DNA of 56,362 bases from the NCBI GenBank assembly GCA_025353485.1, contig JANXQO010000014.1:1-56362 (forward strand), in the 5' to 3' direction. A program made the position numbers and the translations under genes. The notes under the pieces were generated by a model. The model did no database searches. It was given only the letters and a program-made list of their open reading frames with translations, and was not told the origin of the DNA. How positions within the stretch are numbered: position 1 is the first letter of the stretch; every line of letters begins with the position of its first letter. Origin of the DNA: Chitinophagales bacterium (GTDB lineage Bacteria; Bacteroidota; Bacteroidia; Chitinophagales; Chitinophagaceae). Shown one piece after another: positions 1 through 56,362 of this stretch.

Positions 1-46
1 CTACAGTTGCCATTACAATAATCAAACTAAACTTTAATTTTTTCAT
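1..46 (-). CDS. ActE-like cytochrome c subunit, N-terminal fragment
   Basis: Only the first 15 codons are in the window, reading MKKLKFSLIIVMATV and running off the left edge. The fragment looks like the start of a signal peptide: a Lys-rich N-terminus followed by a hydrophobic stretch. It begins 44 bases downstream of the actD stop on the same strand. The usual act operon order is ABCDE(F), so this position would be occupied by actE, a secreted mono-heme cytochrome c of alternative complex III. That assignment rests on gene order alone, because no heme motif is visible in the fragment. Confidence 0.5.
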   Translation of the reverse strand, partial: MKKLKFSLIIVMATV

Positions 47-90
47 ACTGAGCTTTTAACTCTCATTTCAATTTAATATCCAACTTCTTC

Positions 91-675
91 TTAATATCCA
101 ACTTCTTCCTGCCTGTATAATTTTTGTTCTTTTGCATAACTACCAAACCACCATCCTGTTTCAGCTTCCTGAACATTAATTTCAACCGCACCATTGGTTT
201 GTAAAAAACTTATCACCTCTGTTTCATTTGTTTTGGCTGTACACTCAATTACCACTACAAAAAGATCATCTGTAGCCCGTGGATGAAAATGATGCTTTTT
301 TATAAACGGAGCCATCTGGCACAGATAACAAAATGTAAGTACCATTCCTACTGAAGCAAATAAAACAGTTGTTTCAAAAGTGATGGGTATAAATGCAGGC
401 AAAGGAAAATGTGGTTTGCCACCAATGTTAAGCGGCCAGTCACTAGTAAATATCCATCCCATACAACCCAATGCAGTAGCGGTTCCTGTAATACCAAAAA
501 TAAATCCTGCTGTATGTAAGCTTGTTTCCCTTATGCCGATTGCATGATCTAATCCATGCACAGGAAATGGTGTGTACACATCATGTATTTTGTAACCTGC
601 ACGACGAACATTTTTGATCGCAGGAAACAAAACCTTTTCATCATCAAAACAACCTACTACAAATTTTTTTATCAT
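91..675 (-). CDS. actD: Alternative complex III subunit ActD (DUF3341)
   Basis: A 194-residue membrane protein matching the DUF3341/ActD family. The N-terminal soluble part (about residues 1-55, with VGCFDDEKVLFPAIKNVR and YTPFPVHGLDHAIG) is typical. Two hydrophobic hairpin segments follow (about 56-80 and 97-122), then a soluble C-terminal domain. ActD is an integral subunit of the quinol:cytochrome c (or direct oxidase) reductase called alternative complex III, and has no cofactor of its own. It follows actC, with about 140 bases of repeat-containing spacer between them, and precedes the start of a probable actE, so it is part of the leftward act operon. The stop lies close to two direct copies of a short AT-rich motif (aatatccaacttctt, 76-103), which partly overlap the end of the gene. 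Confidence 0.9.
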   Translation of the reverse strand: MIKKFVVGCFDDEKVLFPAIKNVRRAGYKIHDVYTPFPVHGLDHAIGIRETSLHTAGFIFGITGTATALGCMGWIFTSDWPLNIGGKPHFPLPAFIPITFETTVLFASVGMVLTFCYLCQMAPFIKKHHFHPRATDDLFVVVIECTAKTNETEVISFLQTNGAVEINVQEAETGWWFGSYAKEQKLYRQEEVGY

Positions 676-680
676 ATTAG

Positions 681-815
681 AGCCTCCCCAAACCCCTCCG
701 GTGGAGGGAATTTTTGAAGTTTATAATTATTTAATCTTTCCATTTTTCTTAACCTATAAATTTTTAAAGCCTTTATAAGTCTCCCCCACCGGGTGAGATT
801 TAGAGGGGGCTTTTT
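681..815. repeat. Pair of inverted GC-rich palindromic repeat units between actC and actD
   Basis: In an AT-rich spacer two GC-rich blocks stand out: 681-712 (GCCTCCCC, AAACCCCTCC, GGTGGAGGG) and 779-812 (CTCCCCCACCGGGTGAG, ATTTAGAGGGGGC). The reverse complement of the second aligns with the first, as GCCYCCYY-AAAtCyC-CCGGTGGrGGrA, so they are two copies of one unit in opposite orientation, about 65 bases apart. Each unit also contains its own small palindrome (CCTCCGGTGGAGG in the first). The same kind of unit recurs at 14637-14707, 14797-14853 and in reduced form at 7440-7462. An mRNA crossing this spacer could fold the two arms together. The 61-codon open frame across it is a by-product of the repeat and is not called as a gene. 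Confidence 0.75.
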
Positions 816-2265
816 AATGCGCATGCTCCACTTCTTCAATATAAAATTTATCAGCATCCATCTTCTCGGTATCAGTCATTTTCGCTTTATAATTCTCACC
901 ACTTGTTTTTAATATTGCTTTTATCTCAGCCAATGCAATTACCGGGAAGAATTTTGCAAATAAAAAGTAACAGGTAAAGAACAATCCAAATGTTCCCAGG
1001 TAAAAACCGATCTCCCAAATGGTAGGGCTGTAATAAGTGCTCCATGCCGATGGAAGATAATCCCTGTAAATGGATGTTACAATAATTACAAAACGCTCAA
1101 ACCACATACCTACGTTTATCAATACTGACATGAAAAAAGTAAATGCAATATTTCTTCTTAATTTTCTTGACCAGAATAATTGAGGAGACACAACATTACA
1201 AAACATCATGCCATAATATGCCCAGCCATATGGGCTAAAAAGATTTACCCTGTTTTGTCTGAAGGCCCACCACTCGTATTGGTTTTGCCCATACCAGGCA
1301 ACAAATAATTCAGTAAGATAAGCACAGCCTACAATAGAGCCGGTTAATACAATTACTTTATTCATCGCCTCTATGTGGCCCACTGTTATATAGTCTTCAA
1401 GATTTAAAACTTTTCTTGTTATTATTAAAAGACTTTGCACCATTGCAAATCCTGAAAAGATTGCACCCGCAACAAAGTATGGAGGAAAGATTGTTGTATG
1501 CCATCCGGGAACAACTGATGTAGCAAAGTCAAAAGATACAATTGTGTGAACTGATAATACAAGCGGTGTACTTATACCCGCCAATACCAATGCTAAACTT
1601 TCGTGACGCTGCCAATGCTTTGTGCTTCCGCTCCATCCAAAAGAAGCAACACCATAAAACATTTTCCGAAACTTTGTTCTTGCCCTGTCCCGTACAGTTG
1701 CCAGATCCGGTAATAAACCTGTGTACCAAAATAATAACGATACAGTGAAATAAGTTGATACCGCAAATACATCCCACATTAAAGGCGAAGCAAAGTTTGG
1801 CCAAACCGGACCACGACTATTTGGATAAGGAAGCACAAAGAAAAACATCCATACACGTCCCATGTGAAATATCGGAAATTGACCTGCACATATTACTGCA
1901 AAAATTGTCATTGCTTCTGCGGCTCTGTTCACACCTGTTCTCCATCCCTGGCGGAATAATAATAATATCGCTGAGATCAATGTACCTGCGTGACCAATAC
2001 CAATCCACCATACAAAGTTTGTAATATCCCAACCCCATCCAACTGTTTTATTCAAATTCCACTCTCCTGTACCATACGTAACCTCACGATATACTGAGTA
2101 TATTCCAAATAATAAAAGACAGATCGCAATTGAAAAGCCAATGTACCAAAGCCTTCCGGGCTTTGCCTCAATAGGGCGACAAATATCTTCAGTTGCCTGG
2201 TGATAATCTTTATCTCCATCTATTAAAGGCTCCCTCAGTTGTGATTCGTATTTTAATAATGACAT
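814..2265 (-). CDS. actC: Alternative complex III membrane subunit ActC (NrfD/PsrC family)
   Basis: A 483-residue polytopic membrane protein of the NrfD/PsrC type. About ten hydrophobic helices are visible, from roughly residue 38 to 455, with long runs such as LWYIGFSIAICLLLFGIYSV near the start. ActC is the large membrane subunit that binds and oxidises menaquinol at the periplasmic side in alternative complex III. Conserved-looking features include GWDITNFVWWIGIGHAGT in an early helix and the FWYTGLLPDLA segment. The N-terminus is cytoplasmic and hydrophilic, and the C-terminus (KMDADKFYIEEVEHAH) is charged. It sits between actB and actD on the same strand. A second quinol-oxidising subunit, ActF, would be expected just beyond the left edge of the window. 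Confidence 0.93.
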   Translation of the reverse strand: MSLLKYESQLREPLIDGDKDYHQATEDICRPIEAKPGRLWYIGFSIAICLLLFGIYSVYREVTYGTGEWNLNKTVGWGWDITNFVWWIGIGHAGTLISAILLLFRQGWRTGVNRAAEAMTIFAVICAGQFPIFHMGRVWMFFFVLPYPNSRGPVWPNFASPLMWDVFAVSTYFTVSLLFWYTGLLPDLATVRDRARTKFRKMFYGVASFGWSGSTKHWQRHESLALVLAGISTPLVLSVHTIVSFDFATSVVPGWHTTIFPPYFVAGAIFSGFAMVQSLLIITRKVLNLEDYITVGHIEAMNKVIVLTGSIVGCAYLTELFVAWYGQNQYEWWAFRQNRVNLFSPYGWAYYGMMFCNVVSPQLFWSRKLRRNIAFTFFMSVLINVGMWFERFVIIVTSIYRDYLPSAWSTYYSPTIWEIGFYLGTFGLFFTCYFLFAKFFPVIALAEIKAILKTSGENYKAKMTDTEKMDADKFYIEEVEHAH

Positions 2266-2289
2266 ATCTTATTAAGCTTGAGCTTTTTT

Positions 2290-2374
2290 ACCGCAGAGTA
2301 AATGAGTTAATTGAATTTACGCTGAGGAGTTTTCTCTGCATAAACTCTGCTTCTACTGTTCTCTACGGCAAAGT
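2290..2374. repeat. ACCGCAGAG/CTCTRCGG imperfect inverted repeat between actB and actC
   Basis: The spacer starts with ACCGCAGAG (2290-2298) and ends with CTCTACGGCAAAG (2361-2373). Internal copies of CTCTGC lie near 2334 and 2346. The outer arms are imperfect inverted copies. The same arms, in better-preserved form, occur at 11145-11233, which supports a dispersed repeat family rather than chance. It falls in the actB-actC gap of an operon, so it would be transcribed and could form a hairpin. No open reading frame is credible here. Confidence 0.55.
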
Positions 2375-2429
2375 TTTTATTTTATTTTTTGTTATTAGCA
2401 TTTTATCTTTATTCAACTTGCTATTCAAA

Positions 2430-5400
2430 TTATGCCGGCTTATCCGATCCTTCCATCATTTGCTTACCATTTTCTCTATCTGTGTTTCTTATTTTAGCAA
2501 GATAGTTAACATTGCTAAGTGTATGTAATTGCTCCAGCACATAAAACTTTCTTTCTTTTTGCTCTACATTTCTAATTTTTGAAACACGGCTTTCTTTATC
2601 ATTTACATTACTGAATACAATTGCATTTGTTGGGCAAGCCTGCATGCATGCTGTTTGTATCTCGCCATCTTTTATAATCCGGTCTTCTTTTTTTGCATTT
2701 AATTTTCCTTCCTGCAAACGCTGAACGCAGAAGCTGCATTTTTCCATCACCCCTCTTGAACGAACTGTTACATCAGGATTTAAAACCATTCTTGAAAGAT
2801 CATCATTCATCATCATTGTAGCATCAGAAATAATTCCTCTTTGGTTATCAGGGAAACTATCTGCCCCGGTATAATCCTGCCAGTTAAACCGGCGAACTTT
2901 ATAAGGACAGTTGTTAGCACAATATCTTGTACCGATACAACGGTTATAAGCCATTTGATTAAGCCCTTCGCTGCTGTGGTTTGTTGCAGATACAGGACAA
3001 ACGTTTTCGCAGGGAGCATTATCGCAATGCTGGCAAAGCATCGGCTGAAAAATAACTTCAGGATTTTCTGTATCTCCCGCAAAATAACGATCAATGCGAA
3101 GCCAGTGCATATCATGATATCTTGCTACCTCATGCTTGCCAACAACAGGAATATTATTTTCTGCATGGCATGCTATAACGCAGGCACTACAACCCGTACA
3201 TGTATTAAGGTCAATACTCATTCCCCATTTAATACCCGGCTTATCAAAGTAAGGATACATTGTTCCTTCCTTTACATAATCATTGCCGAAAGCTTTTAAT
3301 TCTTCTTCCTCTTCTCTGTTTAATTCTTTAGGATCTTCAATAAATTTTGCAAGAGTTGTTTCTCTTATTATGGGTCTGCCTTCTGTTACATTATGCACCT
3401 GCGATTGTGCTATTGCATAAGTGTCTCCGGTTTTTTCAATTGTTGTATTGATTGAATAATAATCAACGGTTGCGCCATTGTAAGTTGCAAGCGGATACAC
3501 ATTTACGCCGGCACCATTAGCTGCTTTACCAATATAGTCGCCGGTTTTATCTTTATCACTGCTTTGCCTTCCGTAACCTACAGCCAATGCAATTACATTA
3601 GGATGTATGCCGGGAAAAATTAGAACAGGGAGTACAACCGTTTTGCCATTAGTTGTAATTTTTACCACAGGCTTTTCAGGATGCACTTCATATTTATCAG
3701 TATCATTCCTGTTGAAGATATCAATGTTAAATAATGATTTCCCCATTGCAGGAGATATGATCGCATAATTATCCCAACATGCTTTTGTTATTGGATCAGG
3801 AAGCTCCTGCAACCAGGGATTGTTTGCATGATTACCTGTACCGAGAGAAATTTTTTGATACAACACTACTTCAGTTCCTCCGCCTTTTATTGCATTAATT
3901 TTTGCAGCCGAGTCAGCAACGTTTCCGCTGAAAGATCCGCCAGATAAAACCTTTGCCGTAAAAGAATCAAAAGCATTTAAAGTATTATCGTAAGTAATAT
4001 CTGTAGTAATCGAATCAGATTCATTTTTAATAGTGCCTTTAGGAACGTACTGTATTGGTGTAATTACACCATCCTGCAATGCGATATTAAAATTATCTGC
4101 TCCGCCAACTTTTGAAGTCCAGTAATTTTTAAAATAAGTTTGATAATCATTTCCTGTATCAGCTGACTTAGATCCGGTAGCTGATGAATCAATCAAGCCA
4201 TTTCCTTTGGATGAACTTGTCCATTTTAATAAGGAATCTTCAAACTGTCTTGTTTTGAATAAAGGATGAATAACGGGTTGCATCAGACTGATAAGACCTG
4301 TTTGCGGTTCAGCATCTCCCCAGCTTTCGAGCCAATGATGAGGAGGCAGAATATATTTACACAGCTCTGTAGTTTCATCCATTTTTTCGTTGAATGAAAT
4401 TGTTACCGGGCATTTTTTTATTGCTGCAATAAATTTATCTGATGCAAAATAATTGTATGCCGGGTTGGGGCCGTAAATTAATAATGCACCAACGTTACCT
4501 GCGGTAAGATCATTTACAAGCGTTGCAAAATCTGCATCAACTCCCTGGCGATAATTTGCTGTTGAAGACCAGTCAATAGTTTTACCACCTGCACCAATTG
4601 CATCGTTGATTGCGTTTACAATTGTTTGAATATTTGGGTCATTACTTCCGCATACAACTAAGGCTGCGCCTTTGTTTGCCATTAATTCCTTTGCTGCTTT
4701 TTTTACACCATCAGCTGCATTGCCCTGCAAATTTGAAGTAACACTTCCACCAACTGCTGCCAACAATGCTAATGCAACAGCTCCCGTTTCAGATGGCTTG
4801 TGCATATATCTTTCATCTGCATTTGCTCCGGTTAAGCTCATATAACTTTCAAACTGAAAGTGCCTGCTCATCTCAGGTTTCTCTGCATTTATTTTTCTGT
4901 TTTGAGCGTATTGTTTTGCAAAAACAACAGGGCTTAGCCATGTTCCTAAAAAATCTGCACCAAGGCTTACGATAACTTTTGCGTTTTCAAAATGGTAAGA
5001 AGGCAATGCTTTTTTACCATAAGAAGATTCGTTGGCCTGTATCATTCCACTGTAAGAAACAGCATCATATTGCACATGTTTGCTTCCGGGATATTTTGCT
5101 AAAAATTCTGTGATTATTTGTTTTGTTGTAGGAGATGTTAGTGAAGATGTAAGCAGCACCAAAGGCTTACCGGCATTAGCAGCAAGATCATCTGCAATTA
5201 ATTTATCAATTGCCTCAAAGGTTGCCTCCTTGCCTTTTGCCATTGGATAGCGAAGACGTGAGGTATCATACAGATCCAGAACCGATGCTTGTACCTGTGC
5301 TGATGTTCCTCCATTCGTTAATGGTGAAAGTGTGTTGCCTTCAATTTTTATCGGGCGGCCTTCTCTTTGTTTAACCACAACCGGAATTACATCACCATCA

Positions 5401-5690
5401 CTAACGTAAGTAGATGCATAATAATTTGAAATGCCGGGGATGATATCATCTCTTTTATTTAAGAAAGGAACTGATTTGCGAACCGGCACTTCGCAACTTG
5501 CTGCCAAAGCTGCTGCGGCTGTACTAAATCCAATATATTTTAAGAAATCCCTGCGGGGAGTTGTGGCATCCAATATATCACTAACATCTTTTAATGGAAG
5601 CAGCTCTTCACTAAACTCATTCTCCAATGACTTTTTAAATTCATCTGATCTGTTCAGCTCTCCAAAACTTTGCCAGTACTTTTTCTCCAT
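2430..5690 (-). CDS. actB: Alternative complex III Fe-S/molybdopterin-like subunit ActB
   Basis: A 1086-residue periplasmic subunit of alternative complex III. A twin-arginine-like signal (RRDFLKYIGFSTAAAALAAS, starting near residue 46) follows a short N-terminal leader. The middle (about 70-790) resembles the large molybdopterin oxidoreductase domain; in characterised ActB proteins this domain has lost its cofactor. The last 270 residues form a ferredoxin-like domain with four cysteine groups: CTGCSACVIACH, CQHCDNAPCENVC, the CIGTRYCANNCP group and CSFCVQ...CMQACP. These fit three [4Fe-4S] and one [3Fe-4S] cluster for electron transfer from quinol to the ActA hemes. An upstream in-frame TTG at 5699 would add three residues (MHI); the ATG at 5690 is preferred because the start region abuts a repeat. 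Confidence 0.94.
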   Translation of the reverse strand: MEKKYWQSFGELNRSDEFKKSLENEFSEELLPLKDVSDILDATTPRRDFLKYIGFSTAAAALAASCEVPVRKSVPFLNKRDDIIPGISNYYASTYVSDGDVIPVVVKQREGRPIKIEGNTLSPLTNGGTSAQVQASVLDLYDTSRLRYPMAKGKEATFEAIDKLIADDLAANAGKPLVLLTSSLTSPTTKQIITEFLAKYPGSKHVQYDAVSYSGMIQANESSYGKKALPSYHFENAKVIVSLGADFLGTWLSPVVFAKQYAQNRKINAEKPEMSRHFQFESYMSLTGANADERYMHKPSETGAVALALLAAVGGSVTSNLQGNAADGVKKAAKELMANKGAALVVCGSNDPNIQTIVNAINDAIGAGGKTIDWSSTANYRQGVDADFATLVNDLTAGNVGALLIYGPNPAYNYFASDKFIAAIKKCPVTISFNEKMDETTELCKYILPPHHWLESWGDAEPQTGLISLMQPVIHPLFKTRQFEDSLLKWTSSSKGNGLIDSSATGSKSADTGNDYQTYFKNYWTSKVGGADNFNIALQDGVITPIQYVPKGTIKNESDSITTDITYDNTLNAFDSFTAKVLSGGSFSGNVADSAAKINAIKGGGTEVVLYQKISLGTGNHANNPWLQELPDPITKACWDNYAIISPAMGKSLFNIDIFNRNDTDKYEVHPEKPVVKITTNGKTVVLPVLIFPGIHPNVIALAVGYGRQSSDKDKTGDYIGKAANGAGVNVYPLATYNGATVDYYSINTTIEKTGDTYAIAQSQVHNVTEGRPIIRETTLAKFIEDPKELNREEEEELKAFGNDYVKEGTMYPYFDKPGIKWGMSIDLNTCTGCSACVIACHAENNIPVVGKHEVARYHDMHWLRIDRYFAGDTENPEVIFQPMLCQHCDNAPCENVCPVSATNHSSEGLNQMAYNRCIGTRYCANNCPYKVRRFNWQDYTGADSFPDNQRGIISDATMMMNDDLSRMVLNPDVTVRSRGVMEKCSFCVQRLQEGKLNAKKEDRIIKDGEIQTACMQACPTNAIVFSNVNDKESRVSKIRNVEQKERKFYVLEQLHTLSNVNYLAKIRNTDRENGKQMMEGSDKPA

Positions 5691-5691
5691 A

Positions 5692-5812
5692 ATGTGCAAA
5701 TGTGCTAATATGCAAATGTGCTGATTAGCTAATTATTTAATTTCAAACTTTTAAACCATTTCGTTCATCTTGTTTGTCAAATTTGCACATCAGCATATTT
5801 GCTAATCTGCAA
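5692..5812. repeat. TGCAAATnTGC inverted repeat cluster between actA and actB
   Basis: The actA-actB spacer is almost entirely repeat. The left part carries TGCAAATGTGCTAATATGC followed by another AAATGTGCTGATTAGC. The right part (5783-5812) carries TTGCACATCAGCATATTTGC then TAATCTGCAA, whose reverse complement, TTGCAGATTAGCAAATATGC, matches the left part closely. The two arms are separated by about 45 AT-rich bases. The left arm runs right up to the actB start codon. Transcribed leftwards, the two arms could pair in the intercistronic mRNA just before actB. Confidence 0.7.
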
Positions 5813-5814
5813 TT

Positions 5815-7071
5815 TTAATAATGACATTTTTGACATTCAGTTCCACCGATCTTTTCTACGGTTACACTATCATATTTTTTATTTTTTATATCATCATGAA
5901 ATTTTTCATAGATGCTATAAAATTTATTTCCATGCCCTTTATCATCATTAAACTGAACCTTTGTTTCCCTGTGGCAATTGATACACCAACCCATACTTAG
6001 CTCAGCAAACTGGGCAACTTCAGGCATCTCCTGAATATTACCATGACAGGTTTGGCATTTTTGCTGACCAACTTTTACATGTTGTGAGTGATTAAAATAA
6101 ACATGATCAGGAAGGTTATGAATTCTTATCCATTCAATTGGCTTACCTGGTTTATCATATTTTTTCAGGTCCGGATTCCATCCTGAATATTCATACAGTT
6201 TTTTTATTTCCGCATTACCATTTACTGATGAGCCATCTTCTCTTGTTATTGGGTCTCCACTATATTCTTTAATTGCCATATGGCAGTTCATACAAACATT
6301 TACTGAAGGAATATTTGCATGTTTACTATCCTGTGCACCACCGTGGCAATACAAACAACTTATTTGGTTTGTGCCGGCATGAACTTTATGTGAATAATAA
6401 ATTGGTTGTACAGGCTGGTACCCTTTATTTCTTCCCAAACCAATAGCAGCCTCAATTGTAAAATAACCGCCTATTAAAAAGAGTACAATAACCCCTAACA
6501 ATAAATACGCTTTATTGCGGTAAAAAGGAACAGGATTGGAAGTTCTGATTCCCTGTTTTTCATCACTAAGTTTTTTAAGATTGCTGTTTACCTGTAACAG
6601 GATGAGCGCTATAACTGCCAGGATCAATGTTAGCAATCCATACAACAGTGAATTATCATCCCCAGTAGGTTGATTTGGATTAGGGTTGCCTGGAACAATA
6701 GGTTTTTCATATTTATCCGCCCAATCCAAAACAGCATCAATATCTTTATTTGCAAGATCAGGGAAGGCTGTCATCACTGATTGTTTCTCTGCAAATAGTT
6801 TCATTGCATAAGGATCCGTTTTCACCATGGTAGTGGTGTTATGTACCCACTTATATACCCAATCTTTAGCCAATCCTGCCGCTGCCTGTCTTTGCCTTGC
6901 TCCTTTTAAAGCAGGTCCTGTAAAATCTGCATCAGGTTTGTGGCAACTGGCGCAATATGTTTTAAATGTGGCCTGGCCATCCTGTGCAATTAAATAATTA
7001 TAAGAGCTAAAAAGAAAAAGAAAGAAAATTCCTGCGGTAGTTTTCCAAATAAATCTTTTGTAATGGTTCAT
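5815..7071 (-). CDS. actA: Alternative complex III multiheme cytochrome c subunit ActA
   Basis: A 418-residue protein with a signal peptide (residues 1-29, ending LIAQDG). Six CxxCH heme motifs are visible. One lies in an N-terminal class I cytochrome-like domain (CASCH near residue 40, with a possible Met ligand downstream). Five lie in the C-terminal half (CLYCH, CMNCH, CQTCH, CINCH, CQKCH at the very C-terminus). The five-heme block is the conserved ActA core, and the extra N-terminal cytochrome is a fusion. Two membrane segments separate the parts: about 142-162 (LLYGLLTLILAVIALILLQV) and 188-207. The protein takes electrons from ActB and passes them to a soluble cytochrome c or an oxidase. 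It is the first gene of the leftward act operon. Confidence 0.92.
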   Translation of the reverse strand: MNHYKRFIWKTTAGIFFLFLFSSYNYLIAQDGQATFKTYCASCHKPDADFTGPALKGARQRQAAAGLAKDWVYKWVHNTTTMVKTDPYAMKLFAEKQSVMTAFPDLANKDIDAVLDWADKYEKPIVPGNPNPNQPTGDDNSLLYGLLTLILAVIALILLQVNSNLKKLSDEKQGIRTSNPVPFYRNKAYLLLGVIVLFLIGGYFTIEAAIGLGRNKGYQPVQPIYYSHKVHAGTNQISCLYCHGGAQDSKHANIPSVNVCMNCHMAIKEYSGDPITREDGSSVNGNAEIKKLYEYSGWNPDLKKYDKPGKPIEWIRIHNLPDHVYFNHSQHVKVGQQKCQTCHGNIQEMPEVAQFAELSMGWCINCHRETKVQFNDDKGHGNKFYSIYEKFHDDIKNKKYDSVTVEKIGGTECQKCHY

Positions 7072-7118
7072 GCGCTAAAACGTCTTAATCAAGATGTAAA
7101 ATTCCTTTATGCTGCGTG

Positions 7119-7126
7119 CAAAAATA
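7119..7126 (-). promoter_or_regulatory. Candidate promoter -7 box of the act operon
   Basis: On the minus strand these bases read TATTTTTG, a match to the Bacteroidota sigma factor -7 consensus TAnnTTTG. A transcript would start about 43 bases upstream of the actA ATG. No convincing -33 TTG was found at the ideal distance, so this is a motif-level call only. Confidence 0.4.
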
Positions 7127-7328
7127 AGACAGGATGTTGATAAACTGTTAACATTTTTTAAAAAATTTTCTCCTTATCTGGCGCGGGTTTCAGGGATCCT
7201 TGTGAGATTAGGGATAATCTTTGTCATTATTTTGTAACCCTGTAATTACAATTATTAATTTAGTTTTCCTGCAATATTTTTTTACCCGTTATTTAATCCA
7301 TCTTTATAATTGCAAACAGGAATATAAA

Positions 7329-7940
7329 ATGATAAAACCCAATACAACTTTGCAACAGGAAAAAAAACACATTGCCATTTTTGCTTCCGGCGCAGGAAGT
7401 AATGCACAAAAAATTATTGATTATTTTACCTCACAACCAGCCCTCCAAAAGGAGAGGAGGGCAAAAGTTGCACTGATTGTATGCAATAATCCAAAGGCGG
7501 GTGTTTTAAAAATTGCCGAAAAAGAAAATATTCCTTCACTACTAATTGAGAGAAATAAATTTTATGAAGATGGCTATTTGTCTGAATTAAAAAATTATCA
7601 CATCGGTCTTATAGTGCTTGCAGGGTTTATGTGGAAAGTTCCGGCTGAACTAATTCAATCGTACCAAAATAAAATTATCAATATTCATCCTGCGCTGCTT
7701 CCAAAATTTGGCGGAAAAAATATGTATGGAAATTTTGTTCATGAAGCTGTAATAAAAGCCGGGGAAAAGGAAAGCGGAATTACCATTCACTATGTTGATG
7801 AAATTTATGATCATGGAAAAATTATTTTCCATGCCAAATGCAGGGTTGAGGAAGATGATACGCCACAATCACTTGCCGAAAAAATTCATGCTTTAGAACA
7901 TAAACATTATTCTTCCATAATAGAAAAGATCATTACATAA
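7329..7940 (+). CDS. purN: Phosphoribosylglycinamide formyltransferase (GART)
   Basis: A 203-residue enzyme that transfers a formyl group from 10-formyl-tetrahydrofolate to GAR in purine synthesis. Family signatures are present: IAIFASGAGSNAQKII at the N-terminus (phosphate-binding loop), NIHPALLPKFGGKNMYG (catalytic Asn-His pair and the loop after it), and the GITIHYVDEIYDHGKII segment with the catalytic Asp near its end. The ATG at 7329 is chosen over upstream in-frame starts because the protein then begins just before the first beta strand. Between the first helix and second strand (about residues 38-46, SQPALQKERRAKVA) there is an extra stretch compared with what I know of the family, encoded by a GC-rich palindrome. 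It stands alone, divergent from the act operon. Confidence 0.9.
   Translation: MIKPNTTLQQEKKHIAIFASGAGSNAQKIIDYFTSQPALQKERRAKVALIVCNNPKAGVLKIAEKENIPSLLIERNKFYEDGYLSELKNYHIGLIVLAGFMWKVPAELIQSYQNKIINIHPALLPKFGGKNMYGNFVHEAVIKAGEKESGITIHYVDEIYDHGKIIFHAKCRVEEDDTPQSLAEKIHALEHKHYSSIIEKIIT
7440..7462. repeat. Short GC-rich palindrome inserted in purN
   Basis: The bases GCCCTCC-AAAAGGAGA-GGAGGGC form a hairpin with 7-base perfect arms inside the purN reading frame, coding for the residues around PALQKERRA. It resembles half of the GC-rich repeat units at 681-815 and 14637-14853. Its placement between secondary-structure elements of PurN, where families often vary in length, would make an in-frame insertion tolerable. 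Confidence 0.5.
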
Positions 7941-7983
7941 TCAGAGAAATGGAATGGTTGCAGAAAGGATAAAAAAATTATAC

Positions 7984-9579
7984 TCATTGCATAACCAATG
8001 TGTTTTTTTTATTCAAACTCTTTTTGTATTTATTATTAACAACTTCTTCCATAGGCACATCGTCCACTTTGCTTTCCACCCACGAAATAATATCCAGGTA
8101 AGCAAATGACCGCGTTTCAAAACGATTTTTCTGCAGGTGTTTTATTTTCTGCAGAAATTTTTCCAACTCAGGTTTTAATTGTTTAGCGCTTACTTTTGAT
8201 GAGTATCGTAAAAATTTAAACATTTCTTCTTCTACCACTGTAAGGTTTTTCATTCTTGCCATAAACCGGTACACCGATTTTATCAGCGAATCAAGTATTT
8301 CTTCATTGCCCATTTCATAATGGCAAAGCAAGTGCATAAGCCGGGCATAACATTGCAGATCATTACGCAGGCCCGGTTGGTTATCATTAATTATCTTATG
8401 CAAAAAATCAATGGCTGTTGAATACTGGCCGGCACCAAAATACAGCGTAGCTATTTTATAATTAAATACAAGGATGCGATGACTGTCAACAAACAAAGTG
8501 TATTCTTTTAATTTTTCTACAACTTCGGGAACTACAGATAATCCTTTATGAAAATTACCCTGCATGATAAACTGGTTAAGCCTTGCGCTGTTTATATATA
8601 TAGAAGTATGTGTACGAAAATTATCATGTTGATTGGCAACTGGGGTTTTAGCAAATTCTTCAAACTGCTGTAAAGTAATTTTAAACTGTTTAAAATTGCG
8701 GAGAACAAAATGTGCGTTAAGCAAATTGTGCATTCCTTTTATGTAGTGGCCTGTTTCTACTGTCAACATAACTTCATTCTCATCAAAAAGGTTGATCCAT
8801 TTTTGGCTATAGCGGTAATACATTAAAAAATCCTGGCGAATAAAAGCATACCAGCAAAAGCTTTGATATAAATATAGTTTTTCATAAAAGCCATTTATTG
8901 CATGAGGGTCTTCCGGCAATGAACTTTTAAAAAATTCTTTAATATCTTTTTCATCCTCCTCATTTCGGGCATGGCCATTTTTTACATACCAGCGATACAG
9001 CAACAGGGCTAAGTTGGAAAGACGGGTAACCCGGTAAATATGCCCGCTAATTTCATCCGCTTCTTTTGCAAGAATTTCAGTTTTTTCCAAAGTGCTGCGT
9101 GTAATATGAAGGGTCTCAATTTTTTTTTCTAAAGAAATAACCTGTACCAGAAAATTGAATTTATGATTTGCTTTCGCAAGCTCTTTTGCTTTTTCCAAAA
9201 TATTTAAGCTTTGAAGCTTTAGCCCTTTATTATAAAGCAGGCGGGCATTATCCAGGTGTTCGCTCAATTTCAGATCCGTGTTTTCTGTTGTTTTTAATAA
9301 CCTGAGGCTGGCGAGTAACTGTTTGTATAAATGTGTTTTTAAATTATAAAGCTGAGGTTTTGTAACACCCGGCAGTTTTTTAAGTAAAATCTTTTCATCA
9401 TACCCGGGCATTTTATCCAATGCATCAAACAGGCGAATAATCTTAAGATCTTCTTTAGCAGAACTTCTTTTTATATAAAGCTTAAAATGTCTTTTTTCTG
9501 ATTTCTCCAGAGAGCTTATCAGTTGAAATAATGTATCGGAAAATTGGTTGGACATCATTACTAATTTATTATGAAACAC
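7984..9579 (-). CDS. Conserved helical-repeat protein of unknown function
   Basis: A 531-residue soluble protein with no signal peptide or membrane segment. It is rich in Leu, Lys and aromatic residues and looks all-helical throughout. Several 30-40 residue blocks, such as ALLLYRWYVKNGHARNEED and CYARLMHLLCHYEMGNEEIL, resemble degenerate tetratricopeptide-like helical hairpins. The N-terminal part (SDTLFQLISSLEKSEKRHF) is a strongly conserved-looking start that I associate with uncharacterised Bacteroidota proteins. The first ATG is used here; a second start at 9558 (MMSNQFSD) is at least as likely. No function is proposed. It is not closely linked to its neighbours: 43 bases separate its end from the convergent purN. 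Confidence 0.75.
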   Translation of the reverse strand: MFHNKLVMMSNQFSDTLFQLISSLEKSEKRHFKLYIKRSSAKEDLKIIRLFDALDKMPGYDEKILLKKLPGVTKPQLYNLKTHLYKQLLASLRLLKTTENTDLKLSEHLDNARLLYNKGLKLQSLNILEKAKELAKANHKFNFLVQVISLEKKIETLHITRSTLEKTEILAKEADEISGHIYRVTRLSNLALLLYRWYVKNGHARNEEDEKDIKEFFKSSLPEDPHAINGFYEKLYLYQSFCWYAFIRQDFLMYYRYSQKWINLFDENEVMLTVETGHYIKGMHNLLNAHFVLRNFKQFKITLQQFEEFAKTPVANQHDNFRTHTSIYINSARLNQFIMQGNFHKGLSVVPEVVEKLKEYTLFVDSHRILVFNYKIATLYFGAGQYSTAIDFLHKIINDNQPGLRNDLQCYARLMHLLCHYEMGNEEILDSLIKSVYRFMARMKNLTVVEEEMFKFLRYSSKVSAKQLKPELEKFLQKIKHLQKNRFETRSFAYLDIISWVESKVDDVPMEEVVNNKYKKSLNKKNTLVMQ

Positions 9580-9679
9580 TTAACTGTAAAGCGTTTTAAA
9601 ATACATACTCACTTTTGACATTATTAAACAAGCAAAAACCTGATTAGTTGTAAATGCCATAGCAGCGTATGTTTGTTAA

Positions 9680-9833
9680 ACAATTCAGTTATTAATATGG
9701 CAGCAACAGTTAAAGTGAGTAAGTTATAATCCCTGAATTAATAAAAGTGTTATTCACACAAACTACTATCAAAGACTTTCATATAGCAATCAATCGTTGA
9801 GGTCGTTCCGTTTCTACGGGAGGACCTTTTTTT
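9680..9833 (+). ncRNA. Candidate small RNA with own promoter and intrinsic terminator
   Basis: The 388-base gap between two leftward genes holds a rightward transcription signature. TATGTTTG at 9668-9675 matches the Bacteroidota -7 box TAnnTTTG, with TTG at 9648-9650, 17 bases upstream, as a possible -33. A strong hairpin followed by seven T lies at 9800-9833. The expected RNA is about 150 nucleotides. It contains an inverted pair AATTCAG/CTGAATT (around 9682 and 9736) that could form a central stem. The only open frame is ten codons (MAATVKVSKL), too short to call a gene. Function is unknown, and the call rests on promoter and terminator motifs alone. Confidence 0.4.
9800..9833 (+). terminator. 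Intrinsic terminator with no upstream coding gene
   Basis: AGGTC-G-TTCCGT, loop TTCT, ACGGGA-G-GACCT gives an 11-base-pair stem with one G:G mismatch, followed directly by TTTTTTT. It points rightwards, while both flanking genes are read leftwards, so it must end a transcript that starts in this gap. Confidence 0.7.
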
Positions 9834-9967
9834 GTAGCTATACAAAAATACTTTTTTACAGGCAAAGTGAAAAAAATTTAAACTTTCATTTATAAAAAAA
9901 ACTTGCCAATCAAAATTTGATTAGCAAGTATTATTTGTTTAATAATTTTTGGGATACCCGGTTTTGT

Positions 9968-10378
9968 CTAAAGTTTAGCAACTATTATATCCTGCATTAC
10001 ATGGTTGCTGTGAGTTACATTATAAATATATTTCTCATGCGTTTTTACACTCGTTATTTCAAAGCGCACATTAAATGTATTATATAATTCTTCTTCATTA
10101 ATATCCAGTTGATATTTTCTGGAAACATTTGTCCCTTTTAGTGTTTCCGAATAAAGCAGATCGCCATTTCCATCTTTTACCTTTACCAAATATTCTCCTG
10201 CTTCAGTGTTATTTACTTTTAGCTCAAACACCGGTTGCTTGTTAAGATTGCTGATTGCTTTTAACTCAATCGGATTTTGGTGTGCCTGGTTAGACAATGC
10301 GGCCTCTGTAGATCCCATGATAAAAAAGCTCATTAATCCCATGGTGATCATTCTTGTTTTTTTGATTGCTGTTTTCAT
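9968..10378 (-). CDS. Small secreted protein of unknown function
   Basis: A 136-residue protein with an N-terminal signal (KKTRMITMGLMSFFIMGS, then TEAALS), giving a mature domain of about 108 residues. The mature part alternates hydrophobic and polar residues in a beta-sandwich-like pattern (PVFELKVNNTEAGEYLVKVK, GNGDLLYSETLKG, YNVRFEI-type strands). It resembles small extracellular beta proteins of Bacteroidota such as those whose C-terminal domain describes how a polypeptide 'conveys' stress on the cell surface, but no family is firmly recognised. It stands alone, with about 320 bases of non-coding DNA upstream. Confidence 0.7.
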   Translation of the reverse strand: MKTAIKKTRMITMGLMSFFIMGSTEAALSNQAHQNPIELKAISNLNKQPVFELKVNNTEAGEYLVKVKDGNGDLLYSETLKGTNVSRKYQLDINEEELYNTFNVRFEITSVKTHEKYIYNVTHSNHVMQDIIVAKL

Positions 10379-10697
10379 AAATTTAATTTTTAATTAATAA
10401 TTGTTTTCTTTTATTCATATTAGCTATCATGGTGTAAAAATAGAGCGGTGATAGTTAAGGTGCAAACTAACTTATAGCAGGTTTCTGCATCTTAAACATG
10501 TTATATAATTTTTAAAAGGCTTGCTGGTCTTAGGTTTGATAAAAAAAAGGTATGATGCCCAAAAGAGATTAATAAGCAGGGATTAAAACAGGATATAGTT
10601 ATGGCACAGGATATAGCTCAATGTTATATAGTTAAGGATTTTCTACTTGATCCCGTATTGATCAGGTTTATTTTTTATAAGTGGATTAAGCTGTTCC
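10379..10697. other. Non-coding gap with a direct repeat and an orphan promoter-like box
   Basis: This 319-base stretch has no convincing gene. It holds TAGGTTTG at 10531-10538 (a TAnnTTTG match on the plus strand), a direct repeat of ACAGGATATAG near 10590 and 10608, and an intrinsic terminator at 10646-10678. A 49-codon plus-strand frame starting near 10601 runs antisense into the following gene and is not called. Confidence 0.4.
10646..10678 (+). terminator. Intrinsic terminator in intergenic DNA
   Basis: CTTGATC, a seven-base loop and GATCAGG form a 7-base-pair stem (one G-T pair), followed by TTTATTTTTT. It faces right, with no coding gene upstream on that strand. Together with the TAGGTTTG box at 10531 it could bound a transcript of about 130 nucleotides. 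Confidence 0.45.
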
Positions 10698-10994
10698 TTA
10701 CATTACCTGCTTTAGAATTTCCCGGTGAGAATAATTTACATGCGACTTAAATCTTTCATACCATTGCTGAAAATCGCCTTGTCCCATTCCCTCACTTAAA
10801 TTTTTTTCATACGCTGCAAGGGTGTCAAATCCTTCTTCCAAAATAAGGCGGTAGGAGTCTCCTGTAAAATCAGTAAGCATTCTCATGCTCTTTGCTTCGG
10901 GAAACATTTTTTTTGTGAAAGCTTCATCAATTAAAGCTTTTGCTTCTTTATAATGCCCGAATTTTAAATGGAAAATGTCTCGTACAATAAACAT
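10698..10994 (-). CDS. Small dimeric alpha/beta-barrel-like protein
   Basis: A 98-residue soluble protein. Its pattern (beta strand FIVRDIFHLKFG, helix HYKEAKALIDEAFTKK, strand SMRMLTDFTG and DSYRLILEEGF, helix TLAAYEKNLSEGM, then a C-terminal helix) matches the ferredoxin-like alpha/beta-barrel fold of NIPSNAP or antibiotic-biosynthesis-monooxygenase-like proteins. Proteins of this fold act as dimers, often as small oxygenases or binding proteins, but no catalytic residue can be pointed to here. It is a single gene with its own start at 10994. Confidence 0.7.
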   Translation of the reverse strand: MFIVRDIFHLKFGHYKEAKALIDEAFTKKMFPEAKSMRMLTDFTGDSYRLILEEGFDTLAAYEKNLSEGMGQGDFQQWYERFKSHVNYSHREILKQVM

Positions 10995-11144
10995 AATTAT
11001 AAGTTTTAAAGATGAGAAAATAAATACTGTACTGAAGGGATGGTGTTATTTCAAACGGATTATAAAAGTAAGAAATTATTCATCATGTCCTATACAGAAT
11101 ATCCAAATGGTGCATCTCAAAAATTTTATCTATTTAATATTTTT

Positions 11145-11233
11145 CACCGCAGAAATAAGAGACATAAGTTTCCGCAGAGTGCTGTAATGATTGTATCTCT
11201 GCGTAATCTCTTTTAACTCCTGTCTCTGCGGTG
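11145..11233. repeat. CACCGCAGA/TCTCTGCGGTG inverted repeat
   Basis: The left end is CACCGCAGA (11145-11153) and the right end is TCTCTGCGGTG (11223-11233), its inverted copy. Internal imperfect copies TCCGCAGAG (11171) and TCTCTGCG (11196) sit between them, so the element is a nested, roughly 89-base palindrome. The same arms occur at 2290-2374. It lies in a 330-base gap between two divergently read genes and codes for nothing credible. Confidence 0.7.
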
Positions 11234-11327
11234 GTGTTTTTAGCCTTGCAAACAAAATATCAAAAAGCAAAATCAGCGTTAAAAATATCATCAGAACAAA
11301 TCAGTAAAGCTCTTTGCTGTAATATTG

Positions 11328-12080
11328 ATGGTGATCAAATTTTTACTAAGAATTAAAGCAATCTTCTTTTTATCATCTTTTCTCCTGTTGGCCAATTTTG
11401 TAAAAGGCCAGATCATTATTTCCGGTACCGTTTATGATTCAACAAAATTATATGTTGTGCCTGGAGTGATTGTAAAAAGTACCGGTGGTGGCAGCACTAT
11501 TACTGATTCCCTGGGAACATATCACATCAACACTAATGATAAGGATTCTATTTCATTTTACTACGCCAATAAGCCAACGCAAAAATTTCCTGTAAAGACA
11601 ATCAGTAATTACAATGACTTTGATATTTCGTTACAGGTGCATGTTTTCGAAAAATATAAACTTTTAAAAGAAGTAAAGATCTTCACTAAAAATTACAGGC
11701 AGGACTCTTCAGAAAACCGTCTTACTTATTCTAAAATTTTCAATTATCAAAAGCCGGGGTTGCGCTCTACTTACACTCCAGGATCACCGCCAGGGCTGGA
11801 TATTGACGAGCTCATTAATATTTTTCGTTTCAGAAGAAATAAAATGAATCATGTTTTTCAAAAAAGATTAGTAGCAGAAGAAGAAGACAAATATATTAGT
11901 TACAAATTCAATAATACCCTCTTAAAAAGAGTAACAGGATTAACAGGTGTTTTACTTGATAAATATAAAATGCAATACAAGCCTTCTTACGAATTTCTTA
12001 TAACCGCCACAGAGCTTGAGTTTTACGAATACATTTTAAGCACTGCTAACAAATTTAAAAAGCAGGAAGGGATAAATTAA
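11328..12080 (+). CDS. Secreted protein with carboxypeptidase-regulatory-like domain
   Basis: A 250-residue exported protein with a signal peptide (hydrophobic core IFFLSSFLLLANF, ending VKGQ). Next comes a beta-sandwich of the CarboxypepD_reg-like type (IIISGTVYDSTKLYVVPGVI...GTYHI, about residues 29-105). This module is common at the N-terminus of TonB-dependent receptors and other cell-surface proteins of Bacteroidota, where its role is structural. The C-terminal half (about 110-250) is basic and helix-rich, with no recognised domain. The ATG at 11328 is preferred to the TTG one codon earlier. Confidence 0.8.
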   Translation: MVIKFLLRIKAIFFLSSFLLLANFVKGQIIISGTVYDSTKLYVVPGVIVKSTGGGSTITDSLGTYHINTNDKDSISFYYANKPTQKFPVKTISNYNDFDISLQVHVFEKYKLLKEVKIFTKNYRQDSSENRLTYSKIFNYQKPGLRSTYTPGSPPGLDIDELINIFRFRRNKMNHVFQKRLVAEEEDKYISYKFNNTLLKRVTGLTGVLLDKYKMQYKPSYEFLITATELEFYEYILSTANKFKKQEGIN

Positions 12081-12104
12081 GATTAAAGGCAAGTTCCTTT
12101 GATT

Positions 12105-12686
12105 TCAATGACTACTATGAGTATCCATAAATATTTTTAAAGTTGCATTCCAATTATACAAGGTTAGTTTTCGGCTGCCGGTAATAAAATTACCAAGCTG
12201 CGTATAATGGGTTATTGCTGTATTGTATGTTTTAATCTCATTATTATAAGCATAGATTTCTGCCTGTGAATGTTTTCTAACAGGCTTCATTTCAAATTCT
12301 TTTTTTTTCTTAAGAAAATTTTCTTCCATAATAAAAAAATCTCTAACCTGTGGGATATCCGTTTCTGTAAGTTGTTGGTAAAATTTCAACACATCGCGGC
12401 AGTTAAATTTTAATGCCGGGTCTCCATCAAAATTTTCTATGGTACCAAGCTCTTTCATTCCCTCCATTGAGCATTGCAGCAATGCTGTTCTTCCTGATTC
12501 AATATCGCTTACTTTTTTTGCTTTAATAGCTTTGGTAATTTCTTCGTCCTGCAACCGGCATTTATTAAATACAGTAAAAACTTTGTCGCGGTAATTATTA
12601 AGTTTTTTGGCAGCAGAATCATTCTGTGCAGAACAAAAGTAAAAGGAAAATAAAATACCTGCGATCAAAAACAATCTTTGTATCAT
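12105..12686 (-). CDS. Secreted helical protein of unknown function
   Basis: A 193-residue protein with a clear signal peptide (MIQRLFLIAGILFSFYFCSA, cleavage before QND). The mature part is rich in Lys and Glu and looks all-helical, with two conserved-looking Cys residues (KCRLQDEE and LQCSMEGM) and a third at FNCRDVLKFYQQL that could form disulfides in the periplasm. It resembles LIC11966-like hypothetical surface proteins of Bacteroidota in length and layout, but I do not recognise a function. It faces the preceding plus-strand gene, with 24 bases between the two stops. Confidence 0.7.
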   Translation of the reverse strand: MIQRLFLIAGILFSFYFCSAQNDSAAKKLNNYRDKVFTVFNKCRLQDEEITKAIKAKKVSDIESGRTALLQCSMEGMKELGTIENFDGDPALKFNCRDVLKFYQQLTETDIPQVRDFFIMEENFLKKKKEFEMKPVRKHSQAEIYAYNNEIKTYNTAITHYTQLGNFITGSRKLTLYNWNATLKIFMDTHSSH

Positions 12687-12783
12687 GCCGTACTGATTTA
12701 TAGATAAGAGGTAAAATTAATTATTCATAAGTAATATAAATTTTGTTTAACTTTTATAAATATTTTACCAAAATTTATCTGAC

Positions 12784-12900
12784 ATGAAGAAAATAATTAT
12801 CACATTGTTTTTTTTTATAGGGATTTTCGCTGCCGGCTTTGCTCAGGTTTTCAATCCTCCAGGTAAAGGTAATTTCACTTTATTCGTACTTTACAATTAA
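12784..12900 (+). CDS. Possible 38-residue secreted peptide or truncated gene start
   Basis: An ATG opens 38 codons that begin with a textbook signal peptide: MKKIIITLFFFIGIFAAGFA, then QVF. Only about 18 residues would remain after cleavage (VFNPPGKGNFTLFVLYN). The start is preceded by an AT-rich stretch but no strong ribosome binding site. It may be a real small peptide, or the surviving 5' end of a secreted-protein gene whose rest has been lost; the following 90 bases show no continuation in any frame. The signal-peptide quality is what makes it worth listing. Confidence 0.4.
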   Translation: MKKIIITLFFFIGIFAAGFAQVFNPPGKGNFTLFVLYN

Positions 12901-12993
12901 CCTGATTGAATCTAAAATATATAAAGCCACATGTTGGGGAACAAAAAGAAAAGATTATATGCTGCTGAATTAGATAAGTGATTATAATATTAT

Positions 12994-13509
12994 TTACCTC
13001 GCCGGAATGGAAGTATGCCATTGCACAATAACCCATTTCCCATTTTCATTTCTTAAAACACCTGATATTCTTAGCCCCTTTAAATCAACCCGCTGACCTT
13101 TATAATCATAGCTCCAGTCTCCACGCTCAGAAAACCATGCAATGTTACCTGCTATCTGCATAGATTGATCCCGGAAGGAAAAATTACAATCGTCTACATC
13201 CTCAATACCCTTTGTAAGATTTTTTATAATGGTCTCTTTGCCTTTCCACAAAGTGGCCCCTGCGCCAAACATCACCGTCTCGGGATCATCAGAAATAAGG
13301 CTGCTAAGGATTTCAGTTTTTTTATTAACATTAAAGTTAAGAAAAGCCTCAACGGTAGCTATAGCATCTTTAGCATCCCCGGCATTTGTGTTATTGCTAT
13401 TGTTATTGGGTGTAGTGTTAGGGTTAAAGTTGATTTTATTTTGGGGGTTGGGATTAGTGCACCCAAAAAAAATTATTAAAACAAAAAGTGATAAGAAATA
13501 TTTTTTCAT
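12994..13509 (-). CDS. Lipoprotein with SnoaL/NTF2-like domain
   Basis: A 171-residue lipoprotein. The signal ends in the lipobox FFGC (Cys17), followed by an Asn/Pro-rich, low-complexity linker (about residues 18-45). The rest is an NTF2-like fold of the SnoaL_3/DUF4440 type: helix DAIATVEAFLNFNVNKK, strand ETVMFGAGATLWKG, helix KETIIKNLTKGIED, and the strand block IAWFSERGDWSYDY...ISGVLRNENGKWVIVQWHTS at the end. Members are small ligand-binding or enzyme-like domains whose substrates vary; the C-terminal W-x-I-x-x-x-H-x-S pattern is typical. The acceptor in the cell is probably the outer or inner membrane, periplasmic side. Confidence 0.82.
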   Translation of the reverse strand: MKKYFLSLFVLIIFFGCTNPNPQNKINFNPNTTPNNNSNNTNAGDAKDAIATVEAFLNFNVNKKTEILSSLISDDPETVMFGAGATLWKGKETIIKNLTKGIEDVDDCNFSFRDQSMQIAGNIAWFSERGDWSYDYKGQRVDLKGLRISGVLRNENGKWVIVQWHTSIPAR

Positions 13510-13685
13510 AACAATTATTGATTGGTTTACGAAATGTAAATGAATTATCTAAGGTAGAAAAATAACAGTAATTTAATTAGATAACAGAGGGAGCAAAAAA
13601 ATTACGACTGAATGAAATTAAAAATTAATACCTATAAACTAATAATTATTTTTACATATTCATCCGGGCAATGAGAGAATGGAGA

Positions 13686-15752
13686 TTAGTAATTAATTAA
13701 TTTTTGTACATATTTTTCTAACCATGCTTTTGCCATAAAGTTTTTTTCCAATTCTAAATTAAAAGGAATAGGTGTATCAAGTGATGCGCATCTCATTACC
13801 GGAGCATCTAAAAATTCAAAACAATTCTCATTTATCCATGCTGATATTTCTCCGCCGATACCACCAATAAGCGTGTCTTCATGCAGGATCAAAATCTTTC
13901 CTGTACTTCTCACTGCTTCTTTTATTGCTGAATAATCCAACGGCAATAATGTTCTGAGGTCTATTATATTAATTGATATTTCAGGATGAGCATCTGCATA
14001 TTCTATTGCCCAATGAACGCCTGCGCCATAAGTAATGATGCTTACGTCTTCTCCTGTTTTAACAACTTTTGCCTTGCCAATTTCAATTTCATAATACTCC
14101 TGCGGCACATTGCCGGTAATGCTCCTGTATAAAGCTTTGTGTTCAAAAAACAGAACAGGGTTAGGGTCGTTGATGGCTGCGATCAGCAAACCTTTTGCAT
14201 CTTCAGGCGATGATGGATAAACAACTTTTAATCCCGGCGTGTGAACAAACCATGCTTCATTACTTTGGCTGTGAAAGGGGCCTGCACCCACACCGCCACC
14301 TGTAGGCATTCTTATAACAACATCGGCATTTTGCCCCCAGCGGTAATGTATCTTGGCAAGATTATTTATGATCTGGTTAAACCCAACTGTTACAAAATCT
14401 GCAAACTGCATTTCCATTACACTTTTATATCCTTCCAGGCTTAAACCTAACGCTGCACCTACAATTGCGCTTTCGCAGAGCGGTGTATTGCGTACTCTTT
14501 CTTTTCCAAACTCTTCTACAAAACCTTCGGTTATTTTAAAGGCCCCACCATACTCTGCAATATCCTGCCCCATTAAAATTAAGTTGGGATGTTGCTGCAT
14601 GCTTTGATGAAGGGCTTCTTTGATGGCATCGAAGAACCTCACCCCCAAACCCTCTCCACGAGTGGAGAGGGGAGCAAGCAGCCCCCTATCCCCCGAAGGG
14701 GGGGAACCAAAACGATTTTGTTTTGTTGGAATATTGGTTTTTTTATTTGGAGTATACACATCATTTAATTCTTCGTCAATACTAAAACTTTCGGAAGTCC
14801 CTCCGTTGGAGGCCAGCCCGGATGATTCGGTCGGACGGGGATTTAGGGAGGCTTCGATATCCCTTTTAAATTCATTCCTTATATCTGCAATAGCTAATTC
14901 AGTCAAAACATTTTGCTCGATTAAATAATGCTCATAATTTTTTATAGGATCTTTTTTATTCCACTCGTCAAACATTTCCTTAGGAATATATTTAGTGCCG
15001 CTGGCTTCTTCATGTCCCCTCATTCTAAATGTGATGCATTCTATTAAATATGGCTTTTGATTTTTTATACAATACTCACGAACACCTTTTATGGTATCAT
15101 AAACTTCCAGGATATTATTGCCATCAATTTGCACACCTTCCATACCATAACCTTTGGCTTTATCAATTAATTTTTCGCAACGGTATTGTTCATTTACGGG
15201 GGTGCTTAATCCATATCCATTATTCTCTATAATAAAAATTACCGGCAGATCCCAAACTGCTGCAACATTTAATGCTTCATGAAAATCGCCTTCACTTGTT
15301 CCTCCTTCTCCCGTAAATGCTAATGAAACTTTATTTTGTTTTTTTAATTTATATGCCAACGCCACACCATCTGCAATGGCTAACTGCGGACCAAGGTGAG
15401 ATATCATTCCGCAGATAAAATGTTCTTTGCTTCCAAAGTGAAAACTTCTTTCCCTTCCTTTGCTGTAGCCTTGTTTACTGCCCTGCCATTGCATAAACAA
15501 TTTATGCAAAGGCATTTTACGTGAGGTAAAAACTCCGAGATTTCGATGCAAAGGCATTATCCATTCATCCGACTGCAACGCAAGCGTGGCGCCGACTGAA
15601 ATGGCTTCCTGCCCTATACCGCTAAACCATTTTGATATTTTTCCCTGCCGCAATAATATCAGCATCTTTTCCTCAATCATCCTTGGGAAAAGTAAATTTT
15701 TATAGAGATTGATCAACTCATCATCAGAAAAAATTTTACGGTTGAAATGCAT
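13686..15752 (-). CDS. 2-oxoacid dehydrogenase E1 component, fused alpha and beta subunits
   Basis: A 688-residue fusion of the two E1 subunits of a branched-chain or pyruvate-type 2-oxoacid dehydrogenase. E1 decarboxylates the 2-oxoacid with thiamine diphosphate and acylates the lipoyl group of E2. The alpha half (about 1-310) has the ThDP/Mg motif GEGGTSEGDFHEA...ENNGYGLS. The beta half (about 375-688) starts FFDAIKEALHQSM and has MGQDIAEYGGAFKIT and GAGPFHSQSNEAWF. The start at 15752 (MHFNRKIF) fits the family; a longer frame upstream would add a 43-residue piece overlapping the holin-like gene. The linker between the halves contains two blocks (SLNPRPTESSGLASNGGTS and GSPPSGDRGLLAPLSTRGEG) translated from interspersed repeats rather than protein-like sequence. 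No E2 or E3 gene is adjacent. Confidence 0.9.
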   Translation of the reverse strand: MHFNRKIFSDDELINLYKNLLFPRMIEEKMLILLRQGKISKWFSGIGQEAISVGATLALQSDEWIMPLHRNLGVFTSRKMPLHKLFMQWQGSKQGYSKGRERSFHFGSKEHFICGMISHLGPQLAIADGVALAYKLKKQNKVSLAFTGEGGTSEGDFHEALNVAAVWDLPVIFIIENNGYGLSTPVNEQYRCEKLIDKAKGYGMEGVQIDGNNILEVYDTIKGVREYCIKNQKPYLIECITFRMRGHEEASGTKYIPKEMFDEWNKKDPIKNYEHYLIEQNVLTELAIADIRNEFKRDIEASLNPRPTESSGLASNGGTSESFSIDEELNDVYTPNKKTNIPTKQNRFGSPPSGDRGLLAPLSTRGEGLGVRFFDAIKEALHQSMQQHPNLILMGQDIAEYGGAFKITEGFVEEFGKERVRNTPLCESAIVGAALGLSLEGYKSVMEMQFADFVTVGFNQIINNLAKIHYRWGQNADVVIRMPTGGGVGAGPFHSQSNEAWFVHTPGLKVVYPSSPEDAKGLLIAAINDPNPVLFFEHKALYRSITGNVPQEYYEIEIGKAKVVKTGEDVSIITYGAGVHWAIEYADAHPEISINIIDLRTLLPLDYSAIKEAVRSTGKILILHEDTLIGGIGGEISAWINENCFEFLDAPVMRCASLDTPIPFNLELEKNFMAKAWLEKYVQKLINY
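14637..14707. repeat. GC-rich palindromic repeat in the E1 linker, copy 1
   Basis: Inside the E1 fusion gene, CCTCTCCAC-GA-GTGGAGAGG (14651-14670) is a perfect palindrome. It is followed by a second unit, GCCCCCTATCCCCCGAAGGGGGGG. Both resemble the units at 681-815. In the gene's reading direction the block is in frame and codes for Gly/Pro/Arg-rich sequence between the alpha and beta domains. Confidence 0.8.
14797..14853. repeat. GC-rich repeat in the E1 linker, copy 2, with a nested insert
   Basis: On the minus strand the block reads GCCTCCCTAAATCCCC at one end and CCAACGGAGGGACTTC at the other. These are the two ends of the same unit found at 681-815 and 14637-14707. Between them sits an extra GTCCGACCGAATCATCCGGG stretch, suggesting that a second repeat has inserted into the first. 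The whole block stays in frame in the E1 gene. Confidence 0.7.
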
Positions 15753-15792
15753 AATGCGAATTTCAACTATTAAGCGTAAAAAACAAGGTGGA

Positions 15793-16143
15793 TTATAAAG
15801 TCCATTTCTTTTCCAGCTTTTGAAGTATGGTTGATAAAACAGAAAGTAAAAGGCCAAAAATAAATGCCCACCAAAAACCATCTATTTTAATTCCGGAAAC
15901 AAATTTATCTGCCAACAGAATTATAAGAACATTTATCACCAAAAGAAAAAGCCCAAGGGTGATAATAGTAAGGGGCAGAGTTAATATAATGAGTAATGGC
16001 TTAACGATGGCATTAAGAACCGCCAGCACCAAAGCAAAAATTATTGCAGTAGTAAATGAATTTATTGCTACATGTGGCTTTAATAATATTGACAATACAT
16101 ACACCACTACAGCGGTAATAAGTAAATTGATAATCCATCTCAT
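15793..16143 (-). CDS. Small four-helix membrane protein, phage-holin-4-like family
   Basis: A 116-residue integral membrane protein with four hydrophobic segments (about residues 3-22, 30-50, 53-78 and 90-108). The pattern, with NAIVKPLLIILTLPLTIITLG and NVLIILLADKFV in the middle, matches the 'phage holin family 4 / mycobacterial superfamily IV' group. Despite the name these are widespread chromosomal proteins of unknown role and are not linked to prophages here. It is 40 bases upstream of the E1 gene on the same strand and likely shares its transcript. Confidence 0.85.
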   Translation of the reverse strand: MRWIINLLITAVVVYVLSILLKPHVAINSFTTAIIFALVLAVLNAIVKPLLIILTLPLTIITLGLFLLVINVLIILLADKFVSGIKIDGFWWAFIFGLLLSVLSTILQKLEKKWTL

Positions 16144-16170
16144 AGTTTATAATTTAAACAGAAAGCTACT

Positions 16171-17448
16171 CTAAATTACTACCAACTCAAAAAATTCTTC
16201 GGCAACAAAATATTTTTCAGCAAGTTGCTTTAATTCCTCTGCCGTAATATTTTTTATTGTATTCATTGAATCATAAAAATAATTTTCATCCAGGTTATTA
16301 AGGATAAGATTTTTCCAACGGTTAATGATCTGGAATGGACCATCAAGGTCGCCAAGGTTACTGCCCATCATATAATTTTTTACCAATAGCAATTCTTCTT
16401 CGTCTACCAACTCTTCTTTTAATATGTTCATTTCTTTGTACACTTCTTCAATGGTTGCTTCGCAAACATCTTTACCGGCTTCTGTACTTATCATCCATGC
16501 GGTTTGCTGAATATGATTTTGGATATAACTGTGTATGCCATAAGTATAGCCTTTTTCTTCCCTGATATTTGCCATTAGCCTTGAGCCGAAAAAACCGCCA
16601 AATAAAGTATTTAATATCATCGCCTTTTTAAAATCGGGATGATGGCGGTTAGGGAATGGCCGGGCAATGCGAATAGCCCCCTGCACTCCATTGGGGTCAT
16701 TATTTATTCTGAATTTTTTTTGTGATTCCGGAGTAGGGATATTTTCAGGATATAAAATGGGTTCATTAAAATTAAGGTCACCAAAAAAAATATTTAATTG
16801 CTCTTCAAAATCAGCGGGTAACTTTCCGGCCGCAAATAAAATACATTTTCCTTTCAGGTAATGATCTTTATAAAACTGCCTTAAATCATCTGCCTTAAAT
16901 GCATCGTATGCTTCTGAAGTGCTGAATTTTCCATACGGATGTTCTTCTCCATACAGGTATTTATCAATAAAACGATTGGCAACAAAATCTCCTTTTTGTA
17001 AATTAACCGAAAGCTGCTGTTTGCTGTTTTGTATCAGGATCTCAAGTTCCTGCTCCGGAAATATTGAATCAGTAAGTATTTCTCTGATAACCGGTAATAG
17101 TTTATTTAAATACTTTGAAAGACAATGCAGTGTAAGCGTCGCGGTTTCATTACTGCAGGCCCGGTTTAAATAGGCGCCATAATATTCAAAGTGTTCATTT
17201 ATCCGGAAAGCTGTTTTTTTAGAAGTGCCATTCTTTAATAAATTATTAGTGATGGCTGCCACCAAATTTTTTTGTTCGTAATTATTGCCTGCATAAAAAA
17301 CAAACTCAAGCATCATTACTTCTTCTACCCCTGCATTAATTGCATACACAGGAGCATTATTCTTTAATACAATTTTTTGGTAAGGCTTTAATGTAAGATT
17401 AAATTCAACTGCGTCTTTTATCTGTGGAGATTGGGTTCTGTTTAGCAT
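16171..17448 (-). CDS. M16 family peptidase-like subunit, non-catalytic
   Basis: A 425-residue M16-fold protein lacking the zinc-binding HxxEH. Where that motif would fall it reads ITNNLLKNGTSKK...INEHFEYYG. The C-terminal half keeps the substrate-side pattern GGFFGSRLMANIREEKGYTYG, with the Arg and Tyr that complete the active site of a partner subunit. This makes it the regulatory half of a heterodimeric M16B peptidase (as in mitochondrial processing peptidase or bacterial PqqF/YmxG-like pairs), with the catalytic half encoded by the gene ending at 17970. No signal peptide is visible, so it may act in the cytoplasm. The two halves are separated only by a toxin-antitoxin pair; this gene starts 7 bases after the toxin stop. 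Confidence 0.88.
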   Translation of the reverse strand: MLNRTQSPQIKDAVEFNLTLKPYQKIVLKNNAPVYAINAGVEEVMMLEFVFYAGNNYEQKNLVAAITNNLLKNGTSKKTAFRINEHFEYYGAYLNRACSNETATLTLHCLSKYLNKLLPVIREILTDSIFPEQELEILIQNSKQQLSVNLQKGDFVANRFIDKYLYGEEHPYGKFSTSEAYDAFKADDLRQFYKDHYLKGKCILFAAGKLPADFEEQLNIFFGDLNFNEPILYPENIPTPESQKKFRINNDPNGVQGAIRIARPFPNRHHPDFKKAMILNTLFGGFFGSRLMANIREEKGYTYGIHSYIQNHIQQTAWMISTEAGKDVCEATIEEVYKEMNILKEELVDEEELLLVKNYMMGSNLGDLDGPFQIINRWKNLILNNLDENYFYDSMNTIKNITAEELKQLAEKYFVAEEFFELVVI

Positions 17449-17455
17449 TTTAAAA

Positions 17456-17767
17456 TTATAATGGATCTGGAAAATTAAACGATTCGGGCAACTGCCTTAA
17501 TTGATGATATACAGCAATTATATAAATGTTTTCATCTTTTATTATATAAAGTAATCTATAGCTTTTAACCAAAACTCTTCTCACCTGAAACTCTCCGGTT
17601 TTATTAATTACCATTCCAATTTCAGGGAATTTTAAAAGTTTTTGCGCTGAGAGATAGACAAGGTTTATCGTTTTTAAAGCATAGTATTCTGAATCAGTAG
17701 AAATATAATCTTTTATATCAGAAAGATTATTTAGTGATTCTTTTGTCCATATTATTTTTTGAACCAT
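17456..17767 (-). CDS. ParE/RelE-superfamily toxin
   Basis: A 103-residue basic protein of the RelE/ParE type. The order is typical: strand KIIWTKESLNNLSDI, a helical hairpin (ALKTINLVYLSAQKLLKFPEIG), strands FQVRRVLVKSYRLLYII and NIYIIAVYHQLRQLP at the end. The C-terminal H-Q-x-R-x-L pattern is usual for ParE-like toxins, which poison gyrase or cut mRNA depending on subfamily. The gene overlaps its antitoxin by 16 bases and lies 7 bases ahead of the M16-like gene, so it is read from the same leftward transcript. It interrupts an otherwise conserved pair of peptidase genes. Confidence 0.85.
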   Translation of the reverse strand: MVQKIIWTKESLNNLSDIKDYISTDSEYYALKTINLVYLSAQKLLKFPEIGMVINKTGEFQVRRVLVKSYRLLYIIKDENIYIIAVYHQLRQLPESFNFPDPL

Positions 17768-17943
17768 GAGTCAATCACATTCTTCATTTCTTCATTTGAA
17801 ACAACATTTCCATTTTCAACATCTTTTAATCCTCTTTCAATTTTATCAAGTACTACTATTCTTTCCAGCAACACATCAATATCTTCAAAATTATCTTCTG
17901 GCATCGCTTTGATACTTTCTATTATTTTTTCTTTAGTCAACAT
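17752..17943 (-). CDS. Antitoxin of the ParE-type module
   Basis: A 63-residue acidic protein: MLTKEKIIESIKAMPEDNFEDIDVL... followed by a helix and a C-terminal Lys/Glu-rich tail ending SWFKK. It fits the short antitoxins paired with ParE/RelE toxins in Bacteroidota, which bind the toxin through the C-terminal helix (GNVVSNEEMKNVIDSW). It precedes the toxin and overlaps it by 16 bases, the normal order for such modules. There are 26 bases from the end of the catalytic M16 gene to its start. Confidence 0.8.
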   Translation of the reverse strand: MLTKEKIIESIKAMPEDNFEDIDVLLERIVVLDKIERGLKDVENGNVVSNEEMKNVIDSWFKK

Positions 17944-17969
17944 AGAATGCTTTCTTTCAAAATTACAAT

Positions 17970-19208
17970 TTAGTTTTCTGAATAATAATACAAAGTGCTG
18001 CAGTTATCCTCTGTAAAAATATTTTTGCTTTCCTGTTGAATATCCTGTGCTGTTACTGCGTGGTAATGCTCCAGTTCTTTATTCATAAGGTCAGCATCTC
18101 CCAGTAATTCATAATTTGCCAAACTGCTGGCACGGCTCATCAAAGGCACATCTTCAAAAGCCATAAGGCTTTCGGTTTTGTTCTTTACCTTTTCCAATTC
18201 TGCTTCACTTACCATTTCTTTTTTCATTTTTTGTAATTCTTCTTCAATCGCTTTTTCAGCGGCTTCCATTGTTACACCTTTAATTAATTTACCATCTATC
18301 GCCAACAGGCCAGCATCAGCACTTCCAAAGTGAAAGCAGTTAATATTACTGAACAATTGTTTTTCTTTTACAAGGCTTTGATACAACCTTGAAGAACCTC
18401 CGCCACTTAACAAATCAGTTATAAGGTCTGCTGTGTAATATCTCATATCAAGTCTTGGATAAATATGCCAGCATTTATACAAGGCATCTAAAGGCACTTT
18501 TGCCTTTACCTCCAGCTTTCGTTCAACGGTTTGCTTTGGCTCCTGGGGAAGCTGACGATTATATTTTTCTCCCGAAGGAATATCACCAAACCATTTTTGT
18601 GCAAGCGCTTTTACCTGCTCAACTGTTACATTTCCGGCAACACATACAATTGCATTGGCAGGCGTATAATGTTTAAAGAAAAAGTTTTTTACATCCTGTA
18701 ATTGGGCGTTCTCTACATGGCTTAATTCTTTACCAATTGTCATCCACCGGTAAGGATGAACCTGGTAGGCAAGTGCACGCATTTTATGCCAAACATCACC
18801 ATACGGTTTATTAAGGTAATGTTCTTTAAATTCTTCAACTACTACTTTGCGCTGTACGTCTAAACTTTTTTCATCAAAAGCAAGAGACAGCATTCGGTCG
18901 CTTTCCAGCCAGAAAGCTGTTTCTAAATTTTCTGCAGGCAGTTGAATATAATAATTGGTAAGATCGTTGGTTGTATAGGCATTATTCTCTCCTCCTGCCA
19001 TTTGCAATGGCTCATCATACGAAGGAATATTTACACTTCCTCCAAACATAAGATGTTCAAATAAATGGGCAAAGCCTGTCTGGCCGGGGTCTTCGTCTCT
19101 TGCGCCTACATCATACATTATATTCAGTACAGCCATAGGCGTTGTTATATCCAGGTGAACGATAACCCGTAAACCATTATCCAGAATAAATTTCTCAAAT
19201 TGTATCAT
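17970..19208 (-). CDS. M16 family zinc peptidase, catalytic subunit
   Basis: A 412-residue M16B peptidase. The inverted zinc motif HLFEH is at residues 48-52 (GFAHLFEHLMFGGS), with the second Glu in the ENLETAFWLESDRM helix about 75 residues on, the normal distance. The C-terminal M16 domain has GGGSSRLYQSLVKEKQL. It probably forms a heterodimer with the non-catalytic subunit at 16171-17448 and degrades or processes peptides. The ATG at 19208 is used; the longer frame needs a TTG and adds only five residues (MNFAA). No signal peptide is visible. Confidence 0.9.
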   Translation of the reverse strand: MIQFEKFILDNGLRVIVHLDITTPMAVLNIMYDVGARDEDPGQTGFAHLFEHLMFGGSVNIPSYDEPLQMAGGENNAYTTNDLTNYYIQLPAENLETAFWLESDRMLSLAFDEKSLDVQRKVVVEEFKEHYLNKPYGDVWHKMRALAYQVHPYRWMTIGKELSHVENAQLQDVKNFFFKHYTPANAIVCVAGNVTVEQVKALAQKWFGDIPSGEKYNRQLPQEPKQTVERKLEVKAKVPLDALYKCWHIYPRLDMRYYTADLITDLLSGGGSSRLYQSLVKEKQLFSNINCFHFGSADAGLLAIDGKLIKGVTMEAAEKAIEEELQKMKKEMVSEAELEKVKNKTESLMAFEDVPLMSRASSLANYELLGDADLMNKELEHYHAVTAQDIQQESKNIFTEDNCSTLYYYSEN

Positions 19209-19264
19209 GGCGGCAAAATTCAATTAATTAAGCGCTAATTCCCAAAAAGTTTTTTTTGAAAATG

Positions 19265-20461
19265 CTAAAATATTTTGCCCGGTCTAAAATTTATTATAAG
19301 AGGGGTGTTTTCTCTCACGATCAAAACCTTTATTCTTTCTCCATCGGATTGTAAAAGGTTTTTGTATTGATTTATATCGTTACTGAAATTATTATTAATG
19401 GCAAATATTACATCCCCTTTTTTAAACCCTGCTTTAAATGCAGGAGAACCTTTTAATATATCGTCTATTATTATTTTTCCATCTACATAATAAATACTCA
19501 TTCCTGTGTACGAATAATCAAAAGGATCCTGAAAATGGCTATTGGGTAAAAGATGAATTTCTCTTTTTTGATAATTAAAAATTATGTTGAATCTTCTTAA
19601 AATATCATTGCCTATTAAGCCTCCCAGATAAGGATAAGAAGTAACATTAAATTCATCATCCAGAATGTGTGTGGGCACCCTGCGGAAACTGTATGGGCCT
19701 ATTTTTACCTCTCTAATTATCGTTACCATCATTCTTTTTTTACCCCCCAGCCCCTGTGCTTCTATGGGTACAGGTACCCTGGTTTTTAAAAAAAAAGAAC
19801 TGTCATCAACAAAGTCTTTGCTTAATAAAAAAGAAAGTCCTGCGCCTGTATCAAGATAAAAATTACTGTTTATTGTTCGCGAATCTTTTATACGCAAAGC
19901 CTGGATAGGTAATGCTGTAAATAAAGGATGCAGCAAATACCCTCCTGACGGATAGCGAATGCTGCCCGGCTCATATACTTTTACATTTGCACTGTCAAAA
20001 TCAACTTTTACAATATACCTGCTAAAAAAAGTATACCCAATGATACCGTCAATTTTTATCCCATAAACGCTGGTGAGTATTTCATAATTGTTTACATAAA
20101 AATCCAACCCTTTTATCTTTAGGCCAGGCAGATGAAGATCATTGTTTTTTGCAAAATCCACTTCGCGTATTCCGGCAATACCATTGATGGTTCTGCCTGA
20201 TGGAGAATGGGGAATCTTATATTCTGTACATGTTGAAGAATCCAGTGAAATTCCTCCACTGCCTGTATCTAAAATAAAATTCATTGTATCAGTAATGTTA
20301 TTAAGGGTTGCCCTTATAAGTATTACACCTCCGGTTAATTGTTTAAAGGGAAAGTTGGTAATATATTTCGTAGGCTTTTCAACAAACAATTCCTGTGCAG
20401 TAACGGATAAAGTTGAGACGCAAAATAATATGTGAAATAATGTCTGTCTCATAAGCAGCAT
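19265..20461 (-). CDS. Exported retropepsin-like aspartyl protease with PDZ domain
   Basis: A 398-residue exported protein. A signal peptide covers about residues 1-22 (LFHILFCVSTLSVTA, then Q). Two aspartyl-protease halves follow, each with the active-site triad: FILDTGSGG near residue 63 and FYLDTGAGLS near 205, with GIIGYTFFSRY and GGLIGNDILRRF flap/psi-loop motifs. A C-terminal PDZ domain (about 310-390, with GSPAFKAGFKKGDVIFAINN) probably recruits substrates. Two Asp in one chain means it could act as a monomer, like pepsin. It is divergent from mqnC, sharing a short intergenic region; a start at 20452 (MRQTLF) is equally possible. Confidence 0.85.
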   Translation of the reverse strand: MLLMRQTLFHILFCVSTLSVTAQELFVEKPTKYITNFPFKQLTGGVILIRATLNNITDTMNFILDTGSGGISLDSSTCTEYKIPHSPSGRTINGIAGIREVDFAKNNDLHLPGLKIKGLDFYVNNYEILTSVYGIKIDGIIGYTFFSRYIVKVDFDSANVKVYEPGSIRYPSGGYLLHPLFTALPIQALRIKDSRTINSNFYLDTGAGLSFLLSKDFVDDSSFFLKTRVPVPIEAQGLGGKKRMMVTIIREVKIGPYSFRRVPTHILDDEFNVTSYPYLGGLIGNDILRRFNIIFNYQKREIHLLPNSHFQDPFDYSYTGMSIYYVDGKIIIDDILKGSPAFKAGFKKGDVIFAINNNFSNDINQYKNLLQSDGERIKVLIVRENTPLIINFRPGKIF

Positions 20462-20483
20462 CCAAATTACAAGTTAATGCATG

Positions 20484-20491
20484 TATTTTTG
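20484..20491 (+). promoter_or_regulatory. Candidate mqnC promoter -7 box
   Basis: TATTTTTG matches TAnnTTTG. The expected start of transcription is about five bases upstream of the mqnC ATG at 20502, so the leader would be very short. It falls inside the longer frame that starts at 20481, which is an argument for the 20502 start. Confidence 0.5.
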
Positions 20492-20501
20492 CACCACTTA
20501 T

Positions 20502-21626
20502 ATGAATTTATCAACCGTTTTTAAAAAGGCGCTCAATTTTGAATTCCTTACTGTGGAAGAAGGCATGTTTTTGTTTAACAATGCTGCATTGAGTGAGTTG
20601 ATGCTGGTAGCCGATGAGCTAAGAAAAAAACAGGTGCCTCATGGAAAGGTGACCTGGATAATTGACCGCAACTTAAACACAACAAATGTTTGTATTGCCA
20701 ATTGCAAGTTTTGTAATTTCTATAGAATACCCGGTCATGCCGAAGCTTACATTACAGATATTGAAACATACAAAAGAAAGATTGATGAAACCTTTCGCTA
20801 TGGTGGTGAACAATTATTGCTGCAGGGTGGCCATCATCCTGATCTGGGATTATCTTATTATGTTGATCTTTTTAAACAACTAAAAGAACTTTATCCGAAT
20901 TTAAAATTGCATGCATTAGGCCCGCCGGAAGTGGCGCATATTACCAAGCTTGAAAGATCTACACACCGTGAAGTATTGATTGCTTTAAGAAAAGCGGGAC
21001 TTGATTCATTACCAGGGCCCGGTGCAGAAATATTAACTGACAGGGTTAGAAGGCTTATCAGCAAAGGAAAATGTGGCACACAGGAATGGCTTGATATTAT
21101 GACCGAAGCTCATCTACAACACATCACAACATCTGCCACTATGATGTTTGGACATGTGGAAACTGTACAGGAGCGTTTTGAACATTTGGTTAAACTTAGA
21201 GAAGTGCAGGCAAAAAAACCAAAAGATGCCAAAGGCTTTATTGCATTTATCCCATGGACCTTTCAGGATGTTGATACACTATTGGCAAGAATAAGAGGGG
21301 TACATAATTTAACCACTGCCGAAGAATACATCCGCATGATTGCCATGAGCAGGATAATGTTACCCAATGTAAAAAACATACAGGCAAGCTGGCTTACGGT
21401 TGGTAAACAGGTGGCACAACTTTGCCTGCATGCAGGCGCCAATGATTTTGGAAGTATTATGATAGAAGAAAATGTTGTAAGCGCTGCCGGTGCCCCACAC
21501 CGGTTTACCAGTTCAGGAATTCAGCAGGCAATAAGAGAGGCTGGTTTTGAACCGCAACTGCGAAACCAGCAATATGAATTTAGAAAGATGCCTGAGGTAA
21601 TGGAAGAACAGTTGATAGATTATTGA
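20502..21626 (+). CDS. mqnC: Cyclic dehypoxanthinyl futalosine synthase
   Basis: A 374-residue radical SAM enzyme of the futalosine route to menaquinone. The cluster motif CIANCKFCNFYR (C-x3-C-x2-C, followed by the FYR that separates MqnC from MqnE and CofH) lies near residue 65. Later blocks such as LLQGGHHPDLGLSYYVDLF, GLDSLPGPGAEI and FIPWTFQDVDT are family signatures. It makes the cyclic futalosine intermediate, and the menaquinol that results is the electron donor of the alternative complex III at the start of the window. The ATG at 20502 (MNLSTVFKKAL) is chosen over an upstream start because a promoter box overlaps the latter. Other mqn genes are not in the window. Confidence 0.93.
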   Translation: MNLSTVFKKALNFEFLTVEEGMFLFNNAALSELMLVADELRKKQVPHGKVTWIIDRNLNTTNVCIANCKFCNFYRIPGHAEAYITDIETYKRKIDETFRYGGEQLLLQGGHHPDLGLSYYVDLFKQLKELYPNLKLHALGPPEVAHITKLERSTHREVLIALRKAGLDSLPGPGAEILTDRVRRLISKGKCGTQEWLDIMTEAHLQHITTSATMMFGHVETVQERFEHLVKLREVQAKKPKDAKGFIAFIPWTFQDVDTLLARIRGVHNLTTAEEYIRMIAMSRIMLPNVKNIQASWLTVGKQVAQLCLHAGANDFGSIMIEENVVSAAGAPHRFTSSGIQQAIREAGFEPQLRNQQYEFRKMPEVMEEQLIDY

Positions 21627-22295
21627 GGTGAATGGTGTACTGTGATTATAACTAATGGGCAATTTTTCTTTTTTACCAAATGCTTGCTTTTATTAATTTT
21701 TTTTTAGCTGATGATAGCCTATCCACATGCTGTAATGGCAATTGCTCATTTATATATCCAATTGTCAATATCTAAAAATAGTAAGAACACACTTCGCCTA
21801 AATATTGAAATTAAGTATAACTACCAGGCAGTAATCTCATGCTTACACAGGTTTCTACCCATTTAATACCTTTTTACAATAATTATTATTTGGTATCGTT
21901 TTACAATTATATAAATCCATTTTATATGAATACAAATGCCCAAGGCCATAACTTTATTGTAAGACTTATTCAAAATTTTCTTACTAAACTTTCACAGCAT
22001 CCGGAATTTTATAACACTAGGTATTACAAAAAAATGCACAGAAATAACAGGCATGGCCATATTGTTTGGTGATTTGGAATTTGAAATAGTTTAAAACTTA
22101 TGAATCTCAACCTAAAAATAATTTTTGCCGGTATCAATTATTATCTTATTTTAGATACCCTTATTGAGAAAAAAGTATTTTAAACCAAAACCCATGCTTC
22201 ATTTTTTAAAATTTATTGCCCGAAAGCTGAGGCCGTATTTTGTATCCAGTTCACAAAGAGACTTTATAAGACTTAAAGATTTTATCACCGATTGA
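21627..22295. other. Gap with three short plus-strand ORFs and an inverted repeat
   Basis: 669 bases without a firm gene. Three plus-strand frames follow each other: 21926-22072 (48 residues, basic, ending RNNRHGHIVW), 22100-22183 (27 residues, hydrophobic) and 22194-22295 (33 residues, MLHFLKFIARKLRPYF...). The last ends exactly where the convergent SNF2 gene ends. None has a clear ribosome binding site or a recognisable family. An inverted repeat TGGCAATTG/CAATTGTCA lies at 21737-21768, after mqnC, but without a T-tract. Confidence 0.35.
21926..22072 (+). CDS. Possible small basic protein
   Basis: 48 codons beginning MNTNAQGHNFIVRLIQNFL, predicted to contain one amphipathic helix and a basic His/Arg-rich tail. 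An upstream in-frame start at 21839 would add 29 Tyr/Phe-rich residues. There is no family match by eye and no strong start signal; it is listed because it is the longest frame in a 669-base gap. Confidence 0.25.
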   Translation: MNTNAQGHNFIVRLIQNFLTKLSQHPEFYNTRYYKKMHRNNRHGHIVW

Positions 22296-25200
22296 TCAAC
22301 TGAACAGATATTCGACATCCTCTTTGCTCAAACTCTTAACAAAAGAAGTATCATCTGCTATGAGTTCTTTTGCAAGAATTCTTTTGCGGTCCTGCAACTG
22401 TAAAATTTTATCTTCAATAGTATCTTTACAGATCATTCTGTAGGCAAAAATATTTTTGGTTTGCCCGATACGATGGGTGCGGTCAATAGCCTGCTGTTCT
22501 ACTGCGGGGTTCCACCATGGATCAACAATGTATACATAATCAGCCGCCGTTAAATTTAATCCCACACCGCCGGCCTTTAATGAAATAAGAAATACGCGGC
22601 AGTCATCATTTTCCTGGAAATTTACTATAGCCCGTTGCCTGTCCATAGGAGAAGTGCTGCCATCAAAGTATTCAAATACCACATTATTCTCTTTAAGCTT
22701 TTCTTTTATTAATGCAAGCATGCCCAGAAATTGCGAAAAGATCAATGCCTTATGCTCACCAATGTTCTCCGTAATCTCCCGGGTAAGTTCGTCAAGCTTG
22801 ATTGAGTTATTAGGATATTTTTCTTCTTCATTTAAAATTGCCGGGCTGTCACATATTTGCCGCAGTTTCATCAATCCCTGCAATATGGTAAGTTGCGATC
22901 TGTCAATTCCCTGGTCATCAATAACCCCCAGTATTTTATCCCTGTATGCATTGCGATAGGCTTCATATACATTTCTTTGCTCATCCTCCATTTCACAAAA
23001 AAGGATGGTTTCCATTTTTTCAGGAAGATCTTTTGCAACCTGTTCTTTGGTTCTTCTTAAAATAAAAGGATATAAAAGCTTTCTTAAATGATCTTTTTGT
23101 TCAGGCTCTCCAAACTTATCAATAGGTGTTGCAAATTCATTTCTAAAAAATTCCATTGAACCCAGTAAACCCGGATTTAAGAAATTCATCTGTGCAAAAA
23201 TGTCGAAAGTATTATTCTGCAATGGGGTACCACTCATGCACAACCGATTTTTTGCTGTAAGCAAACATGCGGCTTTTGCCACCTTTGAGCCCGGATTTTT
23301 TATCGCCTGCGATTCATCCAGTATCACATAATCAAAGTTTGTTTTTGATAATACCATAATATCGCTACGCAGTGTACCATACGTTGTAATAATAATATTT
23401 GATTGCTCTAACTCTTCCGTGTTTCTTGTTCGGATACTGCCATGATGAATACGGTAGGTAAGCTCCGGCGTAAACTTTTTTATTTCATTCTCCCAATTAT
23501 AAATAAGTGTAGTAGGGCAAATAACCATTGCTTTTAAACCTCCATTCTCTTCTTTATAATGCCTTAGCATGGTTAGTGCCTGCACTGTTTTACCAAGCCC
23601 CATATCATCCGCAAGTATACCGCCCCAACCCACATCATTAAGATAATTTAACCAGTGATAACCCGATGTTTGATAAGGACGCAGAATATCTGCCAATCCT
23701 TCGGGAACATTAACTTCGGGGATGCTTTTAAAATTCCGCAGGCGTTCATATTTTGAATCAAGCTCAAAAGAAAGTTCTTTCTCGTCACGCTTTTCATAAA
23801 GATCATCAATAACACTTAAATGATATTTTGAGAGGCGCAGCTGGTTACTCTTTCCTTCTCCCAATTTAAACAGCAATGAATATTTTTTTATCCATTCATC
23901 CGGCAGAATTCCAAGAGTTCCATCATTTAACTGAACAAATGATTGTTTGTTTGCCAGCGCTTTTTTAATATCAATGATACCAATACGCTGGTCGCCAAAA
24001 GCAAGTTCCACTTTGGCATCAAACCAATCAAGCCCGCTGCTTACATGTATGTGCGTAGATGGCTTAGCTGTATTGAAACGGAAATTTTTTAATGCCTCAA
24101 ATCCAAATACAGGCACTTTCATTTCCTTCATGGCATCTACAAATAAAAAGAACCAGTTATTTTTTAAAACATCTGCACCTTTTAATACAAGGCTGTTACC
24201 ATCCTGCGGACGAACGAACAATGTATGGAGCGCTTCCAGTTTGGCTGTGAATTTTCTTTCCGCCTCTTTATTGCGATGAACGAGCAATACTTTATCTCCT
24301 TCGGGAATAATAATTACATCTTTATCATTGGCTTTTGTCTCAAAACCTTTATAGCTAAACAGGGGCTGAAACATAAGATAGTCACCCTTTTCAATAAGCA
24401 TTAATCTCACTTCAGGTTCTCCCTCTTTAATTTCTTTTATGAGTGATTTATCAAACTCAACCTGGTATTCTTTAGTTAGCGGTAAAATAATTTTCTGGTA
24501 TTGTTCTGCCCAGTTATCCTTTGATAAAATTACCGGCTTATTAAAATATTTTTCTGCATTCAATACATCTTCCGGCTTTTGCCATTGATAAAATTTATGA
24601 TTGTATAAGAATAACAGGCTGCTGTTCCATTCATTATTGTCAAGATGTGTTACCTGCCCTTCTATTTTTACTACACAGGTAAGTTCATAATGGCCATTTT
24701 TCGCCATAATTTTAAAAATAGGGGCAACAGCATCCTGTGATAATGATATTTCTTTTAGGGTTTCTGTTTTAAAATTTTTACCCTGCGGTAAATAAAACAC
24801 AAAAGAGTTAGCCGCATTCTCTTCAAATATTTTTTTTAATTTAGGATGCAGGTATTCAACCATCAATGCTTTTGTTTCTTCGGGCAATTCATCTTTTTCA
24901 TCATGAATTATGTTTTCCCAAAACCCACTGAAGGGTGAATTACGGTCAAGGTATTTATTAATTTCAGATGATTGAAGTTTACGCACCTGCTGCAGTAATT
25001 GCCTATCCTGTTCAGAGAATATTTCTATATTAATAAATTTGGTAAGATCTAACTTTTCTACACGGCTGATAAACTTTTTGTTGCCATTGTTATCGGGATC
25101 TTCATCTGCCTCTCCCTGGATAATATCAACAGAAAAGAAAGGGAACGATCTTTCACCTGCATTAAATACAATTCCCATTTTTTTAGAAGGTGAAATGGTA

Positions 25201-26054
25201 TCTACTTCTGCCACCTGCTCATTTACAACAGAGACAACAGGGCGTGCATTAGAAGCAGGGACCAATCGTTTAATAGAAGAATCCAACACTCTTAAAAATG
25301 GCTTGCCTTCTTTATAAGCAAATTCAAATTTGCCTTTCAGATCTTCATTAAGGCTGTAGCCATAAGCTTCCAGCAATTTATTTTTTTCTTTATCCCAGTT
25401 ACGGATGGATTCAAAATAATGAGGTCCGAAAGAATTAAGTAGTTGTAAAAAAAGTGCGGTTTTGTGGGCACACAAAGTATGTTCTGTATCATCACAGGTG
25501 CAGGAAGTATCAAAAGTCTTCTCTTCATTTTTCTGAATTACCAATTTATATTTTTCAGAATTATAGTCCAGAGTTGCTTCAATTTTTTCGTTGCCCGCCT
25601 GTGTTATATTTGCTTTGCCACCTCTCAATATTTCTTCCGCGGTTTCATAATTTTTTACACCCGCCAGCATTCGTGTCATCTTCAGATCAATAAATTTCAT
25701 TTTTGCGATCGTGTGCTTTTGGTTGTACACAATTGCTTCATTGCTTCCTAAAAGTTTTTTATCAACAAGATCCTGCAATTGAAAAAGCGCAGCAGCTTCA
25801 TGCCGGCAGATGTCGCCTAAATTATAAGGACAACTACAGCGAAGCATTATCGTTTTATGATCATTATATTTCTGAATGTAAACCTTATAGAAGGTAGTGT
25901 AACTGTCATCTCTAACCCGGAATGTTACGGAATTCATCAACTCGTCATGTTCAACCAATTCAACATAACCAAAGGCATGAATTTTTTTTCCACGACGGAT
26001 CACTTCATCAGTGCCCGTATTATAAATGTATTTAATCAGGTGCGGTAAAGCCAA
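22296..26054 (-). CDS. SWI2/SNF2-family helicase with two SWIM zinc fingers
   Basis: A 1252-residue DNA-dependent ATPase. The N-terminal third has two SWIM-type zinc fingers, CSCPYNLGDICRH (near residue 75) and CTCDDTEHTLCAH (near 185), each in the C-x-C-xn-C-x-H pattern. The C-terminal 470 residues are the Snf2/RapA-like motor: DDMGLGKTVQALTML (Walker A), ILDESQAIKN (motif II, DESQ), SGTPLQNN, then QFLGMLALIKEKL, FLISLKAGGVGLNLTAADYV and DRTHRIGQTKNIF in the second RecA lobe. Proteins of this build are found across Bacteroidota and probably remodel protein-DNA complexes or help RNA polymerase recycling. It stands alone on the minus strand, convergent with mqnC. Confidence 0.93.
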   Translation of the reverse strand: MALPHLIKYIYNTGTDEVIRRGKKIHAFGYVELVEHDELMNSVTFRVRDDSYTTFYKVYIQKYNDHKTIMLRCSCPYNLGDICRHEAAALFQLQDLVDKKLLGSNEAIVYNQKHTIAKMKFIDLKMTRMLAGVKNYETAEEILRGGKANITQAGNEKIEATLDYNSEKYKLVIQKNEEKTFDTSCTCDDTEHTLCAHKTALFLQLLNSFGPHYFESIRNWDKEKNKLLEAYGYSLNEDLKGKFEFAYKEGKPFLRVLDSSIKRLVPASNARPVVSVVNEQVAEVDTISPSKKMGIVFNAGERSFPFFSVDIIQGEADEDPDNNGNKKFISRVEKLDLTKFINIEIFSEQDRQLLQQVRKLQSSEINKYLDRNSPFSGFWENIIHDEKDELPEETKALMVEYLHPKLKKIFEENAANSFVFYLPQGKNFKTETLKEISLSQDAVAPIFKIMAKNGHYELTCVVKIEGQVTHLDNNEWNSSLLFLYNHKFYQWQKPEDVLNAEKYFNKPVILSKDNWAEQYQKIILPLTKEYQVEFDKSLIKEIKEGEPEVRLMLIEKGDYLMFQPLFSYKGFETKANDKDVIIIPEGDKVLLVHRNKEAERKFTAKLEALHTLFVRPQDGNSLVLKGADVLKNNWFFLFVDAMKEMKVPVFGFEALKNFRFNTAKPSTHIHVSSGLDWFDAKVELAFGDQRIGIIDIKKALANKQSFVQLNDGTLGILPDEWIKKYSLLFKLGEGKSNQLRLSKYHLSVIDDLYEKRDEKELSFELDSKYERLRNFKSIPEVNVPEGLADILRPYQTSGYHWLNYLNDVGWGGILADDMGLGKTVQALTMLRHYKEENGGLKAMVICPTTLIYNWENEIKKFTPELTYRIHHGSIRTRNTEELEQSNIIITTYGTLRSDIMVLSKTNFDYVILDESQAIKNPGSKVAKAACLLTAKNRLCMSGTPLQNNTFDIFAQMNFLNPGLLGSMEFFRNEFATPIDKFGEPEQKDHLRKLLYPFILRRTKEQVAKDLPEKMETILFCEMEDEQRNVYEAYRNAYRDKILGVIDDQGIDRSQLTILQGLMKLRQICDSPAILNEEEKYPNNSIKLDELTREITENIGEHKALIFSQFLGMLALIKEKLKENNVVFEYFDGSTSPMDRQRAIVNFQENDDCRVFLISLKAGGVGLNLTAADYVYIVDPWWNPAVEQQAIDRTHRIGQTKNIFAYRMICKDTIEDKILQLQDRKRILAKELIADDTSFVKSLSKEDVEYLFS

Positions 26055-26124
26055 ATTAGGTTGTTGGTTTTATCCCGTTCGTTACAGGGATTAATTCAAA
26101 AAAGGGCAATTTGCAAAAGTAAAG

Positions 26125-26132
26125 TAAATTTG
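26125..26132 (+). promoter_or_regulatory. Candidate promoter -7 box of the ASCH-domain gene
   Basis: TAAATTTG matches TAnnTTTG in the short gap between the divergent SNF2 gene and the ASCH gene. Transcription would begin about 50 bases upstream of the ATG at 26191. Confidence 0.35.
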
Positions 26133-26190
26133 TTTCTGTTCAATTTGTAATTGAAAGTTTATGGAGAAATTTATCCCGATATTTATCGCA

Positions 26191-26622
26191 ATGAAAGCAA
26201 TATCATTATTGCAACCATGGGCTGCGTTGGTGGTGATGGGTGTAAAAAAAATTGAAACAAGAAACTGGGCAACAAAACACCGGGGTACTATTTTAATACA
26301 TGCCAGCCAGGGAAAAGCGGGAAGTATATTTGCATCAGAACCGCCTTTTAAAAAATACATTCCTGATTTTAAAAAATTACCATTCGGAGCAATTATAGGA
26401 GAAGCAACGATCACTGATGTAATAAGAATTGAAGATCTTGAAATGCAGGATGAGTTAATTAATTATTTGACGATGGAAGAAAAAGCTTTCGGAAATTACA
26501 CTAAAGGAAGGTATGCGTGGATACTGGAAGATCATAAACAATTTTACAAACCAATACCTGCAAGAGGGACATTAAATGTTTGGGAATATCCTGATGAAAA
26601 TTTGAGAGATGCTGTGCGATAA
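26191..26622 (+). CDS. ASCH-domain protein
   Basis: A 143-residue protein of the ASCH fold, a beta-barrel related to PUA that binds RNA or modified nucleosides. The opening MKAISLLQPWAALVVMG followed by KKIETRNW is the hallmark start of the family, with GTILIHAS and GAIIGEATITDVIRIEDL strands next. The C-terminal WILEDHKQFYKPIPARG is also typical. An in-frame ATG at 26161 would add ten residues (EKFIPIFIA) not usual for the family, so 26191 is preferred. The molecular role in bacteria is not settled; it may act on modified cytidines or in translation control. Confidence 0.82.
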   Translation: MKAISLLQPWAALVVMGVKKIETRNWATKHRGTILIHASQGKAGSIFASEPPFKKYIPDFKKLPFGAIIGEATITDVIRIEDLEMQDELINYLTMEEKAFGNYTKGRYAWILEDHKQFYKPIPARGTLNVWEYPDENLRDAVR

Positions 26623-26674
26623 ATGAATATAAGTATAGTTAAAGCTGGCATAGTTTTACCTGTTGATACAAGCC

Positions 26675-27916
26675 ATGAACGGAAGGAATAAATTTTTTAT
26701 GATCGTAATACTTGGATTGCTTTCTGCGATCGGGCCATTTTCTATTGATATGTATCTTCCGGCATTTCCTGCAATTGCTGCCGATCTGCATACAACTGTA
26801 GCGCATGTTGCGCTTTCTCTTTCCAGTTTTTTCATCGGCATATCTGCGGGCCAATTATTGTATGGGCCTTTGCTTGACAGGTATGGCCGTAAAAAGCCGT
26901 TGTACATTGGGCTCTCTGTTTATTTACTGGCATCAATTGGCTGTGCCTTGGCCACTTCTGTGGATGCATTGATTGTATTGCGTTTGGTGCAGGCTTTAGG
27001 TGGCTGCGCCGGCATGGTTGCCGCAAGAGCAATGGTTCGTGATATTTTTCCTGTGGAAGAAAATGCAAAAATATTTTCTTTGTTGATGCTGGTGATCGGT
27101 GTGTCCCCCATAATTGCTCCCACATTGGGAGGCTATGTTACTGCAGCATTTGGATGGCATTACATTTTTATTATCCTTACACTCATGTCTGCATTAATAT
27201 TAACCGCAGTACATTTTGCTTTGCCCGAAAGCAGAAAACCTGACCTCACAGTTTCACTATTGCCTGCACCTATCATAAAATCTTTTATCGCTGTTTTTAA
27301 AGAGCCACAATTTTATACCTACGCTTTTACCGGGGCTATTTCCGCAGCAGGTTTGTATGCATATATTTCAGGATCGCCTCATGTATTTATGGAATTGTAT
27401 AAAGTAACAGAACAACAATATGGATGGATATTCGCAGGTATTGCGCTGGGCCTTATAACCTGCAGCCAGCTAAATAGTTTTTTATTAAGAAAATATAAAA
27501 GTGAGCAGATAATCCGTGTAGCATTATTTTGTCAAACACTTACCGGAATAGCATTGGTTGCAGGAACAGCATTCCATTTTCTGGGTTTATATTCTACTAT
27601 ATTTTTTATACTTCTTTTTTTAAGTTGCCAGGGTTTTGTGTTCCCTAATTCATCGGCGCTTTCGATGGCTCCCTTTAGCAGAAATGCAGGAACAGCATCT
27701 GCATTAATGGGTGCTATACAACTTGCTGTTGGCGCTCTTACATCGGGCATAGTAAGTGTTTTAACCAATGGCACTGCATTACCAATGGCCGCCGTTATGG
27801 CTTTGTGCGCTTTATTAAGTTTTTCCATTTTATTGGCAGGAAGAAACGTTATCCGCTACAACACTACTCTTTTAGAAGTACAGGAAGAAAGTGCAGAAAT
27901 GATAAGCACTTCGTAA
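26675..27916 (+). CDS. MFS drug-efflux transporter, Bcr/CflA family
   Basis: A 413-residue major-facilitator transporter with about twelve hydrophobic segments. Diagnostic blocks are GPFSIDMYLPAFPAIAADL in helix 1 (typical of Bcr/CflA exporters), GQLLYGPLLDRYGRKKPLYIG in the loop between helices 2 and 3, and VLRLVQALGGCAGMVAARAM-type motif C. It probably pumps drugs or metabolites out of the cytoplasm by proton antiport. The ATG at 26675 (MNGRNKFF) is used; the longer frame begins with a TTG. It follows the ASCH gene with a gap of about 50 bases, possibly in the same transcript. Confidence 0.9.
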   Translation: MNGRNKFFMIVILGLLSAIGPFSIDMYLPAFPAIAADLHTTVAHVALSLSSFFIGISAGQLLYGPLLDRYGRKKPLYIGLSVYLLASIGCALATSVDALIVLRLVQALGGCAGMVAARAMVRDIFPVEENAKIFSLLMLVIGVSPIIAPTLGGYVTAAFGWHYIFIILTLMSALILTAVHFALPESRKPDLTVSLLPAPIIKSFIAVFKEPQFYTYAFTGAISAAGLYAYISGSPHVFMELYKVTEQQYGWIFAGIALGLITCSQLNSFLLRKYKSEQIIRVALFCQTLTGIALVAGTAFHFLGLYSTIFFILLFLSCQGFVFPNSSALSMAPFSRNAGTASALMGAIQLAVGALTSGIVSVLTNGTALPMAAVMALCALLSFSILLAGRNVIRYNTTLLEVQEESAEMISTS

Positions 27917-28032
27917 TTGATAAAAGATAACGTAGAAATGCAAAACTAATTACAAACATTAACTCACTTTAAAAGTATTACTGTCCGTTTATAGCTTACC
28001 TTCAATACCTATTATTTTTTTTTAAATCCATT

Positions 28033-28263
28033 ATGAATATAGAAATAGATCAGCAGCAAAAATTTACAGAACAATTTTCAAAATTGGCTGAGGCTGCACC
28101 ACAAAGATTTAAAGATAAATGGGATGGCAATATCAGGTTCGTTAATCCTACCCGTACAAAGTTCATCCCTTCATTTAATGGAAATACTATAGATCTTCTT
28201 TCTGTTGAATTAAGAAATAAGTTTGAGACCCTCCGCAATCAGTATTATACAAAATCTCTTTGA
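28033..28263 (+). CDS. Small protein of unknown function
   Basis: A 76-residue hydrophilic protein, MNIEIDQQQKFTEQFSKLAE..., with no signal peptide or membrane helix. It has two probable helices at the ends and a middle with short strands (WDGNIRFVNPTRTKF). Coding quality looks good across the whole length and no longer frame overlaps it. No family or function is recognised. Confidence 0.55.
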   Translation: MNIEIDQQQKFTEQFSKLAEAAPQRFKDKWDGNIRFVNPTRTKFIPSFNGNTIDLLSVELRNKFETLRNQYYTKSL

Positions 28264-28422
28264 TGTTTTAATTTGGTAATACTTATTTTGTATTTAAAAT
28301 CATCCCTTTCCCTCTGTTATATTCTTAGACTTAAAAGAAAGTTAAACTAATAATTTTAACTGATTCTCTTAAACTTTTCTGCACGGATTTTGTCTATTAT
28401 ATATATATAAAATCACACAAAA

Positions 28423-28875
28423 ATGAAAGCACTCATATTAGCAGCATTTATAATTAGCATAGGCCTTGCAAGCTGCAGCGTTACACAGCCTGGTGAAGTT
28501 TATTATCCGCAGCAAAGGGTATATAACAATCCCAATTATCAATACGATCCAAACTATTATCCGTATGATAACCGCTATAGCACTAAGCGGGTATATGATT
28601 ACAATACCGGAAGATATTATGATGTTCCGGTATACAGTACGCCTGTGTATACCCAACCTGTTTATCAAAATCGTAATTATAGAAGAGATAATGACAGAGA
28701 TGACAGAAGAGAGTATAGAGAAAATTATGTTAGACGGGAAACCCCAAGAGAACAACCCCGCAATGAACAACGGGTTGAACAGCCAGGGGAGAAAAGGCTT
28801 CCTGATGGAACAATTATTTCGCCTAATGGTACCGTTACATTACCTAATGGCCAGGTAAGACACAGCAATAGATAA
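28423..28875 (+). CDS. Tyr/Arg-rich lipoprotein
   Basis: A 150-residue lipoprotein: the signal ends LASC (Cys18). The mature protein is low-complexity. First comes a Tyr/Pro/Asn-rich stretch (YYPQQRVYNNPNYQYDP...), then Arg/Asp/Glu-rich sequence (RRDNDRDDRREYRE), then a C-terminal segment with two PNG repeats (DGTIISPNGTVTLPNGQ). The last part resembles the short 'LPDGT...PNG' tails seen in other Bacteroidota surface proteins. A role in the envelope is likely, but no function is known. A terminator follows within 25 bases. Confidence 0.7.
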   Translation: MKALILAAFIISIGLASCSVTQPGEVYYPQQRVYNNPNYQYDPNYYPYDNRYSTKRVYDYNTGRYYDVPVYSTPVYTQPVYQNRNYRRDNDRDDRREYRENYVRRETPREQPRNEQRVEQPGEKRLPDGTIISPNGTVTLPNGQVRHSNR

Positions 28876-28896
28876 ATAAATTATCTTTTAAATAAT

Positions 28897-28923
28897 AATG
28901 CCCTCTATGCCGGAGGGCATTTT
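28897..28923 (+). terminator. Intrinsic terminator of the Tyr-rich lipoprotein gene
   Basis: AATGCCCTC, a loop TATGCCG and GAGGGCATT form a 9-base-pair perfect stem, followed by TTG. The stem lies 22 bases after the lipoprotein stop. The T-tract is short, so termination may be partial; the hairpin would also face the convergent gene at 28943-29401. Confidence 0.7.
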
Positions 28924-28942
28924 GTATTGCAGAATGTAAGAT

Positions 28943-29401
28943 TTAAAAATGTTCCTTTTCAATTTTCTTATGTATACCTGATGTTTCCTGCAGAGCTGCA
29001 CTTCCGTACCATAGATAATATTCTGCAGTTAATACTTTTGAATGCAGAGCAGTATCAGTCTCAAGCATTTTTTCTGCTTCTTTCTTACTTTCTGTATTCA
29101 ATATAAAAATCCCTTCATAGTTATTATCATTTTTACCAAGCGGACCTGCAACAACCAGTTTATTTTGTGAAGCCAGCCATTGAATATTTTTCATATGCCC
29201 GGTAAAAATGCTGTCAAGCTTTGCTTTATCAGTAATGTTGGCTGTGCCCGTTTTAAGCAATACGAGATAATATTTCTTCATGCCATAAGCATCTGCATTT
29301 AATTTTTTTGCAAGAACAGAATCATACTCTTTATTTGTGCTTTGGGCATTTACGTTTGCGTTTACAAAAAGTAGAATAGCTATCAATATAACAAGTCTCA
29401 T
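28943..29401 (-). CDS. Secreted protein with YciI-like domain
   Basis: A 152-residue protein with a signal peptide (MRLVILIAILLFVNANVNAQ). The mature part has the YCII-related fold: YYLVLLKTG at the first strand, a helix IFTGHMKNIQWLASQNK containing the conserved His, then LVVAGPLG and GIFILNTESKKEAEKML. In the family the His and the nearby Asp are thought to be catalytic. The frame upstream of residue 1 is open, but the ATG at 29401 gives a clean signal peptide. Most YciI proteins are cytoplasmic, and the export signal here is a common Bacteroidota variant. Confidence 0.82.
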   Translation of the reverse strand: MRLVILIAILLFVNANVNAQSTNKEYDSVLAKKLNADAYGMKKYYLVLLKTGTANITDKAKLDSIFTGHMKNIQWLASQNKLVVAGPLGKNDNNYEGIFILNTESKKEAEKMLETDTALHSKVLTAEYYLWYGSAALQETSGIHKKIEKEHF

Positions 29402-29436
29402 AATGGTTTGTTTTAATAATTGAATATACAAAAAGG

Positions 29437-29721
29437 TCAAAGCAAGGCAGTTACTATTTGTTCCCACTCTTCCTCTAAAGAAACAGAAGACCTTTGTGCA
29501 CCTGCCCGTCTATACCAATAATCAGCATTGCCGTTATCCCCTTCTTTGCGATGGAGATATGCATGTATCCATGATGCGTTTTTATCTTCAACATTCTGTA
29601 TTAATATATGTGCTTTCTCCCATTCTCCTTTTGCATCGTACCATAAGGCTTGTAAATATATAGATGCGGTTTGCGGCGGTTCGTTGGTTGATAAACTTTC
29701 TTTAAAAGATGATAAGTTCAT
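29437..29721 (-). CDS. Conserved small protein of unknown function
   Basis: A 94-residue acidic protein rich in Trp and Tyr: LQALWYDAKGEWEKAHILIQ and ASWIHAYLHRKEGDNGNADYWYRRAG. I recognise this layout from many uncharacterised bacterial proteins of about 90-100 residues, always with the same W-Y-D-A-K-G and H-x-Y-L-H-R-K-E-G-D blocks. It looks like a single helical-hairpin repeat that would pack like a TPR. The function is unknown. It sits just upstream of the YciI-like gene on the same strand, 35 bases away. Confidence 0.75.
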   Translation of the reverse strand: MNLSSFKESLSTNEPPQTASIYLQALWYDAKGEWEKAHILIQNVEDKNASWIHAYLHRKEGDNGNADYWYRRAGAQRSSVSLEEEWEQIVTALL

Positions 29722-29856
29722 AGGATAAAATTAGGAAAGATGATGAATTTTATTTGTATGTTTTGAAGAAGAAAATTTTAGGTTGATTGAGAAGGCGATG
29801 GGGAACTCAACATTAAATCTGAAAATAGACTAAGAATAGGGAAAGGTTAAGAATCA

Positions 29857-32835
29857 CTAATAGTATTCTCTTATGTATGAGTACGCCTTATTAAAAAGTT
29901 CTTCATCCTTAATCGGATATTTCACCCAAAGAATTTTACGCAATTCTTTTCTCACTTCCTTTTCTCCTGTGGTTGAATTTTGCCATCCGTCAAAGCGAAC
30001 TATCCGAACTATTTCATCAATGTCGTTTACAATTCTCTCAACAATGATTGGTGTGGTTTCAGTTTTTAATGACTGGAATAATTCTGTAAGTGCTGCCTTT
30101 GCATTTTTCTGTTCGTCTTTCGTTTCATTTTCTTTTTCCGCTTGCAAAGTTTCTTTCGCTATCTGACAAAGTTCTTTGATGAAGTCAATTGAATTTATCA
30201 AACCTTTCTCCGCTTTGTCTCTCACTGCTTCCAATCTTTCACTTAATTCTTTGAACTTCAAAATTCCTTTGTGCTGATTCAATCTGCTCACCAAAATTTT
30301 CAGAAGTTTCTGTGCTTGCTTCGGGTCTTTCTTGTTCATCAAATCATCAATCACCTCTGCATTCAAAATCATTTCTTCCATGTCGGTTGCAATGCCTGAA
30401 ACTACAATGTGGTCGTGAATGAGTTTTGTAGTTTGTGCTCCCAACGCATGCCACAACAATCTTCCATTGTCTGTTGAAGTTGGTTTCACAGAAGTGTAAA
30501 CTTGCGAAAGCCATTTGTAATCTTTCTGAAATTGGTTCAACACTTCATCGGGTGAAAGTGCTTCCCACAATTTTGAAAGCGAACTAAAATCTTTTGCAAA
30601 CGCATCTCGTTTTTCATTGGTGTTGATGCAATCCTGTGCTGCTTGCAATCCTTCAAATCCTGCAATGCTTCTATCCACATTGAAGAAGTGAGCCAAACAT
30701 TTCTGAATTACTTCGGGAAGTTTATCTCTCAACTCCTGCAAGTTTGTTATTACTGCTTTGATAGTTTCTTCATCAAATGCCAATGCTTTTGCTGTGTTGT
30801 CAAACACTCCGAAATAGTCAACTATTCTTCCGAAAGTTTTATTCGGAAACAAACGGTTGGTTCTGCATATCGCTTGTAAAAGTGTGTGGTCTTTAAGCGA
30901 CTTATCCAAATACATTGTTTGCAAAATCGCTGAATCAAAACCAGTGAGAAGTTTGGCTGTAACGATTAAAAATTTCAAAGAAGAATCAGTGTCGTTGAAT
31001 TTCTCTACAACTTTTTCTTGTTTGTCTTTGTCCATTCCCCAACGCTGCTTAAATTCAAATTCATCACTGGCAGAAGTGCTGATAACAACTTCACTTGCTT
31101 CTGTTGGAAACCATTTATCTAATTGCTCTTTGTATTGAATGCAAGCAAAGCGGTCAGGCGTTACAATCATTGCTTTCAATCCTTCGGGTTCCACATGCTT
31201 GGTGTAATGCTCTGTAATATCTTTTACGATTGCATTCACTCGTTCAGGCGATTTCAAAAACACATTCATGTTAGTTGCCTTTTGGCTTAAGGTGTTTCTG
31301 TCTTCTTCACTCAAATCATTTGTGAGTTCTTTAAACGCAATGTCCAAATCTTCTTTACGAATATGATAGTTCGGCAATCGTGGTTCAAAGTGCAAGGGTA
31401 ATGTTGCATTGTCTCTGATACTTTCCTGAAAAGTATATCGGCTCATGTAACCGGCAGTGTCCTGCTCTGCACCGAAAGCCCAAAAAGTATTTTTATCTGC
31501 TTTGTTGATTGGTGTTCCTGTCAAACCAAATAGAAAAGCGTTTGGTAAAGCGTTACGCATCTTCCTTCCTAAATCTCCTTCTTGCGTTCTGTGTGCTTCA
31601 TCCACCATCACAATAATATTGTCCCGTTTATTCATGTCGGGATATGATTCTTTGAACTTGTGAATCATGGTGATGATTATTTTCCGTGCATCCTGTTCCA
31701 ACAAACTGTGAAGTTCTTTGATGTTGTCAGTTGTAACCATGTTTGCAACTTCTGCGGTGTTGAAAGTGGCTGTAATTTGTGTGTCCAAATCAATTCTGTC
31801 AACTACAATCAACACAGTTGGATTTCCAAGCGTTTCCTGCTTGCGAAGTTTCTGTGCTGCAAACAACATCAGTAAAGATTTTCCTGAACCCTGAAAATGC
31901 CAAATCAATCCTTTCTTTATTTCGCCTTCCTTCACTCGTTGCACAATCATGTTTGCTCCTTCGTATTGTTGGTAGCGACAAACAATTTTTATTTTCTTTT
32001 TCTGATTGCTTGTTGCATACACGGTGTAATACTGCAAGATGTCAAGCAGTGTAGAAGGTTTTAAAAGATGAGTCAATTGTTTTGAAACATCTTGCAATCC
32101 TGCGTAATGTTCTAACTTGTCTTTATCATCTTCTAATCGCCACGGTGTCCAAAACTCTAAAGGTGTTCGCACTGCTCCAATGAAAAGTTCTTTGCCTTCT
32201 GTTGCGAATGAAAAAATATTCGGAACGAATAATTGAGGAACAGAATTTTCATAAGTAACATGAATGTCGTGTGCTCCGTCAAACCAACTTACCGAAGGTC
32301 GCACAGGAGTTTTTGCTTCACCAACTACCAAAGGAATTCCGTTTACATAAAAAACCGTGTCGGGAATTTTAGTTTCTCTTGCACGAATATTTAATTGATT
32401 GGTAAGAATAAAAGTGTTGTTCTTTAAGTTTTCAAAATCAATCAAACGAATTGGAATGTGGTGTTCGCCTTTGCCGAAAGGCAAAGAAATTTCTCCTCTT
32501 AACCATTTTGAAAATTCTTCGTTGGCTCTCACCAAACCAACATTATTTACCGTGATAAGAATTGCACGAAGTTTATGAATTACTTCCTCGGCTCTTTCGG
32601 GTTGTGCTGCAATTTCAGGATTCAATCTACAAAGTGCTTCCGATAATTCTTTTTCCAGCAACACATCATCAATGTTGCGTTGCAACAATTCACTCTGAAC
32701 ATATTTCCATTTTACTGAATCGCCATAGTCAACTGCATCTTCGGCTACCACACCGTTTTGCACATTGTTCAGGTTCACACCTGTGAGTTTGTGAATGATG
32801 AAGTGTTCTACGGAATTTAGTTCGTTGAATGACAT
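29857..32835 (-). CDS. hsdR: Type I restriction enzyme, R subunit
   Basis: A 992-residue restriction and translocation subunit. The N-terminal nuclease has the PD-(D/E)xK pattern IPDTVFYVNGIPLVVGEAKT (Asp159, Glu173, Lys175). The motor domain has GSGKS (316-320, Walker A), VDEAH (411-415, motif II) and LFGLTGTPIN (motif III region). The C-terminal part is helical and would contact the methyltransferase core. HsdR cuts unmodified DNA after translocation, when loaded by HsdM and HsdS. It is the last gene of the operon; its ATG is 8 bases after the darG stop. A second, diverged copy of its first 15 codons survives at 34617-34661. Confidence 0.95.
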   Translation of the reverse strand: MSFNELNSVEHFIIHKLTGVNLNNVQNGVVAEDAVDYGDSVKWKYVQSELLQRNIDDVLLEKELSEALCRLNPEIAAQPERAEEVIHKLRAILITVNNVGLVRANEEFSKWLRGEISLPFGKGEHHIPIRLIDFENLKNNTFILTNQLNIRARETKIPDTVFYVNGIPLVVGEAKTPVRPSVSWFDGAHDIHVTYENSVPQLFVPNIFSFATEGKELFIGAVRTPLEFWTPWRLEDDKDKLEHYAGLQDVSKQLTHLLKPSTLLDILQYYTVYATSNQKKKIKIVCRYQQYEGANMIVQRVKEGEIKKGLIWHFQGSGKSLLMLFAAQKLRKQETLGNPTVLIVVDRIDLDTQITATFNTAEVANMVTTDNIKELHSLLEQDARKIIITMIHKFKESYPDMNKRDNIIVMVDEAHRTQEGDLGRKMRNALPNAFLFGLTGTPINKADKNTFWAFGAEQDTAGYMSRYTFQESIRDNATLPLHFEPRLPNYHIRKEDLDIAFKELTNDLSEEDRNTLSQKATNMNVFLKSPERVNAIVKDITEHYTKHVEPEGLKAMIVTPDRFACIQYKEQLDKWFPTEASEVVISTSASDEFEFKQRWGMDKDKQEKVVEKFNDTDSSLKFLIVTAKLLTGFDSAILQTMYLDKSLKDHTLLQAICRTNRLFPNKTFGRIVDYFGVFDNTAKALAFDEETIKAVITNLQELRDKLPEVIQKCLAHFFNVDRSIAGFEGLQAAQDCINTNEKRDAFAKDFSSLSKLWEALSPDEVLNQFQKDYKWLSQVYTSVKPTSTDNGRLLWHALGAQTTKLIHDHIVVSGIATDMEEMILNAEVIDDLMNKKDPKQAQKLLKILVSRLNQHKGILKFKELSERLEAVRDKAEKGLINSIDFIKELCQIAKETLQAEKENETKDEQKNAKAALTELFQSLKTETTPIIVERIVNDIDEIVRIVRFDGWQNSTTGEKEVRKELRKILWVKYPIKDEELFNKAYSYIREYY

Positions 32836-32843
32836 TGAAAATT

Positions 32844-33893
32844 TCAGGCAATGTGAAGTTGACTTCCGTAATTGTTAAGATGATTAACTGCAATATTGAT
32901 ATACTCTTTCGCAATCAGATTTTTCTTTCTCTCATTCCAGTCCTGAATTTTTTCAAACAGTTCATCTTCCGTTGCCTTTGGATTTTCACTCAACAAAAAA
33001 TGAGTGGATGAAAGTATCTCTAATGAAAGTGTTGTTTCAAATCCCTGAATCACTTTAAACAAATTATCCAACCGCTGTTTTTGTTCGGAGCTGAGATTTG
33101 TTTTAACGAATGTTTCAATTTCATTGAACCTTTCGTAATTCAGTTGCAATGGTTCAAATGCTCTTGCATTCATCTGCTCCATTCCTTTCAGATATTTTCC
33201 ATTAAGTGCATACAATACTTTTTCTACTGCCTGTGCATACGGTCCATATCGGTAAGGCACAAATTGCAATCGCAATGGCTCTCCGCTTTTCTGTAAGAAG
33301 TATGCAAGTTTGTTGGCGGCAAAAACGGATGCCACTTCTCCCAATTTTTCATACCGGAAAAGTGCACTCAGCAACATGGCTCTTGCAGCAGTTAATCCAA
33401 CTTCTTTTCTCACTTCTTCCTTCTGTAAGATTTCTTTCACTGCTTCATTTGGTTCGTAAACTTTAATGCTGATGTTACTAAGCGGTGAAAGATATTTTTC
33501 CATGATTGATTTTACTTTATCCCATTTCAAACCACCATTGCCGCAACCCAAAGGCGGAATGGCAATGCTTGTGATTTTATATGCTGAAATCACTCTTGCT
33601 AAATCTTTCATTCCATCTTCAATGTAACTGTATTGCGATTTTTTAAACCACTCTGTTTTAGTAGGAAAGTTGATAATGATTTTTTCACCGATCAAAGTAT
33701 TCACTCTTACCACTAACATTTTGCCCACTTGTATTTCGCCTTTCTTGCAGGCATCAGCATAAATTTTAAAGTTCATTGGGAACCGTTCTTTGAATTGCAA
33801 GGCAATTCCTTTTCCCATTACTCCAACGGTGTTCACCGTGTTTACCAACGCTTGTGTGTCGGCTTCAAGCAAGTTTCCTGTTATGTAGTTCAT
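32844..33893 (-). CDS. darG: DarG-type antitoxin (macro-domain DNA ADP-ribosyl glycohydrolase)
   Basis: A 349-residue protein with an N-terminal macro domain (about 1-155). It has ITGNLLEADTQALVNTVNTV at the ADP-ribose pocket, GVMGKGIALQFKERFP, and AIPPLGCGNGGLKW at the second loop. In known DarTG systems this domain removes ADP-ribose from thymidine, and the C-terminal helical part (about 160-349) binds and holds the toxin. The start overlaps the darT stop by one base (TGATG), giving translational coupling. It sits inside a type I R-M operon, between darT and hsdR. Confidence 0.9.
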   Translation of the reverse strand: MNYITGNLLEADTQALVNTVNTVGVMGKGIALQFKERFPMNFKIYADACKKGEIQVGKMLVVRVNTLIGEKIIINFPTKTEWFKKSQYSYIEDGMKDLARVISAYKITSIAIPPLGCGNGGLKWDKVKSIMEKYLSPLSNISIKVYEPNEAVKEILQKEEVRKEVGLTAARAMLLSALFRYEKLGEVASVFAANKLAYFLQKSGEPLRLQFVPYRYGPYAQAVEKVLYALNGKYLKGMEQMNARAFEPLQLNYERFNEIETFVKTNLSSEQKQRLDNLFKVIQGFETTLSLEILSSTHFLLSENPKATEDELFEKIQDWNERKKNLIAKEYINIAVNHLNNYGSQLHIA

Positions 33894-34537
33894 CAGAAAT
33901 AATATTTATTGTTTGGATTTATTTTTACTTCAATAGTCAATTTTAATTTTTTCAGAATGGCGTTCACCTCTTTTTCTTTTGCTTCATTCAATACCACAAT
34001 CGCCTTTATGTAATCAACGGGCACATGGTCTTTTACTAAAAACTCCGAATGTTTTTTTCTGATACGGTCTTCGTCACCATCAGCATTTTCATCACGGCAA
34101 TCTTCTGTATTAATAGAACGCCAATCCAAGAGTTTAATATGAGCCAGGTCGGTGGAATATCTTGTTATCTTTTTTGCTGCATTGCCATCTGTAAAGCACC
34201 ATTGAAAATCATCGGTGGCTAACTCATGTAACTTACAACAAAGGTAAATAATGTCTCTCTGTGGAAATGGCGGAACGCCATGCCCTGTTTTAATATTGTA
34301 AAGCATTGGAGTGCGGATTGAAAAATAAAACGGAACATAATCATTCACCACCGTATCGGGATAGCACTTTACTTTTCGGTTGTCTCTTTCCGAAATTATT
34401 TCTTTGCTGCCAATAGAAACAAAACCTTTATCGGCTTTGCCAGCATTTTTGCAATGCAAACCGCCACGAAGATTATGTTCCAGATTTTGAATCGGAATAA
34501 TTCGGAACACAACTATTTTCTTTATTTCAATTGGCAT
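33893..34537 (-). CDS. darT: DarT-type toxin (DNA thymidine ADP-ribosyltransferase)
   Basis: A 214-residue protein of the DarT/DUF4433 family, which transfers ADP-ribose from NAD+ to thymidine in single-stranded DNA and blocks replication, including that of phages. The segment VPFYFSIRTPMLYNI (about 68-82) matches the family NAD-binding region with its Arg. SEFLVKDHVPVDYI (about 164-177) holds the likely catalytic Glu165. The N-terminal RIIPIQNLEHNLRGGL is also typical. darT precedes darG, as in known modules. The KilA-N gene is upstream, separated by the hsdR'/hsdS' scar; the start at 34537 is the family one. Confidence 0.9.
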   Translation of the reverse strand: MPIEIKKIVVFRIIPIQNLEHNLRGGLHCKNAGKADKGFVSIGSKEIISERDNRKVKCYPDTVVNDYVPFYFSIRTPMLYNIKTGHGVPPFPQRDIIYLCCKLHELATDDFQWCFTDGNAAKKITRYSTDLAHIKLLDWRSINTEDCRDENADGDEDRIRKKHSEFLVKDHVPVDYIKAIVVLNEAKEKEVNAILKKLKLTIEVKINPNNKYYF

Positions 34538-34563
34538 TTCTTTTATTTCACAAGTTTAGATAT

Positions 34564-34608
34564 TTACCCCAATATCTCATTCAGTAGTTTTTGCTTCAGG
34601 TTTTTTAA
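34564..34608 (-). pseudogene. Remnant of a second hsdS 3' end
   Basis: On the minus strand this stretch reads TTA AAA AAC CTG... to GGG TAA and translates to LKNLKQKLLNEILG then stop. These are the same last 14 residues as the intact HsdS at 35565-36743, but with several silent differences (for instance CAA for CAG, CTA for TTG, GGG for GGA, TAA for TGA). It is therefore a diverged allele, not a recent copy. It lies just upstream of darT. Confidence 0.9.
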
Positions 34609-34616
34609 GGATAGGG

Positions 34617-34661
34617 GTGAATCATAAAATGTTCTACACTATTTTGTTCGTTGAATGACAT
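34617..34661 (-). pseudogene. Remnant of a second hsdR 5' end
   Basis: Directly after the KilA-N stop (TAAATG), 15 codons read MSFNEQNSVEHFMIH, against MSFNELNSVEHFIIH in the intact HsdR: 13 of 15 identical, with third-base changes in between. After codon 15 the similarity stops and, eight bases on, the hsdS-like remnant begins. So the 5' end of one hsdR allele is joined to the 3' end of one hsdS allele. Confidence 0.9.
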
Positions 34662-35480
34662 TTATTTTTTGAGCTTGGTAATTTGTTTATTTTCTACCAA
34701 CGATTTCATTTGAGTGATTGCAATTTTATTTAACTGCTCTAATCTTTCACTTTGTTTTAAACCCTGATGAATCAACACGGCATTGATGCTTTCCATATTA
34801 CTCAGCACTACCAATTGTTCAATGCCGGCAGCATCACGAATGTTGCCTTCTGCTTTTGGGTTTGCATCTCTCCATTGTTTGGCTGTCATTCCAAACAGTG
34901 CCACATTCAACATATCTGCTTCATCGGCATACACAAAATTTATTTTCTCTTTTGAAAGTGCAGGAGGAATTAGTTTTTCTTTGATGGCATCGGTGTGGAT
35001 GTGATAATTCACTTTTGCTAAAGTGCGTTGAAGGTTCCATTCTAATTTCAGGCGGTCGTTCTCATCTGCCTTTAACCGCTGGTATTCTTTTACAAGAAGC
35101 AGTTGAAACTTTGGACTAATCCACATTCCGAAATGAAATGCAATATCCTTGTGTCCATAAGTACCGCCATACCTGCCTGCTTTTGCAGTTAATCCTATTG
35201 CCCCTGTATGTTCAATCCATTGTTTTACCGATAGAACAAAGTTGTTACTGCCTGCCTCATTTCTAATTATACCGAATTCGGTATAATTAAAACCCGGGTT
35301 ATACAATGCCTCCCATTCACCAAGGTATTCAATAGTGCTTTTCAAACTGAGCCATTTGATAATGATAGCTTCCTGCATTTGGCTTTTTGCCATGTCGGTT
35401 AATGAAATGAAATCGTCATTTTGCTGTGAAACGATAGAAATTTCAGCTCCCTGAACATTTATAATTTTATTTTTTGCCAT
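34662..35480 (-). CDS. KilA-N domain protein in the R-M operon
   Basis: A 272-residue protein whose first 180 residues are a KilA-N DNA-binding domain: ISLTDMAKSQ near the start, WIEHTGAIGLTAKAGRYGGT and GHKDIAFHFGMWISPKFQLL in the core. These genes are common in phages and as extra genes inside Bacteroidota type I R-M loci; a regulatory or anti-defence-sensing role has been suggested for the latter, but the function is not established. The C-terminal third (AKQWRDANPKAEGNIRDAAG...) is helical. It follows hsdS by 84 bases, and its stop abuts the start of an old hsdR fragment. Two palindromes with the core CGAATTCG lie in and just before the gene. Confidence 0.9.
   Translation of the reverse strand: MAKNKIINVQGAEISIVSQQNDDFISLTDMAKSQMQEAIIIKWLSLKSTIEYLGEWEALYNPGFNYTEFGIIRNEAGSNNFVLSVKQWIEHTGAIGLTAKAGRYGGTYGHKDIAFHFGMWISPKFQLLLVKEYQRLKADENDRLKLEWNLQRTLAKVNYHIHTDAIKEKLIPPALSKEKINFVYADEADMLNVALFGMTAKQWRDANPKAEGNIRDAAGIEQLVVLSNMESINAVLIHQGLKQSERLEQLNKIAITQMKSLVENKQITKLKK
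35264..35289. repeat. 26-base perfect palindrome inside the KilA-N gene
   Basis: The sequence centred on 35276/35277 is a perfect palindrome of 26 bases, core ATACCGAATTCGGTAT, extended by AATT and one more base pair on each side. It codes for residues around NYTEFGIIR in the KilA-N gene. A perfect palindrome this long is unusual in a coding region. Confidence 0.85.
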
Positions 35481-35496
35481 GTATTATTTTTAATTG

Positions 35497-35510
35497 TGGC
35501 GAATTCGCCA
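35497..35510. promoter_or_regulatory. Perfect palindrome upstream of the KilA-N gene
   Basis: TGGCGAATTCGCCA is a 14-base perfect palindrome located 17 bases upstream of the KilA-N ATG, in the hsdS-KilA-N gap. It shares the core CGAATTCG with the longer palindrome inside the gene. Its position fits an operator for a dimeric regulator, possibly the KilA-N protein itself. Confidence 0.45.
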
Positions 35511-35564
35511 TAAATAAATTTCGTTTTTCTGTTATAATTTTCCCGACATCAGGAAAATGATTTT

Positions 35565-36743
35565 TCATCCTAATATCTCATTCAGCAATTTCTGTTTCAG
35601 GTTTTTTAAGGTTTGTATTTGGGTTTTGATTTCATCTCTTGTTTTATCAAATTGCTCAAACACTTCACTCAATTGTTTTTGTTTTTCTTTTTTTGGTAAA
35701 ACAAATTCCTGTGCTGCTAAAGTTTTCCATTTGATGGTTGGAGAAAGAGAACCTTCTGAAATTTGAACTGCTCTTTGCATGAAAACATCTGATTGCAAAA
35801 AGTGCGGAAGAAAACTTTTCTCAACTCGTTTTTCGTTGGCTCTTAAAATCATGCTGTGCGCAGATGCAATTCCGTCAAAGTGTGAAACAGCAACCTTACG
35901 CAAGTATGCTCTGCGTTTGCCAAAGATGATGTCGCCTTTGAAGATTTTCAGTTTTGTTCCTATAACATCATTGGGTGTTCCTGTTCTTTCAATCTTTAAA
36001 TTGTCGGCATCTAAATGTTCTAAGCCCACATAAGTTGTAAGTGCTGTTTTCTTTGGCTCAACTCTTTCAGAAATACTGAAAGCAATTTGCTCAAACTTTA
36101 CCTTCTCAAAATCATTTTCCTTCAATGAATTTCCGAATTGCATTTTCTCTCCTGTCAATTCCCTCAACAATTGATTTTTCAACTTCAATAAATTCTTCTC
36201 CTGCTGTTCGGCTTGTTCAATGGCGGTTTCTATGCTTTGAAATAATTCAGCTATTTGGGTTTGTTCGGGAAGGGAAGGGAGAGGGATTTCATGTTTTCTT
36301 AAATCCCCAAGCAGTAAATTTTTCTGTGCTGTGCCAGAAGAAACACTCATCAATTTATTTATGTCTGCTTCTAATTGAAAACTACAATAATGATTATCTA
36401 ATTTTTCCTTTTTAGTTTTTATTACTGCAACGCTTTTTTGAAATGTTGTTCTAATGGTTTTGTCATCCTCCTCGGCTATTGCAATTCTCCCAATTGTTCC
36501 AGCATTAGTAATAAGAACATCCCCAGGCTCAAGATTTGTTCTTCTATGAGTTTCTTCAAAATCCTTTCTGGTTATTTGTCTTGCATTATCATAAACAAGT
36601 TTCTTGTTAAGAATATCTTTCGCACTTAAAAAGTAATATCCTGAATTTGCTTCATTAACACAATCTCCATGCTTACCATCAGTAATAAGATTGGTTAATT
36701 CACCCAGTCTTATTTTTTTCCATGTGTTTTTTCTCAACTTCAT
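35565..36743 (-). CDS. hsdS: Type I restriction enzyme, specificity subunit
   Basis: A 392-residue specificity subunit with two target-recognition domains. The first begins WKKIRLGELTNLITDGKHGD and runs to about residue 160. A conserved helical spacer follows: LPSLPEQTQIAELFQSIETA, then IEQAEQQEKNLLKLKNQLL. The second domain spans about 210-345. The C-terminal helix LPKKEKQKQLSEVFEQFDKT is followed by NLKQKLLNEILG. Each domain reads one half of a bipartite DNA site. The start overlaps the hsdM stop by four bases (ATGA). A diverged copy of its last 14 codons lies at 34564-34608. Confidence 0.94.
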   Translation of the reverse strand: MKLRKNTWKKIRLGELTNLITDGKHGDCVNEANSGYYFLSAKDILNKKLVYDNARQITRKDFEETHRRTNLEPGDVLITNAGTIGRIAIAEEDDKTIRTTFQKSVAVIKTKKEKLDNHYCSFQLEADINKLMSVSSGTAQKNLLLGDLRKHEIPLPSLPEQTQIAELFQSIETAIEQAEQQEKNLLKLKNQLLRELTGEKMQFGNSLKENDFEKVKFEQIAFSISERVEPKKTALTTYVGLEHLDADNLKIERTGTPNDVIGTKLKIFKGDIIFGKRRAYLRKVAVSHFDGIASAHSMILRANEKRVEKSFLPHFLQSDVFMQRAVQISEGSLSPTIKWKTLAAQEFVLPKKEKQKQLSEVFEQFDKTRDEIKTQIQTLKNLKQKLLNEILG

Positions 36744-38215
36744 ATTTCAATTCCAATATTTTTTAAGTGAGAGAATAGATTTTCCAATGAAGTATTGATT
36801 TGTTTTTGTCCACTTTTTATTTCAGAAATTAAATCTTGTGTATCATGGTCATTCTCAATTGCCACTTGCTTCACATACAATTGCAAACTCAAATTTCCAT
36901 TGTTGTTCAACACATCTTCTTTGCTAACAACTTTTGCAAACCCATCCACATCTTTAAACCTCCAATAAGCGTCAGCAATTTTTTTTATGTGTTGAGGTTC
37001 AAGCCATGCATTGCTTCTTTCTAATCTTACTTCATCAACTGCATTAATAAAAATAATTTTCCCTTTCCTCTCTTTTGGTTTTTTCATTCGGCAAACAAGC
37101 AAGCAACTTTCCATGCTACTGTTGTAAAAAAGATTTTTACCTAAACCAATAACTGCATCCACCATATCTGCCTCAATCATTTTTTTTCTGATGCCGCTTT
37201 CAGCATCACGAAACAAAACTCCGTGGGGCCACAACACCACACATCTTCCTGTGTCGGGTTTTAAACTTTTTATGATATGCTGCTGAAAAGCATAATCAGC
37301 ACAACCTTGTGGCGGTGTTCCCCAAATATTTCTGCCATAAGCATCATTCATCCATTTATCCTGGTTCCATCGCTTCACACTGTAAGGTGGGTTTGCCATT
37401 ATCACATCAAACTTTCGCAGCTCATCGTTTTCCAAAAGTTGTGGGCTGTCTAATGTGTCGCCTTGCACAATCTGAAACTCGTCCACATTGTGCATATACA
37501 TATTCATCCGTGCAATCGCAGAAGTGATGAGATTTAATTCCTGTCCGTAAAGTTTCAGCGTTCTGTATTCTTTCTTTTGTTCTTTCAGGTGCAAAGCACT
37601 GTTCAATAAAATTCCACCGCTTCCGCAAGTGGGGTCATACACACTGTCGTTTGGCTGTGGGTCGCTAATCATGGTCATCAGTTTTACAACGGTTCTGTTG
37701 GTGTAGAACTCGGCAGCGGTGTGTCCGCTATCGTCAGCAAATTTTTTAATCAGGTATTCGTAGCCCTCACCCATAATGTCGTGAGGCACACTTTTCAAAC
37801 TCAAATCCATTTTAGAAAAATGCTCAATCAGGTCAAGCATTTTTTCATCGCTCATTCGCTTTTTGTTTGTCCATTGGGCATCGCCAAACACATCATGCAG
37901 TTGTTCAAAATTGGCGTTCTCAATGTTGCGTAATGCTTTTTGCAAAGCATCACCCACATTCAAATTTTTGTTGCGGATATTTTTCCAATGGCAACCCGAA
38001 GGAATATCAAACCAATGGTTCTCTCTGAACTCAGCATAAGTCATGTCGCCTTTTGATTCGTCAAAAGCAAGCTGGTATTCTTCGTCCCACACATCAGAGA
38101 TGCGTTTGAAAAACAGCAACGGAAAAATGTATTGTTTAAAGTCGGCAGCATCAATCATTCCTCTGAGAATGTTGGCTGCTCCCCAGAGATAAACTTCTAA
38201 TTGTTTTTGGGTCAT
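36740..38215 (-). CDS. hsdM: Type I DNA adenine methyltransferase, M subunit
   Basis: A 491-residue N6-adenine methyltransferase, the first gene of the leftward R-M operon. The SAM-binding motif I is DPTCGSGG (194-201) and the catalytic motif IV is NPPY (275-278, MANPPYSVKRW). The N-terminal helical domain (LWGAANILRGMIDAADFKQY...FKRISDVW) and the C-terminal helices are typical. Together with HsdS it protects the host DNA at the recognition site. Length and motif order are normal; nothing suggests that it is broken. Regulation of the operon is not visible upstream, in a gap of about 125 bases to the divergent FAD gene. Confidence 0.95.
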   Translation of the reverse strand: MTQKQLEVYLWGAANILRGMIDAADFKQYIFPLLFFKRISDVWDEEYQLAFDESKGDMTYAEFRENHWFDIPSGCHWKNIRNKNLNVGDALQKALRNIENANFEQLHDVFGDAQWTNKKRMSDEKMLDLIEHFSKMDLSLKSVPHDIMGEGYEYLIKKFADDSGHTAAEFYTNRTVVKLMTMISDPQPNDSVYDPTCGSGGILLNSALHLKEQKKEYRTLKLYGQELNLITSAIARMNMYMHNVDEFQIVQGDTLDSPQLLENDELRKFDVIMANPPYSVKRWNQDKWMNDAYGRNIWGTPPQGCADYAFQQHIIKSLKPDTGRCVVLWPHGVLFRDAESGIRKKMIEADMVDAVIGLGKNLFYNSSMESCLLVCRMKKPKERKGKIIFINAVDEVRLERSNAWLEPQHIKKIADAYWRFKDVDGFAKVVSKEDVLNNNGNLSLQLYVKQVAIENDHDTQDLISEIKSGQKQINTSLENLFSHLKNIGIEI

Positions 38216-38324
38216 GAGCTATTTTCTAAAAAATTGGTTTCTAAGATACAGTTTTCAAACAAAGGGTAGCAAATAAGCTTGCAGGTTACTTATTCTTCAT
38301 TTTCTTCTACTACTACAAACAGTC

Positions 38325-38332
38325 TATTTTTG
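38325..38332 (+). promoter_or_regulatory. Candidate promoter -7 box of the FAD/Fe-S gene
   Basis: TATTTTTG matches TAnnTTTG, nine bases before the ATG at 38342. The transcript would start only about five bases upstream of the start codon. Confidence 0.5.
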
Positions 38333-38341
38333 TAAGCATCT

Positions 38342-41281
38342 ATGGAACAGAAAAACCTGGCAATGAATTTTAAGTTGCAGCAATTAGCGAATGACCTGGA
38401 AGGTGAACTGTACGACGATCTAACGATGCGTATTTTATATGCTACCGATGCATCGGCATACCGCGAAATGCCACTGGCTGTTGTTGTTCCAAAATCAGTT
38501 GATGATATTAAAAAACTGATTGCTTTTGCACACACACAAAAAACTTCTCTTATACCAAGAACTGCCGGAACATCTCTTGCAGGGCAGGTTGTAGGCGACG
38601 GAATTATCGTGGATGTTTCCAAATATTTTACAAAAATAATTGAACTGAATAAAGAAGAAGGATGGGTACGAGTGCAACCCGGTGTTATCCGGGACGAACT
38701 GAATATGTTTTTAAAACCTGATGGATTATTTTTTGGTCCCGAAACATCTACTGCTAACCGTGCCATGATGGGCGGGATGGTAGGCAATAATTCCTGCGGC
38801 TCCAATTCTGTTGTGTACCGCAGCACCCGTGAACATTTACTGGAAGTAAAAACGTTGCTTAGCGATGGCAGCGAAGCGACATTTAAAAGTTTAGGCATTG
38901 AAGATTTTCACAACAAATGTGAAGGCGAAGGTCTTGAAGCGAACATTTATAAAACAGTTCGCAGGCTTTTAAGCAATTATGAAACCCAGGTAGAGATAAG
39001 AAAAGAATTTCCAAAGAAGACAGTAGAGCGGCGAAATACAGGATATGCAGTTGATGTGTTGCTTGATGCATCTCCATTTACTGCCGGTGGCCCTGATTTT
39101 GATTTTTGTAAACTCATTGCGGGTTCAGAAGGAACACTTGCATTTATAATAGAAATAAAATTGAATGTTGTTCCTCTCCCGCCTAAAGAAATTGGTTTGC
39201 TGTGTGTACATTTTAATAGTATTGATGAAGCATTGCGTGCAAATATTATTGCCCTGCAATACAGGCCCAGTGCCAGCGAATTGATAGATCATTATATTCT
39301 TGAATGCACAAAAAACAATATTGAACAAAGTAAAAATCGTTTTTTTGTACAAGGCGATCCGGGGGCTATTCTCGTTATTGAATTTGCAAGAATAAACCGT
39401 GAAGAAATTTTTGAAATTACCAAACAGGTAGAAGCTGACATGCGTGCTGCAGGATTGGGTTATCATTTTCCGTTGTTGTTTGGTGAGGACTCAAAAAAAA
39501 TATGGACACTACGTAAAGCCGGTCTTGGACTATTAAGTAATTTGCCCGGCGACAGCAAAGCTGTTCCTGTGATTGAAGACACGGCTGTTGATGTACATGA
39601 CCTTCCCGCTTATATCCGCGACTTTAATGAAATTCTTAAAAAACACAATTTGTATTCCGTGCATTATGCGCATGCAGGTTCAGGTGAAATTCATTTACGC
39701 CCCATCATTAATTTAAAAACAGAAGAAGGCAATAAATTATTTCGCACCATTGCAGAAGAGATTGCTACACTTGTAAAAAAATACAATGGATCGTTAAGCG
39801 GTGAACACGGCGATGGAAGATTGCGGGGAGAATTTATTAAACAAATGGTGGGAGAAAAGAATTACCAACTTCTAAGAGAGATTAAAAGTACGTGGGACCC
39901 TGCAAATATTTTTAACCCGAATAAAATTGTTGATACGCCCTCAATGAATACTATGCTGCGGTACACTCCGGGGCAGCAAACACCACCATTTAAAACTGTT
40001 TTTCGTTTTCACAACCAGGATATTCTGCAACATGCGGAGCAGTGCAATGGTTCAGGCGATTGCCGTAAAACAGAATTATCAGGGGGAACGATGTGTCCTT
40101 CATTCATGGGTACCCGAAATGAGAAAGATACAACAAGGGCAAGGGCTAATATTTTGCGTGAGTTTTTAACCAACTCACAAAAGATGAATCGCTTTGACCA
40201 TGAAGAAATTCTGGATGTTATGGATCTTTGTCTTAGTTGTAAAGGATGTAAATCTGAATGTCCTTCAAATGTTGATGTTGCAAAATTGAAAGCGGAATTT
40301 TTACAACACTATTATGATGCAAATGGAGTTCCGTTTCGATCAAAGCTAATTGCAAATTTTACCCGTTCTGCAAAACTCGGTTCAATACTTCCCGGCATAT
40401 ACAATTTTATGATGACTGCACCCGGCATCAGCAGCATGATAAAAAGATCTTCGGGTTTTGCTGTAAAACGTTCCATGCCCACGCTGTATAAAATAACATT
40501 GAAAAGATGGTGCAAAGAACATAAAACTAAAAGCAAATTGAAAACGCCAACTCATAAAGTGTATTTGTTTTGTGATGAGTTCACCAATTACAACGATACT
40601 GAAATTGGGATAAAGGCCATATTGCTTTTAGAGAAATTGGGCTTTGAAGTAATTATACCAAAGCACGAAGAAAGCGGACGTGCCTGGCTTTCCAAAGGAT
40701 TTTTACGAAAGGCAAAAAAGATCGCCAATAAAAATATTGCTTTGCTAAGTCCGTTGATAAATGCTGATACTCCATTGATAGGAATTGAGCCTTCAGCGAT
40801 TCTTACATTCCGTGATGAGTACATTGATCTTGCAGATGATGATAAATTAGAGGCTGCAAAAAAATTAGCTGCAAATGTTTTTACCATTGAAGAATTTATT
40901 GCTGCAGAGATTGAAAAAGGAAATGTCATTAAAGAGATCTTCACACAGGAAAAAAGAAATATTAAACTGCACGGGCATTGCCAGCAAAAAGCATTGTCCT
41001 CTGTTGCTCCTTCAGTAAAAATGTTATCGCTGCCCGAAAATTATAGCGTTGATGTAATTCCTTCAGGCTGCTGTGGTATGGCTGGTTCGTTCGGTTATGA
41101 AAAAGAACATTACGAATTATCAATGAAGATCGGGGAGTTGGTTTTATTTCCTGCTGTTCGCAGTCAATCTGAAAATATTATTATCGCTGCACCAGGCACC
41201 AGTTGTCGCCACCAGGTAAAAGATGGTACTGGCCGTAAAGCATTACATCCTGTTGAAGTTTTATGGGAAGCGCTGGTATAA
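38342..41281 (+). CDS. FAD-binding and Fe-S oxidoreductase, GlcD-GlcF-like fusion
   Basis: A 979-residue membrane-associated or soluble oxidoreductase of the D-lactate/glycolate dehydrogenase type. The N-terminal half has the FAD-binding domain (PRTAGTSLAGQVVGDGIIVD and GGMVGNNSCGSNSVVYRSTR) and the FAD-oxidase C-terminal domain (VHYAHAGSGEIHLRPI, LSGEHGDGRLRGEF). The second half has an Fe-S domain: CNGSGDCRK...CPSFMGT and CLSCKGCKSECP, then CCG-type motifs (HGHCQQKAL, SGCCGMAGSFGYE). It probably oxidises a 2-hydroxyacid and passes electrons to the quinone pool. The exact substrate cannot be told. It is a single gene, divergent from hsdM. Confidence 0.92.
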   Translation: MEQKNLAMNFKLQQLANDLEGELYDDLTMRILYATDASAYREMPLAVVVPKSVDDIKKLIAFAHTQKTSLIPRTAGTSLAGQVVGDGIIVDVSKYFTKIIELNKEEGWVRVQPGVIRDELNMFLKPDGLFFGPETSTANRAMMGGMVGNNSCGSNSVVYRSTREHLLEVKTLLSDGSEATFKSLGIEDFHNKCEGEGLEANIYKTVRRLLSNYETQVEIRKEFPKKTVERRNTGYAVDVLLDASPFTAGGPDFDFCKLIAGSEGTLAFIIEIKLNVVPLPPKEIGLLCVHFNSIDEALRANIIALQYRPSASELIDHYILECTKNNIEQSKNRFFVQGDPGAILVIEFARINREEIFEITKQVEADMRAAGLGYHFPLLFGEDSKKIWTLRKAGLGLLSNLPGDSKAVPVIEDTAVDVHDLPAYIRDFNEILKKHNLYSVHYAHAGSGEIHLRPIINLKTEEGNKLFRTIAEEIATLVKKYNGSLSGEHGDGRLRGEFIKQMVGEKNYQLLREIKSTWDPANIFNPNKIVDTPSMNTMLRYTPGQQTPPFKTVFRFHNQDILQHAEQCNGSGDCRKTELSGGTMCPSFMGTRNEKDTTRARANILREFLTNSQKMNRFDHEEILDVMDLCLSCKGCKSECPSNVDVAKLKAEFLQHYYDANGVPFRSKLIANFTRSAKLGSILPGIYNFMMTAPGISSMIKRSSGFAVKRSMPTLYKITLKRWCKEHKTKSKLKTPTHKVYLFCDEFTNYNDTEIGIKAILLLEKLGFEVIIPKHEESGRAWLSKGFLRKAKKIANKNIALLSPLINADTPLIGIEPSAILTFRDEYIDLADDDKLEAAKKLAANVFTIEEFIAAEIEKGNVIKEIFTQEKRNIKLHGHCQQKALSSVAPSVKMLSLPENYSVDVIPSGCCGMAGSFGYEKEHYELSMKIGELVLFPAVRSQSENIIIAAPGTSCRHQVKDGTGRKALHPVEVLWEALV

Positions 41282-41313
41282 TGGGAGTTAGCACACCATT
41301 TGAACACTTGCGT

Positions 41314-42462
41314 TTATTTATTCTCCACCGCCTTTATTATTAAATTAAGAAGTTCTCCCGGTTTGTCAGAATCCAGCCATCGTGCCACTACTACGAGATC
41401 GTGTTCGTTATCAATTATGATAAAATTACCACCAAATCCTTCGGCATAATAAACACTTGAAGGAATATCGGGAAACTTATTCTCAGCGTTTAGCCACCAC
41501 ATATATCCATAACTTTTGTTGGCATGCGATGACTGGCGTGCTGCATCAATCCATTTTTCAGAAACGAGTTGTTTATCTTTCCATTTGCCTTTTCTCAAAA
41601 ATAAAAGTCCGAACCTTGCCTGGTCAATCGTATTTATAAATAGACCGCCACCAAAATGTCCGCCACCGCTAACAGATTGCATCATCACTCCATCAATGTT
41701 TACAAAAGAATTATCGTAGCCATACCAGCGCCACGTGGTTGATGCGCCGATGGGATCCATTATTTTTTCTTTTAGCACAACAGGGAGTGGCTTTCTCCAA
41801 ACCTGCAATAATGAGTAAGCCAATAAATTTACACGAACATCATTGTATTTAAAATGTTCTCCCGGCTCAAATAATTTTCTGTTCCGCCAGTCATCAAGTT
41901 TACCATTTTTATCGGGACGGTCTGCCCAATCATAAATTCCAAAAAGGTTTCCATACCAGTCAGAGCTTTGCGTTAATAAATGATCCCATGTAATTTTTGA
42001 ATTGTGTTCCCCATCAAATGTTTCTTCTACATATTCATTCACTTTATCATTTATATTCTTTATCAATTTAGCATCTACTGCAAGCCCTGCCACTGTGGAG
42101 AGATAACTTTTTGTGGCGCTAAAATCCATATCCACTCTTTTTATATCACCCCATTGCCCTACAATATATCCATTCTTAATTATAATACCGGCTGGCCCTC
42201 CACGCTGTTTTACAGGGCCCACTATTTTATAAAAAGGCTCGTTGGCATACGCTTTCATATCTGCGATACGCAGGTCTCGGTCAACCTTATTCTCATTATG
42301 CATAGCAAAGCTGATAGCGCTGTCGAGCCACCTGCTGCTCATTTTTAATTCCGCCGGCGTTTTTATTTGCCAATCAGTATCAGGGTAATACTGTGCATGA
42401 AGTGAAGTAATGCATACACTTACAAAAAGAGTAAGCAGGATTTTTAAGATATATTTTTTCAT
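41314..42462 (-). CDS. Exported serine hydrolase, class C beta-lactamase family
   Basis: A 382-residue exported protein with a signal peptide (residues 1-23, ending SLHAQ). The class C beta-lactamase/penicillin-binding fold is marked by the SxxK motif in FSATKSYLSTVAG (Ser and Lys near 132-135) and a YND-like motif in KYNDVRVNLLAYSL. The third motif near the C-terminus is weaker. Members include esterases and peptidases as well as lactamases, so no resistance role can be inferred. It ends 32 bases after the convergent FAD gene. Confidence 0.85.
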   Translation of the reverse strand: MKKYILKILLTLFVSVCITSLHAQYYPDTDWQIKTPAELKMSSRWLDSAISFAMHNENKVDRDLRIADMKAYANEPFYKIVGPVKQRGGPAGIIIKNGYIVGQWGDIKRVDMDFSATKSYLSTVAGLAVDAKLIKNINDKVNEYVEETFDGEHNSKITWDHLLTQSSDWYGNLFGIYDWADRPDKNGKLDDWRNRKLFEPGEHFKYNDVRVNLLAYSLLQVWRKPLPVVLKEKIMDPIGASTTWRWYGYDNSFVNIDGVMMQSVSGGGHFGGGLFINTIDQARFGLLFLRKGKWKDKQLVSEKWIDAARQSSHANKSYGYMWWLNAENKFPDIPSSVYYAEGFGGNFIIIDNEHDLVVVARWLDSDKPGELLNLIIKAVENK

Positions 42463-42583
42463 GGAAGATTATATGTCTGTAAATATAAAAGTCTTAACAC
42501 AATTTTCGATAATTGAAATGTACAAATGTGGCTGAAATGCCATCTTATATATGAGGGTTTTAAAAAACAATAAAACTTTTGTT

Positions 42584-42907
42584 ATGAAAACGATAGCTAT
42601 ACAACAGGAAATACTTCTTATGACAGGCACTAAATTCTCTGCACGGGAATGGGCTGAAAAAAATGTTGAGGATAAAAATAAATTATCCGGCAGTGACCAA
42701 CTGGAAAACGCCTGCTGGAATGGCTTATTGGATGAAATGCTTCCAGAGATTGTTGAAAAAGCAACCGATGGTAAAAAACTTTTTCTTTGGCATATACGCC
42801 ACTGCCAATCATTTCTTGAGATAGAGCTTAGCGAATCTTCACCAATAATTGAAAGAGAATTTTCTATTGATCCGTACTTTTTTGTACCGGGATTGATACT
42901 TTCTTGA
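42584..42907 (+). CDS. Small protein of unknown function
   Basis: A 107-residue acidic soluble protein, MKTIAIQQEILLMTGTKF..., divergent from the beta-lactamase-like gene. It has one obvious amphipathic stretch (LENACWNGLLDEMLPEIVEKA) and a C-terminal block LFLWHIRHCQSFLEIEL. The longer frame starting at 42551 would add 11 residues; the ATG at 42584 is preferred. No family is recognised. Confidence 0.6.
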   Translation: MKTIAIQQEILLMTGTKFSAREWAEKNVEDKNKLSGSDQLENACWNGLLDEMLPEIVEKATDGKKLFLWHIRHCQSFLEIELSESSPIIEREFSIDPYFFVPGLILS

Positions 42908-42974
42908 TTTGATTTTATCCGGGCTAAATTACTCACCAAAACATTTCTCTTCACTATAAAAAACGGTAGAATAG

Positions 42975-45446
42975 CTATTGTTTTAGGCTATCTACTTTCT
43001 CTTTCTCTTTTTTAAATTTATTAAACAAGTCGAGTTTAAATTTTATATTACCATCAGGACCCGGGCGGCCACGAAGATGAATGCTGTTACCTCCTTTTTT
43101 ATCGGTGCCAATATTTTCAGGGTTAAAATCTGCGCCACGTTTATGAATGTTGCTTAACGGAACCTGAATGCTTATGTCAGTCGTTCCTTTTTTATTATAC
43201 ACGCCTTCTACAAACATCGACATAATGCTGGACTGGATTTCCATGCGGTTGATCTTTACGTCTCCATTCTTTATTTCAAACCTGTCTTTCAATTCTGCAA
43301 AGCGAATGTTCTCAAAATCCCTGTTCTTAAATAAAAAATTCTGCAATTTTTTTACCGGCTCAAAATTATTAAGTACCCCATCTTTTAAAGAGAAATCAAC
43401 AATGCTTTCAAGGCTGCCAGGGTCGGCTTTACCCTCTTCGTTTACATCCAGCGAAGCATCAATTTTTGCAGTAAGCTTGCCGGCAATCACCTCTGATGTT
43501 ATACCATCCTGTCCAAAATTATTAAATGCTTCCAGCGTTTTACTTACATCAACATTATCGAGTAACACATTTATTTTGGCATGATGCATATTTGCGTTTT
43601 GTGCAATCAGCGAGCCTTTTATTTCCATTCTGCCACCTGCCTGGTCCATGCTTACATTATTTATCAGGTAAAGGTTCTGCAATAAAGTAATGTTGGCTAA
43701 AGCATTAGTGGCTTGAAATTTTTTATAAATAAGATGGTTGGCTTTTAAAGTAACTACCACGCTCCCCTGGTCCAGCACCTTGTCAATTTTATCTGCCATT
43801 TTCACCAGTTTTCTTTTTGAGTTGGAAACAGCTACAACTTTTTTTCTTGATTTTAATAAGAAAGTAAAAGCGCCCAGGTTTAATGAGGGAGAAAAAATAT
43901 TCCAGTCAATGTTTACTTTGTTTGGTTCTGCATCAATCAGGGTAAGCAGGTTTAGGGCTTTTCCATCCATTACTATTTTATTATTTAGTGCTGTACACTG
44001 CAGGTTCTCTACAAATACATCTGAATTTTTAAATACAATTTTTCCATTTACATTTTTTAATTCAACATCTCTTGGTGCATATAAAACAGCGCCATTTTTA
44101 ATTGAAACAAATCCGTTGATAAAGGAATTGGTATTGTTGTTTTTTGTAACAGGCCCTTTGTAGGTTATGCTTGCCGAACCATCGCCGGATTGTAACTGTA
44201 TTGAAGTGCTGCCGATAATATCGTTTAATGTTGTGAGTGGAAAGTGTGATTGAAGATCGCAGCTTAACACAGGAACTACTAAATTAAATACCTCAATTTT
44301 ATCAGAAGTAACAGGAAGGTCCTGCCAGGTTGCGGAAAAATTTGTAAGCACAATTTCTGAATTGGGATCCTGCCTGGGCAGACCTGCAACTACCTCGTTA
44401 GTAAAATATCCTTTAAAGGTTGCATTATCAAAATCAACAAATGGAGTTTTTAGATGCGTGTCACTGGTTGAAAAATTTACAAATATAAATGGGTCTCCGC
44501 CTTTTAGCGGACCACTTAAATTTGCATTTATTGTAAGTGGTTTTTCTACATCACCAATAGATAATGCACTATCAATTTTATGGGTTAATAACGATCTTGC
44601 AAAAGCGTAATAAATATCTTTTGTATTTATTTTTAAACTAAACTGCCTGTTATCGCCAGCCATATCAAACCTTGCAGTAATATTAAAGAGATGATCTGCA
44701 ATAGCTATATCAATACTGTCTAATTGAATTTGTTTTAATTTTTTATCATACCTCAAATCAAAATTTCCGATGATTTTTTTTTCTTTTATAAAACTTCCTC
44801 TGGGCAAATTAAAAGCGAGGTTATGTATAAGCATATTGGCATTTGCCGAAAACAAAAAAACCGTTGAATCCCTGTCCTCAAGATCAAGATCAAGATTGTT
44901 TACCTGGATATCAAACAGTTTATTTTTTTGTTTATCATCATCCGTTATTCTTACATTATTAAGAACAATATTTTTTAATTCATTTCTTTCATTATTATTT
45001 ACCGCTCCTTTAGCCGGATTGTTTTTAGGATTAAAAAGATATTTGTTTGTATAACCGCCTGTATCTGTATATAAATAAAAACTTCCTTTATCAATTCTAA
45101 AACCATTTATAAAAGATTTTTTGGTTATCATGTTAACTACACTCACATTCACAAACACATCTTCACCGCTAAAAAAAGGGTGATGATGATGGGCATACAT
45201 GGTATCAGTTATCATTACATTATGAAGCGCTACCGATACCTTGGGGAAATGACTGAAAAAACTTAATTCCACATTGCCTATAGATACTTTACCGCTAAGT
45301 TTTTTGCCGATCTCATCTGTAACCTGTTTTATTATTTTTTGTTTGTTTACCGACATATAGCTAACTACACCAACATATAAAATAACAAGAATACTTAACA
45401 GGATAACGACCCCTTTGAGTGTGTATTTAAGGTATTTGTTTTTCAA
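42975..45446 (-). CDS. AsmA-like envelope protein
   Basis: An 823-residue protein of the AsmA/YhdP-like group. One N-terminal membrane helix (TLKGVVILLSILVILYVGVV, about 9-28) anchors a long, beta-rich periplasmic domain. The opening block KLSGKVSIGNVELSFFSHFP and the C-terminal KLQNFLFKNRDFENIRFAELKD segment fit the family. AsmA-like proteins form long grooves thought to carry phospholipids between membranes. The start codon is a TTG at 45446, because there is no ATG nearby and the hydrophobic N-terminus begins at once. A 9-base A-run lies next to the start. Confidence 0.85.
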   Translation of the reverse strand: MKNKYLKYTLKGVVILLSILVILYVGVVSYMSVNKQKIIKQVTDEIGKKLSGKVSIGNVELSFFSHFPKVSVALHNVMITDTMYAHHHHPFFSGEDVFVNVSVVNMITKKSFINGFRIDKGSFYLYTDTGGYTNKYLFNPKNNPAKGAVNNNERNELKNIVLNNVRITDDDKQKNKLFDIQVNNLDLDLEDRDSTVFLFSANANMLIHNLAFNLPRGSFIKEKKIIGNFDLRYDKKLKQIQLDSIDIAIADHLFNITARFDMAGDNRQFSLKINTKDIYYAFARSLLTHKIDSALSIGDVEKPLTINANLSGPLKGGDPFIFVNFSTSDTHLKTPFVDFDNATFKGYFTNEVVAGLPRQDPNSEIVLTNFSATWQDLPVTSDKIEVFNLVVPVLSCDLQSHFPLTTLNDIIGSTSIQLQSGDGSASITYKGPVTKNNNTNSFINGFVSIKNGAVLYAPRDVELKNVNGKIVFKNSDVFVENLQCTALNNKIVMDGKALNLLTLIDAEPNKVNIDWNIFSPSLNLGAFTFLLKSRKKVVAVSNSKRKLVKMADKIDKVLDQGSVVVTLKANHLIYKKFQATNALANITLLQNLYLINNVSMDQAGGRMEIKGSLIAQNANMHHAKINVLLDNVDVSKTLEAFNNFGQDGITSEVIAGKLTAKIDASLDVNEEGKADPGSLESIVDFSLKDGVLNNFEPVKKLQNFLFKNRDFENIRFAELKDRFEIKNGDVKINRMEIQSSIMSMFVEGVYNKKGTTDISIQVPLSNIHKRGADFNPENIGTDKKGGNSIHLRGRPGPDGNIKFKLDLFNKFKKEKEKVDSLKQ

Positions 45447-45745
45447 AAAAAAATAGTAATAATTGAAAATATATTAATAGATAGATTTCTTATTTTCCGC
45501 CTTCAAACCTCGCAATTTCTCTCTCCTTAATACCTGCACCGGAATAAGTCTATTTATCCACAGTCAGGGTCTTTTTTTATAGCCTTTTCTGCCTGAGTAT
45601 GTGCTCTATATAAACTTTCTGCATCCTTTGGGGACTCCTGTTTACGTTTACTGTTATTTTGTTGTGAGGTATTTTTATCTGTGCCCTGCATATACATTTT
45701 TTACAATAAAAGCATACAATACTATGCCAATCTTATAAAGAATAA
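45447..45745. other. Gap upstream of the AsmA-like gene with one small ORF
   Basis: About 300 bases. The only credible content is the 47-codon minus-strand frame at 45554-45697, described separately. The rest is AT-rich with no clear promoter box. Confidence 0.35.
45554..45697 (-). CDS. Possible small hydrophilic protein
   Basis: A 47-codon frame beginning MYMQGTDKNTSQQNNSKRKQ, with ESLYRAHTQAEKAIKKDPDCG at the end. It is Lys/Gln/Ser-rich and probably helical near its C-terminus. It is read in the same direction as the AsmA-like gene, 107 bases ahead. A second ATG two codons on is equally possible. Coding cannot be proven from one sequence. Confidence 0.4.
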   Translation of the reverse strand: MYMQGTDKNTSQQNNSKRKQESPKDAESLYRAHTQAEKAIKKDPDCG

Positions 45746-45817
45746 TTGTCTGTATGCCTTAAAAATCTCATCTTTACAAAGCCTGCCCTAATTAACATCA
45801 ACCTATTTATAATAGTT

Positions 45818-46201
45818 ATGTATAATCACATCTGGAAAAAATATTTGCCTTTTATCAACATCCATTTAAAAAAATCGGCTGCTGAAGATCAGGTATTAAC
45901 ATTAAACCGTGTTGATTTTGAAAGAGCCGGTACAGGCAGAAAAGCAGGTTATAAGTTTACTATTCAGCTCACTAACGGACGGGTAAGCAATGTTATCAGC
46001 GGGTCTCCACTGGCAATGAACCTTGCTGCAGTGCTTTTGGAAGATGATAATACCAAAAAGATTATTAAAGATAAGATGTATGAAATAAGCCTGAACACCA
46101 AGTTTCAGCTTACCACAAAAAATATCACGCCGCCCGCTGGTGATGAAGAAACAAAAGATGTAGTTCCATCAGAAGAAGTAGGAGAACCTGCCTCCCATTA
46201 A
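45818..46201 (+). CDS. Conserved small protein of unknown function
   Basis: A 127-residue protein, MYNHIWKKYLPFINIHLKKS, with a central block FERAGTGRKAGYKFTIQLTN followed by GRVSNVISGSPLAMNLAAVL, and an acidic C-terminus (DEETKDVVPSEEVGEP). I associate this length and the RAGTGRKAGY block with uncharacterised Bacteroidota proteins. The frame is open upstream to 45746, but the ATG at 45818 starts the conserved part. No signal peptide is visible. Confidence 0.65.
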   Translation: MYNHIWKKYLPFINIHLKKSAAEDQVLTLNRVDFERAGTGRKAGYKFTIQLTNGRVSNVISGSPLAMNLAAVLLEDDNTKKIIKDKMYEISLNTKFQLTTKNITPPAGDEETKDVVPSEEVGEPASH

Positions 46202-46428
46202 TTATTTTTACTTTCTTACCCTCTGCTATATTATCTCTATGTTGGAAACAGGTTTTGGAATGACCTGTTTGCCCTGCACGCTTTCACCTTGCGTGAACCT
46301 TTCATAATTAAATTTAATAATCTTATCTGCTTAAATTATACATAAGGTTACTGGCATGTGTATTGTTTACTAAATGTAATCTTCAAATACGAATAAAATT
46401 TTTGCTTTTTTTATCATAATTTCTTTTC

Positions 46429-47418
46429 ATGAAAATAAAACCGTTAGGCAGTGAAGGGCTTACAGCTTCCCAATTAGGATTAGGCTGTATGGGTATGAGT
46501 GAATTTTACGGCAACCGAAATGATGATGAATCAATACAAACGATTCATCGTGCTTTTGAACTTGGTATCACTTTTTTTGACACGGCAGATATGTATGGTC
46601 CTTACATCAACGAAGAATTGGTGGGTAAAGCAATAAAAGGTTTTAGAAAAAATATTACGCTTGCAACTAAGTTTGGAATTGTAAGAGATATAAATAACCC
46701 GGGTGTAAGAGGTGTAAACGGCACGCCTGAATATGTAAAAAGTTCCTGCGAAGGAAGTTTAAAAAGATTAGGCACTGATGTTATTGATGTTTATTATCTG
46801 CATAGAAAAGATCCGGATACAAGCATTGAAGAAACCGTTGGGGCAATGGCAGAATTAGTTAAAGAAGGAAAGATAAAAGGGATTGGCTTAAGCGAAGTAA
46901 ATGAGGACACGTTGCGCCGGGCACATTCAGTACATCCAATCACCGCCTTACAAAGTGAATACAGTTTATGGACCCGGAACCCTGAAGATGGCGTATTGCA
47001 AACCTGCAAAGAACTGGGGATTGCTTTTGTAGCCTACAGCCCGCTGGGACGTGGATTTTTGACGGGACAATATAAAACGTTTGAAGATTTTTCTCCGGAT
47101 GATTACCGCCGGCATTCACCACGCTTTCAGGGAGAAAATTTTACTAAAAACCTAGAACTGGTGAACAAAATTGACTCGATTGCCATTGAAAAAGGATGTA
47201 CATCTTCGCAACTGGCGTTAGCATGGGTAATGGCACAGGAAGATTTTATTTTTCCGATACCGGGAACCAAGCGGGTAAAATATTTAGAAGAGAATGTTAG
47301 TGCAACAGAAGTATATCTTTCAGAAAAAGATTTGCAGGAGATAGATGCCATAGCGCCGAAAAACGTAGCTGCAGGTTTGCGCTATCCTGAGACAATGATG
47401 AAAAGTGTAGATAAATAA
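46429..47418 (+). CDS. Aldo/keto reductase
   Basis: A 329-residue NADPH-dependent oxidoreductase of the AKR family (YakC/AKR13-like). Family blocks are [34 protein letters not shown] (catalytic Tyr, with Asp), TLATKFGI (Lys), [19 protein letters not shown] (His) and [17 protein letters not shown] at the cofactor end. Catalytic Asp, Tyr, Lys and His are all present. The substrate is not evident; the family reduces aldehydes and ketones. Confidence 0.92.
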
Positions 47419-47480
47419 TTTTAGCCGAGATTTTAAAAACAGTTTCAAACAAATAAATTAATCTTGTATAAAATAACAAA

Positions 47481-47711
47481 ATGAATTCAAGATCAAAAAA
47501 ATATTACGAAAGCCGAAAGGCAGAAAAGGGAGATAAAAAAGGTTCCGCAACTAATGCCGGCTATGATGAACAAAATGAAAAAACAATAAAAGAGCCAAAG
47601 AAAAACCCTGCACCTTCCAAAACAAAAGATCAACCGAAAGCCGCAGCAAAAGCCACACAAGATGATACCGGAGGAGGAAATGATTCGGGCAAAAGAACAG
47701 ATGACAATTAA
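47481..47711 (+). CDS. Small low-complexity hydrophilic protein
   Basis: A 76-residue protein rich in Lys, Asp, Gln, Ala and Gly (AAAKATQDDTGGGNDSGKRT), with no hydrophobic core, likely disordered. It lies between the aldo/keto reductase and the glycosylase genes, 19 bases before the latter's start. It may be a real small protein of the DNA-binding or stress type, or a chance frame. Its base composition and the lack of stops favour coding. Confidence 0.5.
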   Translation: MNSRSKKYYESRKAEKGDKKGSATNAGYDEQNEKTIKEPKKNPAPSKTKDQPKAAAKATQDDTGGGNDSGKRTDDN

Positions 47712-47730
47712 CCTGTGAAAAGTTATTGGT

Positions 47731-48465
47731 ATGCCCGAAGGTCCTTCCATTGTAATTTTAAAAGAAGCTGTCCAACAATTCAAGGGTAAAAAAGTATTGC
47801 GTGTTGATGGTAACAGTAAGCAGGATATTCAACGCTTGTTGAACCAAACAATAATTGATTTTAAAAGCTGGGGCAAACACTTTTTAATTTGCTTTAAAAA
47901 ATTTACGGTAAAGATCCACTTCATGTTGTTTGGCTCTTACAGCATACATGAAAAAGTTGAGAGAAAGCTTACAAGGCTTGGTTTGCATTTTAAAAATGGT
48001 GACCTCTATTTTTATGCCTGCTCTGTGCAGTTTATTGAAGAAGACCTTGATACGATCTATGACTGGAGTGGTGATGTGATGAATGATACATGGAATGCTG
48101 TTAAAGCAAAAAAGAAATTAAAGCAGCAACCTGATACATTTGTGTGCGACGCATTGCTTGACCAATACATATTTGCCGGGGTTGGTAACATTATTAAGAA
48201 TGAAGTATGTTTCCGAATTTTTGTTCATCCCGAAAGTAAAGTAGGTGCACTACCAACAAAGCGACTGAATGAATTAATTAAAGAAGCAAAAAATTACACT
48301 TTCGATTTTTTAAAATGGAAGAAGGCTTATGTGCTAAAGAAACATTGGCTTGCGCATACAAAAAAGATCTGCCCACGTTGTAATATGCCTTTCATAAAAA
48401 AATATTCAGGTAAAACAAAACGAAGAACATTTTTTTGTACCAATTGCCAGGTGTTGTATGAGTAA
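47731..48465 (+). CDS. Fpg/Nei family DNA glycosylase
   Basis: A 244-residue base-excision repair enzyme. The N-terminal MPEGPSIVILKEA has the catalytic Pro2 and Glu3 of the family. The helix-two-turn-helix is DALLDQYIFAGVGNIIKNE (about 137-155), and the zinc finger CPRCNMPFIKK...CTNCQ closes the protein (about 210-240). It removes oxidised bases and nicks the strand by beta/delta-elimination. The middle is shorter and more basic than in E. coli Fpg, closer to endonuclease VIII-like members. It appears to be the second gene of a small transcript with the low-complexity protein. Confidence 0.9.
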   Translation: MPEGPSIVILKEAVQQFKGKKVLRVDGNSKQDIQRLLNQTIIDFKSWGKHFLICFKKFTVKIHFMLFGSYSIHEKVERKLTRLGLHFKNGDLYFYACSVQFIEEDLDTIYDWSGDVMNDTWNAVKAKKKLKQQPDTFVCDALLDQYIFAGVGNIIKNEVCFRIFVHPESKVGALPTKRLNELIKEAKNYTFDFLKWKKAYVLKKHWLAHTKKICPRCNMPFIKKYSGKTKRRTFFCTNCQVLYE

Positions 48466-48554
48466 TTAAAGTTTGCATCCAAAGCAATTTTAATTTTTGA
48501 CGTATCAAAATAAACAATCCTTCTCATTGAATATTTTTTCTAAAATTGATCCTA

Positions 48555-48588
48555 TAAAAAAAGCCACCCGACTCTTAGTGGATGGCTA
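48555..48588 (-). terminator. Intrinsic terminator of the YpfJ-type gene
   Basis: On the minus strand AGCCATCCAC, loop TAAGA and GT-CGGG-TGGCT form a stem, followed by TTTTTTTATAG. It lies 22 bases after the stop of the leftward metallopeptidase gene. It also lies downstream of the convergent glycosylase gene, so may act in both directions. Confidence 0.65.
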
Positions 48589-48609
48589 ACAAAAAAAATC
48601 TTTGAAAAT

Positions 48610-49449
48610 CTATAGATCCCCGGCTTCAAATGTATTTCCCTGTTTTATATCTCCTGTTTCGTAACCCTTCTTAAACCAATACATTCTTTGTGCAGAAGTG
48701 CCATGTGTAAATGCATCAGGTGAAACTCTGCCTTTTGTTATCCGGTCGTCACCAATTGCACTGGCTGCATTTAAAGCCTCTTCAATATCTTTTTGTACAA
48801 TTACATTTTTCATTTTTTGATCGTAATGCGCCCATACGCCTGCATAAAAATCTGCCTGTAATTCCATCTTAACTGAATATTTATTGTATTCTGTTTCGCT
48901 CGATTGGCTGCGGATTCTTTCCATTTTATCTGTTATTCCCAAAAGATATTGAATATGATGACCCACCTCATGGGCAACTACATAAGCCATGGGGAAATCT
49001 CCTGATGCTCCAAACCTGGTCTTTAATTCTTCAGCAAAAGAAAGGTCGATATAAACATCATGATCCTGGGGACAGTAAAAAGGGCCTGTCTGCGAACTTG
49101 CCCCTCCGCAGCCTGATTGTGTGCTTCCGCGAAATAAAACCAGTGTTGGCTTTGTGTATTGTTTTCCCATATCGCCAAATATTTTATCCCATACATCTTC
49201 TGTATCTTTTAAAACAACTTTTACAAATCGTGCTCTTTCATCGTCTGCTGTTTTTTGCTCGGTAGTCATTTCCTGTTGCTGGCCCTGCGGAAAAACCTGT
49301 TGCAGATCACTTGTGTCTCCACCACCCAGTAAAAATTTAGCCAATAAAAATATTACACCAAGTATGCCGCCGCCTGCGGCAACACCTCCGCCACTTATAC
49401 CGCGGCGGTCATCTACATTAGTACTTTCTGTTCTGCCTAACCATTGCAT
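48610..49449 (-). CDS. Zinc metallopeptidase, YpfJ/KPN_02809 family
   Basis: A 279-residue protein. The family start MQWLGRTESTNVDDRRG is present, then a Gly-rich membrane segment (GVAAGGGILGVIFLLAKFLL, about 23-42). The neutral zinc motif is VVAHEVGHHIQYLLG (HExxH near 157), and TEYNKYSVKMELQADFYAGVW supplies the third ligand (Glu) downstream. The CxxC-like stretch CGGASSQTGPFYCPQD is also usual. The role is not known. It follows the NlpE-like gene closely. Confidence 0.9.
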   Translation of the reverse strand: MQWLGRTESTNVDDRRGISGGGVAAGGGILGVIFLLAKFLLGGGDTSDLQQVFPQGQQQEMTTEQKTADDERARFVKVVLKDTEDVWDKIFGDMGKQYTKPTLVLFRGSTQSGCGGASSQTGPFYCPQDHDVYIDLSFAEELKTRFGASGDFPMAYVVAHEVGHHIQYLLGITDKMERIRSQSSETEYNKYSVKMELQADFYAGVWAHYDQKMKNVIVQKDIEEALNAASAIGDDRITKGRVSPDAFTHGTSAQRMYWFKKGYETGDIKQGNTFEAGDL

Positions 49450-49486
49450 AATTTATTTTTTTAATAATCATATAAAAATGATGCCA

Positions 49487-50266
49487 CTATTTTACTTCTA
49501 CAAAATTTCCAAGCATTACGCCGCAACCTTTATACATGTTTCCTTTAAAGCTCACCACAACTTTATACTGATATAAAACATCGCTCATACCATCGCTGCA
49601 AAATTGTGGAAAAATTGTTATGCGTAAAGGGCTACCCTCTGAAGACAGGTTGTACAAGGTACTGTCTTTTATTACAGTTGGTTTTTCTGCCGGAAAAATG
49701 ACAGGCTTTTTCCAATCCGCCAGTTTAAAGAGTATCATTTTCTCATTATCAATTTCAAGGGTCCAGAATGGTTCATTCCCAACACCAATAAAATCTACTC
49801 CTTCGCTTTGCTTTTGTTTCCATGATGGATTAATTGTTGCGAGCTCACGCTTAACAAGTGCATACTGCAATGAGTCAGTAAAAAGACTGTCTTTTCTTAA
49901 AAAGAATTTCATAGGTTTTCTGCCAGGCTGATACATCCATATCATTCCACTTTTTCTTTCCCATATCCCTTCTGTTTTTTTAGGTATTGATGATTTTCCC
50001 CATGTAAGTTCTTCCAGCCTGTATTTTTTATCAGGAGTAAATAATATAGTTTGTTGAATTCCTTCGCATCCTTTACAGGGATACATTCCCTGGTATGCGC
50101 CAAGGGGCAGGCTGTCAGCAAAGGAAGCCGCCATAGTAGAATCTTTTACAAATATTACAGTATCCTGTACATGCGTTGTATCATTTACAAAAACCGTTTT
50201 TTCTTTTGTTGGTGTTTGATTACATGAAATAATAATGCCAATTATGATAAGGCAACCGGATTTCAT
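49487..50266 (-). CDS. NlpE-like lipoprotein with a second C-terminal domain
   Basis: A 259-residue lipoprotein. The signal is short, with lipobox IISC near residue 15. The NlpE-like part (about 48-150) has GAYQGMYPCKGCEGIQQTI with the CxxC of copper-response NlpE proteins, then a beta-barrel. The C-terminal domain (about 155-259; VDFIGVGNEPFWTLEI) resembles the COG3650 type. It probably monitors or buffers copper or envelope stress, but this is only inferred from the domains. It is 37 bases upstream of the metallopeptidase gene on the same strand. Confidence 0.82.
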   Translation of the reverse strand: MKSGCLIIIGIIISCNQTPTKEKTVFVNDTTHVQDTVIFVKDSTMAASFADSLPLGAYQGMYPCKGCEGIQQTILFTPDKKYRLEELTWGKSSIPKKTEGIWERKSGMIWMYQPGRKPMKFFLRKDSLFTDSLQYALVKRELATINPSWKQKQSEGVDFIGVGNEPFWTLEIDNEKMILFKLADWKKPVIFPAEKPTVIKDSTLYNLSSEGSPLRITIFPQFCSDGMSDVLYQYKVVVSFKGNMYKGCGVMLGNFVEVK

Positions 50267-50641
50267 CTTTATAAAATTTATATGAAAATACTGCTTTAAT
50301 AAGATTGATGGATGGTATTATTGCAGAAGAGAATATTCTATAGTTTTATTTTTACTAAACTAATATAAAAGAATATTTTTTGGAAATAACCAAGGGCAGT
50401 GTAAAAACGAATTGGGAAAAAGTTTGATCCTATAGCCTTTTAATATGAATTTTTAAAAGATAGTAATGCAGCCTGATATGATCAAATGTAACAGGGAGCC
50501 CTACAAAACAAAAGAGGCTTTATATTAATTATAACTTTTTTAAAAGAGATATTAATAATTCTGAAAATATCTTCACAGTTCAATAGCCCGTTTAATCCGG
50601 CTTTGTACTTATGAAAATAGCACGAGTTTGCCTCCTGCTGA

Positions 50642-50670
50642 AACCCTGCTAAAATTTGCGGGGTTTTTTT
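50642..50670 (+). terminator. Intrinsic terminator upstream of recA
   Basis: AACCCTGC, loop of eight bases, GCGGGGTT form an 8-base-pair stem (one T-G pair), followed by seven T. It lies 117 bases before the recA ATG with no gene upstream on this strand, so it ends an unidentified RNA. Confidence 0.6.
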
Positions 50671-50739
50671 ATTATGCCGATGGCTAAATATTTTATCTTT
50701 AAATTACTAAAAATATTAGTGTTTATAAATATTTATTTC

Positions 50740-50747
50740 TATATTTG
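50740..50747 (+). promoter_or_regulatory. recA promoter -7 box
   Basis: TATATTTG matches TAnnTTTG exactly, 41 bases before the recA ATG. No good -33 TTG is found at the ideal distance, and no obvious SOS-type operator is seen around it. Confidence 0.5.
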
Positions 50748-50787
50748 AATAAATAATAACTTAGATACATCAATTAAAACAGAAAAC

Positions 50788-51789
50788 ATGAGCAACGCAG
50801 AAAAATTAAAAGCATTAAAATTAACTATTGATAAAATAGATAAGGATTTTGGAAAAGGCAGTGTGATGATGATGAATGAAAGATCGCAGGAGCCGCAGGA
50901 AGTTATTTCCACAGGTTCTATTGGATTAGATGTAGCCCTTGGCATTGGTGGTTTACCAAAAGGCAGGGTGGTAGAAATTTATGGCCCGGAATCCTCTGGC
51001 AAAACTACCCTTGCCATACATGTAATTGCAGAGGCACAAAAAAAAGGCGGCATGTGTGCTTTTATTGATGCGGAGCATGCCTTTGATGCCAGTTATGCAA
51101 AAAGATTAGGGGTAGATGTTGATAATCTTTTAATATCCCAGCCCGATTATGGAGAGCAGGGTTTGGAAATTGCTGACCGGCTTATTCTTTCCGGAGCATT
51201 GGATGTTGTGGTAATAGATTCAGTGGCGGCGCTGGTACCAAAAGGGGAACTGGAAGGTGAAATGGGCGACAGTAAAATGGGTATGCAGGCAAGGCTGATG
51301 AGCCAGGCATTGCGTAAGCTTACTGCTACCATAAGTAAAACAAACAGTTGCTGCATTTTTATAAATCAGCTTCGTGATAAGATAGGAGTTATGTTTGGTA
51401 ACCCCGAAACTACAACCGGCGGTAATGCATTAAAATTTTATGCTTCTGTAAGATTGGATATTCGCAGAATGGCACAGATAAAAGATGGTGATGAAGCCGT
51501 TGGAAACAGGGTGAAAGTTAAAGTGGTAAAAAATAAAGTTGCACCGCCTTTCCGCGTTGCAGAATTTGATATTATGTTTGGCCAGGGAATTTCAAAAACA
51601 GGTGAAATAATTGATATGGGTGTTGAGTTAGGTGTTATACAAAAAAGCGGGAGCTGGTTTAGTTATGATACTACCAAATTAGGACAGGGACGTGATGCAG
51701 TAAAACAATTACTTACTGATAATCCTGAACTGGCAAATGAATTGGAAGGAAAGATAAGAGCTAAAATTGCAGAAGTAGCGGCAGCATAA
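50788..51789 (+). CDS. recA: Recombinase RecA
   Basis: A 333-residue recombinase, full length for the Bacteroidota. Diagnostic motifs: [32 protein letters not shown] with Walker A (GPESSGKT), Walker B around [12 protein letters not shown], and [24 protein letters not shown] (L2 region). RecA coats single-stranded DNA, drives strand exchange and activates LexA or related self-cleavage where present. The gene stands alone, with a promoter and a terminator of its own, and no recX is adjacent. Confidence 0.97.
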
Positions 51790-51808
51790 ATAATTATTGG
51801 GTTAGTAT

Positions 51809-51836
51809 AGCCATTCACTTTGTGGGTGGCTTTTTT
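51809..51836 (+). terminator. Intrinsic terminator of recA
   Basis: AGCCATTCAC, loop TTT, GTGGGTGGCT form a 10-base-pair stem with two T-G pairs, followed by five T. It starts 19 bases after the recA stop. Its last bases overlap the stop codon of the convergent glycosyltransferase gene. Confidence 0.85.
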
Positions 51837-53769
51837 ATGTTCCTAAAAATTTATAACCACGCCAAATTATTTTTACATCTTCCCAAACATCATAATCAGC
51901 AGCATACCATTTATCAGAAGCCATAAGACTTTCTGCCGGCAATGTATTTAAAAATGCAGGAATGCCGGTGGTAGTAAGAACCCCTTCTTTTATTTTGGGT
52001 AATTGTTTATCCGGTAATGCATATCCCACCCAGGTTTTATTAAGCAATAGAATATCAAAAATATTCCTGAAAAAATGCTGCGGATTTTTTTTAAGGAGCA
52101 AATGAACAGGGAATGATATTATAAAACAAATGCTGATCACTATATCAATAAAATTTTTATTTCGTTTACTTATAGCAAGTGATAACTTGATTTTTTTATC
52201 CGCCGAAATAAATTTTCCGCTGATTTTTTTACTATTGCTTCCTATTATTCCTGAAGCATCAGCAGCATGAAATTTGATCCTTACGTGTTTGGAAATTTTC
52301 ATCATATCAATTATCTTTTTAAAAGATAATTCTCCTTCACAAAAAATAACCTCTTTTATAGAATAGGTTGTAAGCAACTGTTTAAGATCTTCGATATTAC
52401 CTGTTGCATTTGTTTTGCCAACATTTACTTCTACTCTTCCCAATACCCTTTCTTCCATTCCTGCATTTTGCATTATAGTATTTACTTCTTCAAATTCTTT
52501 TTCTGTACCAATAATAAAAGTTTGCCCGTGTTCATCGCTTTTTTCATCCCTTTCAATTACTTTCCATTTTACAAGCCGCCATCTTATTAATGTCATTAAT
52601 ATAAAAGCCACAAGCGATCCAACCACTAATATCCCTCTTGAAAAACGTAACCTTTCAGGCAGTAATGCATACACGGATAACAATAATGCAAAAGCAATAA
52701 TGGTAGAATGATTTAACCTTTTCTGTTTAAAGCCACTATCATATAATCCGGAATAATAAGAGGCAAGTAAAAATAGGAAAGTAAAAAAAGGAAATGCTGT
52801 GATGAGCAAATTGGGAGAATAATTTACGTCTCTTTTTACATACAGGTTCCATAAAAGTTTAACCACCCAAAAACTAATTAGAATTACAGTGCCATCAATA
52901 ACCGGCATACCGATCCATTTAATAAATCTTTTTACGGCTGAAAGAAATGCTCTTAATAATATTCCTATCTGAATTAATAAATTAAAAACTACAGCCTTGT
53001 TTCCATAATGCTTTCGGGCAAAAATGCTCATAGCTTTATAGAATAATCTCACATAATTAAGTCCGCCCCTTTTTGTGCTTTCTCCTTTAAAGTGAATAAT
53101 GCTGCTATCAGCAAAATATAAATTTTTATACCCGGCTTGCCTTATGCGGTAACTAAGGTCAATATCTTCTCCGTACATAAAAAAATCTTCATCAAAACTG
53201 CCTATACTATCAATTATTTTTTTAGGAATCATCATAAATGCTCCTGCTAAAACATCAACTTCATGATTTTGTTTTTCATCAATATTTCCTAAATAATATT
53301 TGGAAAATAATTTGGAATAAGGAAATAATTTTGCCAGGCCTGAGAGCTTAAAGAACGAAGTGAGCGGCGAAGGAAAAGATCGCTTACTTTCTTTTAAAAA
53401 ATTACCGGAACCATCCAGCATTTTTATACCAAGTGCTCCGGCTTCCGGATGGGTTTCAAAAAAAGAAATACATTTTTCAAAACAATCTTCAGGCACTAAT
53501 GTATCCGGATTTAGAAATAAAATGTATTTACCTGCAGCATGTTTAACAGCTCTATTATTTGCTTTTGAAAAACCAATGTTTTCTTTGTTCCATATAAACT
53601 TTACTCCGTTGAACCTGTTTTTAAAAAAATCTTTACTGCCATCAGAAGAGTTGTTATCAACAACAAAAACTTCCGACTCAATATTTTGAATAGCTTTCAT
53701 TACCGAGCAAAGACATTGCTCCAAAAAATATTTTACATTATAATTTACTATTATGATAGTGAGCTGCAA
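51835..53769 (-). CDS. Glycosyltransferase family 2 protein with membrane and C-terminal domains
   Basis: A 644-residue protein. The GT2 domain at the N-terminus (about 1-240) begins LTIIIVNYNVKYFLEQCLCS and has VVDNNSSDGS, FLNPDTLVPEDCFEKC (DxD-like) and MYGEDIDLSYRIRQAGYKN. Three to four membrane segments follow (about 305-400). The soluble C-terminal part (about 410-560; FIIGTEKEFEEVNTIMQNAG) resembles the nucleotide-binding region of polyprenyl sugar-phosphate transferases without their catalytic domain. The start codon is TTG: an in-frame stop lies four codons upstream, and no ATG is available. It probably builds surface polysaccharide. Confidence 0.85.
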   Translation of the reverse strand: MQLTIIIVNYNVKYFLEQCLCSVMKAIQNIESEVFVVDNNSSDGSKDFFKNRFNGVKFIWNKENIGFSKANNRAVKHAAGKYILFLNPDTLVPEDCFEKCISFFETHPEAGALGIKMLDGSGNFLKESKRSFPSPLTSFFKLSGLAKLFPYSKLFSKYYLGNIDEKQNHEVDVLAGAFMMIPKKIIDSIGSFDEDFFMYGEDIDLSYRIRQAGYKNLYFADSSIIHFKGESTKRGGLNYVRLFYKAMSIFARKHYGNKAVVFNLLIQIGILLRAFLSAVKRFIKWIGMPVIDGTVILISFWVVKLLWNLYVKRDVNYSPNLLITAFPFFTFLFLLASYYSGLYDSGFKQKRLNHSTIIAFALLLSVYALLPERLRFSRGILVVGSLVAFILMTLIRWRLVKWKVIERDEKSDEHGQTFIIGTEKEFEEVNTIMQNAGMEERVLGRVEVNVGKTNATGNIEDLKQLLTTYSIKEVIFCEGELSFKKIIDMMKISKHVRIKFHAADASGIIGSNSKKISGKFISADKKIKLSLAISKRNKNFIDIVISICFIISFPVHLLLKKNPQHFFRNIFDILLLNKTWVGYALPDKQLPKIKEGVLTTTGIPAFLNTLPAESLMASDKWYAADYDVWEDVKIIWRGYKFLGT

Positions 53770-53913
53770 ACTGTTTGTTTAATAACAGCTAAATTAATGT
53801 TGTATTGCTGAATGTCTAAATTGTTTATTGTATTAATTTATTTTAAGAACTCTTATAATGCTTTTGCAATTCATTATAATCTAAAAATCTCCTTAATCAT
53901 GGTTCAGACAATT

Positions 53914-53921
53914 TATCTTTG
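53914..53921 (+). promoter_or_regulatory. Candidate promoter -7 box of the inositol monophosphatase gene
   Basis: TATCTTTG matches TAnnTTTG, only five bases before the ATG at 53926. The transcript would be nearly or fully leaderless. It supports 53926 as the true start. Confidence 0.55.
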
Positions 53922-53925
53922 CGCC

Positions 53926-54699
53926 ATGTTAAAATCAACTTTACTGAAAGCCACTGAAGCCGGTGCAAATGAACTCAGAAGATTTTTTAATGGTTCTTTT
54001 AAAATCTCACAGAAGGAAGGCATTAATAATTTAGTTACAGAAGCTGACCATGCATCAGAAAAAGCAATTATGGATATTATTAAAAAAGATTTTCCTGATC
54101 ATTTTATTTTAAGTGAAGAAAGTGGAGAAACGGGAAGCGCTAACGAATATAAATGGATTATTGATCCTATAGACGGAACCGTAAATTTTGCAAATGGTAT
54201 TCCCATTTGCTGTGTGAGTATTGCTGTAGAGCATAACGGAAAAATGATATTGGGCGCTGTGTATAATCCAAATATGAATGAATTCTTTTTTGCCGAAAAA
54301 GATAATGGCGCAACATTGAATGAAAAGAAAATTACCGTGAGTGATAAAAGAGAAGTTTTAAGAAGTTGCCTGGTAACAGGATTTCCCTACACCTATTTAG
54401 ATGAACCCAATGGTCCGATCCAGGTATTTGAAAAATTGATAAGACAAGGTATTCCTGTAAGAAGATTAGGCAGTGCAGCCATTGATCTCTGCTGGGTTGC
54501 CGCAGGAAGATTTGATGGTTTTTATGAACATAAATTATCAGCCTGGGACAGTGCAGCCGGGTTTTTAATTGTGGAAGAAGCCGGCGGTAAAGTGACTGAC
54601 TTTAAAGGCAATTATTATTCTCCATACCAACCACACATTGTTGCAACAAATGGAAAAATTCATGATGAGTTATTAATGTATGTGAATGGTGAGATGTAA
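53926..54699 (+). CDS. suhB: Inositol monophosphatase family protein
   Basis: A 257-residue Mg-dependent phosphatase. Family motifs are present: LVTEADHASEKAI, SEESGE (metal ligand Glu), WIIDPIDGTVNFANG (the DPIDGT metal site) and ELSAWDSAAGFLIVEEAGG-like LSAWDSAAGFLIVEEAGG near the end. It removes phosphate from inositol phosphates or related sugar phosphates. The frame is open to 53812, but the promoter box and the family length favour 53926. It precedes the four-helix-bundle remnant and thiL on the same strand. Confidence 0.92.
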   Translation: MLKSTLLKATEAGANELRRFFNGSFKISQKEGINNLVTEADHASEKAIMDIIKKDFPDHFILSEESGETGSANEYKWIIDPIDGTVNFANGIPICCVSIAVEHNGKMILGAVYNPNMNEFFFAEKDNGATLNEKKITVSDKREVLRSCLVTGFPYTYLDEPNGPIQVFEKLIRQGIPVRRLGSAAIDLCWVAAGRFDGFYEHKLSAWDSAAGFLIVEEAGGKVTDFKGNYYSPYQPHIVATNGKIHDELLMYVNGEM

Positions 54700-54712
54700 T
54701 GTGGGATGTGGG

Positions 54713-54724
54713 ATGTACGATGTA
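54713..54724 (+). repeat. Left arm of ATGTACGATGTA inverted repeat
   Basis: ATGTACGATGTA, preceded by two copies of GGGATGT, just after the inositol monophosphatase stop. Its exact inverted copy lies at 55046-55057. The pair flanks a four-helix-bundle gene remnant. Confidence 0.75.
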
Positions 54725-54739
54725 ATAAAAAAAATTATG

Positions 54740-55045
54740 ATGGATGCAAATGAAATGATAAAGCGAACAAAGCAATTTGCTGTTGATTGCGTACATATGA
54801 TTCTATCATTGCCAACGAATGTTATTAATCATGCATATAGCGCTCAACTTATAAGATCAAGTAGTTCTGGTGGTGCTAATTATAGAGCCACAAGAAGAGC
54901 TAAATCCAAAGCAGACTTTATTAATAAATTTAAAATAGTAGAAGAAAAAAAATAGATGAATCACTTTTCTTTTTAAAATTGATGTTGAATTCAATAGAGG
55001 TAAGAGAAAGATATTAAAAATAATCGTTGCTTCATTAAAACTTTG
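54740..55045 (+). pseudogene. Broken four-helix-bundle (S23/IVS-type) protein gene
   Basis: An ATG at 54740 opens MDANEMIKRTKQFAVDCVHM..., with SSGGANYRATRRAKSKADFI: the four-helix-bundle family of about 115-120 residues found in 23S rRNA intervening sequences and elsewhere. The frame stops at 54955 after 71 codons, in a run of eight A. A shift of -1 there restores the family sequence as IDESLFFLKLMLNSIEVRER, up to a stop at 55015. A third frame then gives LKIIVASLKLC, which is the usual C-terminal helix. So two frame shifts have broken the gene. The first, in an A-run, could also be translational or transcriptional slippage, but the second makes decay more likely. It is framed by inverted ATGTACGATGTA repeats. 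Confidence 0.85.
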
Positions 55046-55057
55046 TACATCGTACAT
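55046..55057 (-). repeat. Right arm of ATGTACGATGTA inverted repeat
   Basis: TACATCGTACAT on the plus strand is the exact inverse of the left arm at 54713-54724. It ends 10 bases before the thiL ATG, so the element with its repeats fills the whole suhB-thiL gap. Confidence 0.75.
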
Positions 55058-55067
55058 ATTAAAAACC

Positions 55068-56096
55068 ATGCAGGAAAGAACAGAAATATCAACTCTCGGT
55101 GAATTTGGTTTGATTGATCATCTTACAAAAAATAATGAAATAAAAAATTCATCCACCATTGTAAGTGTTGGTGATGATGCAGCAGTGATTGACCACCTTG
55201 GGCAAACGGTTGTTACTACAGATATGCTTGTGGAAGGAATACATTTTGATCTGATGTATACACCTTTAAAACATTTGGGTTATAAAAGCGTTGTTGTAAA
55301 CCTAAGCGACATTTATGCAATGAATGCAACGCCAACACAAATAACCATGAGCATTGCATTCAGCAATCGTTTTAGCGTAGAGGCACTGGATGAGTTTTAC
55401 GATGGCGTATATGCCGCCTGTGAAAAATATAATGTTGACCTTATCGGTGGCGATACCACCACATCTCAAAAAGGATTTATTATTTCTGTTACTGCATTAG
55501 GAGAAGTTGCTGCTGATAAATATGTAACAAGAAGTGGAGCAAAAAAGGCTGACCTGCTCTGTGTTTCGGGAGATCTTGGCGGCGCCTTTTTAGGGTTGAC
55601 ATTATTGGAAAGAGAGAAAAAAGTTTTTTTAGAAACTAAAGGTTTGCAGCCCGATCTTGAAAACCAGGATTATATTATTGGCAGAATGTTGAAGCCTGAT
55701 GCAAGAAAAGATATTATAGAATTTTTTGCAGCTAATAAAATAATACCAACTTCTATGATAGATGTAAGTGACGGACTTAGCAGCGAAGTATTACACATCT
55801 GTAAACAAAGCGATGTTGGCTGTGTTTTATATGAACAAAAAATTCCGGTTAATGATTTGGCAAGGCAGTATGCTTACAAGCTTGAACTTGACCCTACAGC
55901 CTGCGCATTAAGCGGCGGAGAAGATTATGAATTGGTGTTTACGCTTCCGCAAAGTGATTATGATAAAATAGTTTTGAATGAACAAATAAGCGTGATTGGT
56001 TATATAACTGAAAAAGAAGAAGGAGCAAATATTATTACCAAAGGCGGCAACAAATATCCAATAACAGCACAGGGGTGGAATGCTTTTACTAAATAA
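55068..56096 (+). CDS. thiL: Thiamine-monophosphate kinase
   Basis: A 342-residue enzyme that phosphorylates thiamine monophosphate to thiamine diphosphate, the cofactor of the E1 dehydrogenase in this window. Family motifs: LIDHLTK at the start, TIVSVGDDAAVIDHLGQTVV (Mg/ATP site), YKSVVVNLSDIYAMNATPTQ, VDLIGGDTTTSQKGFIISVT, and SMIDVSDGLSSEVLHICKQS and LSGGEDYELVFTLP near the end. The length is normal. The start lies 10 bases after the right repeat arm. The partial S41-type gene follows 12 bases on. Confidence 0.95.
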   Translation: MQERTEISTLGEFGLIDHLTKNNEIKNSSTIVSVGDDAAVIDHLGQTVVTTDMLVEGIHFDLMYTPLKHLGYKSVVVNLSDIYAMNATPTQITMSIAFSNRFSVEALDEFYDGVYAACEKYNVDLIGGDTTTSQKGFIISVTALGEVAADKYVTRSGAKKADLLCVSGDLGGAFLGLTLLEREKKVFLETKGLQPDLENQDYIIGRMLKPDARKDIIEFFAANKIIPTSMIDVSDGLSSEVLHICKQSDVGCVLYEQKIPVNDLARQYAYKLELDPTACALSGGEDYELVFTLPQSDYDKIVLNEQISVIGYITEKEEGANIITKGGNKYPITAQGWNAFTK

Positions 56097-56108
56097 CAAT
56101 ATCCCGGA

Positions 56109-56362
56109 ATGAAAAACACAAATATTTTTTTTGGACTGGTATTTTGCATTACGCTAACCAGTTGCTCTGTATCCAAAAATTATTCTGCAGATAAAAAATA
56201 TCCAAAAGAAAAATTACAGGAAGATTATACTTTGCTGAAAAATATTCTCGAAAAAAAACATCCTTCTCTTTACTGGTACACGTCCAAAGACAGTATGGAT
56301 CATTATTTTAATGAGGGCTACAAAAATATTTCGGACTCAATGACCGAACTGCAATTTGGCTG
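56109..56362 (+). CDS. Lipoprotein, probably an S41 family peptidase, N-terminal part
   Basis: The first 84 codons are present and the gene runs off the right edge. The signal ends in the lipobox LTSC (Cys19). The following KYPKEKLQEDYTLLKNILEK and HPSLYWYTSKDSMDHYFNEG with SDSMTELQFG is a conserved N-terminal pattern that I associate with Bacteroidota S41 peptidases of the tail-specific (Tsp) type. The catalytic domain lies outside the window, so this is inference from the N-terminus. It begins 12 bases after thiL and is likely co-transcribed with it. Confidence 0.75.
   Translation, partial: MKNTNIFFGLVFCITLTSCSVSKNYSADKKYPKEKLQEDYTLLKNILEKKHPSLYWYTSKDSMDHYFNEGYKNISDSMTELQFG

Follow-up and report, generated by a model that had tools for sequence, protein, structure and literature searches.

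Leftover hsdR and hsdS ends between cargo modules of a type I restriction-modification operon

How does a type I restriction-modification (R-M) operon come to hold, between two of its other genes, the start of an hsdR and the end of an hsdS in addition to the resident copies of both? The question is raised by the window, by which we mean the whole 56,362-nucleotide stretch of a Chitinophagales bacterium analysed here (contig JANXQO010000014.1), where hsdM, hsdS and hsdR form one operon that has further genes in its hsdS-hsdR interval. Read along the minus strand, the order is hsdM, hsdS, a KilA-N protein gene, the stretch at issue (hereafter the seam), darT, darG and hsdR (Table 1). The cargo falls into known or candidate defence families, namely DarT/DarG and, for the KilA-N protein, the PADLOC candidate PDC-S22 (PDLC04962, E 5.7e-131), and an anti-phage role is predicted from these families. 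A second KilA-N gene, 68% identical, is found in the same genome directly upstream of another hsdS-like gene (L230:87-2344, G000 contig 107).

Table 1. Features of the type I R-M operon and its seam, in order of reading (positions in the window).
Feature	Position	Strand	Basis
hsdM, type I methyltransferase subunit	36740..38215	-	Pfam N6_Mtase, HsdM_N; NCBIfam hsdM slightly under cut-off
hsdS, specificity subunit	35565..36743	-	Pfam Methylase_S; own 3' end at 35565-35611
KilA-N domain protein, cargo A	34662..35480	-	Pfam KilA-N; stop ends at 34662
Seam piece 1, matching first 45 nt of hsdR, probably of a second allele	34617..34661	-	nucleotide alignment
Joint, 6 nt	34611..34616	-	sequence
Seam piece 2, matching last codons and stop of hsdS, probably of a second allele	34564..34610	-	nucleotide alignment
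darT, DNA ADP-ribosyltransferase, cargo B	33893..34537	-	Pfam DarT; NCBIfam toxin_DarT over cut-off
darG, macrodomain antitoxin, cargo B	32844..33893	-	Pfam Macro; NCBIfam antitoxin_DarG over cut-off
hsdR, restriction subunit	29857..32835	-	TIGR00348 over cut-off; intact 5' end at 32791-32835

The seam occupies 98 nt of the minus strand (34564-34661) in the interval from the KilA-N stop to darT. Its hsdR-start piece has an ATG immediately after the KilA-N stop and reads MSFNEQNSVEHFMIH, then PYP and a stop, the small open frame at the seam comprising 18 codons; the hsdS-end piece (about 47 nt) reads LKNLKQKLLNEILG plus stop. The former is identical to the resident hsdR start at 38 of 45 nt, five of the seven differences being silent, and the latter to the resident hsdS end at 36 of 42 nt over its core, with an identical peptide and all six differences silent; its stop codon is TAA, that of the resident hsdS TGA. 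Local alignment scores of 57 (hsdR piece) and 64 (hsdS piece) lie so far above the maxima of 300 single-base shuffles (26 and 34, respectively) that a chance match is untenable. Blastn E-values for the two pieces were 7.6e-5 and 2e-8 within the window and 6.8e-8 and 3.0e-9 in the whole genome, where no third match to either was seen at E 0.001. The original prediction, made from the window's letters, had placed a second hsdR 5' end and a second hsdS 3' end after the KilA-N stop, the hsdS peptide being unchanged in spite of several silent differences; its coordinates were correct and both statements hold.

As to where the pieces came from, five other loci match the hsdR piece at 40 of 45 nt and one (L040) matches the hsdS piece at 37 of 42. 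In the hsdR piece a serine codon (TCC/AGT) differs along with L6Q, as in other alleles, and the mostly silent nature of the change points to divergence between working alleles, not to decay of a dead copy. The comparisons thus support an origin of the seam pieces in alleles other than the resident genes, by margins that are small (38 versus 40 of 45, and 36 versus 37 of 42). For both pieces the resident genes are narrowly outscored by other alleles, so that the seam is best read as a joint between two type I R-M alleles; the leftover probably marks the point at which two versions of one immune operon were fused. The prediction's assignment of the fragments to two alleles is accordingly borne out by the serine codon with L6Q and by the silent hsdS changes, to the extent that such small margins allow. 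That two strains' alleles were instead mis-assembled in a draft genome of 189 contigs is very improbable, as exact repeats shared by the seam and the native copies are no longer than 17 and 16 nt and similar seams occur in other assemblies, one of them (L186) in a 4.67-Mb contig.

The wider setting was examined in loci collected by hsdR similarity, not randomly: relatives of the window hsdR turned up at 67 loci in one scan of GTDB r220 contigs, and more distant type I loci were added afterwards. Altogether 207 loci were entered, with a usable hsdR in 189 and an hsdS upstream in 166, or 186 and 163 after removal of three duplicates. The interval between hsdS and hsdR was empty in 49 of these 163 loci, filled (101-9000 nt) in 112, and in two the genes overlapped by more than 60 nt. 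Close relatives, with hsdR at least 60% identical, number 41 with the window counted and with L138 and L139 left out as repeats of L051 and L045. Eight of them (L038, L039, L055, L058, L059, L064, L105 and L107) have hsdS and hsdR abutting, at gaps of -4 to 2 nt. In a further locus the gap is 61 nt, in 28 it spans 0.5 to 6.4 kb, and in four hsdS was not found. Cargo in the close relatives, its clusters being named from one member each, is modular: the PDC-M29 pair (nine loci) and the PDC-M21 pair (five) always adjoin hsdR, the PDC-S13 gene (six loci) is the sole cargo in the five where hsdS is visible, and there are also Septu-like pairs, DarTG, nucleases and others. In L043, whose hsdR belongs to the same family, darTG is the only cargo separating hsdS from hsdR, and its distance to hsdR is 8 nt, as in the window; L140 is another single-cargo relative. 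KilA-N lies between hsdS and a distant hsdR in one (L231) of 30 mapped KilA-N loci, two of which are one place, and between hsdM and hsdS in five (L211, L213, L215, L216 and L239). From the last cargo stop to the hsdR start the median distance is 2 nt, with 81 of 109 slots falling within -15 to 30 nt. The search for relatives returned six viral contigs at 47-50% identity and 2811 plasmid records, all below 60%.

The hsdS-hsdR gap is a cargo slot, as had been proposed from the window: loci with no cargo, with a single module and with stacked modules were all found. The prediction had named as its own contradiction a scar common to all relatives with no single-cargo forms among them; L043 and L231 carry single cargo, and among the 41 close loci the window's scar is seen in the window only and other scars only in L068. 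IS200-like Y1 transposases of the RAYT-like kind are common as slot cargo (blastp places them in 8 of the 112 slots, to which Pfam adds L048 and inspection by eye L272; the full set is L165, L166, L172, L271, L280, L048, L187, L277, L272 and L283). In four loci the transposase stop and the hsdR start share 4 nt, and in L280 the two abut.

Seams recur in this slot. Comparison of each slot with the start of its own hsdR, scores of at least 70 being counted, yielded with one addition 11 extra hsdR-start fragments in 8 of the 112 filled slots, distantly related hsdR groups included. Ten score 70-147 (one each in the window, L162, L272 and L283 and two each in L068, L245 and L286), compared with maxima of 39 on the reverse strand and 43 for one shuffled start per locus. 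The addition, in L186, has a protein score of 40, which is at control level, but is identical at 27 of 28 nt and has paralogue support. L245 and L286 fall in one hsdR group and their seams may not be independent. A profile scan of the 41 close loci found extra hsdR starts in the window and L068 only, the reverse strand giving no match. When hsdR was cut into 3815 tiles of 30 residues, a score of 60 was reached by first tiles only (7 of 112), by none of the other 3703 and by no reverse-strand tile. Rejected matches were those of L051 (40) and L144 (43), at control level; of L262, L281, L284 and L292 (46-47 in a wider scan), where reverse-strand controls reached 46-54; and of L147 (68), by our reading a start-site artefact.

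Nine of the 11 fragments begin no more than 11 nt from the preceding cargo stop, some overlapping it, and since hsdR sits likewise after the last cargo gene, each looks like a former hsdR start. Their differences from the resident hsdR, 61 silent and 32 replacing, give a pN/pS of 0.12; another locus's hsdR start is the better match for seven (by 2 to 7 points) and the own hsdR for three, with one tie. Under strict alignment they end 25 to 106 nt into hsdR, ahead of the nuclease-domain match (HSDR_N, Pfam) that begins at residue 36 of the window HsdR. Looser scoring lengthens some of them (125 nt in L068, 138 nt in L186), the paralogue comparison of L186 stopping at nt 25. The regular spacing could also be taken to mean that the 18-codon open frame is a functional leader coupling translation of the cargo genes; a relic predicts the same spacing, given how closely hsdR follows the last cargo stop, and with seams both rare and, in L245, L272, L283 and L286, affected by small insertions or deletions, such a role is hardly credible.

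Downstream of every hsdR-start fragment comes another module. The L068 slot, from a Cyclobacteriaceae MAG, contains in order a TmtA-like gene, an hsdR start, three small genes (one HTH), a second hsdR start, the PDC-M21 pair and hsdR, this last in two frames as sequenced. L162 has a CBASS-like set, a seam and SoFic; in L272 the seam is followed by an AbiD-like gene, in L283 by a 148-residue protein and RhuM, and in L245 by a DUF3800 protein and later a zeta-toxin-like protein, while behind the two seams of L286 come an alpha/beta-hydrolase protein and then RhuM. The seams of L283 and L272 consist of a Y1 transposase gene and then the hsdR start. At the second seam of L068 hsdR passes into palindromic sequence resembling, by eye, that upstream of the PDC-M21A gene in L141. 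Palindromes were seen by eye directly upstream of PDC-M21A in L068 (10110-10181), L141, L140, L095 and L062, and are perhaps its own operator.

Pieces of hsdS are scarcer. Among 1478 hsdS tiles only last tiles reach 60 (window, L275 and L280), and hsdS and hsdR pieces are clear together in the window only, L275 having an hsdS piece alone and most seams elsewhere retaining the hsdR start alone. The controls for hsdS ends were not clean, a shuffled end reaching 52 (L141) and the reverse strand 68 (L271) against 68 for the window and 73 for L275, so that the main support for the hsdS half of the pattern is the window's nucleotide match; the reverse-strand match of L271 looks like an inverted hsdS piece. 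In the first seam of L068 (204 nt) five of seven subfamily hsdS ends find their best match in the whole slot, at two places, and for one of them none of 2000 single-base shuffles scored as high, which is suggestive only of hsdS-end pieces there. Matches in L153, L250, L072, L274 and L145 and a weak one in L298 were not counted as seams. Neither were those in L280, where the copies lie just behind hsdS: two more near-identical hsdS 3' ends stand there in tandem (L280:7073-7363, hsdR on the plus strand). The L272 ORF taken as hsdS is a chimera, with the apparent real hsdS upstream, and matches to its end were discarded as Y1-transposase-like. This ORF (L272:7571-8554) combines the start of a 23S intervening-sequence protein and an hsdS stretch (both by Pfam) with an end similar to Y1 transposases.

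The clearest comparison comes from genome G085, whose three type I operons (L185, L186 and L196) lie far apart on a 4.67-Mb contig, with hsdR about 94% identical in DNA; near-identical hsdR with differing cargo makes them a natural experiment for cargo exchange. L196 has a cargo gene, A, for an AlbA/ATPase-type protein, directly upstream of an intact hsdR. L186 has the same cargo A and a junction to hsdR nt 25, then 1934 bp with DUF6088 and Fic, then hsdR, such that its match to L196 runs to hsdR nt 25, is lost and resumes from the hsdR start. The added 1.9-kb module is flanked by a 28-bp hsdR-start repeat, 27 of 28 positions being identical. Its donor was not found, relatives of its first protein occurring in 10 of 147 genomes at no more than 50% identity outside G085. 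L185 has the 3' part of cargo A upstream of an intact hsdR and looks, from this arrangement, like a mirror event in which other cargo was joined inside A from the hsdS side.

How, then, might modules be joined? We consider it fairly likely that the window's seam was left when an hsdR-linked darTG module entered upstream of hsdR in a KilA-N-carrying operon by one-sided recombination. On the hsdR side, ordinary homology would let the incoming DNA pair with the resident hsdR; its far end would be joined to the resident hsdR start without homology, as in homology-facilitated illegitimate recombination. The displaced hsdR would leave its first 45 nt behind KilA-N and the incoming module would retain the last codons of its own hsdS; a piece still bearing an hsdS end would give the window's order of hsdR start and then hsdS end. 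With homology on both sides, in hsdS and hsdR, cargo would be swapped and no seam would form, whereas one-sided events anchored in hsdR would gain a module and strand the old hsdR start upstream. Neither donor nor recipient sequence was found for the window event. The prediction had cast the conserved hsdS and hsdR ends as recombination handles, an idea that fits poorly with a joint between non-homologous sequences and with scars that mostly hold the hsdR start only.

The same order would arise exactly from a deletion fusing tandem complete operons (hsdMS-KilA-N-hsdR-hsdMS-darTG-hsdR) from the interior of the first hsdR to the second hsdS end, and G085 does have three paralogous operons, though far apart. 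A tandem operon was not found in 186 loci, 59 of which reach at least 3 kb past hsdR and most of which reach only a short way; hsdM- or hsdS-like genes lie behind hsdR in L070, L290, L291 and L068, none being a second operon by our reading. Moreover, an hsdS piece was looked for behind the hsdR start in the second seam of L068, L162 and L186 and was not found. We regard such a deletion as unlikely.

One-sided recombination has its own difficulty. By strict alignment no breakpoint lies more than 106 nt into hsdR, a tighter spread than illegitimate joining at random would give, and this counts against the mechanism, which alone leaves the clustering near the hsdR start unexplained. A length limit set by survival of short repeats was considered and dropped, fragment length and identity correlating with rho -0.42 (p 0.20, n=11) under strict alignment and showing no trend under loose alignment. 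The notion that the newest seam lies next to hsdR was also set aside: L068 agrees, but L245 and L286 show greater divergence in the seam closer to hsdR than in the other one. Alternatively, the hsdR start might be a dedicated integration point, at which modules moving as units with a short hsdR-start repeat insert by homologous or site-specific means and restore hsdR. The confinement of matching pieces to the first hsdR tile and the repeat flanking the L186 module favour this, but fragment ends spread over 25 to 106 nt (strict alignment) depart from a constant crossover, and no site-specific recombinase was seen by Pfam in 48 proteins, nearly all slot cargo and with most slots' cargo outside the scan, the Y1 transposases of L048 and L283 being exceptions; we hold it to be quite improbable. 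A broader form, in which the hsdR start is a general docking point for immune genes, modules ending in a short hsdR-start repeat travel from one type I operon to another, and a restriction operon behaves like an integron array without an integrase, seems to us doubtful.

Escherichia coli speaks against one-sided addition as well. There the hsdR of the DarTG2 island was matched in 257 of 5426 genomes, and the darG-hsdR junction was the same in 243, all at 95% identity or more. No swap indicating recent exchange was seen among the 40 matches listed per search, the 14 genomes with less similar hsdR lying outside them. The rarity of the proposed recombination, in those settings for which measurements exist, also weighs against it (PMC5361080, PMC3240628).

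Whichever way modules are joined, the seam is real, and as a footprint of stacking it recurs, in a slot that was known before; its pieces stand in a definite order in the window, and hsdR starts recur between cargo modules of distant hsdR groups. The similar leftovers of such distant relatives offer a hint of the way in which antiviral genes come to be stacked in type I operons. How defence systems become nested has so far been deduced mostly from the order of genes. A seam would preserve a material trace of one stacking event and could tell on which side the incoming DNA was anchored. With seams the matter becomes open to test: close operons that have a given module can be compared base by base with those that lack it, G085 being an example, and other operons with embedded defence genes can be screened for seams. 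Were the docking-point reading true, seams would record the defences that an operon has gained.

The slot is a familiar one, and prrC occupies the same place in EcoprrI. In the text available from each source, DarTG2 of EPEC lies between hsdS and hsdR, as DarTG does in the window, at a site termed a potential recombination hotspot (PMC12255303), TgvAB is embedded likewise in a type I R-M operon (PMC11411939), the Campylobacter rlo genes lie between hsdR and hsdS (PMC5183652) and prrC is embedded in the type IC locus EcoprrI (PMC12707154); the PDC families stem from guilt-by-embedding work (as cited in PMC12988326). The original prediction knew of no description of such a scar. The slot as a site of embedded defence genes is in print, by the available parts of three of these reports (PMC12255303, PMC11411939 and PMC5183652). 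For the seams the prediction's statement stands: literature searches on embedded genes, on remnants or fragments of hsdR and on the interval from hsdS to hsdR showed none among the matches listed (titles and abstract starts, preprints lying outside). What those reports describe, as far as their available text goes, is embedding, to which the window adds leftover hsdR and hsdS ends between stacked modules.

Two known systems invite comparison. Integron cassettes are stacked modules with a recurring short sequence between them, and in this the seams are alike; here, however, no integrase was seen in the scanned proteins, fragment ends vary, and what recurs is part of the coding sequence of the gene downstream. 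The other comparison is with homology-facilitated illegitimate recombination, described, in the parts available, for competent bacteria and, at low efficiency, for E. coli conjugation (PMC3240628). The available text on T6SS effector-immunity arrays and Rhs orphan modules likewise proposes one-sided homology with an illegitimate joint, in events called quite rare, and pieces of displaced genes are kept there too (PMC5361080). According to that text the T6SS arrays keep old immunity genes and effector 3' ends, whereas in the type I operons it is an hsdR start that is kept upstream of the new module, with a complete hsdR downstream.
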